Shown here: positions 1 to 37,069 of the stretch, piece after piece
Layout: each line of letters opens with the position of its first letter
How positions within the stretch are numbered: position 1 is the stretch's first letter
IMG/VR virus record: IMGVR_UViG_2209111020_000001
Span: 1-37,069 of that record
Strand: one strand, 5' to 3'
From: a virus
DNA: 37,069 nt
Made by a program: the position numbers and the translations under genes
The notes under the pieces: model-generated
Told to the model about the DNA's origin: nothing
The model's database searches: none
Seen by the model: the letters and a program-made list of their open reading frames with translations, nothing else

Positions 1-44
1 CTATGGTATTTGCCCATAAATAAAAATTCGTGGAGGATCCTATT

Positions 45-209
45 ATGTGCGAAAAAGCATATATCGATCGGATTAAAAATGAGCTTGACTATCTAGACGC
101 ATGGGTGAAGAAGAACCGTGACAGCGCAAATCGATACATTTACTATGCCGTCAGTGATCGCATGATCAGGGACCATAAAGTCATTAACTGGCTCGAATCA
201 AGAAAATAA
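45..209 (+). CDS. Small protein of unknown function (54 aa)
   Basis: This is an unrecognised 54-residue protein with an ATG start and a good ribosome binding site (GGAGG at 32-36, eight bases before the start). It is charged and probably helical (for example YIDRIKNELDYLDAWVKK), with no membrane segment and no motif I know. It runs rightward, opposite to the adjacent lysis genes, and its stop codon at 207-209 falls inside the open frame of the next gene, so the two may be translationally coupled. It could be a prophage accessory gene near the attachment site or a gene of the flanking chromosome; the sequence does not decide. Confidence is for the gene being real. Confidence 0.6.
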   Translation: MCEKAYIDRIKNELDYLDAWVKKNRDSANRYIYYAVSDRMIRDHKVINWLESRK

Positions 210-318
210 ATTTTATCCTACACAGCAGCAGCGGAACGAAGAATGGATCAAGAATAATCGTGAGCATAAGCGGTATCTGTCGAAGCGCTCGAGCGCTCGA
301 TCATTTATTAAACTAGAT

Positions 319-696
319 GTGACAACCGATGATCTTTATGATCTGCAATCCCGATTGGATGAACAAATCAAGAAATATATGGCTAGCACAAAGTATGAGA
401 TTTATGTTTTCTCTGGTAGCCCCACTTTCCCGCTTCACCAGATAACGATCCATGAAGCTGTTGAAATCAATGGATTGCTTCTTTCGGGAACCGAGATACC
501 TATTAAACAGTTTGCAAACTTTTTTGCCAATAGCCGTCTTGAAAAGTTAAAAGAAATATGCTCGCCTGATGATTTTCAATTTGTTCATGTTTATAAATTT
601 ACTGGCTTATCCCCGGAAAACTGGGATAATGATAAAGCGGTTTATCGTTATGATCACAAAGAGTTCAATCTGTTTGGGCAGAGAAAAAAATGCTAA
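319..696 (+). CDS. Unknown protein; annotated GTG start has no RBS and the frame extends upstream
   Basis: From the GTG at 319 this encodes 125 residues of unknown function. No ribosome binding site precedes that GTG. The same frame stays open back to 166 and encodes protein-like sequence from about 205 (KFYPTQQQRNEEWIKNN, then REHKRYLSKRSSARSF) that joins smoothly to the annotated start. From memory this stretch resembles the N-terminus of small hypothetical proteins of Gram-positive phages, where it starts with Met-Glu-Asn-Lys. Here the frame has no ATG, GTG or TTG between 166 and 318. Either the normal start has been lost, or translation begins on an unusual codon coupled to the stop of the preceding gene (207-209). 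The C-terminal half is not recognised. Confidence 0.55.
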   Translation: MTTDDLYDLQSRLDEQIKKYMASTKYEIYVFSGSPTFPLHQITIHEAVEINGLLLSGTEIPIKQFANFFANSRLEKLKEICSPDDFQFVHVYKFTGLSPENWDNDKAVYRYDHKEFNLFGQRKKC

Positions 697-771
697 AATT
701 AAATATAATATAATACAAGTTGTTTATCAGCCATACTTCCCATGTATCTGATATGATATTTCCCCTTGAAA

Positions 772-798
772 AAGAACGTCCGTTATGGGCGTTCTTTT
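772..798. terminator. Bidirectional rho-independent terminator
   Basis: A 10-bp stem (AAGAACGTCC at 772-781 with GGGCGTTCTT at 787-796, one G-T pair, loop GTTAT) is followed by T residues on the plus strand. It is preceded by A residues, so it also ends in a U-run on the minus strand. It lies between the convergent rightward genes (45-696) and the leftward lysis operon ending at 924, and can serve both. The rest of 697-923 shows no gene. Confidence 0.8.
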
Positions 799-923
799 CG
801 CTTTGATCCGCCCCGCTCATTTTGGATTGGGGAATCCCGTGTGCATCGTATCAGCTTTTAAATTATTAAACTGTAGGGTATTTTTTTATGTATGCCCGGT
901 TGCCCAGGCAGTGTTGCATTATA

Positions 924-1199
924 TTATTTCTGATTCTTTGGCTTGCTATATAGTAGTGCCTGTGCGCTATCATTAATCCCTTTTGTGGTCGGATCCGTTA
1001 CCGCATGATAAACGCTGACAATCACGAGCGCCAGCACATACGGGTTTTTGATGGCTGCCACAATTAGACCGATCAGGATCGGCCAGCTGGTGACATCGGC
1101 GCCTGTCAGCCCGGCGTATGCTAGGATCGGCAGAAGAATAGAAACAATGATCTGAGCAACGAACAGCGGATTTTTAAAACGAATTTTCCAGTTAATCAT
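924..1199 (-). CDS. Holin, phi LC3 family
   Basis: A 91-residue holin that should form lesions in the cytoplasmic membrane and release the endolysin at the end of the lytic cycle. The N-terminus is a short cationic stretch (INWKIRFKNP). Two hydrophobic segments follow (about residues 13-31 and 42-63), then the sequence DPTTKGINDS and a charged tail. This NP...DPTTKG layout is characteristic of phi LC3-type holins, and the length is usual for the family. It is the last gene of the leftward late operon, 15 bases after the endolysin, with a good upstream GGGAG. The terminator at 772-798 lies downstream. Confidence 0.88.
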   Translation of the reverse strand: MINWKIRFKNPLFVAQIIVSILLPILAYAGLTGADVTSWPILIGLIVAAIKNPYVLALVIVSVYHAVTDPTTKGINDSAQALLYSKPKNQK

Positions 1200-1214
1200 A
1201 TGAATCTCTCCCTT

Positions 1215-2357
1215 TTATTTAAGATATAATTTCTGTCCTGGGTAAATGGTGTCATTGTGCAGATAATTGACATTTTTCAGCTGCTGAACGCTGACATGGT
1301 TTTTCTGGCCGATGCCCCACAGAGTATCACCGCTAACAACGGTATGGTAAGGACGGCTTACCAGATGCGGTACGGATCCGGACAGCTTAATAACCTGTCC
1401 CACACGGATCAGATTCGGGTTCTTGATGCCGTTCAGTGCAGCCAGTTTCGACACGGTTGTTCCGTGCTTTGCAGCAATCGCCGACAGCGTATCCCCCGAC
1501 CGTATAGTGTACATGCTCGATGGTGCCGGTTTGGCTGCTGGCTTGCTTGTTGCTTTCAGCTTCAGTACCTGGCCGACACGGATCAGGTTGACATTGCGGA
1601 TCCCGTTAATCGCTGCGACCGCTTGAACGCTCGTCCCGAACCGAGATGATATTCCGGACAGTGTGTCGCCAGGTCGAACGGTATACGTTCCTGATGCCGG
1701 CCGGCTGACCGGTTGCGGTTTAGCAGCCGGTTTATTGACTGGCTTGGCCGACGGAGCGCCAGAGCTGACGACTTTATCCGTGTAGGCAATATTCTCGTCC
1801 ACCCGGCCATTAATTCCCGGTACACTGGCGTCTGAGCAGTGCTGCCAGATGTCCGCGGCACGATCGCAGTGATCGTTGTACTGAGCAATCCATTTAAGCA
1901 ATCCCGGACGCAGCGCTGACTCAGTGAGACGATCACGGAAGAAATATAGTCCACTATAAATACCAAGTTTCTCATGCCCTGCTTTTGCCAGCTGGTCAAA
2001 AAATGCATTAACAAAGCCGGTCAGCGTTCCAGCATTCGGATTCAGATTTTTCGCTTCGACATCGCAGAACAGATACCCTTTGACGTTGATTCCGGCCAGA
2101 TTTTTCAGAAACCAGTCTGCTTCGGCCTTCGCATCAGATTCGCTAACCCCTCTGAAGAAATGATAAATATGAACGGCCAGACCCACAGCTTCAGCATTTT
2201 TAACACTCTCCCGAAAGTACGGGTTCACATAATGCGAACCGGCTTCACTGCCTTCTGTCGCTTTGACAATCACAAATTGATAGCCAGCCGCCTTAACTTT
2301 TGCAAAATTGACATGCCCCTGCATCGAAGCAACATCAATGCCCTTGTACTGTGTCAA
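1215..2357 (-). CDS. Endolysin: GH25 lysozyme with three LysM domains
   Basis: A 380-residue peptidoglycan hydrolase. Residues 4-195 are a glycoside hydrolase family 25 domain (N-acetylmuramidase), with the early Asp8 in KGIDVA and the acidic pair Asp99/Glu101 in CDVEA. A Pro/Ala/Lys-rich linker follows, then three LysM cell-wall-binding domains (about 225-267, 283-325 and 338-379), each starting with an S/P-GDTL motif. I chose the TTG at 2357 because GGGAGGGG lies just before it and the domain begins right after it. The open frame continues to 2576, but that part only shadows the XhlA gene. There is no signal peptide, so release depends on the holin. The Cys98/Cys153/Cys164 residues are unremarkable. 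Confidence 0.95.
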   Translation of the reverse strand: MTQYKGIDVASMQGHVNFAKVKAAGYQFVIVKATEGSEAGSHYVNPYFRESVKNAEAVGLAVHIYHFFRGVSESDAKAEADWFLKNLAGINVKGYLFCDVEAKNLNPNAGTLTGFVNAFFDQLAKAGHEKLGIYSGLYFFRDRLTESALRPGLLKWIAQYNDHCDRAADIWQHCSDASVPGINGRVDENIAYTDKVVSSGAPSAKPVNKPAAKPQPVSRPASGTYTVRPGDTLSGISSRFGTSVQAVAAINGIRNVNLIRVGQVLKLKATSKPAAKPAPSSMYTIRSGDTLSAIAAKHGTTVSKLAALNGIKNPNLIRVGQVIKLSGSVPHLVSRPYHTVVSGDTLWGIGQKNHVSVQQLKNVNYLHNDTIYPGQKLYLK

Positions 2358-2376
2358 TATAAATCCCCTCCCGTTT

Positions 2377-2685
2377 TTATCTGCTGAAAAAATAGTTAAC
2401 AATGATCGTGGCCAGCGTGACGACCCCGCCGATCGGGATAGCCAGCTTGCTAATCGCCTGCCATGTCCAGATATGTGCTTCCTGCTTTTTTTGCTGAATC
2501 CCACCAAGCATCCGGATGACCTCTGTGTTTTGCTCACGGAGATACTTATTTGATTCATCGTTCCGAGCATTTCCATCCTTGATCTGGTCGGACAGGCTGC
2601 TGATCCTTGCCTTTATATCCTCCTGCCCATCCTCCAGCCGCTCGATGCGCTTTTCATGGTCTTTCAGCTGCTCCTGTGTATCCAC
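2377..2685 (-). CDS. xhlA: XhlA-like small membrane protein of the lysis cassette
   Basis: About 102 residues. The N-terminal two-thirds is a charged coiled coil (EQLKDHEKRIERLEDGQEDI), and one C-terminal transmembrane segment (IPIGGVVTLATIIVNYFF) ends in SR. This is the architecture of the XhlA hemolysin/holin-partner family found just before endolysin genes in Bacilli phages. In PBSX-like cassettes XhlA works together with the holin for lysis. The GTG at 2685 is preferred because GAGGTG is correctly spaced before it; the ATG at 2691 is too close to that site, and the frame open to 2745 adds an unusual hydrophobic extension. The gene lies downstream of the moron terminator (2764-2790). Confidence 0.8.
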   Translation of the reverse strand: MDTQEQLKDHEKRIERLEDGQEDIKARISSLSDQIKDGNARNDESNKYLREQNTEVIRMLGGIQQKKQEAHIWTWQAISKLAIPIGGVVTLATIIVNYFFSR

Positions 2686-2763
2686 CCTCATCACCTCGAT
2701 AAATAAGCATAAAAATAGACCCATATGGGCCAGATATTGGATCACTTCCTTTATTGAGGTACG

Positions 2764-2790
2764 AAAAAAGAGCCCCGATTATCGGGACTC
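2764..2790 (-). terminator. Strong terminator after the SGNH hydrolase gene
   Basis: On the minus strand there is an 8-bp GC-rich stem (GAGTCCCG with CGGGGCTC, loop ATAAT) followed by six T residues. It lies about 20 bases after the stop of the SGNH gene and before the lysis cassette. It closes an independent transcription unit, and it would also block late transcripts from reaching the lysis genes unless there is read-through, antitermination or a local promoter. Confidence 0.88.
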
Positions 2791-2810
2791 CTTACGTCGC
2801 AGTAGCGTCC

Positions 2811-3527
2811 TTATTTGACATATTTTTTAATATTACTTTCCCAAATTTTATATCCATTACCATTAAGGTGCACACCATCAATAGTTAAACTTTTATTTAA
2901 TTCCCCTGTAGAATCAAATAATGGATATAAATCAATAAAAGTTAAATTATTTTTATCAGCTAACTGTTTAATTTTTAAATTTGTATTTTTTATATCCCCG
3001 TTTGATATATTTGTATCTAGTAGAGAATGGTTAATAGGCAAGATGCTTTGCACATAAATTTTAGACTCTGGAGATTTTGCTTTTATTTCATCGAAAAACT
3101 TTTGATAATTTTTTAAAACGCTTTTTTGACTTGCACCATGTGTTAAGTCATTGATTCCCATCATAATAAATATCTTTTTGGGATTTCCTTTGACAATATT
3201 ATTAATATTGTCAATGATTCCAGGTGTTTGATCACCTTCAATACCGCGATTCTTAATTGTGCTATTTTTAAAGGCCTCATCCCATTCGTTATAATCAGTA
3301 AGACTATCACCCGCAAAGATTATACTAGGATTAGCATCCGGCAATGCAGAAAAGGCACTTTTTTCAACATTATGATAGACGGAAAATTTATTTGATCCAG
3401 TTTTTGCGATACTGGATTTAATATAAGATATTCCACCTTTGTGAATAATAAAAGCTGATAATAATCCAACAAACAACAAATTAAAAACAAGTGAAATGCT
3501 CATTATCCATACATATACTTTTTTCAC
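2811..3527 (-). CDS. Membrane-anchored SGNH/GDSL-type hydrolase, probable moron
   Basis: A 238-residue SGNH-fold esterase candidate. A single N-terminal membrane anchor (about residues 7-28) puts the catalytic domain outside the cell. Block I is GDSLTD (Ser75), block II Gly is in NRGIEGD (Gly95), block III is MGIND (Asn126), and block V is DGVHLNG (Asp217, His220). All four catalytic blocks are present, so an active enzyme is expected. The family acts on acyl or acetyl esters, including those on cell-wall polymers; the substrate here is unknown. The GTG start has GAGGAG in front. The gene is visibly much richer in AT than its neighbours and has its own promoter (3560-3587) and terminator (2764-2790), which fits a recently acquired gene expressed in the lysogen. 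Confidence 0.88.
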   Translation of the reverse strand: MKKVYVWIMSISLVFNLLFVGLLSAFIIHKGGISYIKSSIAKTGSNKFSVYHNVEKSAFSALPDANPSIIFAGDSLTDYNEWDEAFKNSTIKNRGIEGDQTPGIIDNINNIVKGNPKKIFIMMGINDLTHGASQKSVLKNYQKFFDEIKAKSPESKIYVQSILPINHSLLDTNISNGDIKNTNLKIKQLADKNNLTFIDLYPLFDSTGELNKSLTIDGVHLNGNGYKIWESNIKKYVK

Positions 3528-3559
3528 AGTGCAGTCTCCTCATTAGCATATATGGATTT

Positions 3560-3587
3560 ATTATATCACCTATTAGGACGCTGTATA
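3560..3587 (-). promoter_or_regulatory. Extended -10 promoter for the SGNH gene
   Basis: On the minus strand a perfect TATAAT (3560-3565) is preceded by TG one base upstream (extended -10). A weaker -35 element TATACA (3582-3587) lies 16 bp further up. It sits in the 45-base gap between the tail esterase gene and the SGNH gene and points at the SGNH start. No similar sigma-A promoter is seen between the other tail genes. Expression without late activation is inferred. Confidence 0.7.
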
Positions 3588-5306
3588 TTGATTAAAAAAT
3601 GCAATTATCTGTGACAAATACGGCGAAACATTAAATGTATGCCCTCCGGATGGAACAGATATTTCAGTTAGACTCATTGAAGCCGTTGCAGCCACAGTAG
3701 CAAGAGCGTCTGCATTTGCTGTTTTACTTACAGCTGTATCATCCATTGCAGCAGCAAACCACATGGGCAGCCCTCTAAATGCTGATGCATCCATTAGTGC
3801 TGGATCACGCCCAACAGTTTTAGCGGCATAGTCGCTTCCGTCTGATGCTATTCCATATGCTGTTTTAATTAAACTCATAAATGCAGGGTTATTATAGTTA
3901 TTATTTAAATTAAAAGTTGGTGATGTGGCTGCCCAAGCTACGCATGGTATTTTGTTTTCTGAAAGGGCATTTAAACTTTCAATTCCACCCATTGAATTAG
4001 CAAAAAATACGGTTCCGCTGATTGCATAATTATCTCTGACATACCTATACGCTTGGTAATAGGAATTTGTCGATGCAGAATTACCCCAGGTATATTTGCT
4101 ACTGTTCAGGCAACAAGACATAACAATATAGCCAGCAGCGACCAATGCTTTTTGTATTTGCGGATAGTTTGAATCACTACCCGCCGACCAGTAAGTTTCA
4201 TCTGATCCATTTCCATGCCAGCAGATAGCGAGAGATGACGGAATACGACTATCATAATTTACAGGTAGATATATGCGCCAACTTTGCGTTCCGTCACCTG
4301 TCCACTGCACTGTTTTAACCTGCCCTTCTCCTAAATTTCTTGGATAAATTGTTTCCAGCCCACGTCTCATGGCTATCGTCCCAATTGATACAACACCTCT
4401 TCCGTCAGTATTAAAAACATATAGGTTATTTACTGACATTTCTGTGCGTGGCTTTTTAACACAAAATTCAATGGAGCCATCATTTTTTAATAGGCACACA
4501 GATATATTCTGATCATCAACATCAACAATTGCAGTATAATCTCCGTCTGTCACTGGGGTATTGCTTGTACCATATTGATCTTGATGATCTATCCTAAATG
4601 CAATCTTGCTGTCCAAACGCATGTGTATCCCAAAAACGTTTTCTGCCCCAGGTGTTGGCTCAGCTCCTGGCGCATCGTCTGAAACCCCAAAAATAAGTGC
4701 AGCACTACCCCCCGGATTTGTAAAATGGATATTAAATATTGCCCTCATTTTATCTAATGTTCCTAAAGATATTGCATGATTTGCGCCAGATTGTTGGCCT
4801 GTAGTAACCGCAGTACAAAAAAGTTGGCTGCTATTAACGGTTAAATTTGTCGGATTATTAGTTACCCAATTAGACAAATTATCCCAATGCTCAGAAAAAA
4901 TTGTTGATAAGGTATCCTCATAGCGAGCGATTGATGCACTTGTACTTTTTAATCCGTCCATAATTGACCTAGCAGTAATCAATTGTCTTACTACCTTCAT
5001 ATTATTCGCCAACTGCGACGTAAAGCCGGCGTTAATTGTTCCTTGATCAGTTTTATTTTGGTCTATGTTTTCCTGCAGCGCATTCCGGTCCGCAGCAATC
5101 CGATCCCTGGCAGTCGGGTAGACAGTGCTATCCTGAGCGGTCCGGATATCGACAACCTCAGACGGCTGTGGCACATTCTGGATCAGCGTATCAACCCGGC
5201 TTTTTTGTTCCTGCATGTCGTCTCCGACATTGGAAAATAGACCTTTGAGCTGATTGTAAAAATCCTTCATAAAGTCTGTTGCTGTAAAAACATAAGGCCA
5301 TTTCAT
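3573..5306 (-). CDS. Tail receptor-binding protein with lectin-like and esterase domains
   Basis: A 577-residue virion protein, third after the tape measure. Residues 1-140 form a helical tail-attachment region with a coiled-coil character. Residues about 141-320 are beta-rich (for example LDSKIAFRIDHQ, DYTAIVDVDD) and look like a concanavalin/jelly-roll carbohydrate-binding domain; this fold is inferred. Residues about 330-577 are an alpha/beta hydrolase of the esterase/feruloyl-esterase type: oxyanion-hole WHGNG (363-367), nucleophile elbow ANSMGG (Ser438), acidic MDD (Asp522 or Asp523) and His556 in GGHTF. It probably binds a surface glycopolymer and removes ester groups during adsorption. 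AGGAGG precedes the ATG and overlaps the stop of the hub gene. Substrate unknown. Confidence 0.8.
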   Translation of the reverse strand: MKWPYVFTATDFMKDFYNQLKGLFSNVGDDMQEQKSRVDTLIQNVPQPSEVVDIRTAQDSTVYPTARDRIAADRNALQENIDQNKTDQGTINAGFTSQLANNMKVVRQLITARSIMDGLKSTSASIARYEDTLSTIFSEHWDNLSNWVTNNPTNLTVNSSQLFCTAVTTGQQSGANHAISLGTLDKMRAIFNIHFTNPGGSAALIFGVSDDAPGAEPTPGAENVFGIHMRLDSKIAFRIDHQDQYGTSNTPVTDGDYTAIVDVDDQNISVCLLKNDGSIEFCVKKPRTEMSVNNLYVFNTDGRGVVSIGTIAMRRGLETIYPRNLGEGQVKTVQWTGDGTQSWRIYLPVNYDSRIPSSLAICWHGNGSDETYWSAGSDSNYPQIQKALVAAGYIVMSCCLNSSKYTWGNSASTNSYYQAYRYVRDNYAISGTVFFANSMGGIESLNALSENKIPCVAWAATSPTFNLNNNYNNPAFMSLIKTAYGIASDGSDYAAKTVGRDPALMDASAFRGLPMWFAAAMDDTAVSKTANADALATVAATASMSLTEISVPSGGHTFNVSPYLSQIIAFFNQYTAS

Positions 5307-5312
5307 TGATTA

Positions 5313-6899
5313 TCAACCTCCTAGGGCGGTTATTCGATCATTTAGACTCTTTATCCAATCAGCGAGTGGCATATCAATCATTCCGTCGGGCTTAACGGTT
5401 GGATTAAATGTTTGTGGCACAATGTCTGGATCACTTGTCCAACTTTTTAGCAGATCAAGATATTTTTTATCGATAGCTGCCATCAAACCGGGGTCCGTAA
5501 GCGTGACTAAAGTAATCGCCCAATTCGTATCTTTTGGAATGCTGTTCCAAGTCTTATACATCTCCGGGAAAGCCAATCCTTTATCTATAGCAGTAACGTC
5601 TAGCGCATTACCTTGTCCAGGTATGTCATCAAGTTTGTTTTTATCATTGGCTGAAAGCAACCCGTCACTACTTCCTGTCGCAAGAGGAATACTCTCTGAC
5701 TGCGATGGATCATATCCGGGCGCAAAGGTTGTTTCCGGTCCAATCTGGCTCTGACTTTCCTGTATTTTCCCCTCGGACTTCGTGAGATCTAATTTCCCGT
5801 CCGAAGTAGTTAAATCATTTATTTTCGCAACCGACTCAGACACTGTTGTTCCGAGCGCTGTATCTTTAATAGTTCCGCTGCTATCGATTACCTTATTGAC
5901 CGTACTGGCAGCGGTCGAAAACCCGGACATTACGTCAACCACGTCTTTAACGATATTTGACGATGTGACTTCCGGCGGCTTATTCACGGCCGGATATTTT
6001 TTATACGCGATAATCTGGACATCAATATCCAGATTCATCGGCTCATAGATCAGCATCCGATGCTCACCGCGCTGCACATCTTCTTTCACCTTCAGTGGTG
6101 CGGTAATGCTGACATCCGGTTCATCCTGAAGCTGTGACGGCAGATAAGCCAGCATCGAATCCGGATTTGTAAACCGATCATCTCGAACTGGATCCGCATG
6201 CCGTTCGCCATAAATATTGATGTTCGGGCTTTCATAGGTAATAGGATCAAAGACATATGATCCATCTTCATTCTGTTTCCCATATCCGCGGATAACGGTC
6301 TTTATAGCACCGGTATCGATCGACAGCTGAACTTCATCTGTATTGTATTGGTACCGGATTTGCTTGTCGGTAACTGATCCCCATTCAACTTCTGAATAGA
6401 TGATCAGATGTTTGTTGTCCGCTTCCAGAACTCCGCCGAATTTTGAAAGGATATCGCCAAGCATGGACAAAGCATTTGCGTCACCGAAATTATCAATTTG
6501 CACCGTCGGAAAACTGCCGATAACCTCCCAGGTAAAGCCAAGCACATTACCACCAAAAGACCAATCCATTGCTTCATCAATCGACCATACTTTTGACTGC
6601 TGCTCATATTGCCGGTGATCCTGGCACGTAAAATAAATGTGTGGTGCCGTAATATCCACCGTTGCCAGCGGACCAGCCCCCTTCGGCTCCGTGTGATTAA
6701 TGAGAAACTGCTGTCCTTGGTAGATGATCTTTGATTCGTTTTTAAGCATGGCATAGGTGAGCGCATTTCTGACTGTTTTCAGCGCAGTGAGACTAAGCGA
6801 CCAGGCTGAGTTTTTCTGCCATTCTTCGGTCAGGCTGGCTGGGTCATAATCGATCAAAATTTCTTCGTTCGTTCCATCATTAACCAGCAAATCATCCAT
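5313..6899 (-). CDS. tal: Tail hub / tail-associated lysin-type protein (Tal, prophage endopeptidase tail family)
   Basis: A 528-residue baseplate hub protein. The N-terminal ~380 residues match the gp27-like/prophage tail family (ALTYAMLKNESKII, QQFLINHTE, then domains ending in IRYQYNTDEV and AIKTVIRGYGK). In this family the N-terminus forms the trimeric hub under the distal tail ring, and the C-terminus carries an extension that may act on the wall. Here the C-terminal ~150 residues are low in motifs and I see no convincing peptidase or lysozyme site, so enzymatic activity is not claimed. It is followed at 6 bases by the receptor-binding protein and preceded by Dit, the standard siphophage order. 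Confidence 0.85.
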   Translation of the reverse strand: MDDLLVNDGTNEEILIDYDPASLTEEWQKNSAWSLSLTALKTVRNALTYAMLKNESKIIYQGQQFLINHTEPKGAGPLATVDITAPHIYFTCQDHRQYEQQSKVWSIDEAMDWSFGGNVLGFTWEVIGSFPTVQIDNFGDANALSMLGDILSKFGGVLEADNKHLIIYSEVEWGSVTDKQIRYQYNTDEVQLSIDTGAIKTVIRGYGKQNEDGSYVFDPITYESPNINIYGERHADPVRDDRFTNPDSMLAYLPSQLQDEPDVSITAPLKVKEDVQRGEHRMLIYEPMNLDIDVQIIAYKKYPAVNKPPEVTSSNIVKDVVDVMSGFSTAASTVNKVIDSSGTIKDTALGTTVSESVAKINDLTTSDGKLDLTKSEGKIQESQSQIGPETTFAPGYDPSQSESIPLATGSSDGLLSANDKNKLDDIPGQGNALDVTAIDKGLAFPEMYKTWNSIPKDTNWAITLVTLTDPGLMAAIDKKYLDLLKSWTSDPDIVPQTFNPTVKPDGMIDMPLADWIKSLNDRITALGG

Positions 6900-6910
6900 G
6901 GTCTCTCACC

Positions 6911-7735
6911 TCACTTATACAAGAAGTAAAACCCAAAAGTCGACTCAGGATTCATCAGTCCGGACATCTCAATGTCATTCCATCCCGGAGCTAAACCAAT
7001 CAGCCCATGATTAGTGTCCCGGCCACAGCTGACGCCGTTAAGCTTTGGATAAACACCATCAATCGTGAGTTCATCGCCAGCAGCTAATTCCGAATAGTAC
7101 TGAAAAACATCTCCGGTCGTATGATTCACCAGCACTGGAATCCCTGTTCCCTTAATGCTGATCAGACAAAAATGGAATCGCGGATTGATTCTGACATTGC
7201 CAGCATTGAAAATTCGGAAGCTACTTTCTGTATGGTGATAGATCAGGTCTTCACCCATCGGAAAGCCCTGGCCGATCAGCTGATATTTGTCGGACTGCAT
7301 ATTGATCGGGTCAATATCCGTGCGTCCCAGGCTCTCCGCAAATCCCCGAAACGCCTCAAACTGTACAGTGAATGTTCCGGATCGCAGATTGGCTATTTTC
7401 GTAAATTCAAATGGCTTGCAATGTACGAGATACCGGAGCCCAGGCATCCGTGACCAGCTAATATAATATGGATCATAGTCGAACAGCTCCGCCCACACTT
7501 CGCGCATGGCCAGTGCGTAGTCCCAACGGTCCGTACCAGAGTACAGAAAGTCAGCTTCTATCGTTCTGAGGTCAAAAGTTGTTCCGTTGTCCTGCCGACC
7601 GTCTACTCCGGACATCTGTCCATACGTAGTTACAGGCTGAGGCCCCATATCCCGGACGCTGATTAAATGCGCGCCCTTGATGTCTGTTATGGCCCTCTTT
7701 GTCCCGTCAATTTTTTCAATTGTCAATGTCTCCAT
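6911..7735 (-). CDS. dit: Distal tail protein (Dit)
   Basis: A 274-residue siphovirus tail component (Dit family). It forms the hexameric ring at the tail tip, joining the tail tube to the hub. Family features include the N-terminal segment ending RDMGPQPV, the central RTIEADFLYSG region, and the DPYYISWSRMPGLRYLVHCKP stretch followed by the GTFTVQFEAF strand. The C-terminal half (GNVRINPRFHF, GLIGLAPGWNDIEM) is the galectin-like domain usual for the family. The gene starts 5 bases after the tape measure stop with GAGGGG upstream. Confidence 0.92.
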   Translation of the reverse strand: METLTIEKIDGTKRAITDIKGAHLISVRDMGPQPVTTYGQMSGVDGRQDNGTTFDLRTIEADFLYSGTDRWDYALAMREVWAELFDYDPYYISWSRMPGLRYLVHCKPFEFTKIANLRSGTFTVQFEAFRGFAESLGRTDIDPINMQSDKYQLIGQGFPMGEDLIYHHTESSFRIFNAGNVRINPRFHFCLISIKGTGIPVLVNHTTGDVFQYYSELAAGDELTIDGVYPKLNGVSCGRDTNHGLIGLAPGWNDIEMSGLMNPESTFGFYFLYK

Positions 7736-7739
7736 ACAA

Positions 7740-10700
7740 TCAGCCCCTCATGTAGGCTAAACTATTCAGCCTCTGAGCCTGTATCCGGCTTACAGTCGAT
7801 TCCAGTGCCTTTTTATCGATATTCACGTCACTAGGCTTCATAATGAGTCGCTTAAGAAGATCATTCTGCTGCTGCAGCAAATTAATTACTGCAGAACTGG
7901 ATCCAGACATTGATGAAGAATCGGAAACACTCGATCCGGATACCGCCGGAGCAGTTACTGCCGGAATCGATGGCACAGCTGCCTGTGCGAGCTGTCCGGC
8001 CGCAGACGATACGGAACCTGCCATGCCAGCAATCCCGTTAACCAGACCCTGACCGGTCATCTGGCCAACCCATGCCATGACCTTCGACGGCGAGTGAATA
8101 CCGAGTAGACTCATGATTTTCGACTTAATGCCGCCGGCAACCCGTTTCACTGCATCCCAGACAGCTCCGGCCATGCTGCCGATACCATTGACCAGGCCTT
8201 GAATAATGTTCTTGCCTATGTTCCAGAGATTAATGCCGCGTAAAAATCCGATTGCTGCATTCCATCCCCTGGATATGGCTCCTCGAACGCCACTCATGAC
8301 ACTGCTGACGACATTACGTATGGCATTGAAAGCACCGCTGACGGCTCCTCTTGCGGCATTCACAGCTCCGGATATAATCCCCCTGATTCCGTTCCATACT
8401 CCGGAAATAAAGCCGCGTATACCACCCATAACGCCGCTGACCACGGCCCTGATGACGTTAAATCCTCCGGAAACGGCTCCTCGAATCCCATTAATTGCGC
8501 CAGAGAATACACTTCGGATTACATTCCAAACGGCACGGATAATTGACGATATTCCGTTCATTCCGGAGCGCGCCAGACTTACATAAGCGTTAAATCCGCC
8601 AGTTACAAAGCTGCGTATCCCGTTAAGGGCTCCGGTAAAGATCGCTTTAATTAGATTCCAGGCGCCACGGACAAATCCACCAGCAAGGCCGCCAAATGCT
8701 TTTAAGGGACCAAGTAGCTTTGATACAAAGAATAGATTAATCAGCCCCCAGATCAGCTGCAGTGAACCGGAGAGCAGGCTCTTGATTCCCGACCAGAGCT
8801 TACCCCAATTACCTGTAAACAGTGCCGCGAAAATCTGAATAATTGACATGATCACGGTCACAGCACCTTGAATCGTGTTCTTGATGGCATCCCAGGTGGA
8901 AACGATCAGGACACGTATAATCGGCCAGATTAGACGCATGATAGCCATGATGACCGTCATGGCTGCCCGAATAATCGTGCTGAGTACGTTCCATACATTC
9001 ATTGTTGCCTGCATGATCATGGCACCGTTCTGCTGCCAGAAGGTACGAATCTGATTCCAAATCGACATGATAAACGGAAGAACAGCAGCCATTACCTGCC
9101 GGATCACATTAATAATGGCGTTCCAGACGACGGAAGCCGCTACCTGAATCGACTGCCAAATCGCAATGACTCCATTTCTGAAATTCTGATTATTGTTATA
9201 CAGCGCAGTGAAAGCTACTGTCAGCCCGACAATCGCTGCAATAACGCCGGCGACAATGCCAATCACAGCGCCAACTGGTCCGGCCAATGCCGTAAATCCA
9301 GCCATAAGTGCCGGTAGCATGCCAATTAGAATTAATATTGGGCCAATAATCAGTAGTAAAGCTGCTACAACTGCTGCTGAAATTGCAATAAAAGACTTCA
9401 TCCCGGGAGATAATTTATTAAATCCATCTACGACAGACTGGACTACCTGGACAACTACCCGTAGCGCAGGGAGCAGCGCGTTGCCAAGAGAAATTCCGGC
9501 CGTCTCTATTGAGCCTTTTAACTGTTCAATGGCACCGCTGAAGGTATTCATCTTCTGTGCGGCCACGTCTGCCGCAGAAACTTTGCCCATAGCGGTAGAC
9601 ATGTCGGTCGCGCCTTTCGCGCCTTCGTGCATCATTATATTTGCCGCGCGCACCGCATCCGTACCGAACATCGTTTTCAGTGCCTGCTGCTGTTGCGCCA
9701 AAGTCAGACCCTTCAAATGGTCATGCAGGATCTGGGATATATCTGCCAAGCTTTTAAACTTGCCATGGGCATCGATAAACAGGTTACTACCGTTTTTCGT
9801 AATAATTCCCAGATCCTTCATGGCTCCTGCCGCTTTATCAGTCTGAGGCTGTAGGTTAAGCAGCATAGTCTTAAGCGACGTACCGGCATCCTGTCCACGT
9901 AACCCGTTTTGTGCGAATTCAGCCAGCGCGGTCGCAGTATCTTTAAATGTAAATCCGGCACCAGAAGCAACAGCAGAAACGGCAGACAAACCAAATTGCA
10001 GTTCACCAACATCTGTGGCCGAAGCATTAGCTGCACCAGCCAGTATGTTTGCCGCCTGAGAAACAGAAAGATTATCATTTTTGAAAGCATTCAAGGCGGT
10101 CGACGCGATCTGCGCCGCATCAGCCAGGTTCAGATCACCAGCCGTAGCCAAGTCAAGCGCACCATTTAATCCGCCATGAATAATGTCTGTGACGGATACG
10201 CCTGCTTTTAGCAACTCTCCGATGCCGTTAGCTGCTTCTGTCGCGCTATATTTTGTCTTGGCGCCCATCTGAATAGCCAGATCCTGCAGTGATCCCTTGA
10301 ATTTGTTTACTTCTCCGGGAGACATAACCGAATAGGCGTTGGCCATCGCCTGATCAAAGTCAGCAGCACTTTTGACAACAAGTCCCAAACCAGCAGCCAT
10401 TCCAGCACCGGCCACTGTTACAGTCTTTCCAGCTGTCTTTATTCCGTCAAAGGCATTGTCTGACGACTTTTTAGCATCATCAAAGGCTTTTTTATAGTCC
10501 TGAGACAGCTTTCCGGCAGCCCGCCCATTGTTGGCCAATTCGGTATTTGTACCTTTAAGTTTCCCATCAAGGTCGCGCAGGCGCTGTTCCGTATTAATGA
10601 CTTCTCGTTGAAAACCGCGGTATTGCGATTCTGATATGTTACCCTTAGCAAACTGAGCATCAACCTGTGACTGTGCAGATTTCAGCTGATTTAATTTGTT

Positions 10701-10907
10701 CCGCGTTGCTTCAATCTGCGCGGTCAGGATCTTCTGCTTCTGCGCCACCAAGTCAATGTTCCCGGGGTTAAATTTCAACAGACGTTCGGTGTCTCGCAAT
10801 TCGGACTGCAGCTTATTCGCCTGAGCATTTACGGAAGACAGAGCTTTTTGCAGGCCAACTGTTGACCCGTCAATCTCAATCGTTATGCCCTTAATTCGTC
10901 CTGCCAT
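7740..10907 (-). CDS. Tape measure protein
   Basis: A 1055-residue tail length determinant. Residues 1-150 are coiled coil (SSVNAQANKLQSELRDTE). About 165-480 is the TP901-type core (SAADFDQAMANAYSVM, ATALAEFAQNGLRG, TMFGTDAVRAA). Two long hydrophobic segments (505-535, 540-568) may enter the host membrane at DNA injection. Residues 745-890 carry a regular repeat, and the C-terminus is Ala/Ser-rich, ending in a short coiled coil (LLQQQNDLLKRL). I see no lytic domain. At the family rule of about 0.15 nm per residue the tail would be near 160 nm. It follows the gpG/gpGT chaperones, as in nearly all siphophages. Confidence 0.95.
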   Translation of the reverse strand: MAGRIKGITIEIDGSTVGLQKALSSVNAQANKLQSELRDTERLLKFNPGNIDLVAQKQKILTAQIEATRNKLNQLKSAQSQVDAQFAKGNISESQYRGFQREVINTEQRLRDLDGKLKGTNTELANNGRAAGKLSQDYKKAFDDAKKSSDNAFDGIKTAGKTVTVAGAGMAAGLGLVVKSAADFDQAMANAYSVMSPGEVNKFKGSLQDLAIQMGAKTKYSATEAANGIGELLKAGVSVTDIIHGGLNGALDLATAGDLNLADAAQIASTALNAFKNDNLSVSQAANILAGAANASATDVGELQFGLSAVSAVASGAGFTFKDTATALAEFAQNGLRGQDAGTSLKTMLLNLQPQTDKAAGAMKDLGIITKNGSNLFIDAHGKFKSLADISQILHDHLKGLTLAQQQQALKTMFGTDAVRAANIMMHEGAKGATDMSTAMGKVSAADVAAQKMNTFSGAIEQLKGSIETAGISLGNALLPALRVVVQVVQSVVDGFNKLSPGMKSFIAISAAVVAALLLIIGPILILIGMLPALMAGFTALAGPVGAVIGIVAGVIAAIVGLTVAFTALYNNNQNFRNGVIAIWQSIQVAASVVWNAIINVIRQVMAAVLPFIMSIWNQIRTFWQQNGAMIMQATMNVWNVLSTIIRAAMTVIMAIMRLIWPIIRVLIVSTWDAIKNTIQGAVTVIMSIIQIFAALFTGNWGKLWSGIKSLLSGSLQLIWGLINLFFVSKLLGPLKAFGGLAGGFVRGAWNLIKAIFTGALNGIRSFVTGGFNAYVSLARSGMNGISSIIRAVWNVIRSVFSGAINGIRGAVSGGFNVIRAVVSGVMGGIRGFISGVWNGIRGIISGAVNAARGAVSGAFNAIRNVVSSVMSGVRGAISRGWNAAIGFLRGINLWNIGKNIIQGLVNGIGSMAGAVWDAVKRVAGGIKSKIMSLLGIHSPSKVMAWVGQMTGQGLVNGIAGMAGSVSSAAGQLAQAAVPSIPAVTAPAVSGSSVSDSSSMSGSSSAVINLLQQQNDLLKRLIMKPSDVNIDKKALESTVSRIQAQRLNSLAYMRG
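8262..8660 (-). repeat. 22-residue repeat inside the tape measure protein
   Basis: Within the tape measure protein an aromatic residue followed by Asn occurs at exactly 22-residue steps, alternating Trp and Phe: Trp750, Phe772, Trp794, Phe816, Trp838, Phe860, Trp882. Halfway between (11 residues) stands an aliphatic residue or Met (761, 783, 805, 827, 849, 871), with NGIRG-, SGVR- or RGAVSG-like text in between. It is an 11-residue helical period with a 22-residue super-period. Confidence 0.85.
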
Positions 10908-10925
10908 GCTTCTACCTCCCGTCTG

Positions 10926-11491
10926 TTAGAATTGATCAAAGTCTGCCTGTGTAGCTTCACGCATGTTACTATCATTTTCTGAATCTCCGGATCCCGACTG
11001 CTGCATCATATCGACATATTCATTCACGTAGTCAAGGGCTCCGCCAATTTCCATGTCGTCAAGATCCGCTCGGGATAAACCGGTTTTATGGCAAAGAACA
11101 AGGTACTGTTCGGTCGTAATCGGATCGTCAGTATCTTGCTCTTTTATACGTTTTTTTTGGTCTGTACCATTGCCGTCAACATGTCTTGTATTTCCGGAAT
11201 AATCTCAACTATGGGAAATGTCTCGAATCCATCTAGCCAAGTCATTGGCTCTGGTATAGAGGGATCGGCCGTTTTCGCCATCGTCCACACAATGTCGTAA
11301 AAAACATCAAAATCCATTTTTCCGAGATCATCTGCGGTAAGAGTTTTCTTTTTCCCTAGCTTCTCAAATGCCGTCATTCCCATCAGTTTTGAAAAAAAGT
11401 CCTGATGAAACTGTGCCTTGAAGCGCAAAGGAAAAGCGCCCGACGTTTTCAGCCGGACGCTTTTGCCATCAATCGTAATTGTTTTTTCCAA
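10926..11491 (-). CDS. Tail assembly chaperone gpGT, -1 frameshift product
   Basis: This is the 188-residue fusion made when ribosomes slip back one base at A AAA AAC (11150-11156) near the end of gpG. The shifted frame runs 11150-10926 and adds 74 residues: it begins RIKEQDTDDPITTEQYLVL, has ADLDDMEIGGALDYVNEYV, and ends REATQADFDQF. That C-terminal text is typical of gpT extensions in Gram-positive siphophages. The stop lies 19 bases before the tape measure start. As in lambda, gpG coats the tape measure and gpGT recruits the major tail protein. No independent start codon with a ribosome binding site is seen for this frame. Confidence 0.9.
11144..11491 (-). CDS. Tail assembly chaperone gpG
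   Basis: A 115-residue protein, the unshifted product, ending KKNV right after the slippery run. It lies between the major tail protein and the tape measure, the fixed position of gpG-type chaperones. The sequence is small and helical (FPLRFKAQFHQDFFSKLMGM, MDFDVFYDIVWTMAK), fitting the family. It is not expected in the mature virion. Its stop TAA (11144-11146) is two codons after the slippery heptamer, so frameshifting competes directly with termination. Confidence 0.9.
   Translation of the reverse strand: MEKTITIDGKSVRLKTSGAFPLRFKAQFHQDFFSKLMGMTAFEKLGKKKTLTADDLGKMDFDVFYDIVWTMAKTADPSIPEPMTWLDGFETFPIVEIIPEIQDMLTAMVQTKKNV
11150..11156 (-). promoter_or_regulatory. Programmed -1 frameshift slippery site A AAA AAC
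   Basis: On the minus strand the run of eight A residues followed by C gives the heptamer A AAA AAC in phase with the gpG frame (codons AAA AAA AAC GTA TAA). Slipping one base back gives AAA AAA CGT and opens 74 further codons. I did not find an obvious strong downstream pseudoknot by eye. Confidence 0.9.
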
Positions 11492-11504
11492 ATTAGATCA
11501 CTCC

Positions 11505-12314
11505 TTATGCCACAGTCACAGCACAAGTATCGGTAAAGGACCCGTCTGCTGTCTTTGCCGTAATCGTCGCCGATCCAGCAGCAACTGCCGTGATAAGTCC
11601 TGTATCCGATACCGTTGCAATAGTCGGGTCGCTGGAAAGGTACGTGACATTTCGGTTTGTCGCATTGGCCGGGGTAACCGTTGCCGCCAGCTGCTGGATT
11701 GCACCAACAGCCAAACTAACCGTATCCGGAACAAGCGTCAGACCTGTAGCAGGAACAGTCACGGGTTCGTACACGGCACCATACCATCCGTTATAAACAG
11801 CATCAGAAACCGTGCTTGAAGTATTTGCCTTAACAATCCGGTTGTCAGGGCGCGGAGCCGCTGTAAATTCAAGCGTAGTCGTCTGAACTTCCGTCTTGTC
11901 CGATTTCGAAGCGCTCGCCTGTTCCGGTCGGCTCGCTGAGCAATAGTAAACAGCATGACGTGTAGCCTTCTTATCACCTTGGAACTCAAACAGCAACGCG
12001 AATTTGCTTCCGTGATTATCCGCATTTTCAATCATCGCATCACCATTCGCGGTTTCACCCAGGCAATCTTTGCGGAAATCCTCGGTCAGCCGGGATAGCT
12101 CAAACTTTCCATCATAGCCGTTATTCGTATCTTCCTGATAGTACGTAGTATCATCAGCAAAAAACTGAATCGGATCGCCACTGGCCGTCAACGTCAGATT
12201 GACGGATCCAGGCAGCGGCTTCGGAACCGCAAAAGAAATCGTACCGTCTGCATTCTCGGTCACTTTTGCATAATGAGCATTACGCAGTCCGTATTTCACC
12301 TTGTTTTCAGTCAT
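11505..12314 (-). CDS. Major tail protein with C-terminal Ig-like (Big2) domain
   Basis: A 269-residue tail tube subunit. Residues 1-180 are the tube domain (KYGLRNAHYAKVTE, TTYYQEDTNNGYDGKFELSRL, KATRHAVYYCSASRPEQ), matching Gram-positive major tail proteins of the phi13/phage TP901 kind. Residues 191-269 are a bacterial Ig-like group 2 domain (VSLAVGAIQQLAATVTP, SDPTIATVSDTGLITAVAAG), usually displayed on the tail surface and thought to help weak binding to cell-surface sugars. The tube domain and the Big2 domain are in one continuous frame, so every subunit carries it unless there is unseen recoding. Confidence 0.9.
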   Translation of the reverse strand: MTENKVKYGLRNAHYAKVTENADGTISFAVPKPLPGSVNLTLTASGDPIQFFADDTTYYQEDTNNGYDGKFELSRLTEDFRKDCLGETANGDAMIENADNHGSKFALLFEFQGDKKATRHAVYYCSASRPEQASASKSDKTEVQTTTLEFTAAPRPDNRIVKANTSSTVSDAVYNGWYGAVYEPVTVPATGLTLVPDTVSLAVGAIQQLAATVTPANATNRNVTYLSSDPTIATVSDTGLITAVAAGSATITAKTADGSFTDTCAVTVA

Positions 12315-12649
12315 TATCTAATCAACTCCACTTCATAAATTTTTTCAAAAAGCTTTTCAGTATCAATCCAAACCTCCGAAGAAGTATAGGCAATGTCGTT
12401 GTCATCAAGCAGCTCTTCCAGTGCCGCCTCAGTCACCAGATCCTTTTTGTCGGTATAAAGTTCGATCTCGACATAGTCGATTTTTTGATAAACCATGTCA
12501 TCGGCAATCAGATTCGGCGACTCTGGCACCCAGTAGCAAATAAAAGGCGGCGGAGGACATTCCGGATACTGCTGAGACGGCATCCAGTGCGAATAAAAGA
12601 CCGGTTTCCCGGTCTGCAAAATAATCTGATAAAGTTCAGCAAGTGTCAT
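12314..12649 (-). CDS. Probable tail terminator / tail completion protein
   Basis: A 111-residue protein immediately before the major tail protein gene, with which it shares one base. The position (after the gp10-like gene, before the tube gene) and the size match the tail terminator that caps the tube and joins it to the head. The N-terminal helix (LAELYQIILQTGKPVFYSHW) and the strand pattern (YVEIELYTDKKDLVTEAALEELLD) resemble that fold. There is no catalytic motif. Assignment is mainly by gene order. Confidence 0.65.
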   Translation of the reverse strand: MTLAELYQIILQTGKPVFYSHWMPSQQYPECPPPPFICYWVPESPNLIADDMVYQKIDYVEIELYTDKKDLVTEAALEELLDDNDIAYTSSEVWIDTEKLFEKIYEVELIR

Positions 12650-12999
12650 CCCTTCACCGCTTTCTCCGCCGCGCTGGTAAACTTGTCGATCACTTTCTGT
12701 TCTACTGGCGCAATATGGGGATGAGCCTGAACACGCCCGCCGTCACGCTTGGCATGACCATACTCCAACAGGTGTGTCAGCCGATAAGACGGATCTCTGT
12801 TATAAACAATGTATCCATACTTCGTTTTCTTCCGAGACCAGTTTTTGGCGTACTCTCCGGTTCTTTTCGGGCTCGTTATTTTTAGCTCAGATACAGCTTC
12901 TTTAGAAATTTTATCCTTTGCGTTGTCAAGATTCTGAGTAACGTCATCTGTATATTCCCTCAGAGCTCTGGCAATTTCATTGACTATATTAATGGGCAC
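12646..12999 (-). CDS. HK97 gp10-like head-tail joining protein
   Basis: A 117-residue minor structural protein of the HK97 gp10 family. The signature is the segment SPKRTGEYAKNWSRKK, followed by YIVYNRDPSYRLTHLLEYGH and then RVQAHPHIAPVEQ. Family members sit at the head-tail interface and help complete the tail. The start is GTG (12999) with GAGGTGA seven bases upstream. It overlaps both neighbours by a few bases, consistent with translational coupling. Confidence 0.9.
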   Translation of the reverse strand: MPINIVNEIARALREYTDDVTQNLDNAKDKISKEAVSELKITSPKRTGEYAKNWSRKKTKYGYIVYNRDPSYRLTHLLEYGHAKRDGGRVQAHPHIAPVEQKVIDKFTSAAEKAVKG

Positions 13000-13291
13000 C
13001 GGATCTCACCTCGCAATACAGTTCGATATTCTCGTCATGTGTCTCATACTTCCGGTAGATCGAATAGACAATGCCTTCAAACTTCACCGTTTGCTCGTTC
13101 TGATAATCAAATTTACCAACGATCAGACAAACTTCCGGTTTGATTCCCTGTTGACCGCCGGAAAAAAACTCACTTTGCGGAATGGACTTCTTATCACAAA
13201 ACAACTGACGTGAATAGTCGACCGTTTGTGTCGCCTGTCCAAGATCATCGACCGTTTCTGTGATCACGGGGAAAAACAAGATATAATTCAT
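12989..13291 (-). CDS. Head-tail adaptor / head closure protein
   Basis: A 100-residue, beta-rich protein of the phage head-tail adaptor type (SPP1 gp16-like stopper). The pattern of TETVDDLGQATQTVDYSRQLFCDKKS, QSEFF and a final strand with IYRKYETHDENIELYCEV is typical of this small family. It lies between the gp6-like connector and the gp10-like gene, as expected. It should close the portal after packaging. Confidence 0.82.
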   Translation of the reverse strand: MNYILFFPVITETVDDLGQATQTVDYSRQLFCDKKSIPQSEFFSGGQQGIKPEVCLIVGKFDYQNEQTVKFEGIVYSIYRKYETHDENIELYCEVRSGAH

Positions 13292-13614
13292 GGCGTTGTC
13301 GTCCCTGCTGTATCCGTCGTCGAATCCTGATAATCGGCAGACAAGGCAAGATGCGTTTTCAGCATGTCATAGGATAACTGGAAACGCTCAGCGTCAGCCA
13401 TGTTGTCCATAAAGTTTGCCTTGCAATATACAACAATGGCCCGCTTAATTAGCGGGTCAATCGGATCAGCAGCTTCTGAAACAGCCTGTCCAACACCACT
13501 GTAATATAAATCCTTACGAGCAGACAGGATTAGATCATTGATCTCATTATCAAGTGCTGTATGAGTTACACGCAGCGCAGTTCTTACGTCCGGAAGCAGG
13601 ATATCATTTGCCAT
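13288..13614 (-). CDS. Head-tail connector, gp6-like
   Basis: A 108-residue all-helical connector (HK97 gp6/SPP1 gp15-like). Evidence is the start LLPDVRTALRV, the phrase NDLILSARKDLYYSGV and the helix with PLIKRAIVVYCKANFMD, all common in the family. It should form a ring under the portal. The C-terminal Thr-rich tail is not conserved. Its start codon overlaps the stop of the small gene upstream (TGATG). Confidence 0.85.
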   Translation of the reverse strand: MANDILLPDVRTALRVTHTALDNEINDLILSARKDLYYSGVGQAVSEAADPIDPLIKRAIVVYCKANFMDNMADAERFQLSYDMLKTHLALSADYQDSTTDTAGTTTP

Positions 13615-13778
13615 CAGGCATCACCATCACCCTTCAGGGTGGTAGGCTTTGAAATAAAACCGAGAGTAACCAATTCATTAAGGCGTTTCGCTGACTTTGT
13701 CTGATACTCATCGCCCACTACATAGATTAATTTGGTTTCTTTGTCCTGGAATCGCTGAGTAACCCTACCCTTCGGCAT
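13614..13778 (-). CDS. Small unknown protein between capsid and connector (54 aa)
   Basis: A 54-residue basic protein (starts MPKGRVTQRFQDKETKLI, ends KPTTLKGDGDA) with a GAGGTGA ribosome binding site before its ATG. Small proteins with the phrase F-x-D-K-E-T-...-Y-x-V-G-D-E often follow the capsid gene in Gram-positive phages; their role is not known to me. The stop and the next start overlap (TGATG), so it is coupled to the connector gene. It lies just after the internal terminator at 13796-13821. Confidence 0.8.
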   Translation of the reverse strand: MPKGRVTQRFQDKETKLIYVVGDEYQTKSAKRLNELVTLGFISKPTTLKGDGDA

Positions 13779-13795
13779 AAAATCACCTCAAATTA

Positions 13796-13821
13796 TAAAA
13801 AATAAGCCCACTCATGCGGGC
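13796..13821 (-). terminator. Internal terminator/attenuator after the capsid gene
   Basis: On the minus strand the stem GCCCGC/GTGGGC (loop ATGA, one G-T pair) is followed by TTATTTTTT. It lies a few bases after the capsid stop, inside the late operon. It should lower transcription of the connector and tail genes relative to the capsid gene. A six-pair stem is only moderate, which suits partial termination. Confidence 0.75.
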
Positions 13822-13827
13822 CATAAA

Positions 13828-15039
13828 TTAGGCACCAACTAATTTCTTTACGCGTAGGAATCCATTTTTCGCTGTGACGTTCCCGCCAGAAAAAATATCG
13901 CCACGGTGCGCGCAGATACCCTGTTTGAATTTATAATCAGTCGAGCGCTGAACATCAAGATTGCTGAAAATCGCCAGTGAGTAATTGGAGAGCGGACCAT
14001 AGGCCATCGAGAACTGCCCGGTTGTTGTTGCTGCATCACTGATTGCTTTGCAGGCGCTATTAATGATGAACGGAACGCCGTCAATGGTTCCAGTATTTCC
14101 GTGATTGATGATTGTATAGAACTTGTTGCCGTTGTTATCACGAACTTTGGAGAAAGCTTTCAGATCCATTTTATTCAGAATCAGAACAGACGTTGCTTCA
14201 ACATCTTCATCTCCGCCAAAACTATAAATGATCTCATCAAGAGTTGTATTATCAATTGTCGTGACTTCCTTATCCGTAGATGCGTCAATGGCAGCAGCCG
14301 CAGCAGAAAAAATTCCGACAAGATGGCCGCTGGCACCGTCGCCAACAAGAATTTCACGGGTGATCTTTTTACGGATCGCCGTACTGACGCCACTAATGAT
14401 CTGGCTTTCATAATCAGCATTCGGCAGCTTGATCATTTCTTCGGTGCATTCGGTATAGGCGGTTACCTTTGTTTTGTCAATCTGTGCATAGCCAAACTGT
14501 GGATCAGTATCAACAGAATCTGCACCTTCGGCAGTATAATCACCGGTTCCATAGTCTTTAACAAACGGCTGACGGAACGACTCGCCACCCATGAGTGGAA
14601 TCTGATTAACCCGGTCAATAAGGGTTGATACCTGGTTGAAAGTTGGCTTAATCGTATTTGAATCCGTTCTCGGAAGAATAATGTTAGACGATGCCACTGT
14701 CACAGAACGATTTTCTTTGAGCAGCTTGCCGCGTTTCTCCCGCTGCTCCAACTCGGTAGGTGTCTTTTTCTTCTCTTCTGTCTGCTGCTTCTCTTCTGGA
14801 GTCTGAATATGCCGCATTTCAGGTTCTGCCGGAAATGATTTCAGGAGTTTAGTGCGCTTCTCAAGTTCTTCTTTTTCCGTGTCCAAATCCTTCAGTTCTT
14901 TAGCCAGAGCATCGAGGTCAGCTTCCTTGCCACTCTCAAGTAGAGAACGAATTTCTTTTTTTCGGGCAACGATTTCATCAAATCGATTCGGTTCTGAAAA
15001 ATACTGGAGATTCAATTTAAAACGATTACTTTTCTGCAT
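13828..15039 (-). CDS. Major capsid protein, HK97 fold
   Basis: A 403-residue capsid precursor. Residues 1-110 are a charged coiled coil (EIVARKKEIRSLLESGKEAD, LAKELKDLDTEKEELEKRTK), the delta/scaffold domain that is removed by the protease encoded next door. From about 115 the mature HK97-fold subunit follows (NIILPRTDSNTIKPTFNQVS, VKDYGTGDYTAEGADS, SVLILNKMDLKAFSKV, YKFKQGICAHRGDIF). It is preceded by the protease and portal, the classic order, with GAGGTG upstream of the ATG. An attenuator follows. Confidence 0.95.
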   Translation of the reverse strand: MQKSNRFKLNLQYFSEPNRFDEIVARKKEIRSLLESGKEADLDALAKELKDLDTEKEELEKRTKLLKSFPAEPEMRHIQTPEEKQQTEEKKKTPTELEQREKRGKLLKENRSVTVASSNIILPRTDSNTIKPTFNQVSTLIDRVNQIPLMGGESFRQPFVKDYGTGDYTAEGADSVDTDPQFGYAQIDKTKVTAYTECTEEMIKLPNADYESQIISGVSTAIRKKITREILVGDGASGHLVGIFSAAAAAIDASTDKEVTTIDNTTLDEIIYSFGGDEDVEATSVLILNKMDLKAFSKVRDNNGNKFYTIINHGNTGTIDGVPFIINSACKAISDAATTTGQFSMAYGPLSNYSLAIFSNLDVQRSTDYKFKQGICAHRGDIFSGGNVTAKNGFLRVKKLVGA

Positions 15040-15050
15040 TAGTTTTCACC

Positions 15051-15692
15051 TCATAGGTAAGTTTTTAAAATCAGTCTCTTCCGCTGTTCAGCAGCATCCG
15101 CCGCTTTTTCCTTCTCCCTCTCCAGTTCGAAGTAAGAACGAGCCGAAATCGAAGTTGAGTCATATGCAGGAATATCCACCGCACTGACATCGTAGAGCTT
15201 TTTAACTGTCAGAATCGTCCGCATGTGCTTGTCCGAATCATAGCTTGATTCCGAAACTGTGAACGCAAAGGACATGCGGTCTATATATCCACCCTTGATA
15301 TCGTTGTACATCTGCCGGCCCTCTTCGGTACCGTCGAGACGTGCCCGAATATACAAGCCTTTCTGATCAACATTCAATGTCAAGGTCTGATTTCTCGTTC
15401 GGGCCATAACCTTACCCTCATGGTTATAGTTGAAAATGACATCGGACATATCAGTACTTGTGAAAGCCTTTGAATCGATCTGCTCTTTGTACTCAATACC
15501 GTCCATTTCCCACAAAGTTGTCGGATCATTAAACGTCGCGGCATAGCCTTCAACAAATAATTCCTGGTTTCCGTTGCCGCCATCAGCTGCCCGCAGTTCA
15601 AAGTTAACCATTTTGCGGAATTCTCGATTTTTACGTGTCAGTTTCTTATCCTGCGGAACTGTTTGGGTCTGTACCGTCTGTTCCTTGCCCAT
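15051..15692 (-). CDS. Prohead protease, HK97 family
   Basis: A 213-residue maturation protease (herpesvirus-assemblin fold). It shows the family pattern: LFVEGYAATFNDPT near the start, catalytic His91 in FNYNHEGKVMAR, and catalytic Ser141 in DRMSFAF. The ATG at 15692 is preferred since GGGAGGTGATC lies just upstream. The frame is open to 15776, but that part overlaps the portal C-terminus in another frame and has no ribosome site. It cleaves the capsid delta domain and itself during head maturation. Confidence 0.92.
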   Translation of the reverse strand: MGKEQTVQTQTVPQDKKLTRKNREFRKMVNFELRAADGGNGNQELFVEGYAATFNDPTTLWEMDGIEYKEQIDSKAFTSTDMSDVIFNYNHEGKVMARTRNQTLTLNVDQKGLYIRARLDGTEEGRQMYNDIKGGYIDRMSFAFTVSESSYDSDKHMRTILTVKKLYDVSAVDIPAYDSTSISARSYFELEREKEKAADAAEQRKRLILKTYL

Positions 15693-16899
15693 TTGGATCA
15701 CCTCCCGTCTGTGCTGCAGGGACTGTATTAACCGGTGCTGTATCCAGTCGCCTAATCGGCTTATCCCCGCCTTCAATTGGCGGCAAGTTCATGGCAGCAC
15801 GCCATTCATTTGGCACCATGGCACCTCGGTCAACCATCTGCATAAGATTAAGCTTTGTTTGCATGCTCGCGTATTCGAGCCGGTTTGCTTCAAACACAAT
15901 TTCATTTCCAAAGCCGATTTCTCGCGATGTAAAGATTTTAGATGTGAATTCAAGGCTCAATTGCAAACCGATCGGCTCAATTTTCGATTCATAAAACGCA
16001 TTCCATTGATCTTCGGTATAAGTTGAATTGATAATTGGCTCATTCGTACCAAAGTAGTCATTGACTTTAGTCTGAATGACCTCCATCTGCTTCGCGTCAA
16101 TCAACTTCGGATCGCTCTTCAGATCCACATAATCCGTCTTGGCATCAGTCGCTGCAACCCCGCCATTATTGCTGATGTCCATATAGTCAGATAAAAAGCG
16201 GTCACGCTGCGCTTTCATATCCTCCGGTCGAAGCGCCCCGGTGAATTTTAAAATCCCCCGCAGATATGCGGAGGACTTTATGCCATTTATGATTCCGTCA
16301 TTGCTTGTATTTACCAGATTAATCGCCGGTGTAAGTGCTGTATCATTCGACTCACCAAACAGATCATTCTCGTTAAAAAATCGCCGTAGATGAATCAGAT
16401 TATCATATGGAACCGTCAACTGCTGACCTGATCCAAAATAAAACTTTGCATATATCGTTTTATCGGCCGGATCGTTGCTTTCAAGAAAATCAATACTTGA
16501 ATACGGAATCGGATAAAATCCCCGCGGCGTTAAAGTGATCGGATCCCAGTCAATATAGATAAATGCATTGTTCTTTAACTCTCGCTGAGTGACAATTTTA
16601 TAATAAAAGTCATAGGCATTCATGTACGGATTCGGTCTTAACGAAAGCAGCTGCTCAATGGTTGAACCAGTATCTTGAATCTGGCCATTATAGCGCCGAA
16701 TATGTTTTGGTTTCAACTTGGCTGCATTCCGCGCAATTGAATCAATAGCCGAGCGCACCGCGTCGCTATCATAAGGATTGCCTGAATACGTGCTGAAGGT
16801 TGGTGAATAACCATTGAGCATCTGAAGATACTGTTTTGTTCCGCTTGCCTGCTTTTGTACTCCGAATATTTTCTGGAACAGTGACCTTTTTTCTCGCAA
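15646..16899 (-). CDS. Portal protein, HK97 family
   Basis: A 417-residue portal that forms the dodecameric DNA channel. Family features: VRSAIDSIARNAAKLKPKHI near the N-terminus, LLSLRPNPYMNAYDFYYKIV, then the stem and crown region NDYFGTNEPIINSTYTEDQW, and AAMNLPPIEGGDKP near the end. The C-terminal tail is Gly/Asp-rich. The start is TTG (16899) with GGGAGG eight bases before it. The last 47 bases overlap the protease gene. Confidence 0.95.
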   Translation of the reverse strand: MREKRSLFQKIFGVQKQASGTKQYLQMLNGYSPTFSTYSGNPYDSDAVRSAIDSIARNAAKLKPKHIRRYNGQIQDTGSTIEQLLSLRPNPYMNAYDFYYKIVTQRELKNNAFIYIDWDPITLTPRGFYPIPYSSIDFLESNDPADKTIYAKFYFGSGQQLTVPYDNLIHLRRFFNENDLFGESNDTALTPAINLVNTSNDGIINGIKSSAYLRGILKFTGALRPEDMKAQRDRFLSDYMDISNNGGVAATDAKTDYVDLKSDPKLIDAKQMEVIQTKVNDYFGTNEPIINSTYTEDQWNAFYESKIEPIGLQLSLEFTSKIFTSREIGFGNEIVFEANRLEYASMQTKLNLMQMVDRGAMVPNEWRAAMNLPPIEGGDKPIRRLDTAPVNTVPAAQTGGDPNGQGTDGTDPNSSAG

Positions 16900-16913
16900 G
16901 CTACTACCTCCCT

Positions 16914-18587
16914 TCAGATCATGCTGCTGTACTCGTCAAACTTATCTTTCAAAACAATGTATCCATCAGCCAGTGAAGCCACTCCGTCAATTCGTTTACG
17001 GTTGTCCATGCCTTTCACTAGCTGAATATTGCCGTTAATGTCTGCCTTGATTTCCGTATTGCTTAGGCACCACATGTCGATTGGATGGCCATTATGGATG
17101 ATCTTCCCAGCATGCAGATCCGCTTTCAATTCCTTCAGCGGCTGCGACATCGTTGCCGGTCCCTGCCGGATTGGAATCATGCTGTTTGGTCCGAACTCCC
17201 CCTGAAACATGCGCAGTGTCGAATCATCAACATGCCAAGGATCGTAACCGATGTACAAGATATATAAATCATCATCATCACGTAGTTCTTTGAACCAGTT
17301 CAGGAAAACGATCTTGTCTACCTTGTTCCCCGGATATGACCGAAGCAGGCCCTGACGTTCCCAGAGCAGGTATGGAACGCTATCTCGTTCCCGACGGTTG
17401 CCATCTTGCGTCATCTGGTTCAGCACTTCTTCCGGAAGCCAGTACATGGACTTCAGGTAGATCTTGTCATCGTTCGGACGCATGCACAGCGCGTGAGCGC
17501 TGTTTAGGTCCGTCGTATCGGCAGCATCGAAGCAACCGATACCATAGCGGAAACCCATCTTGTCAAATTCGAACCGTTCCTTATTCTCGATCTCGTCCCA
17601 AGTGAGCCAGGCGCTTGCCGAGTTTTCCTTGATGTTAAAATCTTTCACCATAACGGTCGGCCGAAAGCCTGGGTCCTGCTTTGCCTTTTCAACATTCCCT
17701 TTCAGATACTCGAACGACTTGATCGTTCCCAGACCCGGGTTTGCCTTGATCCACATTTTCGAGTTGTCCCACTCATCGCGATCATCCAACTCATAGATCA
17801 GCGGCAGGAAACGATCGTCTTTGATCTTCCCATCCAAAACACCGATTGCGTAGTCATACTGAGCATCAAAAATACTGCCACGGACAAAACCGTTTGTCGT
17901 GATACAGGTCAAAAGCGGCTGACGACGTGAGGACATCGACTGCTTCATTAAGTCGTAAATATCGCGGTTCTTAATGGCTGCCAGTTCGTCGATAATCACC
18001 GCGCTGGCGTTCAGGCTGTCCAGAGTATTCGTATTACTGGCCAGCGCCTTAATCGATCCGAGATTAAACGACGAATATAAATCTGACTGCCGCTTTCTCA
18101 AATGCCGGCGAATATCTGGGCTTTGCTTCGTCATGTTCCAGGCTTCGACGAATCCTTTTTTCGCCTGGTCCTGCTTCGTCGCAATGAAATAGACTTCCGG
18201 AGCACCTTCGCCATCGGCAATATCGAAGTACAAGGAATCGGCGGCAAGCTCTGTTGTCTTACCGTTTTTCCGTCCACGGATGTCCAGCACTTCCTGATAC
18301 TGCCGCTCTCCTGTCTGCGAATTGACGAAACCAAAAACCGCCTGATGCTTCGCCTTTTGAAAAAGTTGAAGTTCAAGCGGTGCTCCAATTGTACCTTGAG
18401 ATTGTTTGCAAAACTTTTCGATGAACTCAATCGGCCGGTTCCCGGCATCTTCATCAAAGATCCACGGTTTATACTTCTCCGGGTGTTCCAACTTGTCCAG
18501 AAGCATCTTGCAAACTTGCTTGATCCGGTGACAGGCGACGATCCTGCCACTCAGAACGGCGTGTGCGTAATCTTCCAGATAGGTCAT
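16914..18587 (-). CDS. terL: Terminase large subunit
   Basis: A 557-residue packaging motor. The ATPase domain has a Walker A-like RKNGKTT (Lys110, Thr111), Walker B AVIIDE (Asp200, Glu201) and the adjacent adenine-binding YFIATKQDQAK. The C-terminal RNase H-like nuclease has acidic residues in GCFDAADT (Asp354) and IGYDPWHVDD (Asp449). The length is normal for the Terminase_1 type that pairs with P27-family small subunits. Its start overlaps the small subunit stop (ATGA). Confidence 0.96.
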   Translation of the reverse strand: MTYLEDYAHAVLSGRIVACHRIKQVCKMLLDKLEHPEKYKPWIFDEDAGNRPIEFIEKFCKQSQGTIGAPLELQLFQKAKHQAVFGFVNSQTGERQYQEVLDIRGRKNGKTTELAADSLYFDIADGEGAPEVYFIATKQDQAKKGFVEAWNMTKQSPDIRRHLRKRQSDLYSSFNLGSIKALASNTNTLDSLNASAVIIDELAAIKNRDIYDLMKQSMSSRRQPLLTCITTNGFVRGSIFDAQYDYAIGVLDGKIKDDRFLPLIYELDDRDEWDNSKMWIKANPGLGTIKSFEYLKGNVEKAKQDPGFRPTVMVKDFNIKENSASAWLTWDEIENKERFEFDKMGFRYGIGCFDAADTTDLNSAHALCMRPNDDKIYLKSMYWLPEEVLNQMTQDGNRRERDSVPYLLWERQGLLRSYPGNKVDKIVFLNWFKELRDDDDLYILYIGYDPWHVDDSTLRMFQGEFGPNSMIPIRQGPATMSQPLKELKADLHAGKIIHNGHPIDMWCLSNTEIKADINGNIQLVKGMDNRKRIDGVASLADGYIVLKDKFDEYSSMI

Positions 18588-18949
18588 GATTTTACAAAGT
18601 CCATCAGTGCATCTTTCTTCTCTCTGTTCTTCCCATCACTCTGATCGGGCAGGAAATCGCAGAGTTGCTTGACGACTGAAGAATAATTTTTGATCATCGT
18701 GTTATAAACATCGACTTCGGGGCTTTTCTTAGTCCCAAATTGATTCTCGCCGTTTTTATATTCACTGATCACGCCGTTTTCATTGATCGCCTGCTGCAGG
18801 TCTTCCAAAGTCACCGCCATAAACGCTGCGTTTTTCATCAGCGACTGAACAGATGTCAGTTGATCTTTAGGCAACGTCTTGAAAATACGCTTAAGGCGGT
18901 TGAACTCTTTTCTTATCCTGTCATCTTTCGACAACTCCTTTGATGTCAT
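18584..18949 (-). CDS. terS: Terminase small subunit, P27 family
   Basis: A 121-residue, helical DNA-recognition subunit. Evidence is the position directly before the large subunit and the P27-type sequence (DRIRKEFNRLKRIFKTLP, AAFMAVTLEDLQQAINENG, SPEVDVYNTMIKNYSSVVKQLCDFL). It should bind the packaging site close by (see the candidate cos at 19046-19064). An AAGGAG precedes the ATG. Confidence 0.9.
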   Translation of the reverse strand: MTSKELSKDDRIRKEFNRLKRIFKTLPKDQLTSVQSLMKNAAFMAVTLEDLQQAINENGVISEYKNGENQFGTKKSPEVDVYNTMIKNYSSVVKQLCDFLPDQSDGKNREKKDALMDFVKS

Positions 18950-19045
18950 GTTAAAAACTCCTTTATCGGACTACACCCTCGCATATAAATTCATATCCAG
19001 CTAAATTCTTCTCCATTCACCGGTCTCCGTGGGGTGCCAACATTA

Positions 19046-19064
19046 TTCTTGACAGGGGGGGTCT
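19046..19064 (-). other. Candidate cos packaging site
   Basis: On the minus strand a run of seven C residues followed by TGTCAAG lies immediately after the HNH gene and about 100 bases before terS. In cos-type phages of Gram-positive hosts the cohesive-end site commonly lies between an HNH endonuclease gene and terS and has a G/C-rich core. The rest of 18950-19062 holds no gene. The exact nick positions cannot be read from the sequence. Confidence 0.4.
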
Positions 19065-19353
19065 ATTTGTGTATCAAGTTACCTTCATTGTCGAATGCAA
19101 ATCCATTTCTCGTCGCTGAATATTTTTCAAAGTGTTCTTTGTTATGACAATCTTTACACAACAATTCGAAGTGTTCATCATTCAGTGCAATGCTTGGATT
19201 GTTTATGTTCTTTGGACTGAGATAAATCTTGTGGTGGACGATCGTTCCCGGTTGCCCACATCGTTCACATAATCCATAGCGTTTAACGATATATGCATGC
19301 CTGGCCTTCTGCCATGCTGCTGACCGATAGAACTTCTTTGCCCATGGCTTCAT
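19063..19353 (-). CDS. HNH endonuclease next to the packaging site
   Basis: A 96-residue HNH nuclease. The zinc-binding cysteines are C29/C32 (CERC) and C66/C69 (CKDC); the active-site histidines are in VHHKIYL (His40, His41) with the distal H in CHNKEH. HNH proteins at this location cooperate with terminase for cutting at cos in HK97-type phages. There is only a weak ribosome binding site. A terminator (19371-19396) lies immediately upstream, so transcription into this gene must come past or from within that region. Confidence 0.92.
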   Translation of the reverse strand: MKPWAKKFYRSAAWQKARHAYIVKRYGLCERCGQPGTIVHHKIYLSPKNINNPSIALNDEHFELLCKDCHNKEHFEKYSATRNGFAFDNEGNLIHK

Positions 19354-19370
19354 GATTTATCACGCCCATA

Positions 19371-19396
19371 ATAAAAAGCGCCGCTATGGACGCTTT
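19371..19396 (-). terminator. Terminator between the late activator and the HNH gene
   Basis: On the minus strand the stem AAAGCGTC/GGCGCTTT (loop CATAGC, one G-T pair) runs into TTTTTATT. It is placed after the RinA/ArpU-like gene, at the boundary of early and late transcription. Confidence 0.78.
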
Positions 19397-19425
19397 AGGC
19401 AATTTCTTATCATTACCACGTTATC

Positions 19426-19467
19426 ATAATAACTCTGTTTTACCCCCCAAAAGTAGCCGAAAAGTAG
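19426..19467 (-). promoter_or_regulatory. Candidate activator-dependent late promoter
   Basis: On the minus strand a -10-like TATTAT (19426-19431) has no TTGACA at the proper distance. The -35 position is instead occupied by CTACTTTT (19449-19456), and an identical CTACTTTT lies exactly 11 bp upstream (19460-19467). Two direct repeats one helical turn apart over a missing -35 box suggest an activator site, presumably for the protein encoded immediately upstream. Inference only. Confidence 0.42.
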
Positions 19468-19469
19468 TC

Positions 19470-19892
19470 TTAACTAATTGCCAGTTTCTCGGCTACTAAA
19501 TTAACAAACTGCTTACGATACTTTATCGCCGTCACACGATGGACATAGCAGGCGTCAGCAATGCCCTGCCAGTCCAGCCGCTTATGGCTCCAATACTTTT
19601 CGTTAATCACTCTCCGGCAGTCTTCCGGGACCTGATCTAACGCCTGTTCGACTGCTTCGGTAACCTCTTCCAGATTACGCAACCTCCGATTTGTCAGTAA
19701 CCGTGTAGCAATCCGCTCAGTCGGTCTCCCTGGCTCGCTGCTTCGGCCACCGCCGATGTTTTCATCGGTTATGGCTTCTCCACACATAATCTCCTCGCGC
19801 AGCCTGCGGATGGCTTGTTTTGTACTTGGATAATCATAAAGCTCATGCTCGATATATTTAAAAACCGCTGTATCTAACTTTGTCTCTGTCAT
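19470..19892 (-). CDS. RinA/ArpU-like late transcription activator
   Basis: A 140-residue regulator at the end of the early operon, directly before the packaging genes. The sequence pattern is that of the phage RinA/ArpU group: FKYIEHELYDYPSTKQAIRRLREEI, RLLTNRRLRNLEEVTEAVEQAL, CRRVINEKYWSHKRLDW, then a sigma-region-4-like helix-turn-helix (WQGIADACYVHRVTAIKYRKQF). In related phages this protein switches on the late operon. It overlaps the helicase gene by four bases with GGAGCAG upstream. Confidence 0.85.
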   Translation of the reverse strand: MTETKLDTAVFKYIEHELYDYPSTKQAIRRLREEIMCGEAITDENIGGGRSSEPGRPTERIATRLLTNRRLRNLEEVTEAVEQALDQVPEDCRRVINEKYWSHKRLDWQGIADACYVHRVTAIKYRKQFVNLVAEKLAIS

Positions 19893-21268
19893 CCTGCTGC
19901 TCCTTTCACGCGTTCAATTCTTGCCTTCAGACTGTCGATCAACTGATCCTGCGTACTCTTTTTATCTGTTAGCCGCGCGACAACGTCCTCGTCCATGCCG
20001 CCTGTGACCGTCAGCAGGTGCATGATCACCTTCTCAGTTTGCCCCTGACGATGCAGCCTCTTATTTGCCTGCTCGTACAGCTCAAGACCCCATGGAAGCG
20101 AAAACCAAATGATGTGATTGCCGCCGTACTGCAGGTTCAGGCCATATGCCACGGATGCCGGATGCGCCAGAAGCAAATCGATTTTATGATTATTCCAGTC
20201 GTTCTTATCCTGACTAGTCCGATATTCGCGCACACGCAACTTTGACTTTTCCAGTGCTTTCAGGATCCGGATTTTATCGTGCTTGTAATTATAAAAGATC
20301 AGCGCCGGTTTTCCGTTCAGCCGTTCAATCAGTTCCAGTAAGGCTTCAATCTTGCAGTCGTGGATCTCAACGATATTTCTATCCCCGTCATACACTGCAC
20401 CATCACATAGCTGCAGTAGCTTATTGCCCAGGATTGCGGCTGTCCCTGCGTCAATCGTTGATTCATCCACCTGCAGAATCATATCTTTCTCCAGCTTCTC
20501 ATAGGCTTTCTTAGCCCGATCGTTTAGAATGACCGGTATTTTATCCGGTATCAAATCTGGAAGCTGAAGATAATCCTCTGACTTCATGCTGACGCAGATA
20601 TCACCAATCAGCCGATGCACCACATTATCCGTTCCGTCTTTTGGCTTGTAAGAATAAATACGATCATGGCCACGCTGATCCGGTTCAAAATACCGCTCCC
20701 GAAATCCGGATATCCGTTTTCCTAACCGCTGACCCTGATCCAAGAGGTACACTTGCGCCCACAGATCCATTAACCCATTCGGCGCCGGCGTTCCAGTCAG
20801 CTCAACAATCCGCTTGATATGCGGTCGAATGGCCTTCATTGCCTTGAATCGTTTCGCCTGATGATTTTTAAAACTGCTCGACTCGTCCAGGACCACCATG
20901 TCAAACGGCCAGTTGTTCTTGTAGTAATCCACCAGCCAGACAACGTTGTCCCGATTAATCACGTAAATGTCCGCCGGCGTGTTTAAAGCTCTAACACGCT
21001 TACTGACGGACCCTAGGCAGGTACTAAATCGCAGTAGCTTCAAATGGTCCCACTGTCCTGCTTCGTCCTGCCAGGTGGCTTCAGCAACCTTCTTGGGCGC
21101 AACAACCAAAACTTTACTGATCGAAAACCGGTTGTATTTCAACTCGTTAATTGCGGTTAGGGTTACTACAGTTTTACCTAATCCCATGTCAGCGAAGATC
21201 CCAGCCGCTGGCGTTTCAAGCTCTTTTTTAATCAAAAACTTTTGGTACTCGTGCGGTTTAAATTTCAT
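19889..21268 (-). CDS. SNF2-type DNA helicase/translocase
   Basis: A 459-residue superfamily 2 ATPase. Motif I is ADMGLGKT (Lys32, Thr33), motif II VVLDESS (Asp128, Glu129), motif III LTGTPAPNG, and motif VI contains ANKRLHRQGQ. The text ends shortly after motif VI, the usual length for the phage form. It belongs to the replication/recombination module together with the VRR-NUC gene it overlaps and the VapE-like gene; members probably process forks or remodel recombination intermediates. Confidence 0.94.
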   Translation of the reverse strand: MKFKPHEYQKFLIKKELETPAAGIFADMGLGKTVVTLTAINELKYNRFSISKVLVVAPKKVAEATWQDEAGQWDHLKLLRFSTCLGSVSKRVRALNTPADIYVINRDNVVWLVDYYKNNWPFDMVVLDESSSFKNHQAKRFKAMKAIRPHIKRIVELTGTPAPNGLMDLWAQVYLLDQGQRLGKRISGFRERYFEPDQRGHDRIYSYKPKDGTDNVVHRLIGDICVSMKSEDYLQLPDLIPDKIPVILNDRAKKAYEKLEKDMILQVDESTIDAGTAAILGNKLLQLCDGAVYDGDRNIVEIHDCKIEALLELIERLNGKPALIFYNYKHDKIRILKALEKSKLRVREYRTSQDKNDWNNHKIDLLLAHPASVAYGLNLQYGGNHIIWFSLPWGLELYEQANKRLHRQGQTEKVIMHLLTVTGGMDEDVVARLTDKKSTQDQLIDSLKARIERVKGAAG

Positions 21269-21545
21269 GGCAAATCACATCTCTCACAAAACCATCAACT
21301 TTTTCTTTGGTATCTATCACGCCAACCGTACATCCGGATTTTTTCAACTCGTTCATTTTTTTAATTTGCAGCGGCCTTGGCTTTCCACCTGGTCGTTTCA
21401 GCTCGATAAAATAAATCCGGTTATCCGGGAAAATAACGATCCGGTCTGGCACCCCATCATTTCCCGGCGACTCAAACTTATATGCTTTTCCGCCCGCCTT
21501 CTTAACTTGATCCCGCAGGTATGTTTCTATATCCCGTTCTATCAT
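21258..21545 (-). CDS. VRR-NUC domain nuclease
   Basis: A 95-residue single-domain PD-(D/E)XK nuclease of the virus-type replication-repair family. The active site is GVPDR (Asp34) and IELKRPGG (Glu48, Lys50). Such stand-alone VRR-NUC proteins can cut Holliday junctions or flaps. I start at the ATG at 21545 because AAAGGAG lies before it and the domain begins there; the frame is open to 21569. It overlaps the helicase gene by 11 bases. Confidence 0.93.
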   Translation of the reverse strand: MIERDIETYLRDQVKKAGGKAYKFESPGNDGVPDRIVIFPDNRIYFIELKRPGGKPRPLQIKKMNELKKSGCTVGVIDTKEKVDGFVRDVICHEI

Positions 21546-21600
21546 TTTCAGCGCTCCTTTTATGGGCAACCTTTACACGCGTATATAGATAGGATTCTCA

Positions 21601-21643
21601 TTTATGTAGCCATGATATAATTTCTCTACATAAACTACATAAA
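21601..21643. repeat. Three copies of a 9-bp element around an AT-rich core
   Basis: TTTATGTAG (21601-21609) faces two head-to-tail copies of its complement CTACATAAA (21626-21634 and 21635-21643). Between them lies TGATATAAT, an extended -10-like sequence on the plus strand. The region is upstream of the VRR-NUC gene and beside the iteron-like array. It looks like a protein-binding site or part of an origin. Confidence 0.6.
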
Positions 21644-21663
21644 TAACATTGTTATAGGTAAAA

Positions 21664-21810
21664 TAGGTTGATAGGTTGACAATTGCTAATAATCATTGAT
21701 ATATAGGCTTTTTTTTGTCAACTTTGGCGTCAACTTTAGGATTTTTAAAAGTTGATAAGGTTGACAAACCATATTTTTCCAAAGTTGATGCACTACTCCG
21801 AAGGTTGACC
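21664..21810. repeat. Iteron-like array of GTTGA motifs, candidate replication origin
   Basis: Eight copies of GTTGA or its complement lie in about 150 bases: a tandem TAGGTTGA pair (21664-21679), two GTCAACTTT 12 bp apart (21717, 21729), AAAGTTGAT and AGGTTGACAA (21748-21766), AAAGTTGAT (21781-21789) and AGGTTGACC (21802-21810). The stretch is very AT-rich, non-coding and sits between the VapE-like and VRR-NUC genes. That is the usual make-up of a phage origin; function is inferred. Apart from this and the 9-bp element, 21546-21812 holds no gene. Confidence 0.6.
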
Positions 21811-21812
21811 TT

Positions 21813-24293
21813 TTAAGGGCGCTTAAATCCCCCTTTTACTTTTCCATAGGGACCAAAATTATAACTGTTTGTCACCCGATCCCACCCTGGTATGTTTGCC
21901 AAAATGTCATTAATCTGTCGGCTATCGCGCCGGCGCATATAGCTGAGTTTATTGCTAAAACATTCCACCCATATTTCCTGCGCGCAGATGCGATCCCGTG
22001 TTTCTGTTTTCGGATGAACTGTTTGCCCTGCTGGAATTGGTTTGCCATACTCAAGATTCCAGTAGCTTGTCCGGTCGCTGATGTTCATTTTGTTCCAGCT
22101 TTTAAGCACCGGCCGCTCGATAAAATCAATAATTTGTGCTTCCCACGGATCCTGATCCTTGTGCGCCGCCTGCTGTTCCTTAGCTTCTTCTACCGCTTCC
22201 CCTGACAGCTCAAGGTTTTCGCCCAGCCGCCAATACATCACGGCTTCCGCCCAGATTTGATTCACTTCGTCATCAAGCAGCGGTCCATCAATTTTCTGGT
22301 CGCTAAAAATGCGTTTGGTTGGCTCGTTAATAGCTACATCGACCGGATAAAATCGGCGGTTTCCTGTCTCGTCCTGCAGATAAGTTGTATCGTTCGATGT
22401 TCCGAAAAAAATGCAGTGCCTTGGGTGCTTCTCCGCTTTTCGGGCATAGGCAGCCCGGTAGACGTCCTCTGTGCGTGTCAGGAAGCTTTTCATCAATCGG
22501 ATGTCTGAACGGGCAAAGGCGTTCAGCTCATCGATATTAACGATCCAGGCGCCGTGTATGGCCTCCAGCGCGTCCTTGCCCTCGAAGGTCTGGATGCTTT
22601 CGTTATACCAATGTGATCCTATTTTTTTAATGAATGTTGTTTTCCCGACGCCCTGCCCGCCGGTTAAAACGGTCATATAGTCATATTTTGTTCCCGGCTG
22701 CATAATGCGGGACACCCCGGCCACAAGTGCCTTGCGCGATACCTGCCGTACGTACTCGCTGCTTCGCGCCCCGAGATAATCGACGTACATGGTATCCAGG
22801 CGGTGCGTCCCATCCCAGATTAGGCTGCCTAGCCAGTCGACAATCGGATTAAACTGATGCCGTGCGGCGACTTGCAGCAGCGCTGCCTGGATGGTTTTTG
22901 TATCCTTGCATTCAATCAATTTTTCTATATAATTCATCAGGCCGTTGTCATCGAACTTTTCATCCCATTCAAAGTCTCCTACTTCACCCCGGCGCGGTTC
23001 CCATGGCATCGGTGCGGTCCCAATGACAGCCTCAGAAAAGCAGTCCCAGCGGATGCGTCCGGATAGTTTAGGGTCACCCTCGAGGATAACCTGTACATTT
23101 TCGATCGACTTTTTAATGCCGCCCTGCCCGTTGATTGCCAGATGCGTCATAAACTCGCCGTCGGTATCGTTTACTGTATCCGTATGGTCTTGTTTGGCAA
23201 CGCCGAAGTCATCCTGTGCGGAAGCATAGGCTTCTTTTGCCCTGTCCTTGGCTACCTGTTTATCGCCGGCAGCAAGCTTTTTCATAGCAGCATAGCTTGG
23301 CATCTTCGGCATCGGTGTTCCCGGGTCCGCGTCCTTGTCCAGGTCCCCGAATTTATGCAGGCGCAGCAGATCAAAACTGTTGACCAGTTGCTCACTGCAG
23401 GGATCCGTTGCATGGTGCGAGTAAAGAAATAACCCGTTGTCATAGACAATTGCTCCGCCGACGGTTGATCCGCCGGTGTAGGTAAACCGGTCTGCCCGGT
23501 CATCAACCGGCTCATAAGTATGCGGCAGAAATTGCTCCATCACGGCGTAGATGTCGTACTGCCGGCACCAGTCGCCGATCAGGTCAGTTCGCTGGGTGGG
23601 GTCTCCTTTTTTATCAGCCAGGCGCTTATGCTCCGCTGTTTCATCGCCCGTCACCGGCCATTCTTCGATATTTCGCCAGTCTCCGTAGGTGCTGAGCAGC
23701 CCCTCTACAGAGATAAATGGTCCGTCACAGGATTCCTTGATAACAAGAGAGTCTGCGCAGCAGGTCGGCCAGTACATCAGCCGTTCCGGCTCGAACGTTG
23801 TATGGTCCATCATGCCGATGCCGATCAGCGCAGCCATCTTGCGCGCACATGGCTCATATTCGTCAGCGGTTGCCGTTCGGTCAAACGGAAAGACGATCCG
23901 CAGGCGCGGACGTGCCGGCTCGTGCTTCCGGGTTGAGTAGACGCACCAGGAGCAGTTAAACGAATTCAGCTTCTTTAGGATGCTGTCTGTGTCGCCTGCG
24001 GGCACGTTGTCGAGGTCCAGCGTCAGAAGGTCGCGCCCTGTAACAGCTCCTTTCTTCCGGCGGTTGTTCTGCAGCGTGCCGCCGACAAAGCCCCCGACGT
24101 CCTTCAGGCTGTCCTGCTTTGACTTGGGTAGCTTCAGATAGTCCTGCAGGGTCTCGGTGCCACGCGCGAAGACGGACAGTCTGCTGACGAGTTCCGACCA
24201 CATCATGGTCTGCGGCTGCCACAGCTTCGCCGTGCGACTGCCGCCTGTGGATATCGTTATTTTTCTGTCGTTATTAACGGTCATCGTGCTCAC
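21813..24293 (-). CDS. VapE-like primase-helicase (prim-pol plus helicase)
   Basis: An 826-residue replication protein. The N-terminal third resembles the archaeo-eukaryotic prim-pol fold, with LTLDLDN (90-96) and RPRLRIVFPF (128-137). Residues about 400-780 are the VapE-like P-loop domain: Walker A TGGQGVGKTTF (545-554) and Walker B WIVNIDEL (583-590), followed by KSFLTR and an arginine-rich stretch (GNRRFYPVD) typical of the family. It probably primes and unwinds at the phage origin; the iteron-like array follows the stop. Length is normal for the phage two-domain form. Confidence 0.9.
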   Translation of the reverse strand: MSTMTVNNDRKITISTGGSRTAKLWQPQTMMWSELVSRLSVFARGTETLQDYLKLPKSKQDSLKDVGGFVGGTLQNNRRKKGAVTGRDLLTLDLDNVPAGDTDSILKKLNSFNCSWCVYSTRKHEPARPRLRIVFPFDRTATADEYEPCARKMAALIGIGMMDHTTFEPERLMYWPTCCADSLVIKESCDGPFISVEGLLSTYGDWRNIEEWPVTGDETAEHKRLADKKGDPTQRTDLIGDWCRQYDIYAVMEQFLPHTYEPVDDRADRFTYTGGSTVGGAIVYDNGLFLYSHHATDPCSEQLVNSFDLLRLHKFGDLDKDADPGTPMPKMPSYAAMKKLAAGDKQVAKDRAKEAYASAQDDFGVAKQDHTDTVNDTDGEFMTHLAINGQGGIKKSIENVQVILEGDPKLSGRIRWDCFSEAVIGTAPMPWEPRRGEVGDFEWDEKFDDNGLMNYIEKLIECKDTKTIQAALLQVAARHQFNPIVDWLGSLIWDGTHRLDTMYVDYLGARSSEYVRQVSRKALVAGVSRIMQPGTKYDYMTVLTGGQGVGKTTFIKKIGSHWYNESIQTFEGKDALEAIHGAWIVNIDELNAFARSDIRLMKSFLTRTEDVYRAAYARKAEKHPRHCIFFGTSNDTTYLQDETGNRRFYPVDVAINEPTKRIFSDQKIDGPLLDDEVNQIWAEAVMYWRLGENLELSGEAVEEAKEQQAAHKDQDPWEAQIIDFIERPVLKSWNKMNISDRTSYWNLEYGKPIPAGQTVHPKTETRDRICAQEIWVECFSNKLSYMRRRDSRQINDILANIPGWDRVTNSYNFGPYGKVKGGFKRP

Positions 24294-24304
24294 CTAATTT
24301 CATA

Positions 24305-24457
24305 TCAAAATACGAAAAACGTAATCAGTTCTGCGGCCATGCTCGAGATGCACAGCGCGTTCATACTCATCCGCCAGTCCTTGTCATCTTCGTCAAAACT
24401 GCCGATGAATGAGATGGTTAAGACGACCATCAGGACAATTTGAAATACAAGTTTCAT
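24305..24457 (-). CDS. Small membrane protein (50 aa)
   Basis: A 50-residue protein with two hydrophobic segments (VFQIVLMVVLTISFIG and a C-terminal LITFFVF) around a charged loop (FDEDDKDWR). Tiny two-segment proteins of this kind are often found before the primase-helicase gene in Gram-positive phages; their role is unknown to me. The ribosome site is weak. Its leader contains the sequence ATACCACGAAAG that recurs at 32393-32404. Confidence 0.72.
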   Translation of the reverse strand: MKLVFQIVLMVVLTISFIGSFDEDDKDWRMSMNALCISSMAAELITFFVF

Positions 24458-24470
24458 AGTCTGTCAGCTT

Positions 24471-24482
24471 CTTTCGTGGTAT
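24471..24482 (-). repeat. Leader element, copy 1 (ATACCACGAAAG)
   Basis: A 12-base sequence identical to 32393-32404, in the same orientation, in both cases just upstream of a gene start (24457 and 32382). It is a candidate shared regulatory or leader element; chance cannot be excluded with two copies. Confidence 0.4.
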
Positions 24483-24489
24483 CGTCGTA

Positions 24490-24672
24490 CTATGCAATAA
24501 TTTTAAAATCTTTATAATCTAGTCTTGGTGTGTATGGAAACGAGTATAATTTTGTACTTGTATAGATTCCGTGTTCATCAAGCACAGCGACATTATACGT
24601 TTTACCATCTAGGAGGTTTAATATTTTGTCATGAGGTTTAGCGTTTTTCTTGTTGTACTCTTCCAATTCCAT
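24490..24672 (-). CDS. Unknown small protein (60 aa)
   Basis: I do not recognise this protein. It has a charged N-terminus (MELEEYNKKNAKPHDK) followed by a beta-rich region (ILNLLDGKTYNVAVLDE, SFPYTPRLDYKDFKIIA). The ATG at 24672 is preferred because GAAGGAG stands in front of it; the longer frame to 24735 would begin on a TTG without a ribosome site. The gene is less GC-rich than its neighbours. Confidence 0.65.
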   Translation of the reverse strand: MELEEYNKKNAKPHDKILNLLDGKTYNVAVLDEHGIYTSTKLYSFPYTPRLDYKDFKIIA

Positions 24673-24700
24673 TTTTATTCGCACTCCTTCGCTATAGTTG

Positions 24701-25171
24701 TCAACTGCGTCGTTTCTTGATTCGCCGTTTTTCAAGAATGCTATTTAATCGGTCATGACCGCAGTGATAAGTTTTTGCAATGTATCGCAGTGTGTGCCCC
24801 TCCTGGTACGCCTGCGCGATCAGCGCTTCATCTGTGATAATTCGTCCGGTGCGAATACCGTGGACATGCTTCCATCGCCGAAGGGTTGTAACGGCGACTG
24901 ACAGGGCTTCTGCGATCTGATCATCCGTCATCCCTCTGTTTCGGTAGCCGTGATACTGCGGTACCCGTAGAGTCAGCTTGTGCGCTGGCTCAGGAGTTGC
25001 CTTGTGCTCCATTTCGGCTAGCTTTGTACCGGCAGCCCGGATCTCCGCATACAGGGAACAGGTGCCACAGCTGCTGTCTGGGTGCGTTGTAATGTATCGG
25101 CGTGGGCAGTCACCGCATCGGTCCAGCAGGTCGCTGATAAGCAGTCGTTGTGCTTTTGCTTGTCCATCCAT
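24701..25171 (-). CDS. Putative DNA-binding protein with Cys pairs and helix-turn-helix
   Basis: A 156-residue protein. Residues 19-39 contain two cysteine pairs (CGDC ... CGTC) that could bind zinc. Residues about 79-105 (RGMTDDQIAEALSVAVTTLRRW) and 115-150 (DEALIAQAYQEGHTLRYIAK) look like two helix-turn-helix units, the second followed by a basic tail (KRRIKKRRS). It probably binds DNA as a regulator in the early region. Not assigned to a named family. Confidence 0.75.
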   Translation of the reverse strand: MDGQAKAQRLLISDLLDRCGDCPRRYITTHPDSSCGTCSLYAEIRAAGTKLAEMEHKATPEPAHKLTLRVPQYHGYRNRGMTDDQIAEALSVAVTTLRRWKHVHGIRTGRIITDEALIAQAYQEGHTLRYIAKTYHCGHDRLNSILEKRRIKKRRS

Positions 25172-25177
25172 GAGCGA

Positions 25178-25366
25178 TCACCCTATCGTCTTCTGCAGGT
25201 TGACTAGTGCCGAGAACCACTGCCGATCGCCGGTGTCTAGGGCAACGTCGATGCAGGCATAGATGAGGGCTTTGTAGTGCTGCACTTTTTCCCTGTCTCG
25301 TCGGTTGATGTCGTCCGTCAGCGCTTGCCAGATACCGTCGTGATCGTCGTCATGATACGCAATCAT
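25178..25366 (-). CDS. Unknown small protein (62 aa)
   Basis: A 62-residue helical protein (starts MIAYHDDDHDGIWQALTDD, ends SALVNLQKTIG) without recognised domain. It starts inside the end of the preceding gene (four-base overlap) with GGAGGCGATG upstream, so it is part of the operon. The length and composition fit many small early phage proteins. Confidence 0.68.
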   Translation of the reverse strand: MIAYHDDDHDGIWQALTDDINRRDREKVQHYKALIYACIDVALDTGDRQWFSALVNLQKTIG

Positions 25367-25821
25367 GACGCATCGCCTCCTGCCTTCAGCTTTTTAAACT
25401 TGTTATCTGCTTTAACTATCCGTTCATAAAATTCCTGAGGATTATTTCCCCATAATCCTTCTCTCCAAAAAATGGTGCCATTGAATTCATAATTATCAAT
25501 GTAGTCGTCATATAGACTTTTTCTTCCCCAATTATGAATTGCCCCGCGCTTTGTCCATGTTTTCTGAACAGCTATGGCTTTATTAACAATTGAGTCGATT
25601 TTTTCCTGCTTTTCCTTTCTTTTTTCAGCTAATTCAGCTTTATATTCTTGCGATCCTATAAAATGGTGAACGATTTTCCTTACCTGTTCCCAGTCATCAA
25701 TCGAGCCATAATACAGCGGATCGTTATCAAGTGATTTTTCTAAATACCGAGCAGCAGTTAATGAAATTTTTCCGGAAAGTAATTGTTGATAGGCCTGCTT
25801 CTGCTCTGCTTTATCCATCAT
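25363..25821 (-). CDS. Unknown protein paired with the phage sigma factor (152 aa)
   Basis: A 152-residue charged protein, not recognised. The N-terminal 30 residues are helical (KQAYQQLLSGKISLTAARYLEKSL), followed by a lysine/glutamate-rich helix (ELAEKRKEKQEKIDSIVNK) and an aromatic C-terminal half (IHNWGRKSLYDDYIDNYEFN, GTIFWREGLWGNNPQEFYER). It begins four bases after the stop of the sigma-like gene, with its GGGAG inside the end of that gene, and shares the same AT-rich composition. A cofactor, anti-sigma or regulatory partner is possible; nothing in the sequence proves it. Confidence 0.72.
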   Translation of the reverse strand: MMDKAEQKQAYQQLLSGKISLTAARYLEKSLDNDPLYYGSIDDWEQVRKIVHHFIGSQEYKAELAEKRKEKQEKIDSIVNKAIAVQKTWTKRGAIHNWGRKSLYDDYIDNYEFNGTIFWREGLWGNNPQEFYERIVKADNKFKKLKAGGDAS

Positions 25822-25824
25822 TTA

Positions 25825-26421
25825 TCACTCCCGTAGTCCAGCTGTAATTGCCATTTCACTGCATGATATAATAAATTTATTGATGACTTTCCATGATGTA
25901 GCGACCGGAATACCGCATTCCCTACCAGCGGAACTGATGGTTCTGTTTTCATTAAGATAAACAGCGATTAATTTTCTATGTTCTTCTCGGTATATCTGAG
26001 ACATTGCACAATTAGTTATGAAATTAATATCCATTTTTTTATCAATATCCGGAGCGTGTTTATCCTCAATCAGATTGGAAAATGTATCCTCTTTTCCATT
26101 TTTTATAGGCTGGTCAAGGGTCAATGAAAGGTATTTGAAAAAAATTTTTCGCTTTTTATTTTCATTAAAGAGCCGATAGGCGATACGTTTTGATGCGTAG
26201 GCTTCGAATTTTTCAGCTCTATCTGTATCGCATGTTTTAACGCTTTCCCAAAAAGCCTCGATAGCTCCGATAAAGGCATCGTCAAAGTCAACGTATTTAA
26301 ATTTGATTTTTCTTGTCAATGATTTAATCATTGGTAGAAAGTGATTAAAAAGAGTAGTGAAGTCGTCGTCATTTCCTTGTTGGTAAGAAGTGATTAATTT
26401 CTTTAGCTCATCGGCATTCAT
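25825..26421 (-). CDS. Phage-encoded sigma-70-like factor
   Basis: A 198-residue protein with the layout of a small sigma factor. Residues about 8-95 resemble region 2 (FTTLFNHFLPMIKSLTRKI, then YVDFDDAFIGAIEAFWESVKTCD, KFEAYASKRIAYRLFNENKKR). Residues about 145-190 resemble the region 4 helix-turn-helix (ENRTISSAGRECGIPVATSWKVINKF). The match is distant but the order, size and core-binding acidic segment fit. It is more AT-rich than the surrounding DNA. It may redirect host RNA polymerase to middle or late promoters, in addition to the RinA/ArpU-like protein. Strong AGGAGG upstream. Confidence 0.72.
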   Translation of the reverse strand: MNADELKKLITSYQQGNDDDFTTLFNHFLPMIKSLTRKIKFKYVDFDDAFIGAIEAFWESVKTCDTDRAEKFEAYASKRIAYRLFNENKKRKIFFKYLSLTLDQPIKNGKEDTFSNLIEDKHAPDIDKKMDINFITNCAMSQIYREEHRKLIAVYLNENRTISSAGRECGIPVATSWKVINKFIISCSEMAITAGLRE

Positions 26422-26436
26422 TTATTTTCCTCCTCC

Positions 26437-27066
26437 TTAAAATGTCCGTACTGGCAGAATAAGCGCCAGCAGATTGTCATTTTTGATTACGATCGGCCGC
26501 ATATCGCCGAAGTATTGTAGGGTCGCCCCGTCGTAGCCCGCATCCCGGAATAGGTCAAGTGCTTCAAGCAGGTAGGTCGCCCGGAAAGTCTCGCTAAATG
26601 GTACGTCTTCGCTGCTTCCGCCGATAACTAGATTTGCAGAAACATAGTTTTTACGCGTTGTGAGGACTAAATCTTTAAAAGCAGTCACAAGGTCGAGCAG
26701 CTGAAATCCCTTTTTATCTGGCTTATATTCGTATCCTGAGTACCGGGCAAGTTCAGCCATGGGCTTCAGCACCTGTACGATTCGTTCAATGCTTTCCAAC
26801 TGGAACTCTGCCTTTGGATTTCTCGGAATAACTTTGTCCGCGTCGGGGTAAACGCCGTCGATTGTTTCTCCAGTCACGGGATTAATCACAGCGTCCATTC
26901 CACCACTGTAGACACCAGCCGCTTTATAAAGGCGATGGCTATCAGTGACGATCAGTGCCCCGTCTTCTGCCCGGTGAAAGATTCCTTTGAGCGCGGGACG
27001 ATTTTCAGTGGCACTTTTGGTAACCTTGCTCGCGTGCTTGATGAAAGTTGTATAAGAAATTGTCAT
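26437..27066 (-). CDS. Short sliding-clamp-like protein (DnaN-type)
   Basis: A 209-residue protein resembling bacterial DNA polymerase III beta clamp. It shows the clamp signature LKGIFHRAEDGALIVTDSHR (25-44) and a clamp-like ending (GDMRPIVIKNDNLLALILPVRTF). A full DnaN has three domains (about 370 residues); this one has room for about two. It could act as processivity factor for the phage family A polymerase encoded nearby, or bind clamp partners. Assignment is by pattern recognition; oligomeric state unknown. Overlaps the DUF3310 gene by four bases. Confidence 0.72.
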   Translation of the reverse strand: MTISYTTFIKHASKVTKSATENRPALKGIFHRAEDGALIVTDSHRLYKAAGVYSGGMDAVINPVTGETIDGVYPDADKVIPRNPKAEFQLESIERIVQVLKPMAELARYSGYEYKPDKKGFQLLDLVTAFKDLVLTTRKNYVSANLVIGGSSEDVPFSETFRATYLLEALDLFRDAGYDGATLQYFGDMRPIVIKNDNLLALILPVRTF

Positions 27067-27419
27067 TTCTTTTCCGCCTCCTGAATCAGCTTGTCCAGGT
27101 AAACACGTGCCTTTTTAAGATCCTCGACACCATTCTTTTGTCGCCACCGGACGACGTATTTCACGATGTTTCCCTCCAGAAAATCAAGGTGCTTATCGAT
27201 GATGAAATCCCATGTTTCAATCTTGCCGGCAGTGTAATAGGATGGTGCGCTGATGCTTACTTTTCCCTTTGCCCGATCATCCATAATTTTCATGATTTCT
27301 TCTATCGTTAATTGTTTTCCACAGTCATTACACACGCAATAAATGAATTTATCTCCATTTCGGTATTCCGTTGTATTTTCATGTTTACATACTTTTGCTG
27401 ACGGTTTATCCATCCACAT
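27063..27419 (-). CDS. DUF3310-type protein with N-terminal zinc ribbon
   Basis: A 118-residue protein. Residues 11-36 hold CKHEN ... CVCNDCGK, a possible zinc ribbon. The C-terminal half matches the DUF3310 phage family: YYTAGKIETWDFIIDKHLDF, GNIVKYVVRWRQKNG and VEDLKKARVYLDKLI. The family is linked to phage nucleotide or DNA metabolism, but its reaction is not settled. It lies between the MazG-like and clamp-like genes with which it overlaps. Confidence 0.85.
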   Translation of the reverse strand: MWMDKPSAKVCKHENTTEYRNGDKFIYCVCNDCGKQLTIEEIMKIMDDRAKGKVSISAPSYYTAGKIETWDFIIDKHLDFLEGNIVKYVVRWRQKNGVEDLKKARVYLDKLIQEAEKK

Positions 27420-27744
27420 CCACCCGCTTTATGCTGTCGGCGCTGTTAAACCCGTCGGGATACCGTGTCATCAGCTTGGCGATATTGCTTTCGGCTACCT
27501 CGTTAAAGCTGATGGCAGCTAGATTAGCGATCTGTGAGGCGTACCAGAGGACGTCACCTAGCTCCTTAATAAGATCATCCCGGTCTAGCTGATGGCCGTG
27601 GAACCGGTATTTTTTGATCAGGTCGGCGACTTCGCCAGCTTCACCGGTCAGCCCGAGTGCGAAGTTTGCCAACAGATCACGGTCCTTTTCATCCGATTTT
27701 GCTGTGCGACTTGATAATTCCTGATATTGGTTAAATTCCATCAT
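27406..27744 (-). CDS. MazG-like nucleotide pyrophosphohydrolase
   Basis: A 112-residue all-alpha NTP pyrophosphatase. The metal-binding helices are visible as LTGEAGEVADLIKKY (Glu residues) and DLIKELGDVLWYASQ (Glu, Asp). This is the small single-domain phage form. Such enzymes hydrolyse nucleotides, either to clean the dNTP pool or to lower host alarmone. It starts directly after the DNA polymerase gene in order of transcription. Confidence 0.92.
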   Translation of the reverse strand: MMEFNQYQELSSRTAKSDEKDRDLLANFALGLTGEAGEVADLIKKYRFHGHQLDRDDLIKELGDVLWYASQIANLAAISFNEVAESNIAKLMTRYPDGFNSADSIKRVDVDG

Positions 27745-27747
27745 TTA

Positions 27748-29868
27748 TCATTCCTTTTTATAATAATTACTGACGAACCCGTCAGCGTTCAGCGGCAGCC
27801 CCGGAGCCCAGTCAATCGGTTGGCGCATGATCTCAATCACCTTCTGCACGTCTGCCTGTTCCTCAGGTACGTCGTTCACCACTTCGTCATGGATCGTCAT
27901 GACGGTCTTGTAACCGGCGTTAGAGAGGCGGCGCAGGGAGACAAACAGGCAGTCACGGGCAATCGCTTGACAGATGTTTTCCGTCAATTTCCCCCCGTAT
28001 GTGCTGACCTTGCCCCACTTATGCGTCATCTGATCCAGTCCGTAATAATAGAGTGCGTCCTGGTCGAACTGGTTCGGAGCGATAAACGGATGCGCGTAGT
28101 AGAGCTTCCTCCCGCTTGGCAGCTGGATTGTGAGAAAGTCCAGTCCGTTCACAATGTCACTCTCCCGAGCAAAGATGACATGATTTGCGCCCGCCGGGCG
28201 CCCGGTACGCATGACGGATAGCGCCGCGTTTTCGTAACTGTGCCACATGCGAACGATGCTCGGGCTGGCCTTCCGCCACTTGTCAACGATGCTTTTATAA
28301 TTAGCGTCGATCATGGCATCTTGTATCAGCTTGTACCAGCTTTTGTCTGGATCATCTGGCACTGGTATTCCGTTCTCGTTTGCAAACTGTTTGCGGGCTT
28401 CGTCTGACATGTCTGCCGGCCGGATCTTTCCGCCGAAGTCCATGCGCTTCATAGCTCCGACGCTTCCGCCATAACCGTTGGCGAGTTCCGCAACCTTGCC
28501 CTGCTGGCGTACCGGGTCGCCGTGCTTGATGCTGTCAATCGGTACGCCGAACATTTGCGAGGCAGATGCTTCATAAATCTTGCCGTGTGTGTTAAACACG
28601 TCCAGCCGCCACTGCTCGCCGCTTAACCAGGCAATCACCCGGGCTTCGATGGCGTTGAAGTCAGCAACGACGATCTTGTGGCCCGGTGCGGCTACAATGG
28701 CTGTTCGTGTCAACTGTGAGAGGACGTTTGCCGTTTCGCCGTAGATCATTTTTAAGCTATCAATCTTCTTGTCTCGCACCAGTTGTCGCGCGAGGTCGAG
28801 CGTTTTCATACTGTTGCGCGCCATGTTCTGCGGCTGCAGGAGCCGGCCGGCTTCTCGCCCCGAACGATTGGCTCCGTAAAACTGCATCGTTCCGCGGATC
28901 CTTCCGTCCTGACACATGGCTGACTGCATCGTTTGATACTTTCGGATTGACATTTTGGACAGCTGCTGCCGAATCCTCAACATGTGCTGCACCTCGTCTG
29001 ATGTCTCTTCGACCAGGTCAGCCACGGTTGCCTTTTGCAGGTCGGGCGTTTCGATTCCCTTACTGGTCAGCCACTTCATCAGCTGAGGCGCGCTGTTCGG
29101 GTTGCTGAGCCCCGTAATCTCCCTTGCCTCTCTCATCAGGGCGGCAGACTCCGTTCGGTCGATGGCTAGGGCGCCGTCGATCAGTTGGGCGTCCAGAGCG
29201 ATACCGTAAGCGTTGCTCTGCATCTCCAACCGCCACTCCTGCCAGATGCTCTCCGGCACGGGGAAACGGCTCAGGCGCTTCTCGATCTCCGCTTCGACAG
29301 CGACGTCCTGCCGGTTGTAATCGCGGAATAGTTGCCACTTTTCCGGCTCGTGGTGCGGCAAGGTTCGCGCTCGGTTGCCGTTGGTCTTGGTCGGCTTAAC
29401 GGGCTTGCAGAATAGCCGGATTAGTGCTTTGCCGGCTGCCATCTTGCGCTTATCCTGCGGCAGGCCCAGCACCTTTCCTGTGATGTCAAGGCCCGCTGTG
29501 AGACCGAGATAAAGGCTGTGAATCATGATGTCCTGCCATTGGCCAATCGGACTACTCCAAAACTTGTTCAGTGCGGAAATTTCAAACGCTGAGTTCCAGG
29601 CCAGTTTGATCACGCTCGGGTCATCCAGCGCGGCGATAACATCCGCAGGGATGGATTCGCCCGAGAGGAGATCGACCAGGTGAACCTCTTCAAAGTCCCA
29701 GCACCAGCTGAAAAGTAAAATCTCAAAATCATCAGATTCGATGTATTTATAGCTTCCTGATTTTGTAATATCGACGCTTGAAAACGTTTCAATATCGATA
29801 AGAAGCGTCTTTTTGGGTGTAAGAAAAGAGGGTGTAGCTGGAAACCCTCTTATAGTTTGTGTATTCAT
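27748..29868 (-). CDS. Family A DNA polymerase with 3'-5' exonuclease domain
   Basis: A 706-residue replicative polymerase of the phage PolA type. The exonuclease domain begins with IDIETF (Asp25, Glu27). Polymerase motif A is ADFNAIEARV (Asp403), motif B RQQGKVAELANGYG (454-467, Arg454, Lys458, Tyr466) and motif C IHDEV (His660, Asp661, Glu662). All catalytic positions are present, so an active enzyme is expected. There is no 5' nuclease domain, as usual for phage enzymes. It lies after the DUF2815/DUF2800 genes, a combination seen in many Firmicutes phages. Confidence 0.96.
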   Translation of the reverse strand: MNTQTIRGFPATPSFLTPKKTLLIDIETFSSVDITKSGSYKYIESDDFEILLFSWCWDFEEVHLVDLLSGESIPADVIAALDDPSVIKLAWNSAFEISALNKFWSSPIGQWQDIMIHSLYLGLTAGLDITGKVLGLPQDKRKMAAGKALIRLFCKPVKPTKTNGNRARTLPHHEPEKWQLFRDYNRQDVAVEAEIEKRLSRFPVPESIWQEWRLEMQSNAYGIALDAQLIDGALAIDRTESAALMREAREITGLSNPNSAPQLMKWLTSKGIETPDLQKATVADLVEETSDEVQHMLRIRQQLSKMSIRKYQTMQSAMCQDGRIRGTMQFYGANRSGREAGRLLQPQNMARNSMKTLDLARQLVRDKKIDSLKMIYGETANVLSQLTRTAIVAAPGHKIVVADFNAIEARVIAWLSGEQWRLDVFNTHGKIYEASASQMFGVPIDSIKHGDPVRQQGKVAELANGYGGSVGAMKRMDFGGKIRPADMSDEARKQFANENGIPVPDDPDKSWYKLIQDAMIDANYKSIVDKWRKASPSIVRMWHSYENAALSVMRTGRPAGANHVIFARESDIVNGLDFLTIQLPSGRKLYYAHPFIAPNQFDQDALYYYGLDQMTHKWGKVSTYGGKLTENICQAIARDCLFVSLRRLSNAGYKTVMTIHDEVVNDVPEEQADVQKVIEIMRQPIDWAPGLPLNADGFVSNYYKKE

Positions 29869-29879
29869 GTGTCAGCACC

Positions 29880-30593
29880 TCACATCGGCTGTCCCGTTAT
29901 GGGGTTGATACGCTGCTGCGGTTGCTGCTGATAGGTCTGCGGCGCTGCCTGTGGCTGCTGAGAAGCCTGTGCTGGATTGTTTGGGATTCCGTTCCAGACG
30001 CTGGCACCGTTGCTCAGAGGCGCTCCGGGCGCTCCGGGTGCTCCGAAGTCTGACGCTGCTTCAGGTGCGGATGCTCCGAGTGGTTCGCCGTCACGGGTTT
30101 TCATCACATTAGTTGAGATGTAGCAGCCAACGCCTTTTTTTCCGTGGCTATCGTAAGGGTTGAAGTTAAGCGCAACGCGTCCGTACATGCCGCTGTATAC
30201 CTCGGTGGCGTCCATGAGTGGCTGTAGGTCGGGACCGACGATCTTCGGTGGATAGTCGATGCTTGTTGATGCCGAAAGCACGTAGCAGCCGTGGCACTCC
30301 GCGCCAAAGGGCATGCCGTCAGAAGGTTTGACGCCGTCGCCGTCATGAATCGGAACATTCACTACCGGAGGGATAACGCCGTTCCATTTTTCGGCTTTTC
30401 CTTTTTGTTTCGCTGCTTCGACCGCTCCATTGATTGCGGACATGGTGGCATTGTCACTTTTTTTAATAAGCATGGTAAGGCTGAACTTTGGATCCCCGCC
30501 ATACTGGCTTTCCTGCGGCTTCAGCAGATGTACAAAGCTAAAGCGGACTTCACCGGTTACAATTCTGGTTGCATAATTATTTGAGTTTGGCAT
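29880..30593 (-). CDS. DUF2815 protein, probable ssDNA-binding replication factor
   Basis: A 237-residue protein of the DUF2815 family: GEVRFSFVHLLKPQESQYGG, PKFSLTMLIKKSD, and AFNPYDSHGKKGVGCYISTN-like text in the middle. A disordered Gln/Pro/Ala-rich tail ends in RINPITGQPM, much like the acidic or disordered tails of single-stranded DNA-binding proteins. The ATG at 30593 has GAGGAG upstream and matches the usual family start. The frame continues to 30764 without a stop, adding 57 residues (see the separate entry). Confidence 0.88.
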   Translation of the reverse strand: MPNSNNYATRIVTGEVRFSFVHLLKPQESQYGGDPKFSLTMLIKKSDNATMSAINGAVEAAKQKGKAEKWNGVIPPVVNVPIHDGDGVKPSDGMPFGAECHGCYVLSASTSIDYPPKIVGPDLQPLMDATEVYSGMYGRVALNFNPYDSHGKKGVGCYISTNVMKTRDGEPLGASAPEAASDFGAPGAPGAPLSNGASVWNGIPNNPAQASQQPQAAPQTYQQQPQQRINPITGQPM

Positions 30594-30764
30594 TTTATAA
30601 TTGCTCCTCTTCTTTTTTGGTCTCTGGATTTGTCTTGTTTCGAAGCGCCATTTAAGTGCATTTTTACCGATTCTGTCCCACAGCTTATCTCGGGCAACTT
30701 TTTTCGTTTCTTCTTTGATTCCGAAGACGAATTGATGAGAAACGGTGCTGTAGATGCCGAACAT
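30594..30764 (-). CDS. Conserved small ORF fused in frame to the DUF2815 gene
   Basis: These 57 codons encode a short protein-like segment (starts MFGIYSTVSHQFVFGI, then KKVARDKLWDRIGKNALKWR and a basic end). From memory, a stand-alone protein of this kind (M-x-G-I-...-F-V-F-G-I-...-K-W-R-F) precedes DUF2815 in related phages. Here no stop codon separates it, so translation from 30764 would yield a 294-residue fusion, while the internal start at 30593 yields the normal DUF2815 protein. The start overlaps the DUF2800 stop. Confidence 0.62.
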
Positions 30765-31948
30765 TAGCCGAAATCTTCCTTTGCATCCACGACGTTCGTC
30801 ACTGCTGCCCGCTTGTCCGTGATTGGTGCGAGCGTTGGCTTGCCCGGCCGCTTCTCAATAAGACCCGGCTTAACCAACAGCTCATTGTATTGCTTTTTCT
30901 TCAATATCTTTTCTACCTTTGGCACGGTTAGCGGCCGGCGTTCGTAGAGCAGCGCTTCATCAATCCCACTGTCGGTCAGGTGCTTAAACGCTTTGTCAAG
31001 GTCCACGTAGTTCCGTGAGCCCCGGCCTTCTACGGCCTTCCATCCGGGGATATCTTGCCCGCTTAGGCACTGGCTTAGGGCAAACTCCTTGATGCTGTCG
31101 TACCAGTTCACGATGTCCTTGCCGCGTTCCAGCGCAGCGGATAACTCGTCCGGTGACAGGAGTGCGGCTTTTTTAGCCGGCGCTCCAAAGTCTTTTTCCA
31201 AGCTGAAAAACTTGTCTGTGTAGGCTCGGCATTGCGCTTTCGCCCGGCAGAACCGGCACCAGTCGCCGGGTACAAACTCGCCTTCTCCTTTGTACGCGAG
31301 TTCTGCTGCGCCCATCACAAAATTAGTGCCCCAGTATTCAAGATCGAGCTGATCAATCTGCCATTCGCTGATGCTGTTCAAGCGCGGCTGAATGATCGCT
31401 AGATGCACTTGCTCAACCGGATACAGGATGCCGTACTTCTTCAACGCACCAAGCGCGTACAGCATCATTTGCGGATTGTGTTCTGCTGAGACGGATACAC
31501 CCTTTCCATACTTAAAATCGTTGAGGAAAAGCGTGTCCCCTTCGATCATGATGCAGTCTGCCGTTCCGAAGCCGCCCGGCGCATAGGCGCTATAGTCCAT
31601 CTGCTGTTCCACCGTGACGAACGGACGGTTCTTGCGGCTCAGCGCCAGTTCTTTCAGGTATTCAAGATAAGTGTCCGTGTGCTTCAGCATTTCGTCATCG
31701 TAATGCGGATCCGCTTTAAACGGCTTCATCCGTTTAGTAAACTCCCGGCTGGACATCGGTTCCAGAAAATACTGCCGCAGCTTCAGCTCGGCGATCTCAT
31801 GCGCGATGGTGCCCTCTTTCGCAAAGTCGCTGGTTGTGTCCGGAAACTGATCCTCCAGCCGGGCACTCGGCGGACAGTTCAGCCACTTATTGGCTCCGCT
31901 GGCGCTTAGCAGCGCATGGCTGCGGTGTGCGTGGTCAATCGGTTTCAT
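30764..31948 (-). CDS. DUF2800 protein, Cas4/RecB-like PD-(D/E)XK nuclease
   Basis: A 394-residue nuclease. Family motifs are LSASGANKWLNCPPSARLE at the N-terminus, EGTIAHEIAE (His in the conserved GTxxHE), GFGTADCIM (Asp of the active site) and FLNDFKYGKGV (Asp and Lys of the active site). A Cys cluster CRFCRAKAQC near residue 230 may bind metal or an iron-sulfur cluster as in Cas4/AddB. It is part of the phage replication-recombination module. It overlaps the next gene by four bases. Confidence 0.92.
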   Translation of the reverse strand: MKPIDHAHRSHALLSASGANKWLNCPPSARLEDQFPDTTSDFAKEGTIAHEIAELKLRQYFLEPMSSREFTKRMKPFKADPHYDDEMLKHTDTYLEYLKELALSRKNRPFVTVEQQMDYSAYAPGGFGTADCIMIEGDTLFLNDFKYGKGVSVSAEHNPQMMLYALGALKKYGILYPVEQVHLAIIQPRLNSISEWQIDQLDLEYWGTNFVMGAAELAYKGEGEFVPGDWCRFCRAKAQCRAYTDKFFSLEKDFGAPAKKAALLSPDELSAALERGKDIVNWYDSIKEFALSQCLSGQDIPGWKAVEGRGSRNYVDLDKAFKHLTDSGIDEALLYERRPLTVPKVEKILKKKQYNELLVKPGLIEKRPGKPTLAPITDKRAAVTNVVDAKEDFG

Positions 31949-32382
31949 AGCTGCGCGCCCAGCTGTCTGAGTGCTGTTGCAAACGCCCCAAACTGTGCCT
32001 GCGGTAGCTGCGTGAGCGCCTGCACTTTAAACTGGTTGTTCAGTAGACCAATCAGTTCATTTTGCTTGCCTGCGTCCATCAGCTGGGCCGCCGCCTTTGC
32101 CAGGTCATCGATGGAGTACGTTTTGGCGCTGGTCGGCACGGTAACCGGCTGTGGTGCCATGATCGGTGCGTCCTGCTGTACAGGTGCGCCCGGTGCAACT
32201 GTCGGTACGCTTACTGGGCTCGGCTGTTGTACAGGTGCTGGTGCTTCGTCCGGGTGCTGAAGTGGTGCTGCTTCGGTGTTCCACTTCTGTTCGCGCATCA
32301 GGGCGGCAGCGCCTTTGTCGCCAAGGGCGGCGGCCAGCTTGTCTATGGATGATGCGAGGTGTTCAATCTCTGGAAAATTCAT
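31945..32382 (-). CDS. Unknown protein with central Pro/Ala/Gln-rich linker (145 aa)
   Basis: Residues 1-35 are helical (LASSIDKLAAALGDKGAAAL). About 36-85 is a low-complexity Pro/Ala/Val/Gln linker. From 87 a conserved helical domain follows (TYSIDDLAKAAAQLMDAGKQ, LIGLLNNQFKVQALTQLP, FATALRQLGAQL). This C-terminal domain recurs next to DUF2800 genes in Gram-positive phages, so a part in replication is likely, but the function is unknown to me. Confidence 0.82.
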   Translation of the reverse strand: MNFPEIEHLASSIDKLAAALGDKGAAALMREQKWNTEAAPLQHPDEAPAPVQQPSPVSVPTVAPGAPVQQDAPIMAPQPVTVPTSAKTYSIDDLAKAAAQLMDAGKQNELIGLLNNQFKVQALTQLPQAQFGAFATALRQLGAQL

Positions 32383-32392
32383 AAAATCAGTC

Positions 32393-32415
32393 CTTTCGTG
32401 GTATAATTAACCACG
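32393..32415. repeat. Leader element, copy 2, within an inverted repeat
   Basis: CTTTCGTGGTAT (32393-32404) is identical to 24471-24482. Its CGTGGT half (32397-32402) forms an inverted repeat with ACCACG (32410-32415) around an AT-only centre. It lies just upstream of the gene starting at 32382 and looks like an operator or small leader hairpin. Confidence 0.45.
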
Positions 32416-32430
32416 GGTATATTTGTGTTT

Positions 32431-32457
32431 CGGTCACTTTGCAGAGTGGCCGTTTTT
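32431..32457 (+). terminator. Terminator-like hairpin in antisense orientation
   Basis: On the plus strand CGGTCACT/AGTGGCCG (loop TTGCAG) is followed by TTTTT. On the minus strand, where the genes lie, the stem has a mismatch and no U-run follows. It therefore points against the early operon and could stop antisense transcripts. Confidence 0.55.
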
Positions 32458-32650
32458 ACTTTTGACTGCCTTCAATCAATTTCTTAACTTGGTTATATGA
32501 TTCTGTTGCTCTGACAACTGAGCAGGCATATCCGCTTGTAGTTAGAATGTCTACGCCTGATCTGCTCGTACTTTTGCTAACCTGTACAATGAATGCAGTG
32601 TTGAACAAAAGCTCTTTACCATCTTCATGTACTTGGATAAAACCGCTCAC
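32456..32650 (-). CDS. Unknown small protein (64 aa)
   Basis: A 64-residue protein (MSGFIQVHEDGKELLFNTAF, then VDILTTSGYACSVVRATESY). Short proteins of this shape (F-I-x-V-H...V-x-N...V) resemble FlbD-like small proteins that occur in phage early regions; no role can be given. The GTG start has a very good AGGAGGTG eight bases upstream. The stop lies within the antisense terminator-like hairpin. Confidence 0.75.
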   Translation of the reverse strand: MSGFIQVHEDGKELLFNTAFIVQVSKSTSRSGVDILTTSGYACSVVRATESYNQVKKLIEGSQK

Positions 32651-32666
32651 CAGTTCTCACCTCCTC

Positions 32667-32846
32667 TCAGCGCCAGCGGTCCATACCGTTCAGATCGCCT
32701 TCAGCTTCATCTATTTCATCATCAATCCGTTCCAGGTCACGCCGCAGGGCATTCCGTCTCATGTGCAGACGGTCTAACCGCTTAATCAGCTGCGCCTTGC
32801 CTTCGCCCTGTGGTTCTTGGTACAGGTCCGAGTTAGTTATTTCCAT
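32667..32846 (-). CDS. Unknown small charged protein (59 aa)
   Basis: A 59-residue protein with a long charged helix, probably a coiled coil (LIKRLDRLHMRRNALRRDLE, then RIDDEIDEAEGDL). The ATG at 32846 has GGGAGG seven bases upstream. It overlaps the preceding membrane protein gene by ten bases. No family recognised. Confidence 0.72.
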   Translation of the reverse strand: MEITNSDLYQEPQGEGKAQLIKRLDRLHMRRNALRRDLERIDDEIDEAEGDLNGMDRWR

Positions 32847-32965
32847 CGTTCATCCTCCCATCTGTCAGCGCGTTCTGCGGCCATGCAGATCGACCAGAAG
32901 ATGGTCATGATCAGCAAAACGACAACTGTTCCGACGGCTGACAGCAGGATCACAAGTCCCGTCAT
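32837..32965 (-). CDS. Small single-pass membrane protein (42 aa)
   Basis: Starting at the ATG at 32965 (GGAGGC upstream), this encodes 42 residues with one transmembrane helix (LVILLSAVGTVVVLLIMTIF) and a charged C-terminus (AERADRWEDERWK). The open frame extends to 33052, but that part overlaps the gene before it. Function unknown. Confidence 0.68.
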   Translation of the reverse strand: MTGLVILLSAVGTVVVLLIMTIFWSICMAAERADRWEDERWK

Positions 32966-33114
32966 TTCTTCTCTGCCTCCTTCAACCCTTCCATGATGGC
33001 GCGGGTCATAACTCTGATCGCTCCGGCTGGCATTGGCCCCATGCCAAACCACGGATGTACGGTGCTGCGGCGTTCGGCTACTTCCGGCTCTTCTCTTCCT
33101 GTGAATAGCATCAT
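32962..33114 (-). CDS. Unknown small protein (50 aa)
   Basis: A 50-residue protein (MMLFTGREEPEVAERRSTVH, then PWFGMGPMPAGAIRVMTRAI and a charged end). It has ATGA overlaps with both neighbours, a hallmark of coupled translation, and GAGGTGA in front. No family recognised. Confidence 0.65.
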   Translation of the reverse strand: MMLFTGREEPEVAERRSTVHPWFGMGPMPAGAIRVMTRAIMEGLKEAEKK

Positions 33115-33377
33115 TTCGCTTTCACCTCCTCAATTGGATAGTCGAGAAACGACCATCTGGAATTTGTGTCAAGCTTTGACTTTTTCACATCACAGACGCC
33201 GACAAGTTTAAATTCCCGCCCTACTTCGTCAATGGCATACAGAGCAATCAGCCGTGTCTTGCCGTCATTCAGCACCTGAAGTTCAACATATTTCCTGACG
33301 CAGTGGAGCGCTTCGGCTGCTGAGTCTTTATGCGGTTCTCTGAGTTCTCCGCTACTTACATAAGCGTGAAATTTCAT
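33111..33377 (-). CDS. Unknown protein (88 aa)
   Basis: An 88-residue protein with mixed alpha/beta character (SAAEALHCVRKYVELQVLND, then TRLIALYAIDEVGREFKLVG). It is not recognised. It overlaps both adjacent genes by four bases and has AGGAGG before its ATG. Small soluble proteins in this position are candidates for the recombination directionality factor that a serine integrase needs, but nothing specific marks this one. Confidence 0.7.
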   Translation of the reverse strand: MKFHAYVSSGELREPHKDSAAEALHCVRKYVELQVLNDGKTRLIALYAIDEVGREFKLVGVCDVKKSKLDTNSRWSFLDYPIEEVKAK

Positions 33378-33580
33378 TTCATCTTCGCCTCCTCTCGCTG
33401 GCGAATCTTGATATCAAGTAACTGACGGTTTCGGCTGTCGACCACGGACAAGTGGATATTCGGATCGTTTAACCAGGTGTATTTCTGCGTTAGCGCAAGC
33501 GCGCCGCTAATGGCTTCAAATTGGCTGGAATATTCAGTTGACTGCTTGTTTCTGGCTAAGTCAATGAGCTTGTAGGTCAT
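33374..33580 (-). CDS. Unknown protein (68 aa)
   Basis: A 68-residue protein (MTYKLIDLARNKQSTEYSSQ, AISGALALTQKYTWLNDPNI, HLSVVDSRNRQLLDIKIRQR). It reads like a small alpha/beta protein, of unknown function. Overlaps the next gene by four bases; GAAGGTG precedes the ATG. Confidence 0.7.
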   Translation of the reverse strand: MTYKLIDLARNKQSTEYSSQFEAISGALALTQKYTWLNDPNIHLSVVDSRNRQLLDIKIRQREEAKMK

Positions 33581-33780
33581 ACTGCCGCACCTTCTTTTCT
33601 AAGAGCTTGTTCCAGTTCATCAAACAGAGGTGTGATTGGCATCTTATGCTCGCCCCAGAAGCGCAGGTAGTGAATGGCCAGCCGCTCATCGGTGTAAGAC
33701 AGATCAGCAATCTTTCCCGGTATGGCGGCGGCTTTGCGAACGATTTCAGGATCAATTGGTAAGAAAGGTTCAGACATCAT
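33577..33780 (-). CDS. Unknown protein (67 aa)
   Basis: A 67-residue helical protein (PEIVRKAAAIPGKIADLSYT, DERLAIHYLRFWGEHKMPIT, PLFDELEQALRKEG). Not recognised. It overlaps the antirepressor gene by 11 bases and has a GGCGGTG site before the ATG pair. Confidence 0.7.
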   Translation of the reverse strand: MMSEPFLPIDPEIVRKAAAIPGKIADLSYTDERLAIHYLRFWGEHKMPITPLFDELEQALRKEGAAV

Positions 33781-34396
33781 TTTTCACCGCCTTGTATTTC
33801 CTGTAGATAGCCTTGCTGACATGAACATCAAGTCCGAAGCGATCCTTAGCTACCATCAGATCGACCGTGTCGCTTAGAATCGGTTCCCTTTCTTTCAGCA
33901 TGTCTGGCGTCATTTGTTTCTTTCCAATCATTTTCGAATATCCATGCAGGGTGGATATGGCCTTGTTGGCGATCGTGTTCGCTTTTAGGTAATGCTTTTG
34001 CTTCGCACGGTCAATCCCTGCATCTAGGTCGGCCATCTGCTTCTTTTGAAAATCTTTGTCCAGCATCCGGAACACTTCGAAACCAGCAAGACCTGACGAT
34101 TCACGGAGCTTTTTCAGCATTTCAAATACCCATTCCTGAAATGCTTCTGCTTCGGGCTTATGACTGTTGAAGATGGCTTTGTAGATGCCGAATTCCGTCA
34201 GAGCCAAATATTTTTGATTCATGTCCGTCATTTTGACGTACACGAGATATTTTTTATCAATGTGTCTAACCATTGAATTAGCATCTCGATAGTTCAAAGC
34301 ATCGGATATGTCCTTAGATATTGCCGCCCATGCGCCTGGTTTAACTTCGACAAAACGAATCTGATGATTCGCCCATATTTCAGCTTTAAGCTGCAT
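33770..34396 (-). CDS. BRO-N domain antirepressor-like protein
   Basis: A 208-residue protein. Residues about 1-95 are a BRO-N domain: FVEVKPGAWAAISKDISDAL, ANSMVRHIDKKYLVYVKMTD, YLALTEFGIYKAIFNSHKPE and AFQEWVFEMLKKLRESSG. The C-terminal half has a KilA/antirepressor-like helical region. Such proteins bind DNA or the repressor and push the switch to lysis. I start at the ATG at 34396 (GGGAG eight bases upstream); the frame is open to 34438 but that part covers the operator-like sequence 34416-34432. Confidence 0.85.
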   Translation of the reverse strand: MQLKAEIWANHQIRFVEVKPGAWAAISKDISDALNYRDANSMVRHIDKKYLVYVKMTDMNQKYLALTEFGIYKAIFNSHKPEAEAFQEWVFEMLKKLRESSGLAGFEVFRMLDKDFQKKQMADLDAGIDRAKQKHYLKANTIANKAISTLHGYSKMIGKKQMTPDMLKEREPILSDTVDLMVAKDRFGLDVHVSKAIYRKYKAVKNDV

Positions 34397-34415
34397 TAGC
34401 AAGCGCTCCCTTTTA

Positions 34416-34432
34416 GTACCTTTAAACGGTAC
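34416..34432. promoter_or_regulatory. Third operator-like palindrome (before the antirepressor)
   Basis: GTACC-TTTAAAC-GGTAC is the exact complement of the operator in the leftward promoter (34708-34724) over 16 bases. It overlaps the end of the Cro-like gene and lies 20 bases before the antirepressor start. No good -35/-10 surrounds it, so it may be an auxiliary operator for looping or a roadblock. Confidence 0.7.
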
Positions 34433-34670
34433 TATCACTTAAATTTTTTTCATCCTCATCAAACTTACCGTCGTCAACAATCGGGACACGGATAAGTTCT
34501 TCCGGTAGTCCATACAGATTTGCAGCCTTGCGAAAGATATGAGCGGGAATTACAGTTTTTCCTGTTTCGTAATTGCGAAGCGTCTTTGCCGTAATACCAA
34601 GCTTAGGAGCGGCTTCAGTCTGCAATAGTTCAGCATTTACTCTAGCTGCGGTCAATGAAATTTGAAACAT
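34422..34670 (-). CDS. Cro-like helix-turn-helix regulator
   Basis: An 82-residue XRE-family protein (MFQISLTAARVNAELLQTEA, then PKLGITAKTLRNYETGKTVI). The helix-turn-helix spans about residues 8-55. It is the first gene of the leftward early operon, divergent from the repressor, as Cro is in lambda-type switches. I start at the ATG at 34670 because GAGGAGGTGC stands in front; the frame is open to 34730, which lies within the promoter. The acidic C-terminus is unremarkable. Confidence 0.87.
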   Translation of the reverse strand: MFQISLTAARVNAELLQTEAAPKLGITAKTLRNYETGKTVIPAHIFRKAANLYGLPEELIRVPIVDDGKFDEDEKNLSDSTV

Positions 34671-34701
34671 TTTCAGCACCTCCTCTCCCTTTGATGTCTT
34701 A

Positions 34702-34730
34702 ATTCTAATACCGTTTAAAGGTACTGTCAA
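34702..34730 (-). promoter_or_regulatory. Leftward early promoter with operator in the spacer
   Basis: On the minus strand a perfect TTGACA (34725-34730), a 17-bp spacer and TAGAAT (34702-34707) give a near-consensus promoter. The whole spacer (34708-34724) is the operator-like palindrome GTACC...GGTAT, so bound repressor would block polymerase directly. It drives the Cro-like gene and the early operon. Confidence 0.9.
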
Positions 34731-34774
34731 GGGGATTATGTCGTAAATTGTACTTTTAAAAGATAATTTTATTC

Positions 34775-34803
34775 TTTACATTATTACCGTTTTTCGGTAC
34801 AAT
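34775..34803 (+). promoter_or_regulatory. Rightward repressor promoter with operator
   Basis: TTTACA (34775-34780), a 17-bp spacer and TACAAT (34798-34803) on the plus strand. A palindrome TACCG-TTTTT-CGGTA (34785-34799) fills the spacer and touches the -10. It is a variant of the operator in the divergent promoter, so the repressor likely controls its own gene. Confidence 0.82.
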
Positions 34804-34833
34804 ATAAACATAAGGAAAGGAGGTGAAAGTAAG

Positions 34834-35463
34834 TTGGACAGTGACGAACTAAAAAAGACCATGGCAAAAAATCTACGCTTTCAATTAGATAGGAAGGGAA
34901 TGCAGCAGACGGATCTTGCTAGCAAGCTGAGCATACCGGAGATGACGGTTTCAAATTGGCTGACAGCCAAAACCTATCCGCGTATGGATAAAATCCAGTT
35001 GATCGCCGACTTCTTTCATATAAGAAAGTCAGATCTAACGGAGGATATTCCGGATAACCTTATTGAGTATGGTCCCCAGACAGTTCCGGTACCAGTATTA
35101 GGAGAAATAGCTTGTGGTGATCCAATTTTTATAGAAGAAAATCATAGTGAATATCGTTATGAATCACCGGATATGCTGCCGGCCGGAAATGTAGCTTACC
35201 TTTATGCAAAAGGCGACTCAATGGAGCCAACCATACCTAACGGATCTCTAGTATTGATAAGTGAACAGGATGATGTAGAAAGTGGAGAAATAGCGGCGGT
35301 ACTTGTTGATGGAAATACTGAGGCTACACTGAAAAGAGTTAAAAAGCAGGGAAATCAAGTTATTTTGGTGCCGGACAACCCAAAGCATAATCCGATAATT
35401 GTCACTAAAGATAATCCGGTAAAAATAATTGGCAAAGCAATCAGATATACAAGAGATTTATAA
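34834..35463 (+). CDS. cI: CI/LexA-type repressor with S24 peptidase domain
   Basis: A 209-residue lysogeny repressor. Residues 12-66 are an XRE helix-turn-helix (LASKLSIPEMTVSNWLTAKT). From about 84 an S24 domain follows, with a probable cleavage site at IACGDP (residues 92-97), catalytic Ser129 in GDSMEP and catalytic Lys167 in TLKRV. So RecA-stimulated self-cleavage is expected, making the prophage inducible by DNA damage. The start is TTG (34834), eight bases after AGGAGGTG. A terminator separates it from the recombinase gene. Confidence 0.94.
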   Translation: MDSDELKKTMAKNLRFQLDRKGMQQTDLASKLSIPEMTVSNWLTAKTYPRMDKIQLIADFFHIRKSDLTEDIPDNLIEYGPQTVPVPVLGEIACGDPIFIEENHSEYRYESPDMLPAGNVAYLYAKGDSMEPTIPNGSLVLISEQDDVESGEIAAVLVDGNTEATLKRVKKQGNQVILVPDNPKHNPIIVTKDNPVKIIGKAIRYTRDL

Positions 35464-35471
35464 TAAGCATC

Positions 35472-35499
35472 ATAGAGCGGACAATCACCGCTCTATTTT
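35472..35499 (+). terminator. Terminator between repressor and recombinase genes
   Basis: A perfect 9-bp stem (ATAGAGCGG/CCGCTCTAT, loop ACAATCA) is followed by TTTT. It lies between the repressor stop and the recombinase ribosome binding site (35503-35510), with no room for a promoter after it. Confidence 0.82.
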
Positions 35500-35517
35500 G
35501 TCAGGAGGTGAAATAAT

Positions 35518-37047
35518 TTGCGTGTTGTTATTTACATTCGCGTCAGCACAAAGATGCAGGCCACAGAGGATAAATATTCCCTCCGCGCGCAGAAGACGGA
35601 ACTGGAAAACTACGTCAAGCGTATGAAGTGGCAGCTGGTCGATATTAAGCAGGACGTCGACTCCGGCGGAAAGTTTGATAAAAAAGGTCTGGATGAACTC
35701 ATGGATATGGCTGACACCGGCAAGATGGATGCCGTGCTTGTGCTTGATCAGTCCCGCCTGTCGCGTCTGGATGGTCTGCACTGGGAAATGCTTAAAGCTG
35801 TACTTAAGCAAAATAATATCAAGCTGGCTGAGCCTGGCCGCATGGTCGACCTTAACGACGACGTGCAAGAGTTCATGAGTGACATCCAAAACTGGTTCGC
35901 CCGCCGAGGTCGTAAGGACATTGCTAAAACGATGATGCGCGGCAAGCGTCAGATGATGCGTGAGGGAAAGTTCTGGGGCAGGGTACCGCTGGAATACGTC
36001 TACAACAAAGAGACACACACGGCCCGCAAGCGACCGGGATATGAGTGGGTCATACCGATGATCGACAAGCTGTTTCTGCATGATCAGGCCGGCTATGTGA
36101 CGATCGCTAATCAACTAAACAAGATAAAATACCAAGCTAATGGCCGGCCGTGGAACGAAACACTGGTTTATCGACGGTTGGTTTCGAAAGCCTTTCACGG
36201 CGTTGCTGAAAAAACTTTTGCCACCGGAGAAACGATCCGAATGGATGACTTTTACCCGCCGATGCGGACGCTGGAAACCTATCAGGCAATACAGGAGGAG
36301 ATCCACCGCCGTCATGTGCAGTATCGCACCTACTGGAATCCGAGTGGGCAAATCCATATGCTACGGCGCGTCAAGATGACCTGCGGCATGTGCGGCCGGG
36401 TGATCGCGCTGGAACAGCACGGGAAGGGAAATTATACAGCCTTTTATCTGAAGCATGGCCGCAAACGAAAACTTTCTGACCGGTCCGTATGCAGTATATC
36501 CATCAACACAAAACGGTGTGACCGGAATATTATCCAGGCAATCAAGGATATTTTGACCAGCGAACGATTAGCGAAAAGGTATATCGACTTATCGGATGAC
36601 TCAGACAAGATAGATGCACTTAAAAAAGAACAGTCGGTCGTCATCAAATCAATTAGCAAGCTCAACGAGCGCATGGACCGGCTTATGGATCTGTATCTGG
36701 ATGGTAGTTTCGATAAAGGTGAGTTGGATGACCGTAAGCATAAAATTGATCAGGAACGGTCGGCGCTGGCTAGCCGGCAGAATGAGCTGAAAGTGAAGCT
36801 CGACCTATTGGAAAAGAACCAATGGAATTACAAAATGATTTATGCGTACATGAAGCTGGCCAGAAATTTTGATACTGACCTGACACCACTTGAGCAGGCG
36901 CAGATGATCGGCAATCTGTTTCCGACTGCCACAGTGTACCTGGACAAGCTGGTGCTCCATGGCCGCCTGCCGATTGGAACCGTGCTTGATGTGACGGTGG
37001 GAATTGATCAAACGCATGTCGGAATTAAATATGGACTTAATGGGTAA
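35518..37047 (+). CDS. int: Large serine recombinase (integrase)
   Basis: A 509-residue site-specific recombinase. The N-terminal catalytic domain starts with VVIYIRVST (Ser10 nucleophile) and contains VLDQSRLSR with the active-site arginines. Residues about 150-300 are the recombinase domain (GKFWGRVPLEYVYNKE). A zinc ribbon follows (CGMCGRVI ... CSI...C), then a coiled-coil motif (about 355-440, IKSISKLNERMDRLMDLYLD, DQERSALASRQNELKVKLD). The start is TTG with AGGAGGTG upstream. It integrates and, with a directionality factor, excises the prophage. The attachment site should lie close to this end; only 22 bases remain after the gene. Confidence 0.96.
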   Translation: MRVVIYIRVSTKMQATEDKYSLRAQKTELENYVKRMKWQLVDIKQDVDSGGKFDKKGLDELMDMADTGKMDAVLVLDQSRLSRLDGLHWEMLKAVLKQNNIKLAEPGRMVDLNDDVQEFMSDIQNWFARRGRKDIAKTMMRGKRQMMREGKFWGRVPLEYVYNKETHTARKRPGYEWVIPMIDKLFLHDQAGYVTIANQLNKIKYQANGRPWNETLVYRRLVSKAFHGVAEKTFATGETIRMDDFYPPMRTLETYQAIQEEIHRRHVQYRTYWNPSGQIHMLRRVKMTCGMCGRVIALEQHGKGNYTAFYLKHGRKRKLSDRSVCSISINTKRCDRNIIQAIKDILTSERLAKRYIDLSDDSDKIDALKKEQSVVIKSISKLNERMDRLMDLYLDGSFDKGELDDRKHKIDQERSALASRQNELKVKLDLLEKNQWNYKMIYAYMKLARNFDTDLTPLEQAQMIGNLFPTATVYLDKLVLHGRLPIGTVLDVTVGIDQTHVGIKYGLNG

Positions 37048-37069
37048 ATACATCATATTATTGAAATGA

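What the first reader, a model, noticed from the sequence alone, without database searches (positions are those of the whole stretch)
2764..5306. Paired surface-polymer esterases: a lysogen-expressed SGNH enzyme next to a virion-borne esterase
A membrane-anchored SGNH hydrolase with intact catalytic blocks, its own extended -10 promoter and a strong terminator is inserted directly behind a tail receptor-binding protein that ends in an alpha/beta-hydrolase domain with visible Ser438/Asp522-523/His556. Both families act on ester groups of sugars or cell-wall polymers. A simple hypothesis is that the tail enzyme strips an ester decoration to reach the receptor, while the prophage enzyme alters the same polymer on the lysogen surface and thereby excludes related phages. 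The arrangement is seen in the sequence; the shared substrate and the exclusion role are inference.
Basis: partly seen in the sequence, partly recalled or inferred. Interest (0 to 1): 0.72.

Follow-up and report, generated by a model that had tools for sequence, protein, structure and literature searches.

The report
Prophage surface esterase beside tail esterase
A dormant virus in a Gram-positive bacterium carries, right beside the tail enzyme it probably uses to trim sugar coats at infection, a separately switched gene for a membrane-anchored enzyme of the same chemistry; the same pairing recurs in many unrelated phages, which suggests that the virus alters its own host's coat to keep rival phages out.

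Summary
A 238-aa membrane-anchored SGNH esterase (3527-2811, minus strand) with intact catalytic blocks sits between a 577-aa tail protein ending in an alpha/beta-hydrolase (Ser438/Asp523/His556) and the lysis genes. It has its own extended -10 promoter and a strong terminator. The phage is temperate (repressor, integrase).

Comparison shows the arrangement is recurrent. Anchored SGNHs sit in this slot in 14 phages compared, always AT-richer than the phage. They have a median 82-bp upstream gap (4.5 bp for other late genes) and a terminator in 10/14 (2/40). The neighbouring tail genes encode a carbohydrate esterase or deacetylase in 10 of 11 phages found through the SGNH alone, against 2 of 60 random Bacillales prophages (p=1.5e-9); a smaller tail-matched control is not significant (p=0.10).

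Two phages carry same-family pairs: L025 (tail and anchored SGNH, 46% identity) and Arthrobacter phage Seahorse (tail ABH gene 33, lipoprotein ABH gene 34 on the opposite strand). The closest solved structures to the window SGNH are sialate O-acetylesterases.

Best reading: a lysogen-expressed O-acetyl esterase that changes the polymer targeted by the tail, blocking related phages. Shared polymer and exclusion are untested. New variant of a known kind.

The parts
3560..3587 (-). Extended -10 promoter (TATACA, 16 nt, TATAAT preceded by TG), overlapping the end of the tail gene and the 45-bp gap behind it
   Evidence: 1 of 200 shuffles of that stretch scores as high
2811..3527 (-). Membrane-anchored SGNH hydrolase, 238 aa; Ser75, Gly95, Asn126, Asp217/His220; GC 28.2%, GC3 20.5%
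3441..3506 (-). Hydrophobic N-terminal helix (aa ~8-29), putative membrane anchor
   Evidence: hydropathy; AF2 helix 2-29
2764..2790 (-). Intrinsic terminator behind the SGNH gene (stem-loop 2790-2770, T6 2769-2764)
4992..5306 (-). Tail protein N-terminal attachment module (aa 1-105), shared with tails carrying other enzyme domains
   Evidence: alignment; viral hits
4317..4976 (-). Tail protein middle part (aa 111-330), mostly beta strands, possibly carbohydrate-binding (31% identity to Seahorse gene 33 together with the C-terminus)
3573..4316 (-). Tail protein C-terminal alpha/beta-hydrolase (CE1-like) domain (aa 331-577), Ser438/Asp523/His556
5313..6899 (-). Tail endopeptidase-type protein (Prophage_tail)
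6911..7735 (-). Distal tail protein (Dit)
2377..2745 (-). Small coiled-coil/TM protein of the lysis region (weak haemolysin XhlA-type PHROG match)
   Evidence: 61% identical neighbour in L031
1215..2576 (-). Endolysin ORF (GH25 + 3 LysM)
924..1199 (-). Holin
34834..35463 (+). CI-like repressor (temperate lifestyle)
35518..37047 (+). Integrase (PHROG_95)

Best explanation
The SGNH gene is a lysogenic-conversion gene ('moron') inserted between the tail receptor-binding gene and the lysis genes. In the lysogen it is transcribed from its own promoter to its own terminator. Its product is a signal-anchored SGNH O-acetyl esterase that faces the outside and removes O-acyl (probably O-acetyl) groups from a host surface glycopolymer, most likely an exopolysaccharide or capsule-like polymer. 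The neighbouring tail protein carries a carbohydrate-esterase domain that processes an ester decoration on the same polymer during adsorption. By removing that decoration in advance, the lysogen no longer offers the substrate/receptor of phages with this tail chemistry, including its own progeny and relatives. Shown here: gene structure, intact catalytic residues, autonomous transcription signals, temperate phage, recurrence of the slot, and association with esterase-type tails. Inferred: outside orientation, acetyl as the group, the polymer, the shared substrate and the exclusion phenotype.
For: (1) Moron architecture in 14 phages: terminator behind the anchored SGNH in 10/14 against 2/40 preceding late genes (p=2e-6), upstream gap median 81.5 against 4.5 bp (p=4e-7), GC below the surrounding phage in 14/14; promoter combined p=0.0012. 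(2) Tail genes next to anchored SGNHs encode SGNH or polysaccharide-deacetylase domains in 10/11 SGNH-ascertained phages against 2/60 unbiased Bacillales prophages; p=1.5e-9. (3) Same-family pairs: L025 tail SGNH and anchored SGNH, 46% over 281 aa; Arthrobacter phage Seahorse gene 33, the best phage homolog of the window tail enzyme, and gene 34, a lipoprotein ABH on the opposite strand beside an HTH gene and an integrase, 38.5% over 109 aa, E=1e-18. (4) Closest solved structures to the window SGNH are sialate O-acetylesterases 6njc/7pzg, profile E about 6e-64, model TM 0.81 and 40% identity. (5) Relatives of the SGNH lie in O-acetylation or exopolysaccharide settings: a remnant in an EPS cluster between an Acyl_transf_3 and a Wzy gene in the same genome as prophage L026, 72% identical to that prophage's SGNH over 57 aa; next to an MBOAT (L168) or Acyl_transf_3 (L054, L187). 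(6) The close ABH-tail relative L294 (47%) is followed by an Acyl_transf_3 gene. (7) Precedent: E. coli mutants lacking O-unit acetylation are completely resistant to G7C, whose tailspike is a deacetylase (PMC10743462).
Against: In a control matched for tail type (A1 survey) the association is only a trend (p=0.10), and SGNH tails often occur without an anchored SGNH (L076, L092, L067 and the tail-SGNH phages). Two phages with the anchored SGNH have no recognised tail esterase (L026, L084). In the window the two enzymes have different folds, so a common substrate is not shown by homology. In L025 the anchored enzyme groups with a chromosomal one rather than with its own tail domain, so it is not a recent in-situ copy. 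The positive-inside rule does not clearly fix the orientation of the anchor.
Confidence: 0.55

Rival explanations
1. The anchored SGNH is a lysis helper: it removes O-acetyl groups from peptidoglycan MurNAc so that the GH25 muramidase endolysin encoded just downstream can cut, and is needed only late in infection.
For: It lies directly before the lysis genes; the window endolysin is GH25, and GH25 lysins also occur in L177, L180, L184 and L185. SGNH enzymes include peptidoglycan O-acetyl esterases (general knowledge).
Against: Other phages with an anchored SGNH in the slot have amidase or peptidase lysins that should not depend on MurNAc O-acetylation: L169 Amidase_3, L182 Amidase_2, L025 and L084 M15 peptidases. 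Own terminator and intergenic gap argue for expression apart from the late operon. Association with tail esterases is not predicted.
Confidence: 0.12
2. The anchored SGNH is the acyl-transferring half of an O-acetyltransferase system (as SGNH parts are in OatA- or PatB-type systems), adding acetyl groups to a surface polymer in concert with a host membrane acyltransferase, so that the lysogen gains rather than loses a decoration.
For: Homologs sit next to Acyl_transf_3 or MBOAT genes (L054, L056, L168, L187). Other phages fill the same slot with acyltransferases (L087 Acyl_transf_3; L028, L064, L090 hexapeptide transferases), and adding O-acetyl is the classical seroconversion route.
Against: The window phage and most others carry no partner acyltransferase beside the SGNH. 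The closest solved structures are sialate O-acetylesterases and the catalytic blocks including Gly95 and Asn126 are invariant.
Confidence: 0.15
3. The anchored SGNH is a metabolic or fitness cargo (host lipid or nutrient esterase) unrelated to phage adsorption; the slot is simply a tolerant insertion site and the link with esterase tails is chance or shared ecology.
For: SGNH genes are common cargo and related chromosomal copies occur in unrelated neighbourhoods (L159-L167). The window's two enzymes have different folds.
Against: Strong association with esterase/deacetylase tails; same-family pairs in L025 and Seahorse; the slot is otherwise filled by surface-polysaccharide genes (Wzy_C, EpsG, Acyl_transf_3, hexapeptide transferases).
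Confidence: 0.15

Closest known systems
Sialate O-acetylesterase of Phocaeicola (Bacteroides) vulgatus (PDB 6njc, 7pzg)
   Same: Same SGNH fold and subfamily; about 40% identity over the catalytic domain; catalytic blocks conserved
   Different: Free-standing bacterial enzyme; the phage protein has a membrane anchor and lies in a prophage late region; substrate unknown
Deacetylase tailspike gp63.1 of coliphage G7C and SGNH receptor-binding proteins of Klebsiella prophages (PMC10743462, PMC13123978)
   Same: Virion-borne carbohydrate O-acetyl esterase used in adsorption; host mutants without the O-acetyl group are resistant to G7C
   Different: Window tail enzyme is an alpha/beta hydrolase; neither paper, in the passages read here, reports a lysogen-expressed surface esterase paired with the tail enzyme
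O-antigen seroconversion cassettes of temperate phages (gtr glucosylation of P22/BTP1, O-acetylation of Shigella phages and Pseudomonas phage D3)
   Same: Prophage-expressed change of the polymer that related phages use as receptor; lysogenic conversion and exclusion
   Different: Those add a group; here the best reading is removal, by an enzyme of the same chemistry as the phage's own tail, in Gram-positive phages
Arthrobacter phage Seahorse genes 33/34 (MH910041)
   Same: Virion-type ABH enzyme homologous to the window tail (31% over 473 aa) next to a second esterase predicted to be surface-exposed (lipoprotein)
   Different: Surface enzyme is itself an ABH paralog on the opposite strand; annotated only as 'esterase'

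Membership tests
SGNH/GDSL hydrolase (PF13472) | Profile match and the four catalytic blocks (GDS, Gly, GxND, DxxH) | tested here: met
   E=1.6e-24; Ser75, Gly95, Asn126, Asp217/His220 invariant in 14 homologs
SGNH/GDSL hydrolase (PF13472) | SGNH fold | tested here: met
   AF2 pLDDT 84; top PDB hits are SGNH enzymes, TMt 0.81
Sialate/polysaccharide O-acetylesterase | Hydrolysis of acetyl esters on sugars | not testable with these tools
   Only similarity to 6njc/7pzg
Carbohydrate esterase (CE1-like alpha/beta hydrolase), tail C-terminus | alpha/beta-hydrolase fold with Ser-Asp-His triad | tested here: met
   Z about 22-24; Ser438/Asp523/His556 conserved
Carbohydrate esterase (CE1-like alpha/beta hydrolase), tail C-terminus | Specific similarity to CE1 or other carbohydrate esterases rather than to peptidases or lipases | tested here: inconclusive
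   CE1 hit 7b5v E=7e-5 and gut carbohydrate esterase 6tkx at 21% identity, but S9 peptidase folds score as high
Phage moron / lysogenic-conversion gene | Extra gene with its own promoter and terminator, atypical composition, in a temperate phage | tested here: met
Phage moron / lysogenic-conversion gene | Expression from the repressed prophage | not testable with these tools
   no transcript data
Superinfection exclusion by receptor modification | Lysogen surface changed so that related phages do not adsorb | not testable with these tools
   inference from co-occurrence and the G7C precedent
OatA/PatB-type O-acetyltransferase | Membrane acyltransferase partner (Acyl_transf_3 or MBOAT) fused or adjacent | tested here: not met
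   none fused to the SGNH or next to it in the window; partners are seen beside homologs in L054, L168, L187

The most novel reading that the evidence does not exclude
Temperate phages, mainly of Gram-positive bacteria, follow a general rule: the slot behind the tail receptor-binding gene (or beside the integrase) carries a lysogen-expressed, surface-anchored enzyme with the same chemistry as the phage's own tail enzyme. In this way the prophage uses up, on its own host, the very decoration its virions and their relatives need ('receptor self-consumption'). Tail enzyme and surface enzyme are swapped as matched modules.
Probability: 0.4. Interest if true: 0.85.

Novelty: new variant of a known kind. 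Interest (0 to 1): 0.7.

Why it matters
If true, it extends lysogenic conversion by receptor modification, best known from O-antigen phages of Gram-negative bacteria, to Gram-positive phages, and turns it around: instead of adding a group, the prophage removes the one its own tail reads. The identity of the tail enzyme would then predict both the surface change of a lysogen and which phages it excludes, and the surface enzyme would point to the receptor polymer, which is usually unknown for Gram-positive phages. Seahorse and its laboratory host offer an existing phage-host pair for a direct test.

Tried and rejected
Close relatives of the exact SGNH and tail proteins in IMG/VR by single-protein scans: none; the Dit scan also found none and the endopeptidase scan one locus. 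Conservation of the exact pair: rejected; relatives share the tail N-terminus but not the ABH domain. In-situ duplication of the tail domain in L025: not supported by the tree. Lysis-helper role: weakened by non-muramidase lysins. Chromosomal homologs as a guide to substrate: most (L159-L167) sit in uninformative places. G438's anchored homolog (L124/L131) is not in a recognisable prophage. GH10, Wzy_C, EpsG, Acyl_transf_3 and hexapeptide transferases in the slot were noted but not tested for matching the tail's substrate. The structural second look lists S9 peptidases first for the tail domain; a shared fold only. Literature searches found no description of this pairing in the held open-access library; subscription papers and most preprints are not held. 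The host of the window was not identified; the genomes searched are unnamed.
Full report
What is in the window. The window is a temperate phage record: a CI-like repressor (34834-35463) and an integrase (35518-37047) lie at the right end, and a minus-strand late region runs terminase, portal, capsid, tail, lysis. The tail module ends with Dit (6911-7735), an endopeptidase-type protein (5313-6899) and the 577-aa tail protein (3573-5306). Then come a 45-bp gap, the SGNH gene (2811-3527), a 66-bp gap holding the terminator, and the lysis genes.

The SGNH protein. Its profile finds sialate O-acetylesterases of Phocaeicola vulgatus as the nearest solved structures (7pzg 6e-64, 6njc 7e-64). An AlphaFold2 model built from 14 phage homologs (pLDDT 84, pTM 0.70) matches the same entries (TM 0.81 by target, 40% identity). 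The N-terminal helix is a probable signal anchor. Charges on its two sides do not settle the orientation, so an outside location is inferred from the enzyme family and from the many homologs of the same design.

The tail protein. The first ~105 residues are an attachment module found in many phages with different C-terminal enzymes. Residues 133-577 are 31% identical to gene 33 of Arthrobacter phage Seahorse, annotated 'esterase' (473 columns). A model of residues 111-577 (pLDDT 72) has a well-predicted alpha/beta-hydrolase C-terminus. By sequence the best solved relative is a CE1 carbohydrate esterase (7b5v, E=7e-5). By fold, carbohydrate esterases (6tkx, 21% identity) and S9 peptidases score alike. 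'Carbohydrate esterase' is therefore likely but not proved.

The slot in close relatives. L025: tail ending in an SGNH domain, followed by a membrane-anchored SGNH of the same special subfamily (46% over 281 aa, E=6e-76). L027/L059: tail with SGNH, followed by an anchored SGNH 45-46% identical to the window's. L031: BppU_N + SGNH tail, then a 99-aa protein, then an anchored SGNH (43%). L026: tail without a Pfam match, a Wzy_C-like polymerase and an anchored SGNH (49%). L028: a tail without Pfam match followed by a hexapeptide acyltransferase. The genome carrying prophage L026 also has an exopolysaccharide cluster (L056) with an SGNH remnant 72% identical to the prophage's over 57 aa. It lies between an Acyl_transf_3 gene and a Wzy_C gene, with a hexapeptide transferase and glycosyltransferase-like genes nearby. 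This ties the SGNH family to exopolysaccharide, probably O-acetylated.

Wider survey. A profile scan of IMG/VR with the anchored SGNHs found further phages in which an anchored SGNH directly follows the last tail gene and, where the contig allows, precedes holin/lysin genes. Pfam shows SGNH domains in the tails of L178, L179, L182, L186 and L169/L181, an SGNH protein in the tail operon of L184, and Polysacc_deac_1 domains in the tails of L177 and L180. Counting phages found through the SGNH alone (L026, L027, L031, L169, L177, L178, L179, L180, L182, L184, L186), 10 of 11 have a tail esterase or deacetylase. As a control I drew prophage tail loci by PF06605 from 299 genomes of the order and read downstream of 60 of them. 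None has an anchored SGNH and 2 have a tail SGNH. The profiles used recover every left-out known tail SGNH with E of 1.7e-11 or better. Fisher p = 1.5e-9. Limits: the control is one order and one phage type, whereas the SGNH-bearing phages are more diverse. In a small survey matched by tail N-terminus the association is 2/4 against 3/29, p=0.10. Tail SGNHs without an anchored SGNH are common. So the dependence runs from the surface enzyme to the tail enzyme, not the reverse.

Autonomous expression. In 14 phages with an anchored SGNH, a terminator-like hairpin with T-run lies behind the gene in 10, against 2 of 40 preceding late genes (p=2e-6). The gap before the gene has a median of 81.5 bp against 4.5 bp (p=4e-7). 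Its GC is below that of the surrounding sequence in all 14. Promoter scores are individually weak but jointly above shuffles (p=0.0012). This is moron architecture.

The Seahorse pair. Beside gene 33 (best phage homolog of the window's tail enzyme), Seahorse has gene 34 on the opposite strand, convergent, near an HTH gene and an integrase. It is a 275-aa ABH esterase with a lipobox (LSGC), paralogous to gene 33's catalytic domain (38.5% over 109 aa, E=1e-18) and 28% to the window tail (E=1e-10). It is found in no other phage of the collection at that coverage. Such a gene cannot be a late gene of the tail operon; it is placed to be expressed from the prophage. With L025 this gives two independent same-family pairs, in two enzyme folds and two bacterial phyla. 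In L025 the tree joins the anchored enzyme with a chromosomal anchored homolog of another genome (48%), with the tail domain as neighbour. The pair was thus assembled from the same enzyme family rather than by recent duplication.

Other fillings of the slot. Behind tails with the same N-terminus I found Acyl_transf_3 (L087), EpsG (L088), hexapeptide transferases (L028, L064, L090), an anchored GH10 (L073) and a polytopic protein (L074). A close ABH-tail relative, L294 (47%), is followed by an Acyl_transf_3 gene. The slot is a surface-polysaccharide conversion site; the anchored esterase is one of its tenants, and the one that goes with esterase tails.

Mechanism. The E. coli phage G7C supplies the logic: its tailspike is a deacetylase, its activity is needed for infection, and host mutants lacking the O-acetyl group are completely resistant (PMC10743462). 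SGNH receptor-binding proteins are frequent in Klebsiella prophages and two were shown to be active esterases (PMC13123978). That paper suggests acetylation/deacetylation as a layer of phage-phage competition. A lysogen-expressed surface deacetylase would copy the effect of the resistant mutant. I therefore take receptor self-modification by deacylation as the best reading (confidence 0.55). The lysis-helper, acetyltransferase-partner and unrelated-cargo readings remain as rivals.

Novelty. Lysogenic conversion that alters a polysaccharide receptor is well known. The pairing of a virion esterase with an anchored prophage esterase of matching chemistry, recurrent in Gram-positive phages, was not found described in the held literature, which lacks most subscription journals. 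I rate it a new variant of a known kind.

Noticed in passing
L290 (Arthrobacter phage Seahorse MH910041) 3869-5953 + and 5950-6777 -: Virion-type ABH esterase (gene 33) beside a convergent, paralogous lipoprotein ABH esterase (gene 34) near an HTH gene and an integrase.
   Followed up: yes
L056 8005-10971 -: Exopolysaccharide cluster with an SGNH remnant (72% to the SGNH of a prophage in the same genome) between Acyl_transf_3 and Wzy_C genes, with transposase-like ORFs around.
   Followed up: partly
L168 5504-8942 -: AT-rich chromosomal island: anchored SGNH homolog, MBOAT acyltransferase and a 348-aa anchored protein resembling AlgJ-type partners by position; looks like an O-acetylation operon.
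   Followed up: partly
L073 11374-12471 +: Membrane-anchored GH10 glycosidase in the same slot behind a beta-helix tail protein; another possible surface-polymer conversion gene.
   Followed up: no
L087 6955-7915, L088 9769-10860, L064 9618-10448, L090 4291-4863, L028 9507-10091: Acyl_transf_3, EpsG and hexapeptide transferases right behind tail genes: the slot looks like a general seroconversion site.
   Followed up: partly
L294 4726-8303 +: ABH tail domain 47% identical to the window's, followed by an AT-rich Acyl_transf_3 gene (37% against 50% GC); near-identical neighbour L297 also holds an integrase-like ORF behind it.
   Followed up: partly
L187 4845-6654 +: Acyl_transf_3 and lipoprotein-type SGNH overlapping, directly before an integrase-like gene in another phage type: att-side version of the conversion slot.
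   Followed up: no
window 16914-18587 -: Terminase large subunit 63-68% identical to Paenibacillus phage PG1 and Clostridioides phages: packaging module shared across distant hosts.
   Followed up: no
window 319-696 +: 125-aa plus-strand ORF at the left end, GC 37%, no PHROG match; possible second cargo gene beyond the lysis module.
   Followed up: no

Follow-up and report, generated by a model that had tools for sequence, protein, structure and literature searches.

A putative SaPI-type replication origin between the VapE-like helicase and VRR_NUC genes of phages, and a candidate code for its iterons

The 267 bp between the genes of a VapE-like primase-helicase and a VRR_NUC nuclease are, with a probability of about 0.87, a putative origin served by a self-loading initiator, the phage-wide version of SaPI-type origins. 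The window, by which we mean the whole stretch of DNA analysed, is a 37,069-base IMG/VR virus record. A candidate origin of the VapE-like protein had been proposed at this place by a sequence-only reading, and its iteron idea is well supported by the conserved place and layout of the repeats and by protein-DNA covariation. Three points are revised: DNA is most likely read by the C-terminal winged helix and not by the N-terminal region suggested for a gel shift, relatives do not share the CTACATAAA element, and origins of a similar kind have been described.

The repeats between the VapE-like and VRR_NUC genes

One end of the window encodes an integrase-type serine recombinase (35518-37047) and a BRO-type antirepressor (33770-34438), and terminase and lysin genes are found further along. 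The replication block lies on the minus strand, in the order ssDNA-binding protein (PF10991), A-family polymerase, several small genes, VapE-like gene, non-coding stretch, VRR_NUC and SNF2 helicase. The non-coding stretch is bounded by the VapE-like stop (21813) and by VRR_NUC, and its G+C content is 31%. The longest VRR_NUC frame starts with a TTG at 21569; judged from a ribosome-binding site and the N-termini of relatives, the ATG at 21545 appears to be the likelier start.

Other genes of the window deserve mention. A protein encoded upstream of the VapE-like gene (25825-26421) has a sigma-70 region 2 match, and sigma-like proteins are annotated near VapE in phage phiCDKH02 (L030) as well. 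An HTH_23 protein is encoded at 24701-25171, also upstream of the VapE-like gene. A DUF2800 protein with a PD-(D/E)XK nuclease match (30764-31948) adjoins an Enc34-type ssDNA-binding protein (29880-30764), and the two are possibly a recombination pair.

Features of the region (coordinates in the window, strand):
21813..24293, minus: VapE-like primase-helicase, proposed self-loading initiator (PF05272, E 1.8e-76; phrog_256, E 2.4e-279)
21813..21998, minus: C-terminal winged-helix part (about residues 766-826), proposed iteron-reading domain; residues 788, 810, 818, 820
21801..21809, minus: iteron 1, GTCAACCTT
21781..21789, minus: iteron 2, ATCAACTTT
21757..21765, minus: iteron 3, GTCAACCTT
21748..21756, minus: iteron 4, ATCAACTTT, abutting iteron 3
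21729..21737, plus: iteron 5, GTCAACTTT, inverted
21717..21725, plus: iteron 6, GTCAACTTT, inverted, 12 bp from iteron 5
21681..21716, no strand: AT-rich spacer from the inverted pair to the tandem pair (42 bp start-to-start), candidate unwinding element
21672..21680, minus: iteron 7, GTCAACCTA, first of the tandem pair
21664..21672, minus: iteron 8, ATCAACCTA, second of the tandem pair
21565..21573, plus: putative distal inverted copy, degenerate, GGCAACCTT, at the place of the relatives' distal copy
21258..21545, minus: VRR_NUC nuclease gene, closing the region (PF08774, E 8.7e-6; phrog_93)

Eight GTTGA-type motifs in AT-rich non-coding DNA beside the VapE-like gene had been reported from the sequence, and all eight were recovered: exact matches of GTTGA/TCAAC lie at 21667, 21675, 21718 (-), 21730 (-), 21751, 21760, 21784 and 21804. 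This cluster is far beyond chance, with eight motifs in 142 bp against three in the densest other 150 bp of the window and no more than five in any of 200 dinucleotide-shuffled versions of the entire window. GTCAACYTT occurs four times in the entire 37-kb record, each time inside the intergenic region. All eight sites are 3' of the VapE-like stop codon at 21813, and none is inside the initiator gene. The GC skew of the window has no inflection at 21.7 kb and gives no origin signal.

Non-coding, AT-rich and repeat-rich regions serve termination, packaging and recombination in phages, and the stretch has all of these properties. That it is a site of this kind and not an origin is nevertheless extremely unlikely: the terminase genes (16914-18949) lie about 2.7 kb away, a terminator scan of the intergenic region found no terminator-like site, an Rfam search of 21400-22000 gave no family match at E up to 1, and the covariation described below is with the DNA-binding domain of the helicase.

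Place and layout of the repeats in related phages

For comparison, loci with VRR_NUC and VapE relatives were collected from viral contigs, from ten named phage records and from 160 further loci. The named phages include Paenibacillus phage Pd_22F, Staphylococcus phages 3A and 2638A, Enterococcus phage phiFL4A, Listeria phage LWP01, Clostridioides phage phiCDKH02, Fusobacterium phage phiPaco and Corynebacterium phage Adelaide. A scan of genome contigs with the VapE of the window alone gave no confirmed relative, an alignment scan that followed the single-protein scan gave 80 loci, and a DNA-level search of the named phages returned weak pieces only. The relatives come mostly from Bacillota. VRR_NUC is located downstream of VapE in 179 of 188 loci, with a gap of mostly 240-330 bp.

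Scoring was possible for 186 of the 188 loci, two being lost to contig ends, and the 186 include repeated contigs and the window itself. An intergenic 6-mer is repeated more often than in any of 100 shuffles in 171 of them. A score of at least 6 was reached by 165/186 gaps, compared with 0/186 stretches upstream of VapE and 1/186 inside VapE, which establishes the place of the repeats. The remaining 15 relatives (L062, L132, L148, L151, L183, L192, L195 and others) have no repeat exceeding all shuffles, and some of them may have moved or very degenerate origins.

The repeat cores vary among phages, as seen when the gaps of the window, 22 loci and the ten named phages were read by eye. Cores observed in relatives include TGTATAC, TGTCTAC, TGTAAC, TGTTAC, GGCAAC, TGATGCAACA, ATGGATAC, GGTAACG, GACAACC and GGGACAAC, among others. 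A fixed pattern, GTTGAC-N6-GTTGAC-N6-GTTGAC, was tried and rejected; none of the loci has it, and both core and spacing differ between phages.

What recurs is the layout: direct copies, inverted copies, an AT-rich step of about 43 bp, a tandem pair and a distal inverted copy, typically with 7-12 copies over about 250 bp. In 154/171 loci an inverted copy lies 36-59 bp ahead of an oppositely oriented copy that has a partner in tandem or inverted arrangement, the commonest step being 42-46 bp. Of these 154 loci, 132 have a tandem pair, 104 an inverted pair and 93 a distal inverted copy. Inversion combined with a step of 41-47 bp was seen in 125/171 loci, whereas random placement gave a mean of 27.7 and a maximum of 44 in 500 trials. 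Mean G+C over 127 loci is 0.32 in the spacer and 0.34 in the stretch after the tandem pair, compared with 0.52 in the VapE genes. The same intergenic layout was seen in phages 3A (L027, TGATGCAACA), 2638A (L031, CGTCCCTTT/GGCACG) and phiFL4A (L028, ATGGATAC).

As a control, 80 VRR_NUC loci of viral contigs were picked regardless of VapE, 79 of which could be scored. Repeats with a score of at least 6 were found in 36/47 loci with VapE upstream, in 1/7 with a weak VapE match and in 5/25 without VapE. Conversely, nine VapE loci have no VRR_NUC match; downstream sequence of about 2.5 kb is available for four of these, three of which carry repeats. Both counts show that the repeats go with VapE.

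Could the repeats be operator sites for the regulation of VRR_NUC and later genes, bound by the VapE-like protein or by some other DNA-binding protein of the phage, the origin lying elsewhere? The region is upstream of VRR_NUC, and a promoter-like TTGACA/AATGAT pair is present on the gene strand at 21721-21692. However, promoter-like matches are not far above shuffles (four found; shuffle mean 1.6, sd 1.4), the number of copies and the recurrent 42-47 bp step with inversion exceed what an operator needs, and the repeats track VapE and not VRR_NUC. We therefore regard a purely regulatory role as unlikely, and the two readings are not exclusive, since autoregulation by an initiator is compatible with origin function.

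The predicted winged helix and its covariation with the iterons

The VapE-like protein consists of an N-terminal PrimPol-like domain, a D5/SF3-type helicase and a C-terminal winged helix. An AlphaFold2 model of residues 690-826 (pLDDT 86) has helices and short strands, a predicted fold that reads as a winged helix. Its only strong Foldseek match is PDB entry 7pds, PriRep1 bound to dsDNA (E 1.6e-5), and it aligns to chain B of that entry with Z 13.0 and an rmsd of 2.7 over 107 aligned residues, the next entry having Z 5.3. The full model matches 7pds with Z 35.6 over 434 residues, and the two proteins are similar in sequence (E 1.4e-78); the protein in 7pds was deposited under the name 'Similar to D. 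nodosus vapE'. The N-terminus of the full model (residues 9-212) matches the cyanophage PrimPol 6zp9 with Z 9.5.

For 131 non-redundant loci, similarity between iterons was related to similarity between proteins in successive windows along VapE, with the rest of VapE as a control. The covariation peaks at VapE residues 791-820, with a partial r of 0.243 compared with 0.137 for the highest window outside the C-terminus. The N-terminal region had been suggested for a gel shift; this peak makes the C-terminal winged helix the most likely DNA reader instead. The best window of VRR_NUC, a nuclease equally close to the gap, reached 0.152, which means that linkage contributes, and the best sampled SNF2 window reached 0.070. 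Four of the best ten covarying columns are in the last 60 residues (0.7 expected), and in 65 phylogenetically independent pairs the top three of 637 tested columns were 792, 812 and 818. Columns 417, 449, 559 and 576, outside the C-terminus, rank high too.

For single bases, the iterons were anchored at their common AC, and the 6/131 loci without AC were left out. Among all 826 columns, 818 performs best for the iteron core. A base-by-column map of 152 loci (125 training, 27 hold-out) gave 818 as the best column for p-3, p-2 and p-1, 820 for p+2 and 788 for p+3, while the best columns for p-5, p-4 and p+4 are outside the C-terminus. The strongest residue-base link is that of residue 820 with the base after AC. 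Where p+2 is C or T, K occurs 50 times and R 3 times; where it is A, K occurs in none and R in 70. In independent pairs, 17 double changes were as predicted and none opposite, with one change of the base only, two of the residue only and 38 pairs unchanged. The window itself has TGTCAACTTT together with K818 and K820, in line with this pattern. A divergent VapE group (L376, L367, L365, L356 and L423) has wings such as KPVRG, KQAKG and KTVRG and iterons GTTACC/GTAACC, and fits the 818/820 patterns poorly.

A first hold-out set was drawn from two further scans and comprised 50 VapE proteins, none as much as 92% identical to any of the 188 earlier ones (median best identity 57%), 42 of them with a significant repeat. 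Three truncated loci, five without a significant repeat, seven without the layout and eight without the AC anchor were excluded, leaving 27. A second set held 18 non-redundant loci, of which three were below the repeat threshold and one lacked the layout, leaving 14. The 820 rule gave 2 x 2 counts of 4, 4 / 0, 18 (p 0.005) in the first set, 5, 4 / 0, 5 in the second and 9, 8 / 0, 23 (p 8.9e-5) when pooled. On the hold-outs the rule is one-sided: K occurs only with C/T and A only with R, and C/T occurs with R in 8/17.

A two-class rule for 818, in which C/G at p-2 goes with a polar residue, was strong in the training set (44, 10 / 5, 66; p 1.9e-18); frozen, it was not confirmed in the first hold-out (5, 4 / 4, 14; p 0.11). 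Training frequencies of residue by core did predict residue 818 in the 20 hold-out loci with cores that the training set contained three or more times, with 27.4 bits against 8.5 for the next column and 0/5000 shuffles as good. The link of 788 with p+3 is not established, because p+3 and p+4 in the first hold-out were best predicted by columns far from the C-terminus.

A different protein, for instance the HTH protein with its gene upstream of VapE or host DnaA, might instead recognise the iterons, the VapE covariation then reflecting linkage, of which VRR_NUC does carry some signal. We consider this very unlikely. DnaA boxes (TTATCCACA) were not seen in the region of the window and were found in only 2/131 intergenic regions of the relatives, and the gene annotated directly before VapE varies among the ten named phages. 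Linkage, moreover, does not predict covariation that is strongest at single winged-helix residues (820 with p+2, 818 with p-1 to p-3, 788 with p+3). Binding of the iterons by the C-terminus of the VapE-like protein is the putative role to which the residue-base covariation points.

That protein and repeats change together points to an evolving lock-and-key code. At somewhat less than even odds, the region may belong to an extensive class of phage origins whose initiators and iterons drift in step, governed by a simple wing code, and form recognition groups without cross-reaction. The class would span phages of Bacillota and, by the named examples, of Fusobacterium and Corynebacterium. On the same tentative reading, 820 may set the base after AC (K a pyrimidine, R an A) and 818 may set the core (for example V GTAAC; L GTTAC/TATAC; R/K TCAAC; N/Q ACTAC). 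The code may read differently in 3A, 2638A and phiFL4A because their cores have no AC anchor. If the code is true, one or two residues could re-set origin specificity, and the groups would split, with satellites or co-infecting phages perhaps supplying the pressure.

Proposed mechanism, known systems and further elements

We propose that the VapE-like protein acts as a primase-helicase of the PriRep1 (SaPI) type, whose C-terminal winged helix would read the iterons TGTCAACYTT. Recognition of the core, together with the base that follows AC, would fall to wing residues 818-820; the next base (p+3) may be read by residue 788, which lies where the recognition helix begins. With four direct and two inverted iterons on one side of the AT-rich spacer and the tandem pair on the other, about 43 bp start-to-start, two helicase assemblies could be placed facing the spacer, which would then open. 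Unwinding would then proceed outwards, each putative hexamer working with the primase domain that it carries and with the A-family polymerase of the phage.

A PriRep1 structure has reportedly been described by Qiao et al. in 2022 (cited in PMC10061031), and work on the Sfi21 origin is also reported. In lambda-type origins, iterated sites likewise serve a phage initiator (O in lambda); the lambda iterons are part of the O gene, and the helicase that O brings in is that of the host, whereas the sites described here lie beyond the initiator gene, whose product is a helicase in its own right. Geminivirus Rep is an unrelated rolling-circle initiator, unlike the winged helix of a helicase proposed as the reader here. 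The likeness to geminiviruses is that the core differs among related viruses: according to PMC12548392, closely related geminiviruses differ in their iterons, each recognised by the cognate Rep.

The closest known systems are staphylococcal, and they are described relatives of a make-up for which the sequence-only reading knew of no described origin. According to PMC7581432, the C-terminal domains of SaPI Rep and of Cch2 bind iterons directly downstream of their own genes; for SaPI origins, where the iterons follow rep, it cites Ubeda et al. 2007. Our region resembles SaPI origins in having iterons directly 3' of the helicase gene and in the match of helicase and C-terminal domain to PriRep1 in sequence and fold, the likeness being judged from iteron place and initiator homology and fold. 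It differs in that these are phages with an A-family polymerase of their own, and with VRR_NUC and SNF2 helicase genes following. The SCCmec Cch2 site (AAGTG iterons) shares an initiator-like helicase, direct repeats downstream and C-terminal binding; as PMC7581432 describes it, it has three iterons only, another helicase family (Primase_Cterm) and no phage.

No description of iterons for the phage VapE-VRR_NUC module was found in the literature searched, most subscription journals being outside it. Within that literature the SaPI-type kind is known, and what appears to be new is the conserved layout across a broad phage class and the candidate wing code. The resulting sequence rule locates a probable origin in very many phages with a VapE-VRR_NUC-SNF2 module, and a domain and residues can be named that would set origin specificity. 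More than 100 natural initiator-iteron pairs become available for studying initiator-origin coevolution, and predictions follow as to which phages or satellites could share replication proteins or steal them from one another.

Between the tandem pair and VRR_NUC the window has further elements:
21635..21643, plus: CTACATAAA copy, arm of a 10-bp perfect inverted repeat with 21600-21609
21626..21634, plus: CTACATAAA copy
21601..21609, minus: CTACATAAA copy
21578..21585, minus: TATACGCG element, common to relatives (TACGCG enrichment)

Three exact copies of CTACATAAA in mixed orientation, as reported before, are indeed the only ones in the window (0.24 expected). Shuffles were scored for any 9-mer because CTACATAAA was chosen post hoc; 29/2000 shuffles of the 243-bp stretch 21570-21812 contained a 9-mer at least three times, so the triplet stands out, though far less than the GTTGA cluster does. 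No other fetched locus has three copies. CTACATAAA is a minor feature of this phage, not conserved in relatives, which have a different element (GCCTAA) in the slot. The extended -10-like core of the sequence-only reading exists as TGATATAAT between two CTACATAAA copies, and the promoter scan found no -35/-10 pair at that place. A hairpin at the element was rejected as unconvincing (z -1.58; 14/200 shuffles fold equally well). Inverted arms of at least 8 in this slot occur in 32% of 127 relatives compared with 15% in shuffles, a modest excess.

After the tandem pair, GCCTAA is found in 69/127 regions of relatives (5.5 expected) and TACGCG in 57/127 (8.1 expected). The window has TATACGCG and no GCCTAA, with the CTACATAAA copies in the GCCTAA slot. 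In relatives such as L006, L017 and L030, GCCTAA/CGCCTAAT forms a second conserved element 20-110 bp past the tandem iterons, at times paired with an inverted TTAGGC, and TATACGCG is located nearer VRR_NUC. Both GCCTAA/CGCCTAAT and TATACGCG recur across phages with different iteron cores.
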